This document shows, in pieces, positions 1 to 48,421 of a DNA stretch of 48,421 nt. Below the pieces are notes generated by a model. That model ran no database searches, had not been told where the DNA came from, and saw nothing but the letters and a program-made list of their open reading frames with translations. Source of the stretch: Bacteroidota bacterium (GTDB taxonomy: Bacteria; Bacteroidota; Bacteroidia; Chitinophagales; Chitinophagaceae). Position 1 is the stretch's first letter, and each line of letters starts with the position of its first letter. The stretch is from NCBI GenBank assembly GCA_018267545.1, contig JAFDYG010000473.1, forward strand, positions 1 to 48,421, given 5' to 3'. The position numbers and the translations under genes were made by a program.

Positions 1-1
1 G

Positions 2-31
2 AAGAAGGCGGCAGTGAAGAAAAATGCCTAA
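2..31 (+). CDS. C-terminal tail of an upstream gene (partial)
   Basis: The first 30 bases read, in frame 2, as a Lys/Ala-rich tail (KKAAVKKNA) followed by TAA, ending eight bases before the next start codon. Basic Lys/Ala tails are common at the ends of nucleic-acid-binding proteins, but nine residues do not identify the protein. The window edge cuts the gene. It could also be chance, because the first frame is open through the same bases into the next gene. Confidence 0.3.
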   Translation, partial: KKAAVKKNA

Positions 32-39
32 ATTTCCGT

Positions 40-1551
40 ATGGAAATCTTATCGGCTGAACAGATCAGGGCCTGGGATAGCTACACGATGGAGCACGAAC
101 CCATCGCTTCCGTCGACCTGATGGAACGGGCTGCGGCCAGCTGTCTCCGGTGGCTGGAAGCCCGTGGATGGCTCGAACGACATTTCTCGATCTTTTGCGG
201 CAAGGGCAACAATGGCGGCGACGGCCTCGCGCTTGCGCGGATGCTGAGCGGGCTCGACTGCGCGGTTACCGTTTACATCCTCGAATTCGGCCACCTCGGT
301 ACGGAAGACTTCCAGGTCAATCTGGCGAGGCTGCATGCCACGCCGGTGGAGGTGATCTATATCCAGGGGCCGGAACATTTCTATCCTATCCAGCATGGAG
401 AGGTAGTGATCGACGCCCTGTTCGGCTCGGGGCTGAACAGGAAGCTGGACGGCGTGACCGAACAGCTCGTGCAGCATATTAACGGGTCCGGAGTGGAGAT
501 CATATCGATAGACATACCCAGCGGGCTCTTTGTAAGCAGCACGTCGAAGGGCAATACGATCATCCGTGCCACGCATACGCTGAGCTTTCAGTGCTACAAA
601 GAGGCCTTTCTGATGCCGGAGAATGCGGCTTTCGTCGGTGAGGTGACCATCCTTGATATCGGGCTCCATCCTGACTATCTCCGGCATCTGTCGGGCGAGT
701 CCGAGCTGCTGGACGCAGAGATCATCGGCGCGATCTTCCGGCCGCGGCAGCAATTCGCCCACAAAGGCAATTTCGGTCATGCCTTGCTGGTAGCGGGCAG
801 CTTCGGGAAGCTGGGCGCCGCCGTCCTGGCGGCCAGGGCCTGTCTTCGGGCCGGCGCGGGTCTGCTGACCTGCCAGGTTCCGGGCTGCGGCTATACGATC
901 CTGCAAACGGCGCTCCCTGAAGCGATGCTGCAAGTGGATCCGGACGAGCGCCTGCATACTTCCCCGCCGGGCGAGCTGGACAAGTATTCCGTAATAGGTA
1001 TCGGCCCGGGTATCGGGACCGACTCCCGGACCGTTGCGTTCTTAAAGGACCTTTTGTCCCGCTATCGCAAGCCGATGGTGGCGGACGCAGACGCGCTCAA
1101 TATCCTGGCGGCTCATCCGGAACTGCTCGGGATGCTGCCCCCCTACTCTATCATTACTCCCCATCCCAAAGAGTTCGAGCGGCTGTTCGGGCCGTCCCCC
1201 GATGACTTTCTGCGGCTGGAAAAGGCCCGGGAGAAGGCACGCCAGCACCAGCTCATCATCGTGCTGAAAGGGCATTATAGTTTTGTCGCGATGCCGGGCG
1301 GAAAGAGCTATTTCAACTCCACCGGCAATGCCGGCATGGCCAAGGGCGGCAGTGGCGACGTCCTGACCGGCATCCTCACGGCCCTCCTGTCCCAGGGCTA
1401 CTCCCCCGGCGAGACGGCGCTGCTGGGCATCTACCTCCACGTCCTGGCCGGCGACTGTGGAGCTGTGTACTGGTCGCAAGAAGCCATGCTCCCCTCCGAC
1501 CTGACCGACCAGCTCGGTAACGCCTTCCAAATCATTCGAAAAAGACAATAA
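40..1551 (+). CDS. nnrD/nnrE: Bifunctional NAD(P)HX epimerase / ADP-dependent NAD(P)HX dehydratase
   Basis: This cytoplasmic metabolite-repair enzyme rescues hydrated NADH and NADPH: the N-terminal half interconverts R and S epimers and the C-terminal half dehydrates the S form using ADP. At 503 residues it has the usual fused length. The YjeF-N epimerase domain (about 1-225) shows the glycine-rich [10 protein letters not shown] at 53-62, IDALFGSGL near 124-132 and DIPSG at 158-162. The kinase-like dehydratase domain (about 230-500) shows KGNFGH near 242, ADADALNIL near 348, [10 protein letters not shown] near 373 and the nucleotide-site GGSGD at 436-440. The ATG at 40 is the first in the window; the frame is open to the edge, but the family normally begins with this kind of [10 protein letters not shown] segment. 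It lies just before tRNA-Pro, which has its own promoter. Confidence 0.95.
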
Positions 1552-1555
1552 TCAA

Positions 1556-1587
1556 TTTTGCCAACTTCGGGAAAGCTGCTATCTTCG
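1556..1587 (+). promoter_or_regulatory. Bacteroidota-type promoter for tRNA-Pro
   Basis: TTTTG at 1556-1560 (-33 element) and TATCTTCG at 1580-1587 (-7 element, one mismatch to TAnnTTTG) are separated by 19 bases, the spacing known for the primary sigma factor of this phylum. The predicted transcript would begin near 1594, about 30 bases before the mature tRNA. Confidence 0.6.
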
Positions 1588-1625
1588 CGTCCCGTTTTGA
1601 CGATTTTTTCGTCATAGCGACGGAT

Positions 1626-1699
1626 CGGGAAGTAGCGCAGCCCGGTAGCGCACTACGTTCGGGACGTAGGGGTCGCAGGTTCGAATCCTGTCTTCCCGA
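1626..1699 (+). tRNA. tRNA-Pro (anticodon CGG)
   Basis: A full cloverleaf can be drawn: acceptor stem CGGGAAG (1626-1632) with CTTCCCG (1692-1698), D stem GCGC/GCGC, anticodon stem CTACG (1653-1657) with CGTAG (1665-1669), and a T arm around the canonical TTCGAAT. The loop 1658-1664 is TTCGGGA, so the anticodon is CGG at 1660-1662, reading the proline codon CCG. The discriminator A at 1699 suits tRNA-Pro. CCA is not encoded, so it must be added after transcription. Confidence 0.97.
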
Positions 1700-1720
1700 C
1701 TTGAGTCTAAAGCTAGAAGA

Positions 1721-1750
1721 AAGCCCCTGCATCGCAGGGGCTTTTGTTTT
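1721..1750 (+). terminator. Rho-independent terminator after tRNA-Pro
   Basis: A perfect 10-bp stem, AAGCCCCTGC (1721-1730) with GCAGGGGCTT (1734-1743), closes a three-base ATC loop and is followed by TTGTTTT. It ends where the convergent VOC gene stops and probably shields both transcripts. Confidence 0.9.
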
Positions 1751-2151
1751 TATTCAAATCTCTTTTTGGCTTCCGCTGCGACTGGCGTAAAGAAATTGAC
1801 AAGGTTGCCATCCGGGTCCCTAAAAAGCAGCGATCGATTACCCCAAGGCATCGTAGTCGGTTTTTGCACAATATTTTCTCCTATAAAATCGGCCAGATCT
1901 TCATACCTGCTATCGACATCGTCGACTCTGAACTCGATGATGACCGATTGATTGGCCGCGGCTTTGGCTATTTCATTTCCGCCAAATAGCGCTAGAGTAT
2001 TGGTGCTTCCAATGGCCAATGCCGCCTGTGGAGTTCGCAGTTCTGCGAAATCATCGGTATATCGTGTCAGCTGTGCTCCGGTGACCTGCTCATAAAAATG
2101 GATAAGACGCTTAATGTCGGCAGTGATGATTCTGACTGAGGAGAGATTCAT
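1750..2151 (-). CDS. VOC (glyoxalase/bleomycin-resistance fold) family protein
   Basis: A 133-residue protein starting [10 protein letters not shown], with the pattern of a VOC domain: an N-terminal strand leading to FYEQVTGAQ, a central ALFGG segment, and a C-terminal segment containing [14 protein letters not shown], the usual site of the last metal-ligand region. VOC proteins include glyoxalases, dioxygenases and drug-binding resistance proteins, and the substrate cannot be read from sequence. An upstream in-frame ATG would add 35 residues running through an inverted-repeat region and into the upstream gene, so I prefer the start at 2151. It has no partner gene; the upstream DUF2200 gene is on the same strand 58 bases away. 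Confidence 0.85.
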
Positions 2152-2163
2152 ATAGTTTTGTTT

Positions 2164-2206
2164 TAATGACACAAAGGAACGTGTCATTAGTGACAGCCTT
2201 ATGTCA
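2164..2206. promoter_or_regulatory. Array of TGACA half-sites upstream of the VOC gene
   Basis: Two inverted repeats lie side by side just upstream of the VOC start at 2151. The first is TAATGACAC (2164-2172), eight bases, then GTGTCATTA (2181-2189), a perfect 9-bp pair. The second is TGACA (2191-2195), six bases, then TGTCA (2202-2206). Four related half-sites in 43 bases suggest a dimeric repressor or activator site. No regulator gene is adjacent, so the binding protein is unknown. Confidence 0.5.
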
Positions 2207-2209
2207 GCA

Positions 2210-2572
2210 TCAACCGCGGATAATTTTGTCCATTTTCCTGCCTTTCGCCAGCTCATCGACCAGCTTATCCAAATATCGGACCTGCTGAGTCAAAGGATTT
2301 TCGATTTCCTCTACCCGATACCCGCAGATTACTCCGGTGATGAGGCTTGCATGGGGATTTAACGAAGCGCGCTGGAAGAACGTCTCAAAGGTTGCCTTTT
2401 CTTTTATGAGCTCCTGGAGTTTCTTGTTGTCGAAGCCCGTCAACCATTGTATGACCTGGTGCAATTCTTCTTTTGTCCTACCTTTCTTCTCTACTTTTGC
2501 GAGATACAAAGGATAGACCGAGGCAAAGGTCATTTTTGCGATACGCTGATCTTGTGTGTTAGACTTGTCCAT
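2210..2572 (-). CDS. DUF2200 family protein
   Basis: A 120-residue protein of a small conserved family of unknown function. Recognisable family segments are MTFASVYPLY near the N-terminus, KKGRTKEEL followed by IQWLTGF, the central TFETFF, then GVICGYRVEEIE and the C-terminal YLDKLVDELAKGRKM. No signal peptide or membrane segment is visible. I chose the ATG at 2572 (MDKSNTQDQ) over one ten codons upstream because family members begin a few residues before the RIAKMTF motif. It overlaps the end of the upstream acyltransferase gene by 14 bases, so the two are probably co-transcribed and translationally coupled. Confidence 0.85.
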   Translation of the reverse strand: MDKSNTQDQRIAKMTFASVYPLYLAKVEKKGRTKEELHQVIQWLTGFDNKKLQELIKEKATFETFFQRASLNPHASLITGVICGYRVEEIENPLTQQVRYLDKLVDELAKGRKMDKIIRG

Positions 2573-3728
2573 ACCTTTTTGAAGATATGAATTTCTTACC
2601 ATTAAAATAACTTCGGGCTGGAACTTCGACGTACTGGAAGGTTAGCGATGCAGCCACGAGCGTAACGATGAGAAAAAGCAGGCAGCAAAGCCATCCTATT
2701 CCGTAATTGGGGTGCTGGGACACGAAGCCCTCAGGTACAGGCATTCCGAGAAAGGGCGCCAATCCCCGGTAAGTAAAGAATATCGGCATATGGACCATAT
2801 AGATGGAAAAGGACCAGTCTCCCAGTCGCTGTGCTGGACGTGCAGCAAGCAGCCGGTACACCCCGGAGTGATTATAAGCGGCGGCAAGGATCAAAAAAGG
2901 AAACAACGCTACGGTGATCAGCTCGTTTCCATCAAAGTGCATGCTTAGCAGCAGGGCTGAGACGACGGCCCAGAAAACGATGTCCCGGCTGAGCCAGCCT
3001 TTTCCACTTCCTTCCTGGAACCAGCGGCAGGTAAGCATACCGAGAGCAAACCCGGCCATGCAGCGAAAGAAAGCAAAATCATTGATCGTATTCAGGCTGG
3101 CCGACTGACGCTGCCACAGATGCATCCCGAATTCCGGAACCAGCCAATACTTGACCAGGCCAAATAACCCTGCTATTGCCAGGAGCCAGATCAGCCGTTG
3201 CTTCCGGCTGCTTACTGCCAATAACGGTGTCAGCAAGGGGAACAGCAGGTACATCCACCATTCGGTGCTAAGCGACCAGGAGACCGTATTCAACGGAGCC
3301 GTCGGAAACAGGTGCATGGCCTGCAGCATGACGAGCGACGCGGGGACCGTTTTCACGTCGAAGATGAAATGAAAGAACCGGTTCCAAAGGGGATGTGCAA
3401 TCGGATTAGCCAGGATAAGGGCTCCCACCGCAAGCACCCAGAACAAGGTAAAGAAATGCAACGGATAGACTCGCGCGAAACGAGCCCGCAGGTATTGTAG
3501 ATACGCATATCGCTCTACCCTCTGCCGGAAAGTCTCTCCGTACACATGAAAAAGAATAAATCCGCTGAGGACAAAGAAGAAGTCCACCCAAAGCCAGCCC
3601 TTTTGCATTAGCAAGGTGACATGGCTGCTCACGAGGGGGTGAATGAATGTCTGGCTGTGAAATACCAGGACGAGGACGGCTGCCACGCCTCGCAGCGGGG
3701 TCAGCGTTGATAAATATGCGGATTTCAT
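2559..3728 (-). CDS. Acyltransferase 3 (OafA/NodX-like) integral membrane protein
   Basis: A 389-residue polytopic inner-membrane protein of the acyltransferase-3 family, which moves acyl groups, often acetyl, onto cell-surface sugars. Family signatures seen are the N-terminal LTPLRGVAAVLVLVFHS, with Arg13 and the catalytic-type His24 in the first helix, and VDFFFVLSGFILF near 48-60. About ten hydrophobic helices follow, and the length is normal for the single-domain form. No polysaccharide cluster is nearby, so the acceptor is unknown. It heads a two-gene unit with the DUF2200 gene. Confidence 0.9.
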   Translation of the reverse strand: MKSAYLSTLTPLRGVAAVLVLVFHSQTFIHPLVSSHVTLLMQKGWLWVDFFFVLSGFILFHVYGETFRQRVERYAYLQYLRARFARVYPLHFFTLFWVLAVGALILANPIAHPLWNRFFHFIFDVKTVPASLVMLQAMHLFPTAPLNTVSWSLSTEWWMYLLFPLLTPLLAVSSRKQRLIWLLAIAGLFGLVKYWLVPEFGMHLWQRQSASLNTINDFAFFRCMAGFALGMLTCRWFQEGSGKGWLSRDIVFWAVVSALLLSMHFDGNELITVALFPFLILAAAYNHSGVYRLLAARPAQRLGDWSFSIYMVHMPIFFTYRGLAPFLGMPVPEGFVSQHPNYGIGWLCCLLFLIVTLVAASLTFQYVEVPARSYFNGKKFISSKRYGQV

Positions 3729-3864
3729 ACCGTAAAGGTAGCGGGCATGTCAGCCGTCGATTTTGCCTGAAAGTCCAAAAACTTATCTGTACGGCCCAAC
3801 TCATTAGAAGACGAGGTCGAGGATGTATATCGAAGAGGACTTATTTTTTGAAAATGGGCTGGAC

Positions 3865-4518
3865 TTATTCAAAAAGCTGTCCTTTAGCATAAAGGTCAAA
3901 ATCGATTTCGAGCTCTAAGGCATTTAACCTTTTCAATAGATGTTTGTCAAGATGAAACCCTCCCAGCATAGTATTCCCATTGTGAAAAATGGACGATACC
4001 TGAATTTGTCCATAGGCTGTGCTAACGAGCCTTCGTATTCCATCTTCATCCTGTTCTAAGAAGTCGAGCAATTTATTGAGTTTGTCCTCAAATTCATCCG
4101 GTTCCGGATTGGGCATAAACTGAATACAGCTAAATGTATAGCTTGATTTTCCATGCCTTTTAGAGTCTCCTTTATTCCATCCCCTTGTCGGTTTTAATCT
4201 TGTCAGACTGGTCAGCTGATTTAAGGCTAAGTTATCAGAAGTGGCTTTGAAATAAACGCTATGTGCTGCTTCCGTTCCAACCCAAGTTACAGCGATGTCA
4301 GGGATGGTTTTAACGTAAATTGCCAGGTAGAATTTTTCATCTTTCACAGGAAAATAGACGATGACTGTTTCTTCAGGAGCATCTTTGTCGATGTGCGCTA
4401 TTTTGGGTTTGTTATCCTCGTAAATGAGTTCGTGAATTTTGAGGAATTGTTGAGTTATTCCCCAGTTCATTTTTTCGATTTCTTTTATGGCGCAGTTGCT
4501 TATTTCAAAATTTGTCAT
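3865..4518 (-). CDS. DUF4279 domain protein
   Basis: A 217-residue cytoplasmic protein. The C-terminal part (about 95-210) matches the DUF4279 pattern: LTRLKPTRGWNKGD, a long helix with LNKLLDFLEQ, then a strand-rich end with GGFHLDKHLLKRL and LEIDFDLYA. The N-terminal 90 residues (with FYLAIYVKTIPD) are not recognised. The gene is clearly more AT-rich than its neighbours, suggesting recent acquisition. DUF4279 proteins are often found as immunity-like genes near polymorphic toxins, but no toxin is visible here, so function remains unknown. Confidence 0.75.
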   Translation of the reverse strand: MTNFEISNCAIKEIEKMNWGITQQFLKIHELIYEDNKPKIAHIDKDAPEETVIVYFPVKDEKFYLAIYVKTIPDIAVTWVGTEAAHSVYFKATSDNLALNQLTSLTRLKPTRGWNKGDSKRHGKSSYTFSCIQFMPNPEPDEFEDKLNKLLDFLEQDEDGIRRLVSTAYGQIQVSSIFHNGNTMLGGFHLDKHLLKRLNALELEIDFDLYAKGQLFE

Positions 4519-4555
4519 TGGGACGCGTTTTTTTCCGGATGATGAATGTATAAAA

Positions 4556-4951
4556 CTATTTCAATCTCTGCAACACTCCTTTCCGCTTGACGATATTTTT
4601 ATAATCCCACTGGATATCTCTACCCTTTTCCAGCCAACGTCGAAGATCGCTGGTATTTATTTCGGCCGCATCGGTGTAGCGTATTTCGGCCGCTTTGAAT
4701 TTCCCTTCTTTGTGTAGTTCCGGCTCGTCAAAGGATTGACCGCTCCAAAACATCAGGTTCATTCCACTTTTTCGCTGGCTATAGCCAACGATGGGATTGC
4801 CATCCAGGAACCAGACGGGATGGCGGTGCCACACTTTCTTTTCGGCTTCGGGCAGATGCCTGCAAATTTCCTCGTACAGGAGAAGGGCTATCTTGCGCTC
4901 GGCAGGCGAAAGGGAATTGTTGTAGGCTTCGATTTCGGGCGAGAGTTCCAT
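4556..4951 (-). CDS. DUF1801 family protein
   Basis: A 131-residue soluble protein with DUF1801 features: an N-terminal helix with ALLLYEEICRHLPEAE, the strand segment VWHRHPVWFLDGNPIVGYS, then KSGMNLMFWSGQSF, and a C-terminal helix with IQWDYKNIV. Relatives include the YdhG fold, linked to iron binding in some bacteria; that role is not shown for this protein. The gene is divergent from the SDR gene across 60 bases and runs toward the DUF4279 gene with 37 bases between. Confidence 0.8.
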   Translation of the reverse strand: MELSPEIEAYNNSLSPAERKIALLLYEEICRHLPEAEKKVWHRHPVWFLDGNPIVGYSQRKSGMNLMFWSGQSFDEPELHKEGKFKAAEIRYTDAAEINTSDLRRWLEKGRDIQWDYKNIVKRKGVLQRLK

Positions 4952-5011
4952 AATGCGGAGTTTGACCGTATAAAAATAGGTTAATACGATATATTGTCTA
5001 TTTTTAAACTT

Positions 5012-5734
5012 ATGAAACTATCTAAGAACAAAATCCTTGTTACTGGTGGGGCTACGGGTATTGGCCTCGGGCTTGCAGAAAGATTTATTAAAGAAGGCAA
5101 CACCGTTATAATTTGCGGAAGGAGAGATTCTGCCTTAAATGAAGCGGCTGGGCAATACCCTTCCCTTATTACAAAGGTTTGTGATCTTGCCAGGGAAGAA
5201 GATCGGATAGAGCTTTACAATTGGATATCGGACAATCACCCCGATTTGAATGTGCTGGTGAACAATGCAGGGATTCAAAATTGGATGACGGCTTCCGACG
5301 CTGATTTTTATGAAAAGTCCAATAATGAAATCGAGATAAACGTAACCGCGCCTTTACACCTCACCAATCTGTTTTTGAATTTAAAGTCCTTGAATACCAT
5401 AATGAACGTAACCTCCGGATTGGCATTTGTCCCATTGGCAAAAGTCCCGGTCTATTGTGCTACAAAAGCGTTTTTACGATCATTTACGCTAACATTGCGT
5501 TATTCATTAAAGGCAAAAAATATCGAAGTCGTCGAAATCATTCCTCCGGCATTGAATACAGATCTTGGCGGGAAAGGATTACATGATGACTTTCCTCCGG
5601 TAAGCGACTTTATAAATTCAATCTTCGAACAATTAAAGGAAGGTAAAGTAGAGCTGACTTTTAGCACCAGCGAAGGCAGGCTCAAGGCTAACAATGAGAC
5701 CATTCTCGGTTATTTCAACAGGATGAATCCATAA
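5012..5734 (+). CDS. Short-chain dehydrogenase/reductase
   Basis: A 240-residue NAD(P)-dependent oxidoreductase of the classical SDR family. The cofactor motif TGGATGIG is at 11-18, NNAG at 84-87, and the catalytic set is Ser135, Tyr148 and Lys152 (YCATK). The body resembles DltE-like reductases, whose substrates are generally unknown. The start is the ATG at 5012; an upstream TTG at 4994 would add six residues not typical for the fold. The gene is AT-rich compared with the permease genes downstream, as are its two left-hand neighbours. Confidence 0.9.
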   Translation: MKLSKNKILVTGGATGIGLGLAERFIKEGNTVIICGRRDSALNEAAGQYPSLITKVCDLAREEDRIELYNWISDNHPDLNVLVNNAGIQNWMTASDADFYEKSNNEIEINVTAPLHLTNLFLNLKSLNTIMNVTSGLAFVPLAKVPVYCATKAFLRSFTLTLRYSLKAKNIEVVEIIPPALNTDLGGKGLHDDFPPVSDFINSIFEQLKEGKVELTFSTSEGRLKANNETILGYFNRMNP

Positions 5735-5747
5735 TCTTAAGCATTCA

Positions 5748-6740
5748 CTAAGGATTTTCTTTCCGCTGCAGCGGCTTCCATTCAGATGTGCTCCCGTGAT
5801 TGGGGTTGGCCGAAGGATCGTTGGAGCCCAAAACCCTCCCCTGCTGGTCGATCCAATAATAGTGATATTGGGTGCTAAGCTCCAGGGGGCTGCTCGCATT
5901 GTAGGGATTGTTGTAGGTATTGATTGCGCCGAGGTTTTCCCTGAACTGATCGTTTTGCCGGTCTACGGATTTATTTCGTTCATCGGTTACCTTCTGCCAT
6001 TTTTGGGCCGACCAATCTCTATAGGCCTTCATCGCTTCCCCAAAGGCTACCGAGTTTTGCAGGTTTTGCTGCATGACGCCCCGCATGCCGAATGCGGCTC
6101 CATTGGTAGCGGAGATCTGACGAGAGACCTGTGGCAGCCAGGTCGAATAGGAAGCCCATTGCGTGGTTTCGGATAGGGCTGCCGTCATTGCCATCACACA
6201 CCCTCCATAGTAATTGGTAATATGACAAACGGCTTCACCCACGTACTTCCCGCTGGGGAGCGTATAGGCTACCTGGAACAAGTAGGCTTCCTGGAAACCC
6301 TGAACCGGGTTGGTCCTGACGGGATTGCTTAAATTGAGGCTGTTGGGACGCAGCGACATGAGTTTCTCATAGACGAATCTTTGGGCGGGATAACCCGGCA
6401 TCATACCCGAATTGCCTACCATTACCGTTATGGCTTTATTGTCGGACGATACTAAGGAAAGTGCAAATTGACCGTCCTCGCCTATCCTCCAGCCCGGAGG
6501 TAGCGCATAAGAGAAGTAGTTGCCGCTGCTAATCTTTAAGTCTTCGATCTTGGGTTGGGGGGTAGAAGTGGAATGATTCATGGAGTTTATTTTTGATGCC
6601 GTCGATGGCTGGACCAGGTGCATATTCTTGGGTATATTCATATTCTTCAGGGAAGTATCTGTGTTGTGGCGGGAATCTTGCGCACAGCCCTGTAGCAGGA
6701 TGCCAAGCAATAAGGCAAAGGAGATAGCCGATTTTCTCAT
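5748..6740 (-). CDS. Lipoprotein of unknown function
   Basis: A 330-residue exported lipoprotein. The signal peptide ends in a lipobox-like LLQGC with Cys19 as the lipidation site. A Ser/Thr/Asn-rich linker (about 20-65) leads into a region with FSYALPPGW, repeated aromatic strands and LFQVAYTLPSGKY. A C-terminal helical part (about 225-275) precedes a short module with YHYYWIDQQGRVLGSND. I do not recognise the family. Its start is 197 bases from the divergent permease gene, so the two share a regulatory region. Confidence 0.75.
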   Translation of the reverse strand: MRKSAISFALLLGILLQGCAQDSRHNTDTSLKNMNIPKNMHLVQPSTASKINSMNHSTSTPQPKIEDLKISSGNYFSYALPPGWRIGEDGQFALSLVSSDNKAITVMVGNSGMMPGYPAQRFVYEKLMSLRPNSLNLSNPVRTNPVQGFQEAYLFQVAYTLPSGKYVGEAVCHITNYYGGCVMAMTAALSETTQWASYSTWLPQVSRQISATNGAAFGMRGVMQQNLQNSVAFGEAMKAYRDWSAQKWQKVTDERNKSVDRQNDQFRENLGAINTYNNPYNASSPLELSTQYHYYWIDQQGRVLGSNDPSANPNHGSTSEWKPLQRKENP

Positions 6741-6822
6741 ATCGTAATGAATTGTATTGTAAAAGTCGGCCTGGCGGATTGTCTAAAAAATACACAATTT
6801 GTAGTAGTAACGAACAACAGGC

Positions 6823-6839
6823 TGTATCAAAACCGGACA
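6823..6839 (+). promoter_or_regulatory. TGTAT-N6-CGGACA motif upstream of permease 1
   Basis: TGTATCAAAACCGGACA lies 98 bases before the permease start. A near-identical sequence occurs at 33992-34008 before permease 4, and related forms at 16069-16084 and 17711-17727 flank the other two. Between this site and the gene sits TGGCA (6892-6896), ten bases, then TGCT (6907-6910), which also recurs. Candidate activator site plus promoter; no experiment supports it. Confidence 0.4.
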
Positions 6840-6937
6840 CTTTGGGCCTTTAGCTAGTACTAACTGCCTGACCGGCAGACATTCATCAGTCTGGCATCGA
6901 TTTGGTTGCTCACAATCAAACCTTTACGCTGCATCCC

Positions 6938-9388
6938 ATGTTTAAAAACTATTTTACCACCGCTCTCCGGAACTTTTGGCGCAACAAGACTTTCTCCTTT
7001 ATCAATATTGTCGGTCTTGCTATCGGGATCAGCGCCTCTCTGATTATCTTTTTGCTCGTACAGTATGATTTCTCCTTCGATAAATTTGAAAAAGACGGCT
7101 CTCGTATCTATCGTGTTGTTGCTGAGGGCAGCAACAAAGGCGGCGACTGGCACAACAATTGTCTGTCTGAGCCGATGGGAGCGGCCGCAAAAAATGAGGT
7201 TACCGGCCTGGAGATCGTAGCTCCTTTTCGCACCCTCGGTGAAACCCGCATTGCCATCCCCTACCCCAATCCGGCTACCCCGCTGGTCCTTCGCAAACAA
7301 AAAGACATTGTCGTCGCGGATGAAAATTACTTCAACCTCATCGGCTATACCTGGCTCGCAGGCTCCCCGGCAACGGCCACAAGGCAACCCTACCAGGTAG
7401 TCCTCACCGAGAAAAACGCCCGTCTCTACTACGGCGGGCTTCGCACTGCCGAGATCATCGGTAAGCCGATCGTTTTCGATGATACCATTCAGTGCACCAT
7501 CACCGGCATCGTAAAAGACCTCCCTGGCAATACCGATTTTTATTTCGGAACATTTCTTTCGCGTTCCACCTACTATACGGCCCGGCTGAAACCTGAAGGT
7601 TTTGGTCGATGGGGGTATACCAACTCTGCGGACCAGCTATTCGTCAAACTGCTTCCCAATACAAAAGTAGCGTCTGTCAACGCTCAGCTAACGAAAATAC
7701 TCACGTCAAACGAGAAGCCTGACCCGCATGAGGCGGCTACGTATAAACAGTCCGCCGGACTCCAGCCGCTTAGCGATATTCATTTCAACCTCGACTATGG
7801 CGTTTTCGACGACAGCCGCCAGGCCCATAAACCTACGCTGTACAGCCTGCTGGCCGTTGCCGCTTTCCTGCTGCTGCTGGCATGCATCAACTTCATCAAT
7901 CTCACCACCGCGCAGGCTTCTCAGCGGGCAAAGGAGATCGGTATCCGCAAGACCATGGGGAGCCGCCGGCTTCAGCTCATGATGCAGTTTCTCTCCGAGA
8001 CCTTCGTGCTCACCTTACTGGCTACGCTTCTCTCTATTATACTAATGCCCTTCCTGCTGAAGATGTTCGCCGATTTCATACCCAGCGATTTTCATTTCAA
8101 CCTGCTTCAGCCGGGCATCGTCATCTTCCTGGTTGCATTGATCGGAGTCGTTACCATTCTCTCCGGGATCTACCCTGCCCTGGTTCTTTCAGGGTTCAAT
8201 CCTATCCTCGTACTAAAAAATCAGGCCTATTCCAATACCGGAAAGACCCGTTCTGCCTGGCTCAGGAAATCCCTCACCGTCACGCAGTTCGTCATTGCCC
8301 AGGTTTTTATCATCGCGACCCTTCTCGTGGCAAAACAGATCAGCTACGCCCTCAGCAAAGATCTTGGCTTTAAAAGGGATGCGATCGTCTACTTCAGGAC
8401 CAACTATCGCCAGCCGGCCGAGAAGAAACCGGTCCTGCTTGCTAAGCTGAAAGCCATTCCGGGCGTAACAATGGCCAGCATTTCGAGTAACCCGCCTTCC
8501 AGCAATGGCACCTGGACTACCACCATGATTTTCAACGACGGAAAAAAAGAAATCCGTGAAAATGTACAGGTGAAGCTTGGCGACACCAATTATATCCGTC
8601 TGTACGGTCTCCATCTGCTGGCAGGCGCCGTCGCACCTTATAGTGACACGACCAACTCGGTCGTGATAAACGAGACTTATTTGCATATCCTGGGCTACCA
8701 GGACCCCGGGAAGGTGATAGGCATGCAGCTCAAAAACAACAACGACCCGCATATCGTCGGCGTCGTGTCCGACTTTTTTCCTCATTCGCTCCGTGAGCCG
8801 ATAAAGCCTCTCATGATCGCAAACGGCAGCAGGAATGCAAACGGCCTCAGCGTCAGCCTCCAGCCTCATAGCGCGGATGGGGCTAACTGGACGGCTACCC
8901 TCAAGGGAATCGAAAAGGCTTTTCATGAGGTCTATCCGAACGACGATTTCGACTATCAGTTTGTCGACGAGACCGTCGCCAAATTCTACACCGCCGAAAG
9001 AAATATCTCCCGTCTTCTGCTTTGGGCGACGGGCCTTACCGTCTTTATCAGCTGTCTCGGCCTTCTCGGCCTGGTCATTTATATTACGAACCAGCGGACC
9101 AAGGAGATCGGTGTGCGTAAAGTGATCGGCGCTTCCGTCACCCAGCTCATCCTGCTGCTGTCCCGCGACTTCCTCAAGCTCATCGGCCTGGCGATCCTCA
9201 TCGCACTGCCGATCGCCTGGTGGGGCAGCAACAAATGGCTGGAGAATTTTGCCTACAAGACGACGCTGAGCTGGTGGGTTTTTGCGGCCGGAGGCGGCTT
9301 CCTGCTCCTCATCGCCTTGCTCATCCTTTGTATTCGTACACTTCGGGCGGCCCTGGCCAACCCGGTAACGGCGTTACGGTCGGAATAG
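6938..9388 (+). CDS. FtsX/MacB-type ABC transporter permease (paralogue 1)
   Basis: An 816-residue inner-membrane protein with a duplicated architecture: TM1 (about 20-42), a MacB-like periplasmic domain, three helices around 285-420 with ACINFINLTTAQAS and EIGIRKTMGS, another helix, a second periplasmic domain, and a last three-helix FtsX block containing RTKEIGVRKVIGAS. In MacB/LolCDE-type systems such permeases work with a separate ATPase, coupling ATP hydrolysis to periplasmic movement rather than channel transport. No ATPase gene is in this window. The start is the ATG at 6938 (MFKNYFTTALRN), matching the paralogue at 34105; an upstream TTG would add twelve unrelated residues. Confidence 0.92.
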   Translation: MFKNYFTTALRNFWRNKTFSFINIVGLAIGISASLIIFLLVQYDFSFDKFEKDGSRIYRVVAEGSNKGGDWHNNCLSEPMGAAAKNEVTGLEIVAPFRTLGETRIAIPYPNPATPLVLRKQKDIVVADENYFNLIGYTWLAGSPATATRQPYQVVLTEKNARLYYGGLRTAEIIGKPIVFDDTIQCTITGIVKDLPGNTDFYFGTFLSRSTYYTARLKPEGFGRWGYTNSADQLFVKLLPNTKVASVNAQLTKILTSNEKPDPHEAATYKQSAGLQPLSDIHFNLDYGVFDDSRQAHKPTLYSLLAVAAFLLLLACINFINLTTAQASQRAKEIGIRKTMGSRRLQLMMQFLSETFVLTLLATLLSIILMPFLLKMFADFIPSDFHFNLLQPGIVIFLVALIGVVTILSGIYPALVLSGFNPILVLKNQAYSNTGKTRSAWLRKSLTVTQFVIAQVFIIATLLVAKQISYALSKDLGFKRDAIVYFRTNYRQPAEKKPVLLAKLKAIPGVTMASISSNPPSSNGTWTTTMIFNDGKKEIRENVQVKLGDTNYIRLYGLHLLAGAVAPYSDTTNSVVINETYLHILGYQDPGKVIGMQLKNNNDPHIVGVVSDFFPHSLREPIKPLMIANGSRNANGLSVSLQPHSADGANWTATLKGIEKAFHEVYPNDDFDYQFVDETVAKFYTAERNISRLLLWATGLTVFISCLGLLGLVIYITNQRTKEIGVRKVIGASVTQLILLLSRDFLKLIGLAILIALPIAWWGSNKWLENFAYKTTLSWWVFAAGGGFLLLIALLILCIRTLRAALANPVTALRSE

Positions 9389-9399
9389 TCCGGATTCGG

Positions 9400-11481
9400 C
9401 TATGCCGACAGCTGCTGTTCGAGCAGCCGTTTGTACGACGCAAACTTTCTCCGGTGAAGGTGTTCCGCTGTCTGTATGGCCAGTCCTCTCAGCTCATCCA
9501 GCTCGTTGTTTTGGAACTTCCCGTCGACAAAATAGCGATAATCCTTTTCGGAGAAGGCGGGAAGGGCATCGTATAGCTTTTCGTTTTCTTCTTTGGTGAG
9601 CATGCCGTCATCTATCAGTTGTCGATAGGCTTTTTTCAGATCGGGCTCATATTGTTCCTTGATGGTCCGGAGAATGCCGTTCAGCTGTTCGAGGGTAAGT
9701 CCGCCGGTATAGAATGGCTCGACGGTCTTCAGCATTGCATTGACCAGATTTTCGTATTCGTCAGAGTGCAGACAGATCGATTGGAAGGCCCGGTAACTAT
9801 TACGTATCAGCTCCGGGTCGGCTGCCCTGTCCAGGAAGAACCGGTAGGCTTGCTTGTCTAATGCCCGCTGCCGGTCGGCCGTTGTCTCGATGTCTTTTTT
9901 GAGCGTGCCGATGATGGTCGGGGTGTCATCGCTGGAATATTTTACCCCGTCGAAGTCGAAGCTGGAAACATCGAGCCGACCGTCGTTGATGGCATTTACG
10001 GTTTCAAGGTCATTTTCCTGTCCGCCGATAGAAGACTGGAGCCGGCCTGTTTCTTCATTGAAAAGCTGATCGAATGTCAAAGTCTCCTGGCTGGCCTCTA
10101 TTTCGGAGAAATTCCAGTCGTTTATCTGAATATAACGGTTATCGTAAAAGCCTTTGTATTCATTGGGAAAAGCGTAGCTCCTTTTCTTTTCTACGTACCA
10201 TGTCTCGAATGCGGCTCCGTCGTACTCCTGGGCGTTTTCTTTTAGCTTGACCTCCCGGTAGAGATTTTTCGTCAGCTTTTCCTGGAGAGCTTCGGGATGA
10301 TCGAAAAGCAGCCAGGGGCTGCGGCTGTCCGGCGTGGCTTCGATACCCACCTGATCCAGGTGCTCCTTTCTTTCCGTCAGTGTAGGATGGCTCGCCCACT
10401 GGTCTTTGTAGTTGATGCGGGAGATGGAAAAAGATTGTATGAAGCTATAAGAGACTTCGGGGAGTCCGCTTTTCAATGGAAGCCCGTAGTCGTCTGCCAT
10501 GGACCGCAGGACGGTCAGCTGATTGCTGAAAATATTCCTGGAATACTCATTTTGTCTGAGCTTGTCATTGGCCGTGTCGAGGGCCCTTGCATAACAGCTG
10601 CTTGCTACCTGCGAACGGCTGAGCGCGCTGATTACGTTGTTGCCTCCCGCCACCGATGCGGCCACTGCATCTGCATGAAACTCCATTTCCCGGCTGAGCG
10701 CCTGGTAGCTGCGGTTGACGAAGGTATACATCCCCCGGAGGATCCACTGTATGCCCTCGGCAATTTTGACGGTGATTCCCGCGAAGAAACGAAGGTAGCC
10801 GTGAAGGTTGCCCCAGGCGTTGAGAAAGGCCGTATAGCTATTGTTCTCATAGAGCATATTGTGAATGACCCGGTTGACATTGTAGGTAAAGCTGCCCAGC
10901 TTCATGCTCCGTTGGCTGAAATGACCGAATTCGTGGGCCATGACGGCTTTGAACTCGCTTATGTTGACGGAGTTGACCAGTCCCAGGCCTATCTGTAGAT
11001 TCTTGCGGACGGGGAGGAACATGCTCCAGAAGCTTGAATTGTAAAATACGGCAGCATTGACGTCAGGTGTAAGGAAGATCTTTTTCGGAAAAGGGGTGCG
11101 CGTTTCTTCGGTCAACCGGCGAATAAAGGCAAATAGCTGTGGGTGTTCTGCTTCGGTGATTTCTATTCGTTGTGAGTTTTCATCTCTGGCCACCGCAAAG
11201 ATGAACTTGAACAGGAAGACAAGCACCGAGATGCCCACACCTATCAGTCCAAGGCCGATGAGGAGGGTAATGAATTTGGGGAAGGCGATAATGAGGCTCA
11301 GCCCAATCCAGCAGCAGGCGATGGCCAGAGCAATGGCTGCTGCTACCAGTAACAGATAGACCAGGAGAAAGAGAAAGATGGAACCGGCGACGGAGCTTAC
11401 CTGTTTTCGGAATGCGGGGCTAATAACCAGTTTTTCGGGTATACTGCCGGCCGGGGCGGGGGGGTATAAATTGTTGTCCAT
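9400..11481 (-). CDS. Membrane-anchored M48-family metallopeptidase
   Basis: A 693-residue zinc protease. Two long hydrophobic segments lie at about 33-66 and 66-98, followed by the peptidase domain with the zinc motif HEFGH at 183-187 (two His ligands and the catalytic Glu). The third ligand is probably the Glu of EMEFHADA further on. The C-terminal 350 residues are helical, charged and not recognised, making it longer than HtpX/Ste24 relatives. M48 proteases degrade misfolded membrane proteins or process peptides. The start at 11481 (MDNNLYPPAP) is preferred to one 14 codons upstream. The gene converges on permease 1 with 11 bases between the stops. Confidence 0.9.
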   Translation of the reverse strand: MDNNLYPPAPAGSIPEKLVISPAFRKQVSSVAGSIFLFLLVYLLLVAAAIALAIACCWIGLSLIIAFPKFITLLIGLGLIGVGISVLVFLFKFIFAVARDENSQRIEITEAEHPQLFAFIRRLTEETRTPFPKKIFLTPDVNAAVFYNSSFWSMFLPVRKNLQIGLGLVNSVNISEFKAVMAHEFGHFSQRSMKLGSFTYNVNRVIHNMLYENNSYTAFLNAWGNLHGYLRFFAGITVKIAEGIQWILRGMYTFVNRSYQALSREMEFHADAVAASVAGGNNVISALSRSQVASSCYARALDTANDKLRQNEYSRNIFSNQLTVLRSMADDYGLPLKSGLPEVSYSFIQSFSISRINYKDQWASHPTLTERKEHLDQVGIEATPDSRSPWLLFDHPEALQEKLTKNLYREVKLKENAQEYDGAAFETWYVEKKRSYAFPNEYKGFYDNRYIQINDWNFSEIEASQETLTFDQLFNEETGRLQSSIGGQENDLETVNAINDGRLDVSSFDFDGVKYSSDDTPTIIGTLKKDIETTADRQRALDKQAYRFFLDRAADPELIRNSYRAFQSICLHSDEYENLVNAMLKTVEPFYTGGLTLEQLNGILRTIKEQYEPDLKKAYRQLIDDGMLTKEENEKLYDALPAFSEKDYRYFVDGKFQNNELDELRGLAIQTAEHLHRRKFASYKRLLEQQLSA

Positions 11482-11656
11482 GAAAGGTCTTGTTCGGGGT
11501 TGTGTAACAGTGCGAATTTGCAAAAACGCCTCGAATCCTGCAAACTTACTTTACTCTCCGCTTGTCGAGTTGCGGTGCGGGATAGCATTAAAATACTGCC
11601 GGAACGGGTTATTTTATAAGAAGCTCGATATCAACAAAATGTAGTACCTTCTCGAC

Positions 11657-13087
11657 ATGAAAAGAATAGTTTTGGCCTGTCTGGCCCTGGTTATCGCTCA
11701 ATTAGTATACGCACAAAACTCTGCAAAGAAATTCTCCCTGGTGATTACGAACGCCAACGTCGTAGACGTAATAAATGGGAAGATCATCAAAAATCAGCTG
11801 CTGGCCATCTCCGGCGACACGATCAAGGCCGTCGACGATACAAAGATGGCGGCGAAGTACAAAGCCGACCGGTATCTCGACGCCATGGGTAAGTACGTAA
11901 TGCCCGGTCTTTGGGATATGCACATTCACCTAAGGGGCGGCGACTCCGCCATCGGAGCCAATAAAAACCTTTTTCCCCTGTTTCTGGCATATGGCGTTAC
12001 TACCGTTCGGGAATGCGGCGGTGACATGACGCCTTCAGTCATGACCTGGCGCAAACAGGTGGCAAACGGTGAGCTGGCCGGACCAAGGATTTTTACTGCC
12101 GGACCCAAGCTCGATGGACCGGGCGGCACCTGGGCCGGTTCAATTCCGGTTGTAACACCTGAGCAGGTGACGGCGGCGCTGGACTCGCTGCAAAAGATCC
12201 ACGTGGACTTTGTCAAGATCTACGATAGCAAGATCTCCGGCGACGCCTACCTGGAGATTATCCGCCAGGCCAAGAAAAGAGGCATGAAGGTTACCGGTCA
12301 CATGCCGTTCACTGTCGAGCTGAAGGAAGCCGCCAGCCTGGGAATGGATGGGTCGGAACACCTGTATTACGTCTTTAAGGCCTGCTCGTCCAAAGAGGAC
12401 AGCATCACTGAAGAGATACGGAAGAGCGAGCATACCGCCCACCCCATTGGACTGTTCGGAGCTTTGCCTTCCCTGTTCAATACATTCGATAGCGTAAAGG
12501 CGGCCCAGCTGTTCAAGTACCTGGCGCAGAAAAATTTTAGCATAACCCCTACCCTCTTTATCTCCAAGACTTTGTCAGGAATAAAAGAAACCGATCATAC
12601 CAACGACAGCCTGCTTGCGTATATCGACCCCAGGATACAGGCGACCTATGCGGGAAGAGTCCGTGGCGCCAGAAGGCAATCGGACGAACAAACCCGGTTT
12701 ACTCAAAGGTACCAGGCGCTCTGCGCCTCGCTGGTTCCAAAGATGTATGCCGCAGGAGTCAATATCGTTGCCGGCTCTGACTGTGGCGCTTCCAACTCCT
12801 ATGTCTATCCCGGCTCGTCCATCCATGAGGAGATAAAGCTGCTGGTGGCCTCAGGTCTTACGCCGGCCCAAAGTCTGAAGACGGCTACCGCTAACGGCTC
12901 TAAGTTTTTTGGCGTCGAAAGCTTTTTCGGCAGCTTGCAGAAAGGCAAATGCTCCGACATGGTTATACTGGACCAAAACCCCATTGCCGATATCAACGCC
13001 ATCGATCAGATCAGCTCGGTGGTTTCACATGGGAAATTGTATTCCAAAAGCGATCTCAATGCGCTGCTCGCTGCGATAAAACACTAA
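11657..13087 (+). CDS. Exported amidohydrolase (imidazolonepropionase-like)
   Basis: A 476-residue metal-dependent hydrolase of the amidohydrolase superfamily, exported by a signal peptide ending near LVYAQ (about 1-19). The metal motif HIH is at 89-91 after VMPGLWDM. Further ligands are likely the Lys in DFVKIYD, the His in VTGHMPF, the His in GSEHLYY and the Asp in VAGSDCG. The C-terminal strand region has the usual LQKGKCSDMVIL and DQNPIADI. Relatives include prolidase-like and carboxypeptidase-like enzymes; the substrate is not predictable. It is divergent from the M48 protease gene across 175 bases and followed by a hairpin terminator. Confidence 0.9.
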   Translation: MKRIVLACLALVIAQLVYAQNSAKKFSLVITNANVVDVINGKIIKNQLLAISGDTIKAVDDTKMAAKYKADRYLDAMGKYVMPGLWDMHIHLRGGDSAIGANKNLFPLFLAYGVTTVRECGGDMTPSVMTWRKQVANGELAGPRIFTAGPKLDGPGGTWAGSIPVVTPEQVTAALDSLQKIHVDFVKIYDSKISGDAYLEIIRQAKKRGMKVTGHMPFTVELKEAASLGMDGSEHLYYVFKACSSKEDSITEEIRKSEHTAHPIGLFGALPSLFNTFDSVKAAQLFKYLAQKNFSITPTLFISKTLSGIKETDHTNDSLLAYIDPRIQATYAGRVRGARRQSDEQTRFTQRYQALCASLVPKMYAAGVNIVAGSDCGASNSYVYPGSSIHEEIKLLVASGLTPAQSLKTATANGSKFFGVESFFGSLQKGKCSDMVILDQNPIADINAIDQISSVVSHGKLYSKSDLNALLAAIKH

Positions 13088-13108
13088 AAGCTCCTGTTTC
13101 GACATATG

Positions 13109-13134
13109 CGAAGGCCCCGATCGGGGCCTTTGTC
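13109..13134 (+). terminator. Hairpin terminator after the amidohydrolase gene
   Basis: AAGGCCCC (13111-13118) pairs perfectly with GGGGCCTT (13123-13130) around a GATC loop, 24 bases after the stop codon. The U-rich tail is short (CTTTGT), so efficiency may be moderate. Between two genes on the same strand it most likely separates transcripts. Confidence 0.7.
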
Positions 13135-13170
13135 ATATATATGCGTTAATTTTAACTAAATTCATTTCCA

Positions 13171-13611
13171 ATGGCTGCCAGCTATTCAATCCGTGAAAAT
13201 TTTCAGATCGAGCTATATGGCATTTCCGGGATTGCCGAGAACAGAAATTGGGCCAAGACGGGTATTAGCCTGATGGATAAGATGTGGAAAGAGGTAAAGA
13301 CTCGTCAGCTGCCCAACAAGGGCATCAATGTATGGGTTTATGAACCGGGAGACAAAATGTTTGCGGGTGTAGAATTGACGGCCGAACCGCCAGGCGATAC
13401 AGTGCTGGAGCGAAAAGTCGTCATGCTGCCCAAATATATATGGGCCTTGCATGTTGGTCCTTATGACCGTATACCCGACTCTTTCAAACTGCTGTCGGAG
13501 GAGTTCGACCGATTGGGTATAAAGAGAGGATTGCCCTATCTCGAGATCTATGGGCACTGGAACGAGGATGTTTCGAAATTAGAGACCGAGCTTTTATGGT
13601 CGCTTTTTTAA
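13171..13611 (+). CDS. GyrI-like / effector-binding domain protein
   Basis: A 146-residue free-standing version of the domain that binds small molecules in AraC/MerR-type regulators and in GyrI. Typical features are a WVYEPGDKMFAGVELT strand pair, the VMLPKYIWALHVGPYDRIPDS segment, and the C-terminal LPYLEIYGHWNED. There is no DNA-binding domain or signal peptide, so it likely acts as a soluble ligand-binding or hydrolytic protein in the cytoplasm. The ATG at 13171 follows an AT-rich leader. It converges on permease 2 with 18 bases between. Confidence 0.8.
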   Translation: MAASYSIRENFQIELYGISGIAENRNWAKTGISLMDKMWKEVKTRQLPNKGINVWVYEPGDKMFAGVELTAEPPGDTVLERKVVMLPKYIWALHVGPYDRIPDSFKLLSEEFDRLGIKRGLPYLEIYGHWNEDVSKLETELLWSLF

Positions 13612-13629
13612 TGTCCGGAATTAGCGCCG

Positions 13630-15987
13630 CTACTCCATTCTCAAGCTTTGCACAGGATTCATCAATGCGGCGGTTATCGTCTTATAAGAAATCGTAAATG
13701 CTGCGATCAGCAGCGAAGCTCCAATCGAAACCAGGAAGGTTTCCCACCCTATACCGATGCGGTATGCAAAGCTGTCCAGCCAGGAATGCATGACCATCCA
13801 GGCCACCGGCGCGGAAACGATAAAGGCCAGCAGGATTAGCCAGATAAATTCGCGGGCGAAAAGGAGGAGGATGCCCGGTATGGACGCTCCCAGCACTTTT
13901 CGGATGCCGATCTCCCGGGTACGCTGAAGGGTGGCGAAGGCGATCAGGCCGTATAGACCCAGGCAGCCGATAAAGATGGCGATAAAGGAGAAGATCCGAA
14001 AGGCGGTATAGAATTTTTCTTCCTGACGGTAGAAGCTGGCGATATGGTCGTCGAGGAACTCGTATTCGAATAGCAGGTCGGGGTACAGCGCCGACCACAT
14101 TTTTTCGATGTGAGCGATGGTAGTACGCATTCCGGCAGGCATGATCCTGACGCTGGCGGAATAGAACTGTCTGTCGTTATATAGCAATACACAGGCTCGT
14201 CTTTTTTTGTGTTTGCTCTCGCTCTGGAAGTCTTTTACCACGCCGATGATTTGGGCGGGCTCTCCGCTGACTGTGATATTTTGGCCGATAGCAGCGCGTG
14301 GATCATGGATATTCAACCGTTCGATCAGCGTCTCGTTGACGACGATGCGACTGATGCTGTCTTTTCCCGTCCGTTTGCTGATGGTGTCCCCTGCCAGCAT
14401 CGTCAGCCCGAACATCCGGGTGAAGTTCTCATCGACGCATTTTACTTCCGTAATATTCTCACCGGTGACGCCAAGCTGTGGCGCGTCGAATCCGGTGAAT
14501 TGAGAGGAATAAGTAGGCGCTCCCGATGAAAGGCTGACCGCCGCGATGCCCGGGGTTGTGGTCAGCTGGTGTAATAGAGTCTGCTGGTGGGTCGAATCGG
14601 GCGCAAAAAACGATATGACAAAGTCTTTGTTGAAACCGAGATCCCTGTTCCGAAAGAAGTCCATCTGCCTGGCTACGATGATGGTGCCGATAATCATCAG
14701 CTGTGAGATGCCGAATTGCAATACAACAAGACCCCTGCGCAGCAGAAGGCTTCTCCTGGAAATGCCGGAAGCGCCTTTGAGTGAAAGGGCGGGCTGGAAG
14801 GCGGATTGCACAAACGCAGGGTATAAACCGGCGACGGGGATAAGCAGGAGCGTGAGTATGGTCAGTAAAAGAACGACAGGAGCGTCCAATAGCTCGTTCG
14901 TGCTGATACCGATATCCAGCCAGGCTTTTAACCGCGATATCAATAATATGGCGATCAGCACACCCAGCAGCATGGCGACGATGACCTGTATAGCGGTTTC
15001 GCCGAGAAATTGTCCGATCAGCTGCGGACGGCGCGCGCCGAGCACCTTTCGGACACCCACTTCCTTGGACCGGGAAGCAGACTGTCCCGTTGCAAGGTTG
15101 ATGAAGTTGATGCATGCGGTGATGATGATAAACAAGGCAATGCCTGCCAGCGCCCAATAGGTCTGCCTCGAGGTGGTCGGGCTGACGGTATGATAGAGGT
15201 ATTGCTGTTCGAAGTGAACGTCTCTGAGAGGCTGCAGGATCAGGGTCGCTTCCTTGGCGATGTCCTTACCCCAGTTTTTTTCCATAAAGGAATGGATGCG
15301 GCTTCTTACCCGTTCAATGGAATAGTTTTGGGGAAGGGCGATATAGGTAAAATTCCCGCCGGGGATCGAATAATAGTTATTCATTCCCGATAGTTCCTTT
15401 TTGATCGTCGACATAGAGACCATAAAGGGCAAAGGCAGGCTGGTATTTCCCGGCAGGTCTTTGATGATGCCCGTCACCTTGCAGTTCCATTGATTGTCCA
15501 GGTTGATGACCTGTCCCATCGCGTCTTTTGTTCCAAAATATTTATGGGCCATTTTTTCGGTGAGCACAATAGAATTTGGGGCCGCTAGTGCTGTACGCGA
15601 ATCCCCGGCTATCCACTGGTAGTCGAAAACCCCGGGTACATATTCGTCTGCAAATGCATAATTGCTTTCGTTGTAACGGTCATTTCCTACCTTGACGATC
15701 CCGTCGTTGTAAAAAAACTCGGCTACCTGCAGCTCCGGAAAATCGTTGCGCATGGCCGGGGCTACGACCGGAGAAGTCCGGGGATTGTAGTCGATAGAAT
15801 GGTGGTTGACACGATAAATGCGATCTGCCTTTGTGTTGAAGGCGTCATATCCCAGCTCATACCGGACCACCAGGAAGATGAGCAGGCAGGAGGCGATACC
15901 CAACGCCAGGCCTAGCACATTGATGAGGGTGAAGCCGAGACGGCGGCGCATATAGCGAAACGCGGTGAGGATATAATTGACTAGCAT
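13630..15987 (-). CDS. FtsX/MacB-type ABC transporter permease (paralogue 2)
   Basis: A 785-residue duplicated permease of the same design as the protein starting at 6938. It begins MLVNYILTAFRYMRRR with TM1 near 20-42, shows ACINFINLATGQSAS and SKEVGVRKVLGARR in the first FtsX block, and RTREIGIRKVLGAS in the last. It is expected to sit in the inner membrane with two large periplasmic domains. No ATPase partner is adjacent. It is divergent from the GH172 gene across 141 bases holding the CGGACA/TGTCCG inverted repeat, so the two may be co-regulated. Confidence 0.92.
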   Translation of the reverse strand: MLVNYILTAFRYMRRRLGFTLINVLGLALGIASCLLIFLVVRYELGYDAFNTKADRIYRVNHHSIDYNPRTSPVVAPAMRNDFPELQVAEFFYNDGIVKVGNDRYNESNYAFADEYVPGVFDYQWIAGDSRTALAAPNSIVLTEKMAHKYFGTKDAMGQVINLDNQWNCKVTGIIKDLPGNTSLPLPFMVSMSTIKKELSGMNNYYSIPGGNFTYIALPQNYSIERVRSRIHSFMEKNWGKDIAKEATLILQPLRDVHFEQQYLYHTVSPTTSRQTYWALAGIALFIIITACINFINLATGQSASRSKEVGVRKVLGARRPQLIGQFLGETAIQVIVAMLLGVLIAILLISRLKAWLDIGISTNELLDAPVVLLLTILTLLLIPVAGLYPAFVQSAFQPALSLKGASGISRRSLLLRRGLVVLQFGISQLMIIGTIIVARQMDFFRNRDLGFNKDFVISFFAPDSTHQQTLLHQLTTTPGIAAVSLSSGAPTYSSQFTGFDAPQLGVTGENITEVKCVDENFTRMFGLTMLAGDTISKRTGKDSISRIVVNETLIERLNIHDPRAAIGQNITVSGEPAQIIGVVKDFQSESKHKKRRACVLLYNDRQFYSASVRIMPAGMRTTIAHIEKMWSALYPDLLFEYEFLDDHIASFYRQEEKFYTAFRIFSFIAIFIGCLGLYGLIAFATLQRTREIGIRKVLGASIPGILLLFAREFIWLILLAFIVSAPVAWMVMHSWLDSFAYRIGIGWETFLVSIGASLLIAAFTISYKTITAALMNPVQSLRME

Positions 15988-16068
15988 GCCCGAATTGCCA
16001 GGGAAAATAGTACCACTTTTCTAATTGGGTTATAATCAGTTTTTTGCAGCCAATTTGACGATTGAAAC

Positions 16069-16095
16069 TGTACGTTTTCGGACATCGGTTGTCCG
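16069..16095. promoter_or_regulatory. CGGACA/TGTCCG inverted repeat between permease 2 and GH172
   Basis: TGTACG-TTTT-CGGACA (16069-16084) is a near-palindrome with one mismatch between arms. Its right arm CGGACA (16079-16084) also forms a perfect inverted repeat with TGTCCG (16090-16095) across five bases. The site is 82 bases from the permease start and 34 from the GH172 start, so one bound regulator could serve both directions. Confidence 0.45.
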
Positions 16096-16128
16096 GGTAT
16101 AACCTGAAAAAGATTATTTTGGACGCGC

Positions 16129-17709
16129 ATGAAAATACTCTGCGCGATCTTGCTATCTATGGGTTGCTTTTATAGCGCCTACTCACAGGAGACCATTACA
16201 CTCAATTCCCTGCTACAGGAGATGACTGATTTCGACGCCGTCGCTCGCTTCCCTTCTCCTGTCTATACGCTGAGGCAGGCCAGCAGCTATGACCGAAGGT
16301 CGGTTTCTCCGGACCAGCCAGGCTGGTTTGCGAATTCCGACTTCAACCAGTTTATCCGGGAAGAGAAAAAAGAGGGGTACAGCGAGTTTGTGATGATGGA
16401 CGTCGAGGGGCCGGGTACGATGGTCCGGTTTTGGCTGACGACGCTTACCAAATCGGGCGTCTTGCGCATTTATTTCGACAATGAACCGACTGCTTCCTTG
16501 GAAATACCAGGCTTCGATCTGATGAAGGCCGGGTTTGGTCTTGGACCGGCGCTTTTGAATCCGCATTCCAGCTATGAGCCGGAAGGAAAGGGCGGCAACA
16601 CGCTGTATCTGCCGCTGCCTTATCAGAAACACTGTAAGGTAACCTGGCAATTCGCCGACAGCGCCAATATGAAGACCCCGCACTATTATCAGATCAACTA
16701 CCGGACTTATTCCGCCGGTACGAAAGTAACGACGTTCCGGCGGGAGCAGCTGAGCCGCTACAGGTCGGCTATCGATCGTACCGATTCCATCCTAAGGAAT
16801 CCTCCACAGGCTGGGGGTAAAGAGGCTGCCAGGGACATGGTATTATCTCCCGGGAAAGAAATGGCTATTGCATTACCGGCGGGCGCTGCCGCTGTACGTG
16901 AGCTCACCATGTCCATTACGACCGGGCGCGACGAAGACCGGGAGAAGATGTGGCGGTCGGTCATCATCAGGATAGAATTCGATGGTCACCCGACCGTACA
17001 GTGTCCGCTGGGCGATTTTATCGGCAGCGGAGCCGGTGGAAAAAGGATAAAAAGCTGGTACAGGGACTTATCGGACCAGAGAATGCTCACCAGCCGGTGG
17101 GTCATGCCTTACCGAAAGTCGGCAACCATATTTATCCAAAATAGCGGCGCTTTCGACGTAAGCCTTCATGCGAAAGCCGTCGTCTCCCCCTTCAAATGGG
17201 ACAATCGAACGATGTATTTTCACGCCACGTATAAGTTCGAAAAGGATATCAAAGACGTCAAATGGGACTATGATCCGGGCAAGGTGGCAAAGAACGATCC
17301 TGCCGGTCCTATCGACTGGAATTTCGTCAGGATACAGGGAAAAGGGATCTACCTGGGTAACACTTTGTGCGTAGACAATCATATGAAGTCCTGGTATGGC
17401 GAAGGGGACGCCAAGGCCTATGTGGACGGCGAGCATTTTCCTTCGGAGTTCGGCACCGGGCTGGAAGACTACTACAATACATCCTGGGCGCCGGTTGTCT
17501 TGTACCAGACTCCTTTCGCCAATGCGCCGCGAGCCGACGAGCCGTCTTCGACGGGCTATAATACTTTTACGCGTACCCGGATATTGGATGGAATTCCTTT
17601 CCTCCATTCGTTTTTCTTCGATATGGAGATGCTGAGCTGGGACGGGGGGACCATCGACGCGGGGGCGACGACCTATTGGTATGGTACCGATACCGCACGA
17701 CCATTGTAA
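16129..17709 (+). CDS. DUF2961 / glycoside hydrolase family 172 protein
   Basis: A 526-residue secreted protein with a signal peptide of about 19 residues (cleavage near SAYSQ). It has the DUF2961 double jelly-roll features that define GH172: the N-terminal VEGPGTMVRFW near 92-102, then WYGEGD at 423-428, a DGE at 433-435, and GTGLEDYYNTSW at 442-453 with the conserved Glu446. The C-terminal ATTYWYG is where the family ends, so it is complete. Known GH172 enzymes act on fructofuranosyl or D-arabinofuranosyl linkages; which applies here is unknown. No SusC/SusD pair or sugar pathway is adjacent. A permease gene follows 101 bases downstream. Confidence 0.88.
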   Translation: MKILCAILLSMGCFYSAYSQETITLNSLLQEMTDFDAVARFPSPVYTLRQASSYDRRSVSPDQPGWFANSDFNQFIREEKKEGYSEFVMMDVEGPGTMVRFWLTTLTKSGVLRIYFDNEPTASLEIPGFDLMKAGFGLGPALLNPHSSYEPEGKGGNTLYLPLPYQKHCKVTWQFADSANMKTPHYYQINYRTYSAGTKVTTFRREQLSRYRSAIDRTDSILRNPPQAGGKEAARDMVLSPGKEMAIALPAGAAAVRELTMSITTGRDEDREKMWRSVIIRIEFDGHPTVQCPLGDFIGSGAGGKRIKSWYRDLSDQRMLTSRWVMPYRKSATIFIQNSGAFDVSLHAKAVVSPFKWDNRTMYFHATYKFEKDIKDVKWDYDPGKVAKNDPAGPIDWNFVRIQGKGIYLGNTLCVDNHMKSWYGEGDAKAYVDGEHFPSEFGTGLEDYYNTSWAPVVLYQTPFANAPRADEPSSTGYNTFTRTRILDGIPFLHSFFFDMEMLSWDGGTIDAGATTYWYGTDTARPL

Positions 17710-17710
17710 C

Positions 17711-17727
17711 AAAACCGAACAGGTACA
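17711..17727 (-). promoter_or_regulatory. Variant TGTAC...CGG motif upstream of permease 3
   Basis: Read on the minus strand this is TGTACCTGTTCGGTTTT, sharing the TGTAC and TTCGG parts with the site at 16069-16084 but not the terminal ACA. It lies 84 bases before the permease start. TGGCA (17772-17776), ten bases, then TGCT (17787-17790) follows, the same arrangement as before permease 1. Weaker than the other sites. Confidence 0.25.
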
Positions 17728-17810
17728 GCCATATGCAAGCGTATCGATTTGAAAGTTAACTTATTATAAGATGGCATTCCAATTGATGCTAAAGTTCAAA
17801 CCTCCTGCAC

Positions 17811-20264
17811 ATGCTTAAATCTTTCCTCCAGGTCGCCATCCGAAATTTCAGTAAACGGAAGGGGTATTCGCTCCTAAATCTCCTCGGGCTTACGATTGGA
17901 ATTACCTGCTGCCTGCTGATTTTCGAGTATGTCGCCTATGAAAGAAGCTATGATAATTTTCACCCGGATGCCGGCAACATCTATCGTGTGCAGGAGAATG
18001 ACTACCAGAATGGCCGGTTCGTCGTCAATTGGGCGTCTACTTCTCCTGCCATCGGGCCAACGTTGAAAAAGGAACTTCCGGAAATACTTAGCTCCTGCCG
18101 GCTCTTTCAGCGGGACTACCAGCTGACCAATCCAGCCAGCAATACCCGTTTTCATGAACGAAAGGCCTATGTAGCCGATGCCACAGCCCTGACATTCTTC
18201 CATTTGCCGCTGCTGAAGGGAAACCCTGCAGTAGCCTTGCAAGGCCCCAACAAAGTGGTCCTATCCCAAACCCTGGCCACAAAATATTTTGGGTCGGAAA
18301 ATCCCATCGGTCGAACGCTCGTCAGTGAGAACGGAGGCAACCACCAGCCCCTGGAGGTCACCGGCGTATTTGCCGATCTACCTACCAATTCACACCTGGT
18401 CATCGACCTGCTCGTTTCCTATCCGACGATCAAAGAATACATTGGCAAGGAAAATGCGCCAAACGACCCGACCGAGACCGTCTGGACCTGGTCCGACTTT
18501 TATACTTATATTCAGCTGAAGCCGGGCACTGATTGGAAAGCCCTCCAGGCCAAGCTCGATGGGTTCATGTACCGACATTATAACTCATTGCCGAAGCAAA
18601 AAAGCAACAACGACTACATCACCCTGCAGCTTTTTCCTCTTACCGATATTCACCTGTATTCCCATTATAACCAGGAGGCCGAATCCAATGGCGACGGAGG
18701 TTCGGTTACCTTTCTGTTTCTAATCGCCTTCTTTATCGCGGCCATCGCCTGGATCAACTATATCAACCTGGCTACGGCCCGTTCTCTCGAAAGAGCCCGT
18801 GAGGTGGGTGTCCGGAAGGTGCTGGGCGCTCTTCGCGCCGATCTTATCCGTCAGTTTATGATGGAAAGCCTGCTGTTGAATAGCCTTGCGTTGGTGCTGG
18901 CGTTACTGACGGCCTGGACCGTGGCTCCGCTGTTTGCCAGGCTGACCGGCCGTTCCATTCATTATCCGCTCTTTTTGCCGTTGAGGTACTGGGGTAGTTT
19001 TGCCGCTTTATTCTTTTCCGGTACGCTTCTCTCTGCGCTTTATCCGGCCTTGCTGTTATCCCGTTATAATCCGGTCGCCGTGCTGAAGGGGCTCTTCAAG
19101 AATACTTCCGGCGGCATATTTATCCGTAAGGCCCTGATCGTCGGCCAATTTACCGCATCGATTCTTCTGATTGCGGGTACCATGATCGTATACGATCAGG
19201 TGCATTATATGCGCAGCCGGGAGCTGGGGGTCAAGATCGACCAGACCCTGGTGGTTAACGGAGTCTTTTCCCTGAAGGATTCAGCTTACAATACTCTCTA
19301 TCCGGCTTTCAGGCAAGGTATTCTGAATCTGAAAGACGTAAAGAGCATTACAGGTTCTTCGGATGTCATAGGTACAGAGATTACCTGGTCTACCGATTGG
19401 CAGCGACTTCGCAGCAACCCTAAGAAGAACTACAATCTTCGTCACCTTAGCGTGGATTATGACTTTATCAAGAATTATGGGCTCAAGGTTATTGCAGGCC
19501 GCGACTTCTCCAAGGATTTTCCCACCGACAGAAAGGGGGTCCTTCTGAATGAGACGGCCTTGCGAGAGATGGGGTATGCAAAGCCCGAAGATGCGATCGG
19601 AGAACCGCTGCATGCCAACCAGTGGCAAATCGACAGCGTACACGTCATCGGCGTCGTAGCCGATTATCACCAGGAAGGCTTGCAAAAAGCCATTGCGCCG
19701 ATGGCCATCATTCTGCAGCTGCCTTCACCGAATTACTATAGCATCAAGATAAGTACTGCCAATACAGCCCAGACTATCGACGCCGTTAAAAAGGTCTGGG
19801 AAGCCCGATTTCCGGGAGAGCCCTTCCAGTATTTCTTCCTGGATAATTATTTCAATCGTCAGTATGCCGAAAACGAAAGGTTCGGTGCGGTGTTTGGGCT
19901 TTTTGCCGCCCTCGCCATCTTCATCGCCTGTCTTGGCCTGCTCGGTCTGTCTGCCTATAATGTCCTTCAACGTACTAAGGAAATCGGCATCCGCAAGGTG
20001 CTTGGCGCATCCGTTCAGCACTTGCTGCTGATCCTTTCCCGCGACTTTTTGCTGCTTGTCATCCTGGCGTTGGTGATCGCGATTCCCCTTACCTGGTGGA
20101 TCATGAACAGCTGGCTGCAAACATTCGCTTACCGTATTCATATCGGTTGGTGGATCTTTGCCATAGCCGGTGTGCTTGCTTTTGCCACAGCGATGTTAAC
20201 CGTCGGCTTACAGGCGCTAAAGGCGAGCCTGGCCAATCCGGTTAAGAATTTACGAACGGAATAG
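17811..20264 (+). CDS. FtsX/MacB-type ABC transporter permease (paralogue 3)
   Basis: An 817-residue duplicated permease. TM1 covers about 20-42 (LGLTIGITCCLLIF), the first FtsX block has AWINYINLATARSLERA and EVGVRKVLGALRADLI, and the last block has QRTKEIGIRKVLGASV followed by two more helices and the characteristic ending ANPVKNLRTE. The two roughly 200-residue periplasmic regions carry ITGSSDVIG- and VIGVVADYH-type MacB strands. It lacks a nearby ATPase. The ATG at 17811 matches the N-termini of the paralogues. A TonB-dependent receptor gene follows 92 bases downstream on the same strand. Confidence 0.92.
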   Translation: MLKSFLQVAIRNFSKRKGYSLLNLLGLTIGITCCLLIFEYVAYERSYDNFHPDAGNIYRVQENDYQNGRFVVNWASTSPAIGPTLKKELPEILSSCRLFQRDYQLTNPASNTRFHERKAYVADATALTFFHLPLLKGNPAVALQGPNKVVLSQTLATKYFGSENPIGRTLVSENGGNHQPLEVTGVFADLPTNSHLVIDLLVSYPTIKEYIGKENAPNDPTETVWTWSDFYTYIQLKPGTDWKALQAKLDGFMYRHYNSLPKQKSNNDYITLQLFPLTDIHLYSHYNQEAESNGDGGSVTFLFLIAFFIAAIAWINYINLATARSLERAREVGVRKVLGALRADLIRQFMMESLLLNSLALVLALLTAWTVAPLFARLTGRSIHYPLFLPLRYWGSFAALFFSGTLLSALYPALLLSRYNPVAVLKGLFKNTSGGIFIRKALIVGQFTASILLIAGTMIVYDQVHYMRSRELGVKIDQTLVVNGVFSLKDSAYNTLYPAFRQGILNLKDVKSITGSSDVIGTEITWSTDWQRLRSNPKKNYNLRHLSVDYDFIKNYGLKVIAGRDFSKDFPTDRKGVLLNETALREMGYAKPEDAIGEPLHANQWQIDSVHVIGVVADYHQEGLQKAIAPMAIILQLPSPNYYSIKISTANTAQTIDAVKKVWEARFPGEPFQYFFLDNYFNRQYAENERFGAVFGLFAALAIFIACLGLLGLSAYNVLQRTKEIGIRKVLGASVQHLLLILSRDFLLLVILALVIAIPLTWWIMNSWLQTFAYRIHIGWWIFAIAGVLAFATAMLTVGLQALKASLANPVKNLRTE

Positions 20265-20356
20265 ACGCTGACAGATGGTCAAGCACCTTTTGCAGTTGGT
20301 GTAAAACATTGGCAGAAGGCTGGTCCCTTCTCTATTTTGCCGGTAAATCGACCAAA

Positions 20357-22726
20357 ATGAAACCGGCCTTTCTGCTGCTGCTGCTTTGTATCGGCTTCCT
20401 GCTTCATGCACAGTTGCCCTGTCGCGTTCAGGGAGAAATAATCGACTCGGTATCGAAGAAGCCATTGCACCTGGTGACGGTGGCATTGGTGGAGAGCGTG
20501 ACTGGCAAAACCCAGCGAACTTTTTCCGACAGTCTGGGCCGGTACCGGTTTGAAGGGGTCTTGCGGGGGCGGTATCGTATCCTGTATAGTTTTGTCGGAT
20601 ATGACTCCCTGATTACAGGGCCGATCGACGTAAATGACGAGACTGTGTATCCGGTTGTTGCCTTGCAGGGCCGCGGTACTATCCTGCAGTCGGTGACCGT
20701 TACCTCAGCCCGGCCATTGCTGGAAACAAAGGCGGACGGCCTCGTTTATAACGTAGCCAGCGAAGCTCAGGCCGCAGGGACCAGCGCGCTCGACCTCTTA
20801 CGAAAGGTTCCCCTTGTAACCGTAGACCCGAACGGGGGAATAGGAGTTGCCGGCGGTTCCTCCACCAGGATCTTTATCGACGGCAAACCGGCCAGTCTCT
20901 ATAGCGATCCGCCGGGGGACTATCTTGCTCAGCTCCCTGCCGATCGAATCGAAAAAATACAGGTCATCACCAACCCCTCCGCCCAATACGATGCCGAAGG
21001 AGCCGGTACGGTTATTCTGATCTTTACCAAAAAGAACCGGCTAAAGAACCTGACGGGAACCCTTCGCACGCTTGGGTCTCTGGCCAGTTATCGAAACTCT
21101 CTGCAAAATAGCGTTAGCCTGTTTTACAAATGGAAGAAGATCGCCCTCTCCACGAGCGACAGCTATAGCTCCTCCATGCGGATCGACAAACTGATGATGG
21201 ACAGGTCGAACGCCGATCACTCCTCCATCATCAGGCAGGAAGTAAACGATACCTTCCGGCGGAAGAATCTAACGTTCAATCTAAATATGGATATAGAAAT
21301 CGATTCATCCAGCTCGCTCAATATCAACGGTGTTTACATGAGATGGAAATCGACGGGAAGCGTTTCGCAGAGGAATGACCTGTTGAACGGAGCGGCATTT
21401 CAAAGCTATGACAGATCGATTGACAATCTAATCGATAACTCCGTCTATACCACTTCCCTGGCCTATAATAAAAGATTCAAACGGGAGGGTCAGGAACTTA
21501 GCTTTCTTGGCTTTTATAACCAACGGGATCGAAGGGAAGCCTACCACTTGAGCCAGCAGCAATCAGGCCGGCCGGATTACCTGGAAGACTATAATAATCC
21601 ATCGGTAAACAAGGAATGGACTATACAGCTGGACTATACACAGCCGGTTGGCAGGAAAAGCAGTAAATGGGGTACGGGTATAAAGATATTGCTTAGAAAT
21701 GCAGCAAGTAATTATCACACCATCCCATTTTCGCAAAACCGCTCTGGCAACTTTTCCTATGACCAGGACGTTTATGCGGCCTATCTCAACTATGAAGCAA
21801 CAATGGGCAAATGGCTGTTTCGTCCCGGTCTTCGATACGAGCAAACCGAGCTTACGGCTTTTTTCAATAATGACAGAGTAATGATCGAGCCTTACCGGAA
21901 CTTTGTGCCAAATGCCACCTTATCCCGGAGCTTTAAAAATGGAAATATGCTTAGCTTTAGCTACGCTCAAAGCATCGCGAGACCCATGCTTTCGGCCTTG
22001 AACCCCGCCGTCGATTATAGCGATTCGTTAAACCGCAGCGGCGGCAATCCCGGTCTAAAGCCGGCGATTACGCGCCGGCTGGAATCCGCCTATACGTTAA
22101 AAACACCTGGCGACGGTTTCCTGCGCATGGCCTTCTATGGCACGAGGACAACGGGCAGCCTGGTGCAGGTAACTCGTCTGCTTACAAAGGACGTGGCCAT
22201 GACCAGCTGGGAAAACAGCGGCTTTGACCGGGGCATAGGACTGACGACCAGCTGGAATCAGCCGATTGGCAGAAAGCTGCGGGTGACGTTGAATCTAAAT
22301 GGCGGATGGCGGGAACTTAAAATACCGGCATCAGGAATAGGCAACAGCGGCTGGTCCGTTTTTTCTTCCGTTTACTTTAATTATGCGATGGGGAAAGGCT
22401 TCACCGTCGATGGCTATATGATGGCTCAAAGTGCAGCGGTGGAGCTACAGGGAACCTGGTCCGTCATCTTCCCGCAATATTATCTGATCGAGGTTGGAAA
22501 AAAGCTATGGAAGGACAAGGCCGGTGTCAGCTTTAGAATGGATAGCTTTTTTAATCCACGCCAGCCATTTACCCGCCGGTATTATGACCCAAGCTTTTCG
22601 CAAACGAATGTAGACTATTTATGTAATCAGCTGTTTCAGCTGGCGTTTCGCTGGCGGTTCAATGGACAAACAAAAGAGACCCGGAGCCGTGCGGCCAGCA
22701 AGGCGCAGGAAGCTACTACAGACTAA
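20357..22726 (+). CDS. TonB-dependent receptor-like outer membrane protein
   Basis: A 789-residue outer membrane protein. A signal peptide (about 1-19, ending LLHAQ) precedes a carboxypeptidase-regulatory-like domain (about 20-105, with DSVSKKPLHLVTV, SDSLGRYRF and YSFVGYDS). A plug domain follows with RKVPLVTVDPNGG, IFIDGKPAS and DRIEKIQVITNPSAQYDAEG, then a long barrel region of the type seen in outer membrane beta-barrel proteins without a SusD partner. The ligand is unknown. I prefer the ATG at 20357, giving a normal signal peptide, over an upstream in-frame start. Its stop overlaps that of the convergent M20 gene by four bases. Confidence 0.9.
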   Translation: MKPAFLLLLLCIGFLLHAQLPCRVQGEIIDSVSKKPLHLVTVALVESVTGKTQRTFSDSLGRYRFEGVLRGRYRILYSFVGYDSLITGPIDVNDETVYPVVALQGRGTILQSVTVTSARPLLETKADGLVYNVASEAQAAGTSALDLLRKVPLVTVDPNGGIGVAGGSSTRIFIDGKPASLYSDPPGDYLAQLPADRIEKIQVITNPSAQYDAEGAGTVILIFTKKNRLKNLTGTLRTLGSLASYRNSLQNSVSLFYKWKKIALSTSDSYSSSMRIDKLMMDRSNADHSSIIRQEVNDTFRRKNLTFNLNMDIEIDSSSSLNINGVYMRWKSTGSVSQRNDLLNGAAFQSYDRSIDNLIDNSVYTTSLAYNKRFKREGQELSFLGFYNQRDRREAYHLSQQQSGRPDYLEDYNNPSVNKEWTIQLDYTQPVGRKSSKWGTGIKILLRNAASNYHTIPFSQNRSGNFSYDQDVYAAYLNYEATMGKWLFRPGLRYEQTELTAFFNNDRVMIEPYRNFVPNATLSRSFKNGNMLSFSYAQSIARPMLSALNPAVDYSDSLNRSGGNPGLKPAITRRLESAYTLKTPGDGFLRMAFYGTRTTGSLVQVTRLLTKDVAMTSWENSGFDRGIGLTTSWNQPIGRKLRVTLNLNGGWRELKIPASGIGNSGWSVFSSVYFNYAMGKGFTVDGYMMAQSAAVELQGTWSVIFPQYYLIEVGKKLWKDKAGVSFRMDSFFNPRQPFTRRYYDPSFSQTNVDYLCNQLFQLAFRWRFNGQTKETRSRAASKAQEATTD

Positions 22727-23883
22727 GACAAGAGATGAAGCGCTCCTTCTGCCAGGAAGCGTGCGCCATATTTGATACATTCCTCATCGAATGTCACTTT
22801 CGGGTGGTGGAGGAAATAGGAGTCGTTACCCGCAGCATTGGCGCCGAGGAAATAGAACTGGCCGGGCATGGACCGGGAATAAAAAGAGAAGTCCTCCCCT
22901 ACCAGGTATTCGAGTCCGGGCAGTACCCGGGCGGCCCCAAAAACATTTTCCAGGACTGGAGAAAGCTGACGATGCAGATCTTCATCGTTCAGCAGACTGG
23001 GATAATAAGCGCTGAAGTCGAGCTCGATGGTGCATTTGTATTCCGATTCGAGACCGCGCAGAAGATCGCGGAGCCGGTCGACGACGTCGTTATAGTCCTT
23101 CATACGTACGGCTCTGAACGAGCCCTGAAGAAGCACCTGGTTGGGAATGACATTGAAGCTGGGGTTGGCCTGGCTGGCGACGTGGGTGATCGCGAACACC
23201 GCAGTGGGGGGATCCGGCTGTGGACCCACGAGCGATTGTGCGCCTGTGATAACGCGGGCTGCAACGGCGATGGGGTCGATGACCTGTTTCATCAGACCGG
23301 GATGCCCTCCTTTGCCGGTAATGCGGATCGAAAAGTTGCCGACATTGGCCAGCGCTTCTCCATTTTTATAAGACAGCGTACCTACGGGCTGCAACGGGTG
23401 GACGTGAAGCCCAAGAACGGCTTTCGCGCCGTCGAGCAGACCGCTTTCCATAATCAGCTGTCCTCCCGATCGACCTTTTACGGGGCTTCGCATCGGGCCT
23501 TCTTCCGCCGGTTGAAAAACCAGCTTGACCGTGCCATTGAAGGAGGCAGCGTTAAGCAGGTTGGCGGCGCCGATCAGCATCGTCGTATGGATATCGTGTC
23601 CACAGGCATGCATGATTCCATCGGTCTTTGAAGGAAAATCTACTCCCGAGTCTTCGGTAACGGGAAGCGCATCCATGTCTGCACGAAGAATGACCGTCGG
23701 ACCGTCGCCTTTCTTTAGCGTACCGATGACGCCGGTCAGGGCGACGCGTTGCGTCGGGATGGAAAGCGCTGCTAGCTGACTTTCCACGAATTCGGCGGTC
23801 TTGAATTCGGTAAAACTTAATTCGGGATGCTGATGCAGATGACGGCGGATCGAAACGAGTTTCTCGAATAGCTGGGAGTCCAT
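22723..23883 (-). CDS. M20 family amidohydrolase (N-acyl amino acid hydrolase type)
   Basis: A 386-residue cytoplasmic metal-dependent hydrolase of the M20D group, which removes acyl groups from amino acids (hippurate, IAA-amino acid or N-acetyl amino acid hydrolases). Motifs are RADMDALPV at 67-75, HACGHD at 92-97 with Cys94 and His96 as metal ligands, QPAEEG at 124-129 with the catalytic Glu pair, GLHVHP at 158-163, and a late HHP. The lid domain covers about 180-290. Length and start (MDSQLFEKLVSIRRHLHQHPE) fit the family. It runs in the same direction as the Crp/Fnr gene, 30 bases after it, so they may form one transcript. Confidence 0.92.
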   Translation of the reverse strand: MDSQLFEKLVSIRRHLHQHPELSFTEFKTAEFVESQLAALSIPTQRVALTGVIGTLKKGDGPTVILRADMDALPVTEDSGVDFPSKTDGIMHACGHDIHTTMLIGAANLLNAASFNGTVKLVFQPAEEGPMRSPVKGRSGGQLIMESGLLDGAKAVLGLHVHPLQPVGTLSYKNGEALANVGNFSIRITGKGGHPGLMKQVIDPIAVAARVITGAQSLVGPQPDPPTAVFAITHVASQANPSFNVIPNQVLLQGSFRAVRMKDYNDVVDRLRDLLRGLESEYKCTIELDFSAYYPSLLNDEDLHRQLSPVLENVFGAARVLPGLEYLVGEDFSFYSRSMPGQFYFLGANAAGNDSYFLHHPKVTFDEECIKYGARFLAEGALHLLS

Positions 23884-23913
23884 GCGGACAATTTACGATA
23901 AAAGCGGCAAATA

Positions 23914-24495
23914 TCAGGGCTGCTTCAGCTGGGCATGCCTTATGCGGCTGAGCGTTTCCCGTGATACTCCGAGATAGGAGGCTACCATGTGCAGCGGCAC
24001 TCGCCTGAAGACGTCGGGAAAGGTGGTGATAAAATCCTGATATTTTTCTTCGGAGGTGGAGCTGATGTTCATGAGTATACGATCCTGGTGGGCCTTCATG
24101 CTGCCCTGGATGAGTCTCTCCGAAAAAGCGCGGAAAGCAGGGATGGCAGCAAATAATTCGTTCATGTTTTCCCAGGTCCACAGAAGCACTTCGGAATCTT
24201 CCAGGGTTTCGATATTGAATTTGGTCGGCACTTGTGCGTTATAGCTTTCCGGGTCGACCACCCACGAATTTTCAGGGGTGAACCGCATGATGTACTCCGT
24301 TCCGTCGTCCTTTCTGAGATAGGTCGCCAAAAGACCTTTGCATACAAAGATCTTATGCCGGCAAACCTCTCCTTCCTGGAGAAGGAGTCGTCTTTTACGG
24401 ACTTTTTTGGCCGTGCCCAGGGACCGGACGTGCCGAAGCTGCTCGTCGGTCAATTCAACCTGGGGCCTGATATATGCTTCAAAGATTTCGAACAT
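23914..24495 (-). CDS. Crp/Fnr family transcriptional regulator
   Basis: A 193-residue regulator with an N-terminal cyclic-nucleotide-binding-like beta roll (about 15-120, containing EGEVCRHKIFVCKGLLATYLRKDDG) and a C-terminal winged helix (about 150-190, with MVASYLGVSRETLSRIRH). It lacks the Cys cluster of Fnr, and the residues for cAMP binding are not obviously kept, as in many Bacteroidota members of this family, so its signal is unknown. It is divergent from an NAD-dependent epimerase-like gene; a perfect palindrome 13 bases from its own start suggests autoregulation. Confidence 0.9.
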   Translation of the reverse strand: MFEIFEAYIRPQVELTDEQLRHVRSLGTAKKVRKRRLLLQEGEVCRHKIFVCKGLLATYLRKDDGTEYIMRFTPENSWVVDPESYNAQVPTKFNIETLEDSEVLLWTWENMNELFAAIPAFRAFSERLIQGSMKAHQDRILMNISSTSEEKYQDFITTFPDVFRRVPLHMVASYLGVSRETLSRIRHAQLKQP

Positions 24496-24500
24496 CCTTA

Positions 24501-24521
24501 CAAATTTAGGTCAAATGACCT
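24501..24521. promoter_or_regulatory. Palindrome AGGTCA-AA-TGACCT at the Crp/Fnr gene start
   Basis: The 14-base site at 24508-24521 has perfect 6-bp arms around AA. Immediately beside it, on the minus strand, TAAATTTG (24508 to 24501) matches the -7 element TAnnTTTG exactly, only five bases before the regulator's start codon. A bound protein would touch the core promoter. The binding protein is inferred to be the adjacent regulator. Confidence 0.45.
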
Positions 24522-24570
24522 CAAAAAATTGTGTCAAATCTCCTTGTTTCGAGGGGGGCGCGTAACGCAA

Positions 24571-24602
24571 TTTTGTATTGATAATTAAACCAATATACAA
24601 AA
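24571..24602. promoter_or_regulatory. Imperfect inverted repeat before the epimerase-like gene
   Basis: TTTTGTATTG (24571-24580) and CAATATACAAAA (24591-24602) are inverted copies apart from an extra TA, separated by ten AT-rich bases, and end directly at the start codon. It could be an operator or an mRNA hairpin masking translation initiation. Confidence 0.3.
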
Positions 24603-24603
24603 T

Positions 24604-25494
24604 ATGAAAGTATTTGTCACCGGAGCCTCGGGTTTTGTAGGCTCCGCTATCGTCCGGGAATTGATCGATGCGGGCCACCAGGTGCTTGGTCTTGCCCGCT
24701 CCGACGCGTCTGCCGCAGCGGTAGCAGCCGCTGGCGCTGAAGTGCTTCAAGGCGACTTGAACGACCTGGATAGTCTGAAACGCGGGGCGGCAGCCTCGGA
24801 TGGAGTCATCCATACTGCTTTTATTCATGACTTTTCAAACATTGCCGCTTCGGGGGTGATCGACGGACAAGCCGTCACGGCTATGGGAGAAGTGCTCGAA
24901 GGATCGGGCCGGCCCCTGATCGTTACCTCGGGGACTGCCCTGGTAAGAGCGGGCCGCCCCAGTACCGAGGAAGACGGCGCCGACACCGCATCCGCTGGGG
25001 CGCACCGGGTAAAGTCGGAAGTTATTACGCTGGAGCTGGCTTCGCGGGGAGTTCGTTCCATGGTGCTCCGCCTGCCGCCTTCGACGCACGGTGATGGCGA
25101 CCATGGTTTTGTTCCTGCCCTTATCGGCATCGCACGGGCAAAGGGCGTATCTGCCTATATTGGCGACGGCTCCAACCGCTGGGCGGCAGGACACCGGCTC
25201 GACGCGGCTCATCTCTATAGACTGGCGCTGGAGAAAGGTGCGCCTGGTTCCCGGTATCATGCGGTTGGTGACGAGGGTGTGCCGACCCGCGAGATTGCGG
25301 AAGTAATCGGCAAACGCCTGAATCTGCCGGTCGTTTCCATTTCGAGTGAAGAGGCGGCGGGGCATTTTGGCTGGCTATCGCACTTCTTTGCTTTCGACGC
25401 GCCATCTTCGAGTGCGCTGACGCAGGAACGGCTGGGCTGGCGGCCTACTCATCCCGGGCTCATTGCCGACCTCGAAGGACCGGCTTATTTCTAA
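24604..25494 (+). CDS. NAD-dependent epimerase/dehydratase-like extended SDR
   Basis: A 296-residue extended SDR. The N-terminal cofactor site TGASGFVG at 6-13, a LARSD segment after the second strand and a GDLNDLDSL third strand are typical of NAD(P)-binding epimerase-like proteins. The usual YxxxK is not evident; at that place there is HRVKSE, so the catalytic Tyr may be replaced and activity cannot be assumed. The C-terminal part carries the YHAVGDEGVPTREIAEVIG motif common in this subgroup. It is divergent from the Crp/Fnr gene across 108 bases and converges on the next SDR with two bases between. Confidence 0.87.
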   Translation: MKVFVTGASGFVGSAIVRELIDAGHQVLGLARSDASAAAVAAAGAEVLQGDLNDLDSLKRGAAASDGVIHTAFIHDFSNIAASGVIDGQAVTAMGEVLEGSGRPLIVTSGTALVRAGRPSTEEDGADTASAGAHRVKSEVITLELASRGVRSMVLRLPPSTHGDGDHGFVPALIGIARAKGVSAYIGDGSNRWAAGHRLDAAHLYRLALEKGAPGSRYHAVGDEGVPTREIAEVIGKRLNLPVVSISSEEAAGHFGWLSHFFAFDAPSSSALTQERLGWRPTHPGLIADLEGPAYF

Positions 25495-25496
25495 TC

Positions 25497-26249
25497 CTAT
25501 TTATCCAGTGGTACGATTCCCAGGTCTCCCTTCATTCCAAAGGCGAGACCTGTTTCGTATTTGGACTCCGTGAGAATCGACACCACGTGCTCCCCTACTT
25601 TGCGCGGTGGCATCGGGGCGCCAAAGCCGGCGGCAACGGTTTCAACGGAGACGCCTCTGCGCTCAGCGTATACCTCGATCGCCTTGCGGCCAAGCGCTGT
25701 ATCGCCTACGATTTGCATCGGGACGATGGCCTGGAAATGAATATCGAGCCCGAGGCTTTTAGCCACGCCGTTGGCATAGTCCGCCATGAACCAGAGCATG
25801 CGTTTGGCCCCGGCATAGCTACCGGATAGCGGAGAACCATTTACCGCAGCCCCGCTGGATCCGACAATCACCCGGCTGCCCTGCGGCAGCGGGAGACGAA
25901 TGGCCTCCTGCAGCCAGTGAAATCCCGCTTTTACATCGACCTCCCATACCCGGGTGAAGTCTTCCCAGCTGTATTCATGAAGAGCAGCCATTGGAGGCGT
26001 CTCGCCGGCGTTCAGGACCAGCACGGCCGGCCTGACTTCCTGCAGAACCTTGTGTGCAAGCTTTTCATCGGTAACATCTCCCTGAATAATACTGACTCCT
26101 AATCGCTTCGAAACAGCATCGAGCCGTTGCGGGTCGCGTGCTACGACGGTTACCAGCGCACCTTGCGCTACGAGGGCTTCTACGATGCCGAGTCCCAGCC
26201 CCTGGCTTCCACCGGTGACGACGGCTTTTTGTCCTTTTAGTGTTTGCAT
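25497..26249 (-). CDS. Short-chain dehydrogenase/reductase
   Basis: A 250-residue classical SDR. TGGSQGLGLG at 12-21 is the cofactor loop, LNAGE at 79-83 replaces the usual NNAG, and the active site has Ser131/132, Tyr145 and Lys149 (YAGAK). The mid-region GDVTDEKL fits an adenine-ring pocket. The substrate is unknown. It is divergent from the GlxA-type regulator across 118 bases, and such pairs often have the regulator controlling the reductase. Confidence 0.9.
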   Translation of the reverse strand: MQTLKGQKAVVTGGSQGLGLGIVEALVAQGALVTVVARDPQRLDAVSKRLGVSIIQGDVTDEKLAHKVLQEVRPAVLVLNAGETPPMAALHEYSWEDFTRVWEVDVKAGFHWLQEAIRLPLPQGSRVIVGSSGAAVNGSPLSGSYAGAKRMLWFMADYANGVAKSLGLDIHFQAIVPMQIVGDTALGRKAIEVYAERRGVSVETVAAGFGAPMPPRKVGEHVVSILTESKYETGLAFGMKGDLGIVPLDK

Positions 26250-26322
26250 GACTTAAAATTGAGAAACGAATGTAGTACTGATTTCGGGTGGGTGGAGGTG
26301 GCGAATTGGACCTTTGAAGGGG

Positions 26323-26353
26323 TTGTTTTGGACACGTCGATTGCTTATCTTTA
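26323..26353 (+). promoter_or_regulatory. Putative promoter of the GlxA-type regulator
   Basis: TTG at 26323-26325 and TATCTTTA at 26346-26353 (one mismatch to TAnnTTTG) are 20 bases apart, ending 14 bases before the start codon. Spacing and sequence fit the Bacteroidota primary sigma factor. Confidence 0.4.
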
Positions 26354-26367
26354 TTCAAAGAGTTTTT

Positions 26368-27336
26368 ATGAAGCACGTGTCCATCATCATTCCCCAGGGA
26401 GAGCCGATATTGAGCTGTATTACCTTAGCCTATGAGGTGCTGGTACGGGCGAATCAATATCACCAGGGGCCAAAGCTAAAGGTGGAGATCGTCGGCAAAA
26501 GGAGCAGGTCCCATGAAGGGCTGTTTTCAGTACAGCCTCATAAACACTATAAGGATGTCGACAAGACCGATCTTATCATCATCCCGGCCATACAAAAGAA
26601 TTTCGACGGGGTCCTCAAAGAAAACAAAGCCCTCATCGAATGGGTCAGGGATCAGCACCTGGCCGGCGCGGAAATAGCCAGCCTTTGTACCGGCGCCTTT
26701 CTTCTGGCGTCTACGGGATTACTCCAGGGAAGACAGTGCTCCACACACTGGCAGGCCGCTAACGCCTTCCGGCAGCTGTTCCCCACCGTGGATCTGGCTA
26801 CGGAGAAGCTGATCACCGACAACCACGGACTCTATACCACGGGCGGCGCGATCTCTTCTATGAATCTCGTCCTGTACCTGATAGAGAAAAATTTCGACCG
26901 GGAAACGGCCATCTATGTCGCGAAGGTCTTCGAGATCGATATCAATAGAAGCAGTCAGTCTCCCTTTATCATTTTTGTCGGTCAAAAAAACCATGAAGAC
27001 GACCAGATACGAAAGGCGCAGCTGTTTATGGAGAACAATGTCGGTGAGAAGATACTGGTCTCGGAGCTGGCGGACAAATTCGCCATCGGCCGACGGCATT
27101 TTGACCGGCGTTTTATAAAAGCAACCGGGAATACACCCGCAGAATATCTGCAGCGGATCAAGGTCGAAGCGGCGAAAAAAGATCTGGAAACGACCCAGAA
27201 GAATATCCACGAAGTGATGTATGATATCGGCTATTCCGATATAAAGGCGTTTCGCGAAGTGTTCAGGAAATATACGGGGCTATCGCCGCTGGATTATCGG
27301 AACCGGTATAATAAAGAAACCGCAGTCGTTTTCTAA
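26368..27336 (+). CDS. GlxA family transcriptional regulator (DJ-1/PfpI plus AraC)
   Basis: A 322-residue regulator with an N-terminal DJ-1/PfpI-like domain (about 1-190) and a C-terminal AraC double helix-turn-helix (about 220-320). The nucleophile elbow SLCTGAFLLAS carries Cys107. The AraC part shows SELADKFAIGRRHFDRRF and DIGYSDIKAFREVFRKYTGLSP. Members often control amino acid or aldehyde metabolism; the ligand here is unknown. The ATG at 26368 gives the typical N-terminus MKHVSIIIPQGE. Its stop overlaps the convergent gene's stop by four bases. Confidence 0.92.
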   Translation: MKHVSIIIPQGEPILSCITLAYEVLVRANQYHQGPKLKVEIVGKRSRSHEGLFSVQPHKHYKDVDKTDLIIIPAIQKNFDGVLKENKALIEWVRDQHLAGAEIASLCTGAFLLASTGLLQGRQCSTHWQAANAFRQLFPTVDLATEKLITDNHGLYTTGGAISSMNLVLYLIEKNFDRETAIYVAKVFEIDINRSSQSPFIIFVGQKNHEDDQIRKAQLFMENNVGEKILVSELADKFAIGRRHFDRRFIKATGNTPAEYLQRIKVEAAKKDLETTQKNIHEVMYDIGYSDIKAFREVFRKYTGLSPLDYRNRYNKETAVVF

Positions 27337-28001
27337 GCACCTGCTTTTTTATTTCGGGTAAATACTACGACCAGCCCCCCTACTACCACCAATATAAAAA
27401 CCATTGCTCCGTAACGTCCAATGTTTTTGCCCAGCTGATAGGTTTTTACCTGCCGGTGAAAATCACCCGAATATTCCTTTACCGGGCGGGGAAATGAAAT
27501 GGACGAATAATACCGGGATAACATGTCGTAGCTGGTCATGTTCATCGGCTTATACATAAAAAAGACAATCGTGTAGAAGTGACTGTTGACAAGGACGATG
27601 TAAGTGAACCTCTCCTCGTAGGTGCTGTCCTGTGAGTATGTCGAATGCACCCATTTTCCTGTGGTGCCGCCAAAGGAAGTATCCGTAATGGTCGTCTTAT
27701 AAGATTTGACCGATTTTGCATTTAGATAGCCTTTGATAAAGCCATCGTAAAGCGCCATCAGCTCGCTGGCGTTTTTGACTTCGAATGGCTTTTTGACGTA
27801 GTTGGCCTGGAGTCCATAACCTTTGAAGTGGCTTCCTGTTACTACGACTTTGGGAGAATCTACCTCGTAAAGATTACCAGGGATGGAGATGGACAAGTCT
27901 TCGGTAACTGTCCTTTTTTTCCAGGCAGAATCCTGGCTATGACCGGAAGTGGAAAGAAGAAGAAAACAAGCTACAGAGGCGAATAAGGGTTTCTTTGTCA
28001 T
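27333..28001 (-). CDS. Exported protein with C-terminal membrane anchor, unknown function
   Basis: A 222-residue protein with a signal peptide (about 1-22, ending SGHSQ), a soluble middle domain of about 170 residues and a single transmembrane helix near 197-216 (AMVFILVVVGGLVVVF) followed by a short basic tail. The middle part has SISIPGNLYEV, then FGGTTGKWVHSTYS and FTYIVLVNSHFYTIVFF, a strand pattern seen in small periplasmic proteins that assess folding or bind lipids, but I do not recognise a family. The topology predicts a periplasmic domain held at the inner membrane. It is divergent from the dienelactone hydrolase gene across 84 bases. Confidence 0.75.
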   Translation of the reverse strand: MTKKPLFASVACFLLLSTSGHSQDSAWKKRTVTEDLSISIPGNLYEVDSPKVVVTGSHFKGYGLQANYVKKPFEVKNASELMALYDGFIKGYLNAKSVKSYKTTITDTSFGGTTGKWVHSTYSQDSTYEERFTYIVLVNSHFYTIVFFMYKPMNMTSYDMLSRYYSSISFPRPVKEYSGDFHRQVKTYQLGKNIGRYGAMVFILVVVGGLVVVFTRNKKAGA

Positions 28002-28085
28002 GGGATACGGATTTACAATCTATAAACGCGTATCCCGGTTTTTGCGTATATTTAGTTCCCTCTATACAAATTCAAAAAACTTTTT

Positions 28086-28976
28086 ATGCAAATAAAGAAA
28101 GAAGACGTCAAGCAGGAAGTATTCGACCTGTATGACGCCTATGCGCATAACCGGCTTAGCCGGCGCGATTTTATGGAGAAGCTTTCTCTCTATGCCATCG
28201 GCGGTGTCACTGTCTCCGCTTTGATGAGCTTTCTGATGCCCGACTACAAGAATAACATCCAGGTAAAGGCCGACGACCCACGCCTGAAGTCCGAATATGT
28301 CACGTATAAATCCGAGAAAGGTGGAGGAACGATCAAGGCGCTTCTCTCCCAGCCTGTCGACGCAAAGAAGAAGCTGGGAGGCGTAGTTGTCGTTCATGAA
28401 AACCGCGGCCTGAATCCCTATATCGAGGATGTCGGCCGAAGGACGGCCCTGGCTGGATTTATCTCCATTGCTCCCGATGCGCTGACACCGCTGGGCGGCT
28501 ATCCCGGTGACGACGACAAAGGCCGCGAGATGCAGTCCAAAAGAAATAGGGACGAAATGCTGGAAGACTTTATCGCCGCTTATGAATACCTGAAGAACCA
28601 TCCCGACTGTAACGGTAAGATCGGCGTGGTCGGTTTTTGTTTTGGCGGAGGCATCGCCAATATGATGGCTGTGCGAATCCCCGAGCTGGCGGCTGCCGTT
28701 CCTTTCTATGGCGCCCAGCCTTCGAAGGACATGGTCCCGCAGATCCATGCGTCCCTGCTCATCCACTACGCAGGGCTCGACACCCGTGTCAATGAAGGGT
28801 GGCCGGCTTATGAGGCCGCTTTGAAAGAGAATAAAAAGGAGTATACTGCTTATATCTATCCCAATGTCAACCACGGCTTTCATAACGATACGACACCCCG
28901 TTATGACAAAGCCGCCGCGGAGCTGGCCTGGCAGCGGACCATCGAGTTCTTTACGGCAAAACTAAATCATGCCTAA
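28086..28976 (+). CDS. Tat-exported dienelactone hydrolase family protein
   Basis: A 296-residue alpha/beta hydrolase of the dienelactone hydrolase family. The triad is readable: Cys185 in GFCFGGG, Asp232 in AGLDTR and His263 in VNHGF, with the supporting Glu105 in HENRGL. The N-terminus is unusual: a 24-residue charged region, then a twin-arginine motif SRRDFMEK at 25-32 and a hydrophobic stretch with [15 protein letters not shown]. It is therefore probably exported folded and either cleaved or membrane-anchored. Close relatives such as YghX act on unknown esters or lactones. The LuxR gene begins eight bases before its stop. Confidence 0.9.
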
Positions 28977-29433
28977 ACGGACCATTCTTTATGGTCTTGC
29001 GATGGCTGTTCTCCTGTTCCTGCTCAAGTGGTTCGAATGGAAATGGATCATCCTGGACCACTCCTTAGAGATCTATAGCGGCGCGCTCGCGCTGCTTTTT
29101 ACCGGCGTCGGCGTCTGGGCGGCCCTTAAATTGGCCAGGCCTAAGGTAAAGACAGTTATAGTAGAGAAGGAAGTGTTGGTACACCCTGAGCCGGCACCCC
29201 CGACGCCCTTTACGACCGACCCCGACCAGCTTGCCCGTCTTGGGCTTAGCGCCCGGGAGCTGGAGGTTCTGCAGCTGATGGCCGAAGGGCTCAGCAACCA
29301 GGAGATCGCCGCCCGTCTCTTCGTGTCGCTCAATACCGTCAAGACCCATTCTTCCAATATCTTCACCAAAATGGACGTGAAACGCAGAACTCAGGCCATC
29401 GAACAAGCTAAAAAATTGAAAATCATTGGATGA
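28969..29433 (+). CDS. Membrane-anchored LuxR-type helix-turn-helix protein
   Basis: A 154-residue protein with two hydrophobic segments (about 7-20 and 34-54) and a linker rich in Pro and Glu (about 58-82). The C-terminal LuxR/GerE domain (about 90-150) has [28 protein letters not shown] and [16 protein letters not shown]. There is no receiver domain, so the DNA-binding part would be tethered to the inner membrane facing the cytoplasm. The trigger is unknown; the eight-base overlap with the dienelactone hydrolase gene implies coupled translation and a linked role. Confidence 0.88.
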
Positions 29434-29519
29434 TTTTGAACTAAAAACCAAAATCACCCGAAAGTATGAGGCTGGCGCCACTGGAATCCCTCATTTTTGA
29501 CTCCTAAACTTTTTACAAC

Positions 29520-30053
29520 ATGAAAAGGAATATTCTTGTCTTTGGCGGCATTGCCGGACTCATCGTTTCTATCTGGGTGGTCTGCCTGGCTTTTGTTGGA
29601 CACACCAATGACTATGGGGAGCTGATCGGCTATGCTTCCATGATCATCGCCTTTATCTTCATCCTGGTCGGGGTCAAGAACTACCGGGATAAGTATAACC
29701 AGGGAGTCATTAGCTTTGGAAAGGCCTTCAGGGTTGGGTTGGGGATTGCGCTGGTCGCCTCCACGATCTATGTTATAGTATGGCTGATCGAATATTATTG
29801 CTTTATCCCCGATTTTATGGACAAGTATGCGGAAAGCATGATCAAAAAGGCCACCGCCAGCGGAGCCACTAAGGAGGTGCTCGATAAAAAGATCAGCGAA
29901 ATCAATGGTATGAAGGAGCTTTATAAGAATCCGTTGATGGTCATCGGCTTTACTTATCTGGAGATATTGCCGGTAGGCGTTATTATTGCATTGATTTCGG
30001 CCCTGGTTCTGAAACGCAAGACAGCAAAACCAGCTGTTGCGCTTGCGGGGTAA
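29520..30053 (+). CDS. DUF4199 family membrane protein
   Basis: A 177-residue inner-membrane protein with four predicted helices at about 5-26, 36-52, 70-92 and 140-165. Family markers are GYASMIIAFIFILVGVKNYRDKYNQGVI near the second helix, SFGKAFRVGLGIAL before the third, and a charged helical loop (about 105-135) before the fourth. DUF4199 is common in Bacteroidota with no assigned function. The next gene starts 11 bases later, so these two are probably one transcript. Confidence 0.85.
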   Translation: MKRNILVFGGIAGLIVSIWVVCLAFVGHTNDYGELIGYASMIIAFIFILVGVKNYRDKYNQGVISFGKAFRVGLGIALVASTIYVIVWLIEYYCFIPDFMDKYAESMIKKATASGATKEVLDKKISEINGMKELYKNPLMVIGFTYLEILPVGVIIALISALVLKRKTAKPAVALAG

Positions 30054-30064
30054 CCCGGATTAAA

Positions 30065-30829
30065 ATGAAACTGGAAACTTATACTCCCTGCGATGCTTTG
30101 AAGCCTTTTATCGAATCCTACCTGTTTCAGGAGATAAAGGACGAGACTTCTTATCGGGTTCTGCCCGGTACTGGTCTCGTCATAGGCTTTCAATACAAGG
30201 GGAAGCTATCCCGCATCGACGAGGGCACGGAAAGGCCGCTGGCTATTTCCGGGGTTTCAGGGTTGGCCGACCATAGCCGGACCTTTCGGAATTCGGCCGG
30301 CATCGGAACGATCCTGGTCTTTTTTAAAGAAGGAGGAGCCGTGCCGTTCTTTCAACAGCCTTTGCACGAGCTGTTCCGGGAAAGCGTTTCGCTGGACAAC
30401 TTTATGCTTCGCTCCGAGCTGCTCAGCCTGGAAGACCAGCTGGCATCGGCCAAATCCAATCCGGCCAGGCTGGTCCGGCTTGAAAAATTCCTGATCGGCA
30501 GAATGCGGGTTATCGAACCTGACCGTCTGGTACTGGCCGCACTCACGCTCATTCACCAGCGAAAGGGGAACGTCGTGATTGGAGAATTGGCCAGGGACCT
30601 GCATACCAGCCTTAGCCCCCTTGAGAAAAGATTTCGGGCGGCAATAGGGGCTTCTCCAAAAAAATTTGCCGGCATCGTACGGTTAAAGCACCTCATCCAG
30701 CAATATGATCCACAAAATTCTTTGACAGAACTGGGATACCAGGCTGGTTTCTATGACCAGGCGCATTTTATTAAAGAATTTAAAGCATTTACCGGCGAGA
30801 TACCGCAGACCTTTTTCCTAAAAAAATAG
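30065..30829 (+). CDS. AraC family transcriptional regulator
   Basis: A 254-residue regulator with an N-terminal sensory domain of the type often attached to Bacteroidota AraC proteins (about 1-140, with YRVLPGTGLVIGFQYKG and FKEGGAVPFFQQPLHEL). The AraC DNA-binding part (about 155-254) shows GELARDLHTSLSPLEKRFRAAIG and ELGYQAGFYDQAHFIKEFKAFTGEIPQ. Its ligand is unknown. It lies between the DUF4199 gene (11 bases upstream) and the hemerythrin gene (62 bases downstream), which are plausible targets. Confidence 0.9.
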   Translation: MKLETYTPCDALKPFIESYLFQEIKDETSYRVLPGTGLVIGFQYKGKLSRIDEGTERPLAISGVSGLADHSRTFRNSAGIGTILVFFKEGGAVPFFQQPLHELFRESVSLDNFMLRSELLSLEDQLASAKSNPARLVRLEKFLIGRMRVIEPDRLVLAALTLIHQRKGNVVIGELARDLHTSLSPLEKRFRAAIGASPKKFAGIVRLKHLIQQYDPQNSLTELGYQAGFYDQAHFIKEFKAFTGEIPQTFFLKK

Positions 30830-30891
30830 AAAAACGATTTTTTACAATTCCACCCTTTTTCTCCTTTGGATATTTGCTGAAACAAGCAACT

Positions 30892-31560
30892 ATGCAAAGA
30901 ATGAAGACCTACGACGTTCCACACAAAGGACTCCGGAATGCATTGTCTCAGTTATCTCTTCTGGCCGGTAGCACGGATTACAAGAATTCGGCGGCAGTTG
31001 AAAAACTCTGCCTCCTGGGCCGCGACGTATTCAGCCTCCTGACCGTCCATGCTGCCGATGAAAATGAGGTAACGTTGTCAGAGCTGGAGAAACGCTGCCC
31101 GGGATGCTCGCAGCACGACGTCGAAGACCATGAGAATATTCATCAGACGCAGGATAACCTGGAGCGGCTGCTTGCCGACATCCATGCCGATGTTCACGCC
31201 GGAAAGGACGCATCCGAAAAAGGCGACGAATTCTATCTGGCATTCAGTGAATTTCATGGTGTCTATTTGGAACATACAGCCGAAGAAGAGCGCGTAACAC
31301 AACCTTTGCTTTGGCAGCATTTTACCGACGAAGAGCTGGCGGCTCACCGCGGGAAGATCATGGGGAAACTTTCTCCGCAGGTATTGTTGACCTGGTTTAA
31401 ATTTGTCGTGCCGGCGCAGAGTCCGGAGGAAAGAAGCGCTTTGTTGTCTGGGTTCAGGAAGATGGCGGCCGAACCTTTTTTCAGGGAAGCGATGGGGGTT
31501 ATCGAGAAGGTACTATCTTCGGAAGAATATCAATTTCTTCAATTAAATGGAACAATTTGA
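30892..31560 (+). CDS. Hemerythrin-like domain protein
   Basis: A 222-residue soluble helical protein with the His/Glu spacing of hemerythrin-like di-iron proteins: VHAADENEV near 52-60, DHENIHQTQ near 86-94, and FHGVYLEHTAEEE near 125-137, enough residues for a two-iron site. Such proteins bind oxygen, NO or iron, or act in repair of iron centres; the role here is not defined. I start at the ATG at 30892; a TTG at 30874 would add six residues, and a further ATG lies at 30901. The SUKH gene begins 14 bases before its stop. Confidence 0.82.
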   Translation: MQRMKTYDVPHKGLRNALSQLSLLAGSTDYKNSAAVEKLCLLGRDVFSLLTVHAADENEVTLSELEKRCPGCSQHDVEDHENIHQTQDNLERLLADIHADVHAGKDASEKGDEFYLAFSEFHGVYLEHTAEEERVTQPLLWQHFTDEELAAHRGKIMGKLSPQVLLTWFKFVVPAQSPEERSALLSGFRKMAAEPFFREAMGVIEKVLSSEEYQFLQLNGTI

Positions 31561-31969
31561 GAATATACAAGTTTGGGTAGAAAATGTTGTATCATACTGG
31601 ATGAATTCTGGTGTTAAGTTGGGCCGTGGTGCATCAACTACAGAAATCATAGAAGCCGAAGCATATATCGGCATGTCATTTCCCAAGGCTTTTGTCGAAT
31701 TATATAAACGAGTGGATGGGTTTATAGACTATGATATGAACCAGCATATGGTTTCATTATGGCCTCTTCAAAGGATCCGGGAAGAGTATGAGGCAAGCGA
31801 GGACAAGAATTTTATTGTTTTTTGCGATTGGTGCATACAATGTCACCATATTGGCTTCTTGAAGAATGCCAACGGTATTTATAAGAGCTATGATGAATTC
31901 AATCCCATGGCGCATACCTTTGAAGAAGCCATAGAGTTGATTAATGATGGATCGGATTCGATTTATTAA
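31547..31969 (+). CDS. SMI1/KNR4 (SUKH) family protein
   Basis: A 140-residue soluble protein with the SUKH fold pattern: GASTTEIIEAEAYIGMSFPKAFVELYKRVDGF near 27-58, a WPLQRIREEYE segment near 72, FVIFCDWC-like strands near 88, and a C-terminal TFEEAIELI. SUKH proteins include immunity proteins against nuclease and deaminase toxins, but also housekeeping members. It is much more AT-rich than the hemerythrin gene it overlaps by 14 bases, suggesting a separate origin. No toxin gene is visible. Confidence 0.85.
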   Translation: MEQFENIQVWVENVVSYWMNSGVKLGRGASTTEIIEAEAYIGMSFPKAFVELYKRVDGFIDYDMNQHMVSLWPLQRIREEYEASEDKNFIVFCDWCIQCHHIGFLKNANGIYKSYDEFNPMAHTFEEAIELINDGSDSIY

Positions 31970-32032
31970 TTGGCGACTTTTTAAGTTTTCTCCAACCCAT
32001 CTCCTAAAACGACACTTCGTTCAGTTTCAGCA

Positions 32033-32061
32033 TTGAACGGCCATGGCTGATGATAGTTTTG
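32033..32061 (+). promoter_or_regulatory. Promoter of the ZU5 lipoprotein gene
   Basis: TTG (32033-32035), 18 bases, then TAGTTTTG (32054-32061), an exact match to TAnnTTTG. The -7 element ends 19 bases before the ATG at 32081. One of the clearest sigma-A type promoters of this phylum in the window. Confidence 0.65.
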
Positions 32062-32080
32062 CAAAAAAACTTTATCAATC

Positions 32081-33364
32081 ATGGCATATGTATTTAAAAG
32101 ATTGGCACAGGTGAGTCTATCCATTATACTCCTGACTTTTATTTCTTGTGGTTGCCGGAAAACTTCTGCAAACAATGGCGGAAACAATAATGGCTCGGAT
32201 ACCAGTGCAAACAATAACGGTGGATCCGGGCCGACAGCTACTCCTGTCGGGAAACCGGTAGGCGCTGCACAATCGATCGTAGTCGGACCTGCTGGCGGGT
32301 CGTTTATCAGCGAGGATAACCGGCTAAAGCTGGATTTTCCCGCGGGCGCTGTGTCGGCGTCAACGACCATTACGATACAGCCGGTCGAAAATCAATGTCC
32401 AAGCGGTTCGGGGAATGCCTATCAGATTACCCCGCATGATCTCAAGTTTAATTATCCGGTTAAGCTGACGTTCAGCTACGGCGATAGCGACGTGGTCAAT
32501 ACGATTCCAATGGGGTTGACGATAGCCTATCAAGGGACGGATGGCGTCTGGCGTGCGCCGGAAAGGATGACAAAAGATACGCTCCACCAAAAAGTATCGG
32601 TGCTGACCAACCACTTCAGCGGCTGGAGCTTGTTCCGCGCTGTCGAGCTGTTACCCTATACCACCGTGATGGAGCCGGGCAGCTCGCTCGACCTGAATGT
32701 CGTCAGCTATATCGATTTTAGTAAAGACTCGCTAATCCCGATACCCGGGTATTTGGAACGCAAGAGAAAATTGGTAAAGACCTGGAATTTGAGTGGTGAA
32801 GGAAAGCTGACCCCTAATGAAAACCAGGCCACATACATAGCGCCTAGCAGCGTTCCGTCCCGTAACCCGGTTGCCGTGTCCGCTACACTGAACACATCAG
32901 GAGTGGAGAAGTTTATATTGGTATCGAATATCTATGTCGGCAATCAGGGGTTGACCTTTCGGATCGACAATGGTCCATGGATGAACGGACCTTCGATGGG
33001 TGCGCATTTCAATGGGTACAATTATGAATTTACCGCTGCAAATTCGAGCACTTCACAGGCCGACGGGGTTACTATTAAATGGATGGGCGGCTCGCATCTC
33101 AATGAATTTATCAGATGGGATCGTATTTGGCCCAGCTTTCAATATGCCGAGCAGCCTACGATTAGCTATACTCAGCTGCTGTTACCTTCGGGAAAAGCGA
33201 GTCCGGGGGGAATTTTCTTCTACCAGGCCAGCAAGACCTCAGCTACTCCGTATGTGATCGGGAATTTTTACCTGCAGCCGGCGCAGAAGACCGTTACTTC
33301 GGGCGGCGTACCTCAATTTTCGACGCATAAGATCGAGGGTTTCTTCAAGGTGAAGTGGCAGTAA
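32081..33364 (+). CDS. Lipoprotein with ZU5-like domain
   Basis: A 427-residue exported protein. The signal peptide ends at Cys23 (FISC), a probable lipidation site, followed by an Asn/Gly/Ser/Thr-rich linker (about 28-58). A ZU5-like beta domain covers about 63-190, with VVGPAGGSFISEDNRLKLDFPAGAVSASTTITIQP as its hallmark in broken form: GPAGGSF, LDFPAGAV and ITIQPV. The remaining 230 residues are strand-rich, contain an Ig-like stretch with ATYIAPSS, and are not recognised. Probable surface or periplasmic adhesion or sensing protein; function not shown. Confidence 0.82.
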   Translation: MAYVFKRLAQVSLSIILLTFISCGCRKTSANNGGNNNGSDTSANNNGGSGPTATPVGKPVGAAQSIVVGPAGGSFISEDNRLKLDFPAGAVSASTTITIQPVENQCPSGSGNAYQITPHDLKFNYPVKLTFSYGDSDVVNTIPMGLTIAYQGTDGVWRAPERMTKDTLHQKVSVLTNHFSGWSLFRAVELLPYTTVMEPGSSLDLNVVSYIDFSKDSLIPIPGYLERKRKLVKTWNLSGEGKLTPNENQATYIAPSSVPSRNPVAVSATLNTSGVEKFILVSNIYVGNQGLTFRIDNGPWMNGPSMGAHFNGYNYEFTAANSSTSQADGVTIKWMGGSHLNEFIRWDRIWPSFQYAEQPTISYTQLLLPSGKASPGGIFFYQASKTSATPYVIGNFYLQPAQKTVTSGGVPQFSTHKIEGFFKVKWQ

Positions 33365-33392
33365 GTTGTCGTTCATATGAAGGCGAGAGGCG

Positions 33393-33962
33393 TCATGTAC
33401 CCATAAGTCTGACTCCGCTCGCCTTTAATTGTTCCGCCCCTTTCAACACCCCCCAGCTACCGATTTTCAGCGTAGCCATTTTATTGTGGATTTGATATTT
33501 TAGCTTCCGTGAAGTTTGTTCGATGTTTTTCCAATTCCAGGCATTTACGGCACCATTAACTCTATTTACAGATTCCCATTTCTGCGCCCCTTTTTCATTG
33601 AAATGACCTATATGGGAATGAAACAAAGCATTGTCTTTTATCCCTCCGAAGTATAATTGCATCATACCCCAGCCTTCGCTTGTATAGCGGAAAGTGTGCC
33701 CTTTGCAATATTTGGGATTAAGCTCGACTTTTCGGATTAGAACCTTACCTCCAAATTCCGGCGCCCAGCAATTCAATGTTATAGCATACGAGCTGCCATT
33801 TTCCAAATCGAAACGGGACTCAATCTCAGAAGCGCTTCTATACTGGTTTATTTCCTGGCCAGGTGGGGAAGAGAGATCGAATACTTCCAGCGACGTTTGC
33901 GTAAAAATGAAGTTCAGAATTTCGATCTTATCCTGTTTGTCTGCAAAAAAATCGTAGGTCAT
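33393..33962 (-). CDS. Conserved protein of unknown function
   Basis: A 189-residue soluble protein beginning MTYDFFADKQDKIEILNFIF. The sequence has a strand-rich middle with GGKVLIRKVELNPKYCKGH, then TSEGWGMMQLYFGG, SHIGHFNEKGA and a C-terminal RKLKYQIHNKMATLKIGS. I remember similar proteins scattered in bacteria without assigned function, but cannot confirm this. No catalytic motif is evident. The gene is AT-rich like the DUF4279 and SUKH genes. It is divergent from permease 4 across 142 bases containing two AAACCGGAC repeats. Confidence 0.7.
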   Translation of the reverse strand: MTYDFFADKQDKIEILNFIFTQTSLEVFDLSSPPGQEINQYRSASEIESRFDLENGSSYAITLNCWAPEFGGKVLIRKVELNPKYCKGHTFRYTSEGWGMMQLYFGGIKDNALFHSHIGHFNEKGAQKWESVNRVNGAVNAWNWKNIEQTSRKLKYQIHNKMATLKIGSWGVLKGAEQLKASGVRLMGT

Positions 33963-33976
33963 AAATGGGGCTGATT

Positions 33977-34008
33977 AAACCGGACGGACAATGTACTAAA
34001 ACCGGACA
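33977..34008 (+). promoter_or_regulatory. Two AAACCGGAC repeats upstream of permease 4
   Basis: AAACCGGAC occurs at 33977-33985 and again at 33999-34007, 22 bases apart, about two helical turns. The second copy is part of TGTACTAAAACCGGACA (33992-34008), nearly identical to the site before permease 1. TGGCA (34061-34065), nine bases, then TGCT (34075-34078) lies between it and the start codon. Confidence 0.45.
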
Positions 34009-34104
34009 AAAAATACAGATTTCAATATCCAAATATATAAAATTCAGCCGTTTACAAAACTGGCACCATCATAGTGCTAAACAATTAGACAAAAACCAAC
34101 CGGG

Positions 34105-36480
34105 ATGTTCAAAAACTATTTCGTCATCGCCGTCCGTAATCTTTTCAAGCACAAAAGCTTTTCCGTAATCAATATCGCGGGTATGGCCCTGGGTACCGCC
34201 TGCAGCCTGCTGATCCTGCTTTGGGTGCAGGACGAACGCGAGAAGGATGCTTTTCACAAGAACGACCGCCGGCTCTTCCGTGTTTATGAGCGGATGGTTA
34301 ATAACGGTGCGGTTTCAGCCGGCTATGAAACGCGCGGGATCATGGCGGACGAACTCAAACGGAATATCCCCGAAATCGAAAAGGCGTCTCCATTTGCCTG
34401 GCAGGAGTCTCATACCTTCGCCGTCGGCAATAAGATTCTGAAACAGATCGGTAATAGCGCCGGCGCCGACTTCTTCGAGATGTTCAGCTATCCGTTGCTG
34501 GAGGGTAGCGCAAAAGATGCGCTGGGCTCACCTGAGAGTATCGTTTTATCAAAAAATATGGCCGTTCGGTTTTTTGGCAGCCCCGCCGCTGCCATTGGCA
34601 AGACCATCCGGTATGAGAATAGAAAGGACCTGACGGTCAAGGCTGTCTTCGAAAATCTCTCCCCCCAGGTATCTAATCGTTTCGATTTTCTTTTGAACTG
34701 GCATCTCTTCCAGGAGGAAAAGGCCTGGACGAAGCTCTGGACGACTACCGGGCCCCGGGCGCTCCTGCTGTTGCGTGCCGACGCCGACCCCGCTAAGGTC
34801 GAGCAGAAGATGGCCCGGTTTATCGACCAGTACTATAAAAAGCAAGACGCCCGAATCTATAACGAGCTTGGCATACAGCGTTTCAGCGAGGCCTATCTGC
34901 ATAGCCATTTCGAAAATGGCCGTCCTGGCGGAGGCCGTATCGAATACGTCCATCTGTTCAGCCTCGTGGCGTCATTCCTTTTGCTGATCGCCTGCATCAA
35001 TTTCATGAACCTGACCACAGCCAGGTCTGTACAGCGCGCGAAGGAAATTGGCGTTCGCAAGGTCATGGGCGCTCGTCGCGTTCTATTGATCCGTCAGTTT
35101 ATCGGAGAAGCGCTTTTTATTGCATTTCTGGCCACGTTGCTGGCTCTGCTCCTGGTCGCGCTGGCTTTGCCGTCTTTTAATCAGCTGACCGGTAAAGAAA
35201 TTGCCCTTCCCTATGGGCGCTGGCCCTTCTGGGCCTGGGTGGCGGCTTTGTGTCTGATGACGGGTGTTTTTTCCGGAAGCTACCCGGCGTTCCATCTTTC
35301 TGCATTCAATCCTATCCGCGTTCTCAAGGGCAGCATTGTCAAGGCCCGCGGTGCGGCGCTTTGGTTCCGAAAGGGATTGGTCGTTTTTCAATTTGTCCTT
35401 TCCATCGTGCTGATCATCTCTACCTTATTGATCTCGAGGCAGGTCAACTATATTCAGTCGGCCAATCTGGGCTATGACAAGTCCAATCTGTTTTATATTC
35501 CGATCGAAGGAGATCTCTCTTCCAAGCTGGAACTGTTGATATCGGAAGCGGAGAAGAGCCAGGGGGTCGCTTCTGTAACACCTCTGTCACAGGAGCCCAC
35601 GCAGATTCAGAATGGAGAAGCTGCCCTCGACTGGGAAGGTAAGGACCCCGAGGATAATACCTACTTCACGCACCTGGGTGTCGGTTATGAATTTGCTTCT
35701 ACGATGAAGATAGCGATGGTCGAAGGCCGCGACTTCTCGAAGACTTTTCCTACGGATTCTACCGGCTATATCCTGAACGAGACGGCAGCGCGGCTTGTAG
35801 GGTACCGGCAGGCTATTGGCCGCCCATTTACCTTCCGCGGCAAGAGAGGAACCATTGTTGGCGTCGTACACGACTTCCACTTTCTGTCCCTGCACCAGCC
35901 TATTGGACCATTGGTTCTTCGATTAGGATACGGGGAGCGGAATTTCTTTAGCCTGCTGGTCCGCACCAAGCCTGGCCAGATAAAGGAAGCCCTGGCCAAT
36001 ATGCAAAAGCTTTGTAAGACACTCAATCCCAATTTTCCTTTCAGCTATAAATTTTCGGATGAAGAATATGGTCAGCTGTACCGGAGCGAAGCGATCATCG
36101 GAAGTCTTTCGGTTATCTTTGCAATCCTGGCCATCTTTATCGCCAGTCTGGGTCTGCTGGGGCTCTCGATGTTTACGGCGGAGCAGCGGACCAAGGAGAT
36201 TGGGATCCGAAAGGTATTGGGGGCAAGCGTGACATCCCTTTTCCGGCTCTTATCGACCGATTTCCTGCTGCTGGTCGCCATAGCCTTCTTGATTGCTTCG
36301 CCGATTGCCTGGTGGAGCATGCACGAATGGATGCAGCAGTTTGCTTATAAAGCGGGAATCCCCTGGTGGATTTTTGGCCTCGCTGGTATCATCTCTTTGG
36401 CCATTGCCTTACTGACGGTCTGCGTTCAATCCGTGCGGGCGGCATCGGCCAATCCTGTCAAGAGTTTGCGATCGGAATAA
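34105..36480 (+). CDS. FtsX/MacB-type ABC transporter permease (paralogue 4)
   Basis: A 791-residue duplicated permease, closest at its N-terminus (MFKNYFVIAVRN) to the protein starting at 6938. TM1 is near 20-42, the first FtsX block has ACINFMNLTTARSVQRAKE and GVRKVMGARR, the second periplasmic domain has a GTIVGVVHDFHF strand, and the last block has EQRTKEIGIRKVLGAS. The ending ANPVKSLRSE is typical. It should sit in the inner membrane with two periplasmic domains. No ATPase gene is near. Its upstream region has the best copies of the shared motif. Confidence 0.92.
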   Translation: MFKNYFVIAVRNLFKHKSFSVINIAGMALGTACSLLILLWVQDEREKDAFHKNDRRLFRVYERMVNNGAVSAGYETRGIMADELKRNIPEIEKASPFAWQESHTFAVGNKILKQIGNSAGADFFEMFSYPLLEGSAKDALGSPESIVLSKNMAVRFFGSPAAAIGKTIRYENRKDLTVKAVFENLSPQVSNRFDFLLNWHLFQEEKAWTKLWTTTGPRALLLLRADADPAKVEQKMARFIDQYYKKQDARIYNELGIQRFSEAYLHSHFENGRPGGGRIEYVHLFSLVASFLLLIACINFMNLTTARSVQRAKEIGVRKVMGARRVLLIRQFIGEALFIAFLATLLALLLVALALPSFNQLTGKEIALPYGRWPFWAWVAALCLMTGVFSGSYPAFHLSAFNPIRVLKGSIVKARGAALWFRKGLVVFQFVLSIVLIISTLLISRQVNYIQSANLGYDKSNLFYIPIEGDLSSKLELLISEAEKSQGVASVTPLSQEPTQIQNGEAALDWEGKDPEDNTYFTHLGVGYEFASTMKIAMVEGRDFSKTFPTDSTGYILNETAARLVGYRQAIGRPFTFRGKRGTIVGVVHDFHFLSLHQPIGPLVLRLGYGERNFFSLLVRTKPGQIKEALANMQKLCKTLNPNFPFSYKFSDEEYGQLYRSEAIIGSLSVIFAILAIFIASLGLLGLSMFTAEQRTKEIGIRKVLGASVTSLFRLLSTDFLLLVAIAFLIASPIAWWSMHEWMQQFAYKAGIPWWIFGLAGIISLAIALLTVCVQSVRAASANPVKSLRSE

Positions 36481-36485
36481 TCCTC

Positions 36486-36851
36486 CTATCGGTTGAATTC
36501 TCCAATGTGCCAGAGGATACCGGAGGGATCGTGCAGGAAACATTCCTTTCCCCAATCGTAGCTGCGGCTGGGCGTCAGCCTGACATGGGCATATTTGGCC
36601 GGCAGGTCCAAAGCTACCAGCTCATTCCAAAAACGGTCGACGTCTTCCACTTCCAAAAAGACCATCGTATTATCGACCCAGTCCTTTATGTATCCGTCTT
36701 GTAAATAAAAGGCAAGCCCATCTGTCTTAAAGACCGACATATTGTGGGATAAAACCGTTTCTTCAAAGCCGAGGTCCCGGTAAAAGCTGCGGGATAATTC
36801 GAAATTCTTTGCTCCGATAAAAGGGCGTATCGATTTTGCAAGATGTTTCAT
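36486..36851 (-). CDS. VOC family protein
   Basis: A 121-residue VOC-fold protein. Segments typical of the fold are RPFIGAKNFELSRSFYRDLGFEE at the start, FYLQDGY in the middle, VFLEVEDVDRFWNEL opening the second half, and FLHDPSGILWHIGEFNR at the end. It resembles bleomycin-resistance-like members, but the ligand is unknown. It lies five bases after a second VOC gene, clearly in one operon. Confidence 0.87.
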   Translation of the reverse strand: MKHLAKSIRPFIGAKNFELSRSFYRDLGFEETVLSHNMSVFKTDGLAFYLQDGYIKDWVDNTMVFLEVEDVDRFWNELVALDLPAKYAHVRLTPSRSYDWGKECFLHDPSGILWHIGEFNR

Positions 36852-36856
36852 GGCGA

Positions 36857-37207
36857 TTATTTCATTGGTTCTGGTCTTGGGTGGACCGGTTCATAAACAC
36901 CCAGCCTTCCTCCGCCGGGCAAGGTCAGATAGGTCACGTGGCCCCATCGCTGATGCTGAACGGGCTCACAGGAGATTTTTGCCTCCTTCATCTGCCGGAC
37001 AAACGACTCGATGTTGTCGCAGAGCAGATACAGCTCAGGATGACTGCTTGTGTCGGCGGGGTGCACTGCTATCTCGGAAGGCGGAAGACCAAAGATAAGC
37101 CAGCCATGCCCGACGTCGACGTGGTTTAGCTGGAGGACGTTTTGAAGGAAGGCCCGGTCGGCTTCGGGGTTGGAACTATAAAGGATGGTGTGCGCTCCGG
37201 TAATCAT
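36857..37207 (-). CDS. VOC family protein
   Basis: A 116-residue VOC-fold protein, first gene of the two-gene VOC operon. It starts MITGAHTILYSSNPEADRAF, has LIFGLPPSEIAVHP in the middle, LYLLCDNIESFVRQMKEA opening the second half, and ends with LPGGGRLGVYEP. The two VOC proteins are not close copies, so they may bind different ligands or form a heterodimer; neither is shown. It is divergent from the thioesterase gene across 104 bases holding two palindromes. Confidence 0.87.
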   Translation of the reverse strand: MITGAHTILYSSNPEADRAFLQNVLQLNHVDVGHGWLIFGLPPSEIAVHPADTSSHPELYLLCDNIESFVRQMKEAKISCEPVQHQRWGHVTYLTLPGGGRLGVYEPVHPRPEPMK

Positions 37208-37232
37208 GGAAAGGTTGTTTGTTCTTACAAGA

Positions 37233-37289
37233 TAGGGATAATCCCTAATATCGGTTAATCAGCCGATAATTGGGTGAATAGTATCTTTG
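37233..37289. promoter_or_regulatory. Two abutting palindromes in the VOC/thioesterase divergent promoter
   Basis: TAGGGAT-A-ATCCCTA (37233-37247) is a perfect 15-base palindrome. One base later TATCGG (37249-37254) and CCGATA (37263-37268) form a perfect inverted repeat across eight bases. TATCTTTG at 37282-37289 matches the -7 consensus for the rightward thioesterase gene, so the second palindrome covers its -33 zone; the first abuts TATCTTGT, a -7-like element for the leftward VOC operon. Each promoter thus has its own operator-like site. Confidence 0.55.
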
Positions 37290-37311
37290 CTTCAACTAAT
37301 ACATGTAATCG

Positions 37312-37755
37312 ATGGCTACCTTTCGGAAAAGACTATCCCTTCGCTGGTCGGATTTGGATCCTAACTTTCATCTTCGGCACAGCAGCTATTATGACCTGGC
37401 GGCAACATTCCGGGTAGAGCTCCTCGACCAGATGGGGTTGACCCTGCAGGTAATGAAGGAGCAGCATTTCGGGCCCGTTTTATTCAGGGAAGAAGCCGTA
37501 TTTCTAAAGGAAATCCGGATTGCGGACAATGTCGATATTACGGCAGCGCTTGTCTCGTTGACCCCCGATGGCGCGAAATGGTCCGTCATGCATGAATTTA
37601 TCGATGATAAAGATGTAGTCAGGGCCCGGCTTACGGTAGACGGCGCCTGGATCGACACCCAGATAAGGAAGATCGCCAAACCCACCGCGCACGTTGCGAT
37701 CGATGTGTTCAACGCTCTTCCAAAGATAGAGGTCGTCCCCAACACAGAAAAATAA
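37312..37755 (+). CDS. Hotdog-fold acyl-CoA thioesterase family protein
   Basis: A 147-residue single hotdog-domain protein of the 4HBT type. The N-terminal RWSDLDPNFHLRHSSYYDLA holds the conserved Asp14/Asp16 and the loop before the central helix; FREEAVFLKEIRIAD and the later VRARLTVDGAWID are the expected strands. Such enzymes hydrolyse acyl-CoA thioesters, but chain preference cannot be read. It abuts the convergent alpha/beta hydrolase gene, the two stops being adjacent (TAATTA). Confidence 0.85.
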   Translation: MATFRKRLSLRWSDLDPNFHLRHSSYYDLAATFRVELLDQMGLTLQVMKEQHFGPVLFREEAVFLKEIRIADNVDITAALVSLTPDGAKWSVMHEFIDDKDVVRARLTVDGAWIDTQIRKIAKPTAHVAIDVFNALPKIEVVPNTEK

Positions 37756-38619
37756 TTACCGTGCGAGGAAGGCCAACGCCATCTTTATCAACGCCACTCT
37801 CTTGTTGGTAAAGGGGTGGTCGGTCTTCCACACCTGATAATCGAAATAGTTTTTGTTGGAAGCCTTTAACTGTTCGGCCAGCTCCTTATTGCCGGTATGC
37901 TCGTCGAGCATGATGATTTGTTTACCGGCGAGGGCATTGCGGGCGCTGGTGCCCGATAAGTTGAAATAATCCGGGTCTTTTAGAACGGGCATGAATATAT
38001 CCGTCAGTGAAGCATTTAGTACGAAGTATTTCATTCCGAAGGCGGGGTTGTTCACCATGTCCTGCAGCGCCTTTTCTGATTTTATCTTACTCAAACCCTT
38101 GTAAATATCCCAGGTCGATAGTGCAAATCCTTTCTTTATACCAGGGATTTGCTGTAAGGCTTTCAGACAGACGAATCCACCCATGCTATGACCAAAGAGG
38201 ACGATATTGGAGGTGTCTATCTTTAAGGAGTCCTGGTATTTCTTGCAGAATTCGACCACGTTTGCTACGTCTTCGACGCAGTTTTTAAAGCTGAAATTGC
38301 CCGGGCTGCCCCAGGAGCCGCGGTAATCGAAGTAGATGACGTTCCACCCGCGGGCTCTGGCGACCTGTGCCAGATCGAGGTTGCGCTCGTTGCCGGGGTA
38401 GCCGTGCAGGAGCAGTAGTGTAGGATGTTTTTGGGCGCCGTTGGCTCTGTAGATAAAACCGGCAAGTTGTGAGCCTGCGGAGGGAATAAACAATTCCGTC
38501 TGACCTGCGGGCGAAGCCGGGTCCCATTCGATGTCTTTTAAGACGAGGCTATCGGTTTGAGAGAAGGCAATCGTGACTGCAAAAAGCAGGAAGCAGGTAG
38601 TAGAGATGAATTTATTCAT
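37756..38619 (-). CDS. Exported alpha/beta hydrolase
   Basis: A 287-residue secreted or periplasmic serine hydrolase. The signal peptide covers about 1-20 (ending IAFSQ). The fold is marked by LLHGYPGNERN near 70-80 (oxyanion region), GHSMGG at 143-148 with nucleophile Ser145, and a late His in WKTDHPFT; the acid is likely the Asp in MLDEHTG. The lid region (about 160-225) is helical. It is related to dienelactone-hydrolase-like and acyl-peptide-like esterases; substrate unknown. It lies 37 bases after the 38657-40099 gene on the same strand, so possibly in the same transcript. Confidence 0.87.
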   Translation of the reverse strand: MNKFISTTCFLLFAVTIAFSQTDSLVLKDIEWDPASPAGQTELFIPSAGSQLAGFIYRANGAQKHPTLLLLHGYPGNERNLDLAQVARARGWNVIYFDYRGSWGSPGNFSFKNCVEDVANVVEFCKKYQDSLKIDTSNIVLFGHSMGGFVCLKALQQIPGIKKGFALSTWDIYKGLSKIKSEKALQDMVNNPAFGMKYFVLNASLTDIFMPVLKDPDYFNLSGTSARNALAGKQIIMLDEHTGNKELAEQLKASNKNYFDYQVWKTDHPFTNKRVALIKMALAFLAR

Positions 38620-38656
38620 TGTTTATATTATGCAGCGTCTCTATGCTGGCCTGCTT

Positions 38657-40099
38657 CTATCTCACCGGCCTGGTCTCACAGACGTAGCCGAACAAACACC
38701 GATCCTTGATCATGGCGGCCACCTCTGACGGCACGTATTCTTCCCAGCCCTCTTCTCTCTGCTTGATCATATGCAGGACCTTGTCCGTTCCGATCTGGAG
38801 GTTGCTGTCGATGTAGTGGTGGATGTCTTCGATCTTGTTATTGGCGATCAGGTAGCGGTAGAGGTCCACCAGGTGTGAAGGTGGGTTGAATCGCAGGCAG
38901 TTATAGATGATTCCGTTCCGTAGGGTCGGATAGATGAAGAGCTTGACCTTGCGGCTGAACAGCGTGGCGAAGGACTCCAGGATGCCGCCGGGCAGATCCT
39001 TGTAGTGTTCTTCGGAGAAGATATACTCCAGGTTGGGATAGCCGAGAATCACCCCCATCTTCAGCTTGGTGATCTTGGATAAGTATGACACCAGCTTGTA
39101 GTATTCATGAAAGTCGGAAATGAGCACGGTCTGTCCCAATGCGCAAAGAATGTCAACGCGGTCGAGGAAATCTTTTTCGTCGATCTCGGCGGTGGGGTCG
39201 GCGTCCCTTTCCTTCAGGGCCTGAAGCGTCAGCTCCGTCACGACGACGACGTTCTCCTTATCCACATCCGGCTCCTGCATGAATTGTTTGAGACCGTTGT
39301 TCAGCATGTCCATGTGGACGTTGATGACGGGACGGAAACGGCCGCGGATCACGGCGATATGTTTCTTGTATAGTACTTCGGAAGGCTGCATATTCTTCCC
39401 ATCCGGACCGAAGAGCGCTGCATCCGAGAAGCCATACTTGACCAGGTGAAGGCTCATCAGGCGATTGTCCACCTTGGTAAAGGCGGGACCCTCGAAACGG
39501 ATCATGTCGATCTGCATGGCATCCATTGAAAGATTGTCCATCAGCGACAGCAGAAAAATATTGGGATGGGTGTGATAGTAGAAGCAGGCATAGATCAGGT
39601 TGACACCCAGGACGCCGACGGCGCTTTGCTGAAGGACATTGTCATTGTCCAATAGCTTGACGTGGATAATGACGTCGTTGTGTGGTCCGTTGGGTTCCAG
39701 CTGAAAACGAACTCCCATCCAGCCGTGGCCTTCATTGGTCTTGTGGTAATTGAGGGCCGACATGGTATCCGAGAAAGAAAAGAAGGTAGTGGTGCTGCCG
39801 CGGCTTTCCTCCAGCCTTTCGATCAAAAGGCCATACTCCTTGTCCTGCATGGCTAAAAGACGGGATTCACTGACATAACGACGCCCCTTCTGCGCTCCAT
39901 AGATCGCGTCCGAGAAGGTCATGTCATAGGCCGACATGGTCTTTGCAATGGTGCCCGAAGAGCCCCCCGCCTTGAAAAAATGGGCGGCGACATCCTGACC
40001 GGCGCCGATTTCTGCAAAGGAGCCGTAAATTTTGGGGTCAAGATTTATGGCAAGCGCTTTCTGTTTTGTTCCTAAATCCTTGTTGTGAATGACACTCAT
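38657..40099 (-). CDS. Large conserved cytoplasmic protein of unknown function
   Basis: A 480-residue soluble protein without signal peptide or membrane segment. Conserved-looking segments are NLDPKIYGSFAEIGAGQDVA, FKAGGSSGTIAKTMSAYD, FSDAIYGAQKGRRYV near the N-terminus, then NLIYACFYYH, VDNRLMSLHLVKYGFSDA and MFGPDGKN-like AALFGPDGKN in the middle. I recall the family from Bacteroidota, where it has been given conflicting labels (TonB receptor, nicotinate-nucleotide adenylyltransferase). Neither fits: there is no barrel or signal, and no HxGH nucleotidyltransferase motif. The ATG at 40099 (MSVIHNKDLG) is preferred to one four codons upstream. Confidence 0.8.
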   Translation of the reverse strand: MSVIHNKDLGTKQKALAINLDPKIYGSFAEIGAGQDVAAHFFKAGGSSGTIAKTMSAYDMTFSDAIYGAQKGRRYVSESRLLAMQDKEYGLLIERLEESRGSTTTFFSFSDTMSALNYHKTNEGHGWMGVRFQLEPNGPHNDVIIHVKLLDNDNVLQQSAVGVLGVNLIYACFYYHTHPNIFLLSLMDNLSMDAMQIDMIRFEGPAFTKVDNRLMSLHLVKYGFSDAALFGPDGKNMQPSEVLYKKHIAVIRGRFRPVINVHMDMLNNGLKQFMQEPDVDKENVVVVTELTLQALKERDADPTAEIDEKDFLDRVDILCALGQTVLISDFHEYYKLVSYLSKITKLKMGVILGYPNLEYIFSEEHYKDLPGGILESFATLFSRKVKLFIYPTLRNGIIYNCLRFNPPSHLVDLYRYLIANNKIEDIHHYIDSNLQIGTDKVLHMIKQREEGWEEYVPSEVAAMIKDRCLFGYVCETRPVR

Positions 40100-40254
40100 A
40101 CAATTAGTCATTTATATATATACCGCTGCCAGAATCAACTACAGATATAACGCCAAATCGAGCCATAAAGATACATTTAATACCACAAATAAAAAGTGGC
40201 CAAATTTTTAAAACACATCTGAGTCTTATGTATATTCGAGGAAATAATAAAGAC

Positions 40255-40419
40255 ATGCTTATCGATAAAATCCTCAATACGGCCTTTTCATTCGGGGCTG
40301 CAGTCGTCATTTTCGGAGCCTGGTCCAAGATCGAGCACAACGAATACAGCGTCGATACAACAGACCGTCCGGGTGCTCAGCAAAATATTCAGGGTGTAAG
40401 TCGTATCTTGCGGGGATGA
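40255..40419 (+). CDS. GldL-TM1-like membrane microprotein
   Basis: A 54-residue protein with a single hydrophobic helix (about 8-27). The segment NTAFSFGAAVVIFGAWSKIEH resembles the first membrane helix of GldL, the type IX secretion motor protein, in the pattern GAAVVI-x-GA-x-x-K-I-x-H. The second GldL helix and cytoplasmic domain are absent, and no other frame supplies them. Its stop overlaps the start of the amidase gene as ATGA, which strongly supports translation. The ATG at 40255 is preferred over an upstream one at 40228. Confidence 0.6.
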   Translation: MLIDKILNTAFSFGAAVVIFGAWSKIEHNEYSVDTTDRPGAQQNIQGVSRILRG

Positions 40420-41225
40420 AGTATTCCCTTGCTTTTGCTCTTCTTTTGGGGCTGTGTGCCTGTCATCCCAATCCGTACAAGACTACCAACCGGGCCTATA
40501 AAGACCAGGCCCGCGACTACGCCCGCACCCTCCGGCAGAGCCCCCTCGAGACGGGAGCCGATTCGGTCCCGGCCGCTCCCTATTGGGTCGGCACGACCAA
40601 CTTCAACCTGCGCAAGCCGAATTTTGTCATCATTCATCATACCGCACAGAACAGCTGCCCGCAGACCCTGAAAACCTTTACTACGGTGAGCACGCAGGTC
40701 AGCGCGCACTATGTCATTTGTAAAGACGGAACCGTCCACCACATGCTGAATGACTATCTGCGGGCCTGGCAGGCCGGTGTGAGCAAGTGGGGGAATGTAA
40801 CCGATATCAATTCGATCTCGATTGGAATCGAGCTGGATAACAATGGCCATGAGCCTTTTCCGGACACCCAGATCAATAGCCTCCTGCACCTGCTGACCAG
40901 GCTTAAAAAAACGTATAGTATACCTGTTGGTAATTTTATCGGTCATGGCGACATCGCCCCTACCCGGAAGAACGACCCCAATTATTCTTTTCCCTGGAAG
41001 ACGCTGGCGGATGGAGGCTTTGGCAATTGGTATGCGGACACCACGGGTATCGTCCTTCCCCCGGACTTCAGCAGCCTGACCGCCCTGCGGCTGGTAGGCT
41101 ATGACATTCACGATAGCAGCGCCGCAGCGTTGGCCTTCAAGCGGCACTTCGAGCAGGATACCCTGCGTACCTGGGGTGAACCCGAGAAGAAGATTCTCTA
41201 TAGTTTATATCGTAAATACGAGTAA
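40416..41225 (+). CDS. N-acetylmuramoyl-L-alanine amidase (Amidase_2), lipoprotein
   Basis: A 269-residue cell-wall amidase of the AmiD/AmpD type, which cuts the bond between muramic acid and the peptide stem. The zinc site is visible: His74/His75 in VIIHHTA, His177 in GHGDIAPTRKNDP and Asp187 nearby, with the supporting Glu139 in IGIELDNNG. The short signal ends at Cys16 (LCAC), a possible lipidation site, so it would sit in the outer membrane facing the periplasm. A C-terminal 60-residue helical extension (about 205-269) is a likely peptidoglycan-binding part. Coupled to the microprotein upstream and one base before the GNAT gene. Confidence 0.9.
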   Translation: MKYSLAFALLLGLCACHPNPYKTTNRAYKDQARDYARTLRQSPLETGADSVPAAPYWVGTTNFNLRKPNFVIIHHTAQNSCPQTLKTFTTVSTQVSAHYVICKDGTVHHMLNDYLRAWQAGVSKWGNVTDINSISIGIELDNNGHEPFPDTQINSLLHLLTRLKKTYSIPVGNFIGHGDIAPTRKNDPNYSFPWKTLADGGFGNWYADTTGIVLPPDFSSLTALRLVGYDIHDSSAAALAFKRHFEQDTLRTWGEPEKKILYSLYRKYE

Positions 41226-41226
41226 T

Positions 41227-41676
41227 ATGCTTTCTATTCTTCGAACCAATTCCGAAAACCCCGACTTCCAGGAGCTTGTCCGGGCGCTGGACAAATATCT
41301 GGCTTTTTTGGATGGGGATGAACATGCCTTTTATGCCCAGTTCAATAAGACAGCCATGCTGCCGGAGGTCGTCGTGGCTTATGAGGACGGCATGCCGGTA
41401 GGCTGCGGGGCTATCAGGGCTTTTTCGCCGGAAGCTATGGAGGTTAAACGTATGTATGTATTGCCTGAGCTTCGCGGAAAGGGGATCGCCACCGCCGTTC
41501 TGTGTGAGCTGGAAGCATGGTCCAGAGAATTGGGTTACGAAAAATGTGTGCTGGAGACGGGAAAAAGACAGCCCGAGGCGATCGGGCTGTATAAGAAGAA
41601 TGGTTATTCGGATACGCCGAACTACGGACAATATATCGGCGTCGAAAACAGCGTTTGCTTCGAAAAGAAATTATAA
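41227..41676 (+). CDS. GNAT family N-acetyltransferase
   Basis: A 149-residue acetyltransferase. The acetyl-CoA site is clear: VKRMYVLPELRGKGIATAVLCELEAW with the R/Q-x-x-G-x-G/A loop RGKGIA, followed by LETGKRQPEAIGLYKKNGY. The substrate is unknown. The ATG at 41227 lies one base after the amidase stop, so the gene is the last of a three-gene unit beginning with the microprotein. Its stop overlaps the convergent amidohydrolase gene by six bases. Confidence 0.92.
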   Translation: MLSILRTNSENPDFQELVRALDKYLAFLDGDEHAFYAQFNKTAMLPEVVVAYEDGMPVGCGAIRAFSPEAMEVKRMYVLPELRGKGIATAVLCELEAWSRELGYEKCVLETGKRQPEAIGLYKKNGYSDTPNYGQYIGVENSVCFEKKL

Positions 41677-42945
41677 TCCTCCATGTGTAGTCGCCGGTAC
41701 GGGTGTACGCGGCGCGATGATGGGATTAGCAATCCCATTCAAATCATAAACGATCTTCCCATCCCGGATGGTCATCTCGCATTCCAGCTTCTGATTGCCT
41801 TCGATCTTTGTTCCCACGTAATCGAAGAAACCAAAGCGGCCCTTTCTCAGACCCAGGATGGCGACATCCGCAATTCCGCCGACCGAGAGATTCCCCAGCT
41901 CTTCGTGCTTGATCTCGCGGGCGGGGTTCCAGGTCGTGGTCGCCACCACCGATTCCAGGTCCATCCCCATTGCCATAAATTTCGACATCAGGTTCAGCAG
42001 GTCTTTCATAGCGCCATTGACGTTTCGGGTGTGGATATCCGTACTCAGGGAGTTGGGGGTAAAACCACTCTTGAGAGCAGGAATAGCCTGCGAGAAGGCG
42101 AAGCTGATCTCGCCATAACCTACATCGAAGATGGTGCCTTTTTTCTGCGCCTCACGGACGAAGGGCTTGAGCGTCCTGGTAGCAGGGTCGACGATCGGTT
42201 CCCTGCTTTTCAGCTCGCCGAAACAGTGGGTAAAGATATCCCCCGGCCGCAGATGCTTGAAGAAGAGATCGTTGATCGATAAGGGCGGAGTGCTGCCGCC
42301 AAAGTCTACCATGACGGGGATGTCGGCTATGTTTCCTGCCTTTACGGCCTCGTCGACCGGTGTCCATTCGGGTCCTGAATAATGAGCGACCTTTACACCC
42401 ACGACATAGTCGTGATATTGCCGGGCGACCTGTCCGGTCAGCTTCCCATCCATATCCCTGGTATCCTGCTCATATCCATTACCACGCATGCCCGAGCCGA
42501 CGATATTTAAAAAAGCCATTACCCGGGTGCGCGACATGTCGATCACCTGCTTTTTAAAGACAGGGAACTCGCGCCAGCCCGAAGAACCGGCATCGACAAT
42601 GGTCGTCACGCCCGTCCGGAAGGTAAATCCATCGGGAACGATCGCTTCGACGCCTCCGGCATATTGCCGGCTGGGGTCGGTTCCAAAGTAGACGTGCGTA
42701 TGAATATCGATGAGCCCCGCCATGACGTATAAGCCACGGGCATCCACGACCTGGATGGCCTGGCTTGGGTCGATGTGTCGTTCCATGCGGACGATCTTGC
42801 CGTCATTGATGGCGATATCGAGGCTGTCGTGGAGTTTATTTTTGGCGTCGATCACATACCCGCCTTTGATCAGGATCGAATAGGGTTGTGTGTGCGCCCC
42901 GTGGGCGGCGCACACAAATAAAAATAGGAACCACAGTTTGTGCAT
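41671..42945 (-). CDS. Exported amidohydrolase/deacetylase (dihydroorotase-like)
   Basis: A 424-residue metal hydrolase of the amidohydrolase superfamily with a Sec signal peptide (about 1-20, ending HGAHTQ). Metal ligands are His82 and His84 in DIHTHVYFG, a probable carboxylated Lys in VVGVKVAHYSG, the His of IFTHCFGE, and the Asp of LSTDIHTRN. The family includes N-acyl-D-amino acid deacylases and related enzymes often encoded beside a SelA-like PLP enzyme. It is the last gene of the operon 44725-41671, 12 bases after the PLP gene, and should act in the periplasm. Confidence 0.9.
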   Translation of the reverse strand: MHKLWFLFLFVCAAHGAHTQPYSILIKGGYVIDAKNKLHDSLDIAINDGKIVRMERHIDPSQAIQVVDARGLYVMAGLIDIHTHVYFGTDPSRQYAGGVEAIVPDGFTFRTGVTTIVDAGSSGWREFPVFKKQVIDMSRTRVMAFLNIVGSGMRGNGYEQDTRDMDGKLTGQVARQYHDYVVGVKVAHYSGPEWTPVDEAVKAGNIADIPVMVDFGGSTPPLSINDLFFKHLRPGDIFTHCFGELKSREPIVDPATRTLKPFVREAQKKGTIFDVGYGEISFAFSQAIPALKSGFTPNSLSTDIHTRNVNGAMKDLLNLMSKFMAMGMDLESVVATTTWNPAREIKHEELGNLSVGGIADVAILGLRKGRFGFFDYVGTKIEGNQKLECEMTIRDGKIVYDLNGIANPIIAPRTPVPATTHGGL

Positions 42946-42957
42946 GTAGGGAGGTTT

Positions 42958-44208
42958 TTAAGCCTTGGATAGTTCTTCTTTGAGACGAGCCGCTACGATC
43001 TTCTCCTGGCCGGGCTTTAGCATCCAAACCGTCACCGCGATATGATTCTGCTGAACGTCGGCTATTTCGATCGAGGGATTACCGTTGCGCATCCGGTCCT
43101 GGAGGTCTTTCCCTGAAACCTTGACCTGCTGAGGGTCCCAGTTGATCTGCAGTGTCGGTGTGACATTTCCGAGGGTGGGTACTTTTATAGAAGTCGTTAC
43201 CCCTTTCACCGAATTGACGGCTTGCTGGATAACGCTGGTGGCGGCTTCCCATTCCTTCCATTCCTTGTCGTGGTCGCGGGCGATATAATTCTCCAGCGCC
43301 ACATACATGCCGAGCACTTCTTCCTTGTTGACCTTAAAGCCCCGTCCGATGTTAAAGCCGCGGGGAGGCATGTGGAGGCGGGCGGCAGTGACGATGTCCT
43401 TCTTGCCCATGAGGAGGCCGGCGCTTTGGGGGCCGCGGATAGCTTTACCGCCTGAGATCGCCACGAAGCTAAAGCCCATGTCGTTAAACTTCCAGAGATT
43501 GGATACCGGGGGGACGTCGGCGGCTATGTCGATGGACGTGGGGATGCCGTGCTTCTTGCCGATCTCCACCCATTCCTGGTGCATGATCTTGCCTTTGTCT
43601 GCCTCGATATTCAGGAAGTGCATGAGCGCCGTGCGTTCGTTGATGGCGGCTTCGAGCTCTTCGCGAGTTTCGATATAGATCAGCTTGCATCCGGTGTTTT
43701 TCAGTGCGTGGTTATACACGATCTCGTGCGACTTTTGGATGATCACTTCGGATTTCATCCCCGTTCCGTCGAGGTGCGGCAGGGCTTCGACCTTCTTCTG
43801 ATCCATGCCGGTAAGGATACCCGCCAGGCCCAATGTCATAGCGGAAAAGGCGCCCGAGGTAACGACCGCTGCTTCGGAATGCACGAGGGCGGCGATCTTC
43901 TCCCCTACCTTATCCTGTACTTCGTCGAGCATACAAAATTGCAGGGCGGCTCCCTGGATCGTTTCTACGACGTAGTCGTGCATGAGGGAGCCCGTCATGG
44001 CGGTATAGGTGCCGGCGGCATTGATAAACGTGCGGATGCCGAGCTCTTTAAAAAGGTCTCTTTTTAAAGGAGGCGCAGAACCAAAAGGCTCCGGGGCCAT
44101 CGGGGGTGTCGAAGCCAGGGCGTTGGCGGCAGTAGGTAATGATAGGCTGATGGCTCCTCCGGTGAGGGAGAAGACGGAAAGATATTTGAAGAGTTCTCTT
44201 CTTTGCAT
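42958..44208 (-). CDS. Tat-exported SelA-like PLP-dependent enzyme
   Basis: A 416-residue fold-type I PLP enzyme resembling SelA and D-glucosaminate-6-phosphate ammonia-lyase (DgaE). Asp227 in SIDIAAD should contact the cofactor ring nitrogen and Lys255 in ISGGKAIRGPQSAG should form the Schiff base; AAGTYTAMTGS and VTSGAFSAM are the N-terminal substrate and phosphate loops. The N-terminus MQRRELFKYL, a hydrophobic stretch and an ANALAS cleavage-like site form a twin-arginine signal, which suits a cofactor-loaded protein. Relatives are usually cytoplasmic, so export is the notable point. It sits between the RidA and amidohydrolase genes with 28 and 12 bases of spacing. Confidence 0.88.
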   Translation of the reverse strand: MQRRELFKYLSVFSLTGGAISLSLPTAANALASTPPMAPEPFGSAPPLKRDLFKELGIRTFINAAGTYTAMTGSLMHDYVVETIQGAALQFCMLDEVQDKVGEKIAALVHSEAAVVTSGAFSAMTLGLAGILTGMDQKKVEALPHLDGTGMKSEVIIQKSHEIVYNHALKNTGCKLIYIETREELEAAINERTALMHFLNIEADKGKIMHQEWVEIGKKHGIPTSIDIAADVPPVSNLWKFNDMGFSFVAISGGKAIRGPQSAGLLMGKKDIVTAARLHMPPRGFNIGRGFKVNKEEVLGMYVALENYIARDHDKEWKEWEAATSVIQQAVNSVKGVTTSIKVPTLGNVTPTLQINWDPQQVKVSGKDLQDRMRNGNPSIEIADVQQNHIAVTVWMLKPGQEKIVAARLKEELSKA

Positions 44209-44236
44209 AAACAGTTAATTTGAAAATGACGGAAGA

Positions 44237-44725
44237 CTAGACGTAGGCGATGCAATCCATTTCAACCAGGGAATTGCCAGGCACGCCGCCCTTGGCGACG
44301 GCCACCGTGGTGCGAACGGGGGGCTTTTTACCGAAACGACCTTTATAAACCTCGTTCATGCCCTGATAGTCTGCTATATCATTCAGAAAGACGGATACTT
44401 TTAAAACTTTTTCCATGGATGAACCGGCGGCAATGAGCTCTTTCTCGAGCTCTTTCAGCACGATTTCGGTGTGCGCCTTGATCTCGAAGGGCTCCACATG
44501 CGCACCCTTCCCGGCGATGAATACCAACCCGTTGAATTTTGTCGCACCGGAGAAAAGGGGAACTTCCTGGTCTTCGACGACGTTGAAGACTTCTTTTTCG
44601 GCGGGCTTGGCGGGAACTTCGGGCTGTGTTTTGGCGGCTTCGGCCTTGGCGATCACACCGGCTCCGGCGACGCCGGTCAGGGAAAGGAGGATTCTTTTAA
44701 GGACGTTTCTTCTTTGCTTTTCCAT
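44237..44725 (-). CDS. Exported RidA (YjgF/UK114) family imine deaminase
   Basis: A 162-residue RidA protein with about 45 extra N-terminal residues. The core (about 46-162) has KFNGLVFIAGKGA, VLKVSVFLNDIADY, the key Arg138 in PPVRTTV and Glu155 in LVEMDC, residues required by enzymatically active RidA members to hydrolyse enamine/imine products of PLP enzymes. The N-terminus has a twin-arginine-like QRRNVLKR, then a hydrophobic LLSLTGVAGAGVIA and AxA-like sites, so it should be exported. It is the first gene of the operon with the SelA-like enzyme, whose reactive product it could remove. Confidence 0.88.
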   Translation of the reverse strand: MEKQRRNVLKRILLSLTGVAGAGVIAKAEAAKTQPEVPAKPAEKEVFNVVEDQEVPLFSGATKFNGLVFIAGKGAHVEPFEIKAHTEIVLKELEKELIAAGSSMEKVLKVSVFLNDIADYQGMNEVYKGRFGKKPPVRTTVAVAKGGVPGNSLVEMDCIAYV

Positions 44726-44766
44726 GGATTCTCAATTTTTATTAGCGTAAAGTAATTGGTGAAAGG

Positions 44767-44855
44767 TTGCAATTTATTTGCAATAAATATAAGTAATATT
44801 TCCATTCGGCCGTTTTATTTGCAAAATAATTGCAAGATTTGGAGCAAAATTGCTC
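44767..44855. promoter_or_regulatory. Phased TTGCAA hexamers and palindrome in the RidA operon promoter region
   Basis: TTGCAA occurs at 44767-44772, 44778-44783, 44819-44824 and 44830-44835. Within each pair the centres are 11 bases apart, one helical turn, and the pairs are 52 bases apart, about five turns. A perfect palindrome GAGCAA-AA-TTGCTC (44842-44855) follows, reusing the GCAA/TTGC half-site and ending in the stop codon of the next gene. The layout suggests cooperative binding with DNA looping. Confidence 0.55.
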
Positions 44856-45693
44856 AGGCCATGACCGAAACCATTTCCAAAACGGCCCTTCCCAGATCGG
44901 GGTCCCCTTGTATCCGGCTCTCCACCTCGCCGGGCCGTTTGCTTTTCGAGAACAATACCCAGGCGACGTCTGGCGCGATGGATACCGTTGTGACCGGCGC
45001 TGCCGCTTCGGCTGGCTCGCAGAACCGCCAGCTGCCCTTGATCCTTTTCAAATACCAGTCTCCTCCGATGGGGGACGTAACTGTCACCTTTATTATGGTG
45101 TCTTCAGGGGCCTGACTGTAACGTAGGGCGAAAGGCAGCGCCCGGAAGAAAGTATCGATCAGGGGGTAGAAGAATTCCCGGGTCATGATTCCGTCCCTTC
45201 CGGTCGCCTCTCTTATCTGCTGCTGGTGGTGCCATTTCTCGGTGTATTCCCTGGCTATGTGAATCCAGTTCAGGCTCTTTGTCTCACCGGTCCAGCTAAC
45301 CGGAAAGGGGGCTTCCGTATTTAGTTCGGTCGACTCGTATCCTTTGTTCACCTCCTCGCTTGTAACCTGGTGCAGGAATACCAGCAAGCGGGGGCTGATC
45401 CGTCGTGATGCCTTTATCCAGTCTGCGTTCAGCTCATTCAGCCATGCGACCAGGTCTTCAAAGCTATTTACGGCCGGGGCCTTTTCTCCGAAGAATTGGT
45501 CCCGGGTCATCGAGATCCGACGGATATTGCCGTCCAGCAGGTGCGACGCAACGTCCTTAACCGTCCACAGGCGCGCTACCGTCTGTCGCTCCCAGTCTTC
45601 GGGTGTGAGCGATTCCAGGAGGTCGAGCAGCGCATCATTCAATGGACGGAACAAGGGGCGGAGGTCTACAGGCTTGCCGATATCGATTGTCAT
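44854..45693 (-). CDS. DinB/maleylpyruvate-isomerase-like protein
   Basis: A 279-residue cytoplasmic protein of the DinB-like helical family often labelled maleylpyruvate isomerase N-terminal domain. The N-terminal bundle (about 1-165) shows LFRPLNDALLDLLESLTPEDWERQTVARLWTVKDVASHLLD in separate pieces, with His ligands likely in SHLLDG and EKWHHQQQIRE; a metal may bind there. The C-terminal part (about 195-279) is strand-rich and unrecognised. True activity is unknown; members may use small thiols. The ATG at 45693 is preferred to one nine codons upstream. It is divergent from the reductase gene across 42 bases. Confidence 0.8.
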   Translation of the reverse strand: MTIDIGKPVDLRPLFRPLNDALLDLLESLTPEDWERQTVARLWTVKDVASHLLDGNIRRISMTRDQFFGEKAPAVNSFEDLVAWLNELNADWIKASRRISPRLLVFLHQVTSEEVNKGYESTELNTEAPFPVSWTGETKSLNWIHIAREYTEKWHHQQQIREATGRDGIMTREFFYPLIDTFFRALPFALRYSQAPEDTIIKVTVTSPIGGDWYLKRIKGSWRFCEPAEAAAPVTTVSIAPDVAWVLFSKSKRPGEVESRIQGDPDLGRAVLEMVSVMA

Positions 45694-45735
45694 ATTCTTC
45701 CTAAATTTAAGCCATCGCAATTAATAAAACACACT

Positions 45736-46590
45736 ATGGTCACATTTCTAGGCATGGGTCTGCTAGGCTCAAATTTTGTCAGGGCCCTTATCAACAAAGG
45801 CGAAGAAGTCCGGGTATGGAACCGGACGGCATCCAAGGCTGCGGCGCTGGAACAGTATGGCGCCAAGCCGTTCGAGAATATCGTTGACGCCGTAAAGGGT
45901 GCGGGCATCGTTCATCTCACGTTAAAAGACGATGCTACAGTCGATTCGGTACTGTCGATGGCCGCTCCGGGCTTGCAACCGGGCGTTGCAATCATCGATC
46001 ACACTACTACTTCAATGCCTGGAGCTATCCAGCGTACTGCTCAATGGAAGGAACGCGGCATTACTTATTTGCACGCGCCGGTCTTTATGGGTCCCAAGGA
46101 AGCGCTGGAAGGAAAGGGATTTATGCTGGTTTCCGGCGACCAGGATGTGGTTAGCCGTTATACGCCGGTGCTGTCGGGAATGACGGGGAAGCTGCTGAAT
46201 TTTGGTGGTGAGACCGGAAGGGCCGCTGCCATGAAGCTGGTCGGTAATAATTTCCTGGTTTGCTTGAATGCCGGTCTGGCCGATACACTCTCGCTCGCCA
46301 GGGCCTTGCAGGTTCCGGTCAGCGATATGTCTACGCTATTCGAAAACTGGAATCCGGGTAACAGCCTCCTATTCCGGATGGGGAAAATGTCGGGGGGCGA
46401 CTACTCGCAGCCTTCATGGGAGCTTGATATGGCGCGTAAGGATACGGGTTTGTTTATGTCAGCGGCAGAACAGGCCGGCATACAGCTATCCGTCATTCCT
46501 GCTATCGCCCGTTTGATGGACCATTGGATCGGGAAGGGGCACGGAGAGGAAGACTGGACGGTAATCGGCTCCGCCCCTGTCAATGAGTAA
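45736..46590 (+). CDS. NAD(P)-dependent 3-hydroxyisobutyrate dehydrogenase/imine reductase-like protein
   Basis: A 284-residue oxidoreductase of the 6-phosphogluconate dehydrogenase-like family. The Rossmann loop FLGMGLLGSNF (5-14) opens the protein, VWNRTASK (27-34) marks the NADP-type second strand, and Lys167 with Asn171/Asn172 in MKLVGNNF is the catalytic region of beta-hydroxyacid dehydrogenases; imine reductases keep the fold but replace this Lys, so dehydrogenase activity is favoured. The C-terminal helical domain (about 165-284) makes the dimer. The start at 45736 excludes 80 upstream codons that overlap the divergent gene. Substrate unknown. Confidence 0.9.
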   Translation: MVTFLGMGLLGSNFVRALINKGEEVRVWNRTASKAAALEQYGAKPFENIVDAVKGAGIVHLTLKDDATVDSVLSMAAPGLQPGVAIIDHTTTSMPGAIQRTAQWKERGITYLHAPVFMGPKEALEGKGFMLVSGDQDVVSRYTPVLSGMTGKLLNFGGETGRAAAMKLVGNNFLVCLNAGLADTLSLARALQVPVSDMSTLFENWNPGNSLLFRMGKMSGGDYSQPSWELDMARKDTGLFMSAAEQAGIQLSVIPAIARLMDHWIGKGHGEEDWTVIGSAPVNE

Positions 46591-46683
46591 AAAAGTCCAC
46601 AAAAAGCCGCAGTCTCCCGCTTAAAAGAGGGCTGGCATCGAGATTGAACTGTCTATAGTATTCCTTCACTAAAACATAATTTT

Positions 46684-47268
46684 ATGCGAATGAATAGCAG
46701 ACAGTTAGCCAAACCTTTTGCGATCGCCGGACTGGCATTGCTCGCACTGGGCGCTTGTAACAGCAGTGACTACAAAGACGAAGATAGCTCGACGAAGGAT
46801 AGCAGCGTGAGCACGTCTACGCAGGCCAATCCAAGTATGGGAGCGGCTGATCAGATGAAAGAAGATCATACCGCTACGGCTGCTACACCGGCTCCGGCAA
46901 AGAAGAGGGGAAAGCTTTCCGTAAAGATGCCCGAAAATGCGACGACCGCTACTATGGCGACCGTACAAACTATGCCAGAGTTCCCTGGTGGCCAGAATGG
47001 ACTGGATAATTATGTCAATAATCATATCGATTATCCTCAAACCGCTATTGACGACAATATATCCGGCACGGTTCGTGTATCCTTTGTAGTAGACGAGAAT
47101 GGTAAGGTGACCAAGGCGCACGTCGTCGGCAATAAGCTGGGGAATGGTCTTGATGAACAAGCCATAAAGGTAGTCAGCAATATGCCGGACTGGAAACCGG
47201 GTAAGGTAAAGGGTAAGAATGTGAAAACAAGACTTGAATTACCGATTGCTTTCCAAGTAGAGGCGTAA
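46684..47268 (+). CDS. Lipoprotein with TonB C-terminal domain
   Basis: A 194-residue exported protein. The signal ends at a lipobox ALGAC with Cys25. A Ser/Thr/Ala-rich disordered region (about 26-95) leads to a TonB C-terminal domain (about 98-194): MPEFPGGQNGLDNYV, DYPQTAIDDNISGTVRVSFVVDENGKVTKAHVVG and MPDWKPGKVKGKNVKTRLELPI in pieces. Unlike classical TonB there is no transmembrane helix to reach ExbB/ExbD; lipidation would put it in the inner or outer membrane. It is a single gene with its own terminator, so a monocistronic transcript is likely. Confidence 0.88.
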   Translation: MRMNSRQLAKPFAIAGLALLALGACNSSDYKDEDSSTKDSSVSTSTQANPSMGAADQMKEDHTATAATPAPAKKRGKLSVKMPENATTATMATVQTMPEFPGGQNGLDNYVNNHIDYPQTAIDDNISGTVRVSFVVDENGKVTKAHVVGNKLGNGLDEQAIKVVSNMPDWKPGKVKGKNVKTRLELPIAFQVEA

Positions 47269-47301
47269 GCCTATATTCACTGTTCACTGTTCAACAACAA
47301 G

Positions 47302-47342
47302 ACGGCCAGGGATAAGTTACTTCCCAGGCCGTTTTGGTTTTT
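47302..47342 (+). terminator. Rho-independent terminator after the TonB-domain gene
   Basis: ACGGCC (47302-47307) pairs with GGCCGT (47327-47332) and GGGA (47309-47312) with TCCC (47322-47325), separated by one A-A mismatch, with a nine-base loop and then TTTGGTTTTT. It ends just before the convergent oxidoreductase gene and probably serves the TonB-domain gene. Confidence 0.8.
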
Positions 47343-47375
47343 ATAAATGCAGTGCTCCTTTATAAATGTAGTGCT
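47340..47375. repeat. 17-base direct repeat at the end of the oxidoreductase gene
   Basis: TTTATAAATGCAGTGCT (47340-47356) and TTTATAAATGTAGTGCT (47359-47375) differ at one base and are two bases apart. The right copy encodes the last residues and stop codon of the oxidoreductase on the minus strand; the left copy duplicates this end, stop codon included, just beyond the gene. Confidence 0.85.
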
Positions 47376-48421
47376 ACCTTTTTCCCGGTCCTGATCGATT
47401 CATAGATACCGTCGATGATCTTGAGGTCTTTCACCGCCTCTTCTCCGTCAACAGGAACGACGGGCTGCTCTCCCTGGAGGAGAATACCGGAAAACTTATC
47501 CATCTGCACCGTTTGATGCGTAGTAATCGGTTGATTGAGCTCTCCCTTATTAGTGCGGCCCTTGATGGGGCCGTAGCCTGTCGAAGGCATGAGCTCGGCA
47601 AATCCGGAACTGCCGTTTAAAAAGAACCTATCGAGGTAATTCATGCTATAGGTCGACAGGCAAGAGGCTACGGCGCCGCTGGGAAAGCCCATCTGGAACT
47701 GGATGGTTTCGTCGACGCCTTCCTTGAACTTTTCAGGATTGGTTTTTGTCTCCTGTGCCGTGACCCAGATAGGGTCTTCTCCGACCATATAGCGGGAACC
47801 ATTGATGGAATAAATGCCGATGTCCATCATAGAGCCTCCGCCCGCCAGCTGTTTGTTCAGCCGCCATTGTGTGGGATCTCCGATGATAAAACCGGATAGT
47901 CCCTGGAAGAAGAGGATTTTGCCAAATTCTCCGGCTTTGCGCATACGAATGACCTCCAGCGTGTGGGGCTCGAAATGCATGCGATAGCCTACGAGCAGCT
48001 TTACCTTATTTTGTTTACAGGCGTCTACCATTTCCTGACCTTCCTTTGCATTGATCGCCATCGGTTTCTCGCAGATGGCATGCTTGCCCGCCTTTGCTAC
48101 GCGAATCACCTGGTCGTGGTGCAAGCTGTTAGGAGTGATGACATAGACAGCGTCGATGTCGGGGTTATCCTTGATCTTGTCGAAGTTCTCGTAGTTGTAG
48201 CAATTCTTTTCCGGTATGCCGTATTTGGTCTGCCAGGCCTTGATCTTGGAAGGCGTTCCGCTGATGACGCCCACCAGCTTCGCCTTCGTACAGGACTGCA
48301 TGGCTTCGGCTACGCGCGTACCATAGCCACCGAGGCCCATGATCGCTACGCGAAGGACGGGGCCGTCGTAAGGGGCGTCCTGTAAATGATTACCGTTAGC
48401 TGAAGTCGTACGAGGCAGGAT
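47360..48421 (-). CDS. Gfo/Idh/MocA family oxidoreductase (5' end outside the window)
   Basis: At least 353 residues of an NAD(P)-dependent oxidoreductase. The frame stays open to the window edge, so the true start lies beyond 48421; an internal ATG at 48340 would cut the first strand of the cofactor fold (VLRVAIMGLGGYG). The N-terminal half shows the GLGGYGTRVA nucleotide loop, VYVITPNSLHHDQV and EKPMA with the conserved Lys. The C-terminal half has the sheet domain with GGGSMMDIGIY, where Asp and the following residues line the active site. The visible N-terminal extension before the fold is about 22 residues and polar, typical of exported family members whose signal would be off the window. 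Confidence 0.9.
   Translation of the reverse strand: MLPRTTSANGNHLQDAPYDGPVLRVAIMGLGGYGTRVAEAMQSCTKAKLVGVISGTPSKIKAWQTKYGIPEKNCYNYENFDKIKDNPDIDAVYVITPNSLHHDQVIRVAKAGKHAICEKPMAINAKEGQEMVDACKQNKVKLLVGYRMHFEPHTLEVIRMRKAGEFGKILFFQGLSGFIIGDPTQWRLNKQLAGGGSMMDIGIYSINGSRYMVGEDPIWVTAQETKTNPEKFKEGVDETIQFQMGFPSGAVASCLSTYSMNYLDRFFLNGSSGFAELMPSTGYGPIKGRTNKGELNQPITTHQTVQMDKFSGILLQGEQPVVPVDGEEAVKDLKIIDGIYESIRTGKKVALHL

What the first reader, a model, noticed from the sequence alone, without database searches (positions are those of the whole stretch)
41671..44725. Operon for an exported RidA, a Tat-exported SelA-like PLP enzyme and an exported amidohydrolase
Three genes with 28- and 12-base gaps encode proteins that all carry N-terminal export signals. 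RidA and the PLP enzyme have twin-arginine-like starts (QRRNVLKR, QRRELFK), suiting proteins that fold, or bind PLP, before export; the amidohydrolase has a Sec signal. RidA keeps its catalytic Arg138 and Glu155, and the PLP enzyme its Lys255 and Asp227. PLP ammonia-lyases release enamines that RidA hydrolyses. I infer a periplasmic route: amidohydrolase frees an amino acid or amino-sugar acid, the PLP enzyme eliminates ammonia, RidA clears the reactive intermediate. RidA and SelA-like enzymes are usually cytoplasmic.
Basis: partly seen in the sequence, partly recalled or inferred. Interest (0 to 1): 0.7.

Follow-up and report, generated by a model that had tools for sequence, protein, structure and literature searches.

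The report
Periplasmic amino-sugar-acid breakdown operon (predicted)
Three neighbouring genes in a Bacteroidota genome encode enzymes that look built to work outside the cytoplasm, where they would probably strip the acyl group and then the nitrogen from amino-sugar acids; relatives in many genomes carry the same set, but the chemistry has not been tested.

Summary
In detail: three minus-strand genes (RidA, DgaE/SelA-like PLP enzyme, PRK09237-type amidohydrolase; gaps 28 and 12) with export-type N-termini. In 298 genomes of the order the genes occur together: SelA-like in 11, amidohydrolase 12, RidA 12, the same genomes except one where the RidA sits at a contig end. All three lie in 56 of 78 loci fetched with the SelA-like protein. 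Twin-arginine motifs stand on 88 of 88 SelA-like and 53 of 56 RidA rows against 2 of 75 amidohydrolases. A Granulicella plasmid (Acidobacteriota) shows the same pattern. Larger versions add SusC/SusD, an exported RraA-like aldolase, an SBF importer, sugar dehydrogenase/cytochrome c and lactonases. [quoted passage not shown] it lacks the lyase's His-163 and phosphate arginines. Best reading: a periplasmic, phosphate-free route that deacylates an N-acyl amino-sugar acid, eliminates water to an enamine, and lets exported RidA complete conversion to a 2-keto-3-deoxy acid, paralleling the ong pathway of Pseudoalteromonas with a non-homologous PLP enzyme. Substrate, location and activities are inferred. 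New variant of a known kind.

The parts
44237..44725 (-). exported RidA-type protein, 162 aa; start MEKQRRNVLKRILLS followed by a hydrophobic stretch; Arg138, Glu155
   Evidence: (PF01042 70.4 bits)
42958..44208 (-). exported DgaE/SelA-like fold-type I PLP enzyme, 416 aa; start MQRRELFKYLSVF; PLP Lys255, Asp227
41671..42945 (-). exported amidohydrolase/deacetylase family metallohydrolase (PRK09237 type), 424 aa; start MHKLWFLFLFVCAAHG
   Evidence: (NF006689 434 bits)
44603..44725 (-). RidA N-terminal extension (about 41 residues beyond 2dyy), Tat-type
44086..44208 (-). SelA-like residues 1-41, Tat-type; model confidence below 50 here
42889..42945 (-). amidohydrolase N-terminal extension (about 19 residues beyond 8je0), Sec-type

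Best explanation
The operon encodes a periplasmic module for breaking down N-acylated D-2-amino-3-hydroxy acids, most probably amino-sugar (aldonic-type) acids. Step 1 (inferred): the Sec-exported amidohydrolase removes the acyl group. Step 2 (inferred from the DgaE family): the Tat-exported PLP enzyme, folded with PLP in the cytoplasm, removes water from the free amino acid and releases an enamine or imine. Step 3 (inferred): Tat-exported RidA speeds its conversion to a 2-keto-3-deoxy acid plus ammonia. In relatives an exported RraA-like aldolase would then cleave the keto acid and an SBF-type carrier would import the product; in some relatives periplasmic sugar dehydrogenases with cytochrome c and lactonases would make the acid from the sugar. 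Shown here by computation: gene order, co-occurrence, conserved export-type N-termini, conserved catalytic residues, absence of the phosphate site. Not shown: localisation, substrate, activity.
For: Co-occurrence in 298 genomes: identical sets but for G263, and in the 11 genomes with all three they are on one contig. RidA directly before the SelA-like gene in 34 gene pairs (gaps -50 to 290) and SelA-like directly before the amidohydrolase in 55 (gaps -76 to 213), window included. RR motif 88 of 88 and 53 of 56 versus 0-2 in each other gene cluster tested with the same freedom of start choice; TatC present. Same architecture in Granulicella, another phylum: two RR SelA-like, RR RidA, non-RR amidohydrolase (by eye), plus RraA, lactonase and a BBE/FAD oxidase. 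Neighbour families: RraA-like aldolase followed by SBF in 13 of 16 loci, GSDH-cytochrome c, PF10282 and SGL lactonases, SusC/D. The own genome pairs exported RraA and SBF with an RR-bearing enolase-superfamily protein in a SusC/D operon, the same end module behind a different acid-forming enzyme. Structure: DgaE 7lc0 first by E-value. Phosphate-site Arg301/332/346 of DgaE read T/A/W in the window protein (roles from manual docking in PMC9529869). ong precedent: deacetylase, PLP deaminase and RidA each needed for growth on GlcNAc1A.
Against: No SignalP/TatP, no experiment. Substrate is inferred from neighbours that the window's own operon lacks. No AA10 LPMO match in the own genome, so chitin oxidation of the ong kind is not the likely source. 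15 of 78 loci have the SelA-like gene without RidA or amidohydrolase hits in the stretch held (16 by clustering). Cap15, an oxygen-dependent enzyme, is as near as DgaE in TM-score. The idea that loss of His-163 creates the need for RidA is only suggestive: of 14 proteins without a His there, 10 have a Rid gene in the stretch and 4 do not (L030, L088, L124, L127); of those with it, L099, L121 and L126 also have an annotated RidA.
Confidence: 0.58

Rival explanations
1. The module degrades N-acyl-D-amino acids with a beta-hydroxyl (D-serine, D-threonine type, for instance from peptidoglycan or lipopeptides), giving simple 2-keto acids, not sugar acids.
For: The chemistry is identical; OngC also deaminates D-serine and D-threonine. 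The window protein has no phosphate clamp. An AmpD-like amidase gene lies nearby at 40416-41225.
Against: Sugar dehydrogenase, lactonase and SusC/D neighbours in relatives point to sugar acids; the AmpD-like gene is on the other strand and among the 78 loci clusters only with L019, the nearest relative.
Confidence: 0.21
2. The PLP enzyme is an oxygen-dependent oxidase or decarboxylase of the Cap15 kind, and RidA handles an imine formed by oxidation.
For: Cap15 (8t7j) is second by E-value in the sequence and structure searches and slightly better than 7lc0 in TM-score (0.85-0.88 against 0.86, target-normalised) and rmsd (2.3-2.7 against 3.1); the periplasm of an aerobe is oxic.
Against: 7lc0 leads by E-value in both searches and the DgaE models match all 32 of 32 family members scanned; an aldolase for 2-keto-3-deoxy acids next door in relatives is not explained.
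Confidence: 0.11
3. The N-termini are not functional signals, or the proteins stay in the cytoplasm; an ordinary cytoplasmic amino-acid route.
For: Only a home-made signal rule was available, and its general signal-like call also passed groups that are probably cytoplasmic (thiolase 4 of 6, PF14588 Rid 6 of 7).
Against: The RR motif is specific (0 of 37 rows in the thiolase, PF14588, HxlR, DsbA-like and response-regulator groups) and near universal in the two families and present in another phylum; extra N-terminal residues versus solved relatives.
Confidence: 0.06

Closest known systems
ong cluster (oxidative chitin catabolism) of Pseudoalteromonas prydzensis (PMC9537276, passages; OngB structure paper PMC12017989, abstract and start)
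   Same: Amidohydrolase-type deacetylase (OngB), PLP ammonia-releasing enzyme (OngC) and RidA (OngD) in one cluster; OngD essential with unknown role
   Different: OngB and OngC are predicted cytoplasmic there (OngD's place not seen in the passages); OngC is fold-type III, here fold-type I DgaE-like; OngB is D-aminoacylase-like, here PRK09237; no AA10 LPMO match in this genome
[quoted passage not shown]
   Same: Fold and PLP lysine; DgaE family models are the best matches and 7lc0 leads by E-value
   Different: Export-type N-terminus; below the family cut-offs; His-162/163 and the Arg301/332/346 site absent; RidA partner
PTS-type amidohydrolase + DgaE + KDGP aldolase cluster (Bartonella sp. 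HY406 plasmid, L116)
   Same: Amidohydrolase of the same NCBI name beside a DgaE-type enzyme and an aldolase
   Different: No export noted, PTS regulator/ptsP genes, no RidA listed, keeps His-163 and the three arginines
Tat-exported PLP enzymes PvdN and PtaA of pyoverdine tailoring (PMC6206403, passages)
   Same: PLP enzyme folded with cofactor and sent out by Tat
   Different: Siderophore tailoring; different reactions; no RidA mentioned in the passages
Cap15 (8t7j)
   Same: About equal structural match to the window enzyme
   Different: Oxygen- and PLP-dependent by its PDB title; role in antibiotic biosynthesis is recalled

Membership tests
DgaE (TIGR01437 / NF047797) | score above curated cut-off | tested here: not met
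   165.3 vs 385.3 and 126.7 vs 600 bits
DgaE (TIGR01437 / NF047797) | fold and PLP lysine | tested here: met
   7lc0 first by E-value, TMt 0.86; K255 aligns to Lys-213 of the chain (the paper writes Lys-217 for the catalytic lysine)
DgaE (TIGR01437 / NF047797) | His-163 proton donor (with His-162) | tested here: not met
   no His at 162 or 163 in 9 of 9 exported-type rows (window, 6 Bacteroidota, 2 Granulicella); H210, conserved in 80 of 88, could substitute
DgaE (TIGR01437 / NF047797) | phosphate-site Arg301/332/346 | tested here: not met
   T/A/W in the window; at most one Arg in any of the 9 exported-type rows; the C-terminal alignment is gappy
Rid (PF01042) | Pfam cut-off; catalytic Arg and Glu | tested here: met
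   70.4 vs 27.3 bits; R138, E155 in 54 of 56 rows, 2 cut by the locus end
Rid (TIGR00004, detoxifying hydrolase) | score above curated cut-off | tested here: not met
   66.5 vs 106.25
Rid | enamine/imine deaminase activity | not testable with these tools
   needs assay
PRK09237 amidohydrolase/deacetylase (NF006689) | score above curated cut-off | tested here: met
   434 vs 371 bits
PRK09237 amidohydrolase/deacetylase (NF006689) | candidate metal ligands conserved | tested here: met
   H82, H84, D303 in 74 of 75 rows; K185, H240 in 75 of 75; their roles are recalled from the amidohydrolase superfamily
Tat substrates | twin-arginine motif and hydrophobic stretch; Tat machinery in the genome | tested here: met
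   (home-made rule)
Tat substrates | Tat-dependent export | not testable with these tools
   needs experiment; SignalP/TatP not available
ong pathway | OngC-type fold-III PLP enzyme, cytoplasmic | tested here: not met
   model resembles fold-type I enzymes, export-type N-termini

The most novel reading that the evidence does not exclude
A non-phosphorylating Entner-Doudoroff-like route for amino-sugar acids runs in the periplasm of Bacteroidota and Acidobacteriota: sugar oxidation, lactone opening, deacylation, PLP ammonia elimination, RidA and aldol cleavage all outside the cytoplasm, with a PLP enzyme that dropped its own proton donor and hands its reactive enamine to a dedicated exported RidA, to my knowledge the first.
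Probability: 0.4. Interest if true: 0.8.

Novelty: new variant of a known kind. Interest (0 to 1): 0.62.

Why it matters
RidA and amino-acid-type PLP eliminations are regarded as cytoplasmic housekeeping (general knowledge); a conserved exported RidA tied to one exported PLP enzyme gives a clean place to test what RidA is for, a point left open for OngD in the chitin pathway (PMC9537276). It also suggests that these bacteria do sugar-acid catabolism outside the inner membrane, where no phosphorylation is available.

Tried and rejected
Rejected: selenocysteine synthase function (TIGR00474 only 26.2 bits against a cut-off of 267.9; SelA structures rank below DgaE and Cap15). Rejected as a rule: that loss of His-163 goes with a RidA neighbour (exceptions in both directions). 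Rejected: AA10 LPMO-driven chitin oxidation in this genome (no match). Led nowhere: PDB sequence search for neighbour cluster 4 (no match; one longer member has a cytochrome c domain; that the rest looks like a soluble sugar dehydrogenase is my impression); literature search for the cog3964 amidohydrolases (3 papers, none on their activity by title or abstract; the acetyl-mandelate/N-acetyl-D-serine activities of that group are recalled, not read). Literature searches for an exported RidA or this operon; none of the papers listed describes it by title or abstract, but several lists were capped (for instance 12 of 1,687) and subscription journals are not held. A term search in the Rid comparative-genomics paper PMC4433059 found no 'signal', 'periplasm' or 'amidohydrolase' in its main text. 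The P values (9e-18, 3e-20) ignore phylogeny and linkage and are not used.
Full report
What is there. Three minus-strand genes at 44725-44237, 44208-42958 and 42945-41671 encode a RidA-type protein, a DgaE/SelA-like PLP enzyme and a PRK09237-type amidohydrolase, with gaps of 28 and 12 bases. The last gene overlaps by 6 bases the end of a GNAT ORF on the other strand. Each protein has extra N-terminal residues compared with solved relatives. At E 0.001 the own genome has one copy of the SelA-like gene and of the amidohydrolase, and only distant RidA relatives elsewhere (33% and 30% identity); it has TatC.

Is it more than chance. In 298 genomes of the order, the SelA-like gene is found in 11 (E 1e-20), the amidohydrolase in 12 (E 1e-40) and the RidA in 12 (E 1e-20), own genome counted each time, each in 9 of 140 genera. 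The sets are the same genomes except G263, which has RidA and amidohydrolase; there the RidA match starts at base 7 of its contig, on the minus strand, so a missing neighbour is probably a contig end (inference). In the other 11 the three lie on one contig. Three other genomes of the same genus have none of the three, so the set is patchy. Among 78 loci fetched with the SelA-like protein from named genomes (10 shorter than 12 kb), 56 hold hits to all three, 6 SelA-like plus amidohydrolase, 15 SelA-like alone, and 1 SelA-like plus a weak Rid hit; by clustered genes, which lost some genes in gene calling, the figures are 50, 10, 16 and 2 others. RidA, SelA-like and amidohydrolase stand directly in that order on one strand in 20, and RidA and amidohydrolase both lie within 3 kb of a SelA-like gene in 35. 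Of the 16 loci without partners by clustering, 12 are Dyadobacter or Larkinella and 14 encode enzymes of 425-442 residues. These loci were chosen by the SelA-like gene, so the 298-genome sample is the fairer test.

Export. With a home-made rule (positive N-terminus, uncharged hydrophobic 12-mer; start chosen among the first 60 codons with preference for an RR motif, same freedom for all groups), the RR motif stands on 88 of 88 SelA-like, 53 of 56 RidA, 2 of 75 amidohydrolase, 2 of 35 GSDH-cytochrome, 1 of 21 cluster-4 and 1 of 19 CBM9 rows, and on none in the other ten groups; amidohydrolases are signal-like in 73 of 75. Rows open at the 5' end were left out. The general signal-like call is weak (thiolase 4 of 6 and PF14588 Rid 6 of 7 also pass); the RR call is specific. 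Shuffled N-termini give the RR pattern in 1.0% (SelA-like) and 0.2% (RidA). The hydrophobic stretch is milder in the two RR families (median 1.58 and 1.80) than in the amidohydrolase (2.52), as expected for Tat against Sec (general knowledge). The three RidA rows without RR are in L069, L074 and L078, each of which holds another RidA with RR.

What stands next to it elsewhere. Recurrent neighbours in the 78 loci: GSDH-like sugar dehydrogenase with cytochrome c domain (35 loci), cluster 4 (21), SBF importer (20), CBM9 (20), exported RraA-like aldolase (16), SusD (16), cytochrome c (16), SusC (15), PF10282 lactonase (12), SGL lactonase (9), a PF14588 Rid (7) (names from one representative each; SusD by sequence look and position). 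RraA is directly followed by SBF in 13 of 16. A plasmid of Granulicella tundricola carries RraA, two SelA-like genes around RidA, amidohydrolase, lactonase and a BBE/FAD oxidase in a row; both SelA-like proteins and the RidA start with RR motifs and the amidohydrolase does not. Haloarchaeal relatives sit near annotated Rid genes in 3 of 5 stretches, one with glucose 1-dehydrogenase; a paper on chitin-using haloarchaea names a DgaE-like, a glucose dehydrogenase and a RutC-family gene in chitinase gene clusters (PMC12343721, passages).

The window's own operon has none of these extra genes, but the genome has relatives of several. Contig C132 holds SusC, SusD, an FGGY kinase, an exported RraA-like protein, an RR-bearing enolase-superfamily protein and SBF on one strand; a GSDH-cytochrome relative lies on C244 and two full-length PF10282 matches on C398 and C363. 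The same RraA+SBF end module behind an acid-sugar-dehydratase-like enzyme in one operon and behind the SelA-like trio in others suggests that both deliver 2-keto-3-deoxy acids (inference).

The PLP enzyme. A model from 32 sequences has mean pLDDT 87.2, with residues 1-41 below 50. [quoted passage not shown] SelA structures follow. By TM-score the two are about equal. In DgaE, His-163 protonates the enamine before release, and three arginines (301, 332, 346) are placed at the phosphate by manual docking (PMC9529869, passages). In an alignment of 25 proteins the window enzyme has E/A at 162/163 and T/A/W at the arginines; none of the 9 exported-type rows has a His at either place or more than one of the arginines, though the alignment is gappy near the last two arginines. 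Two of 88 rows in the wider set (L047, L048 second copies) have a His at the position aligned to 162, and H210 is present in 80 of 88, so another proton donor is possible.

Does loss of His-163 go with RidA? Of the 25, 11 have a His at 163 (DgaE; nine Rhizobium, Ensifer, Mesorhizobium, Bartonella, Caballeronia or Sagittula proteins; and Streptomyces with an inserted residue) and 14 do not. Of the 14, 10 have a Rid gene in the stretch and 4 (L030, L088, L124, L127) do not. Of the 11, L099, L121 and L126 have an annotated RidA, L101 and L116 list none, five stretches carry no annotation (my search with the window RidA found none there, but it also missed the three annotated ones, so it says nothing), and the dga operon as described in the passages read names no Rid gene. 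This is suggestive, not a rule.

Mechanism. I commit to: amidohydrolase frees the amine; PLP enzyme eliminates water to an enamine; RidA turns the enamine/imine into a keto acid. The strongest precedent is the ong cluster, where deletion of the deacetylase, deaminase or RidA gene abolishes growth on GlcNAc1A, and the RidA role is unknown (PMC9537276, passages). Here the PLP enzyme has a different fold, so this would be convergence. Tat export of PLP enzymes has precedents in PvdN and PtaA (PMC6206403, passages). The exact substrate is open; no AA10 LPMO was found in the genome.

Verdict. It is best described as a periplasmic variant of known amino-sugar-acid catabolism, with an unusual exported RidA. 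None of the papers listed by my searches describes it by title or abstract; several lists were capped and subscription papers are not held.

Noticed in passing
L109:4860-14512 (own genome, contig C132): SusC-SusD-FGGY kinase-exported RraA-RR-bearing enolase-superfamily protein-SBF operon: looks like a second periplasmic sugar-acid pathway.
   Followed up: partly
L045:10096-11724, L032:9310-10941, L067:9804-11525, L098:7971-9569: A longer SelA-like paralogue (about 530-575 aa, 33-35% identical to the window protein) with an RR start, directly before an amidohydrolase gene in these four loci.
   Followed up: partly
L062, L066, L073, L075-L077, L081-L088: SelA-like enzymes of 425-442 aa with RR starts but no RidA or amidohydrolase gene by clustering in the stretch held (L081 has a weak 30-bit Rid hit).
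   Followed up: partly
L124:2566-6200 (Natrononativus plasmid): D-aminoacylase, fumarylacetoacetate hydrolase-family and DgaE-like genes in a row in a haloarchaeon, without a Rid gene listed in the stretch.
   Followed up: no
L060:11387-12868 and relatives (cluster 4): Family without a Pfam or PDB sequence match in the member tried; a longer member (L043) has a cytochrome c domain; perhaps a sugar dehydrogenase.
   Followed up: partly
window 45720-44854: MDMPI_N-domain gene upstream on the same strand, 128 bases before RidA; relation to the operon unknown.
   Followed up: no
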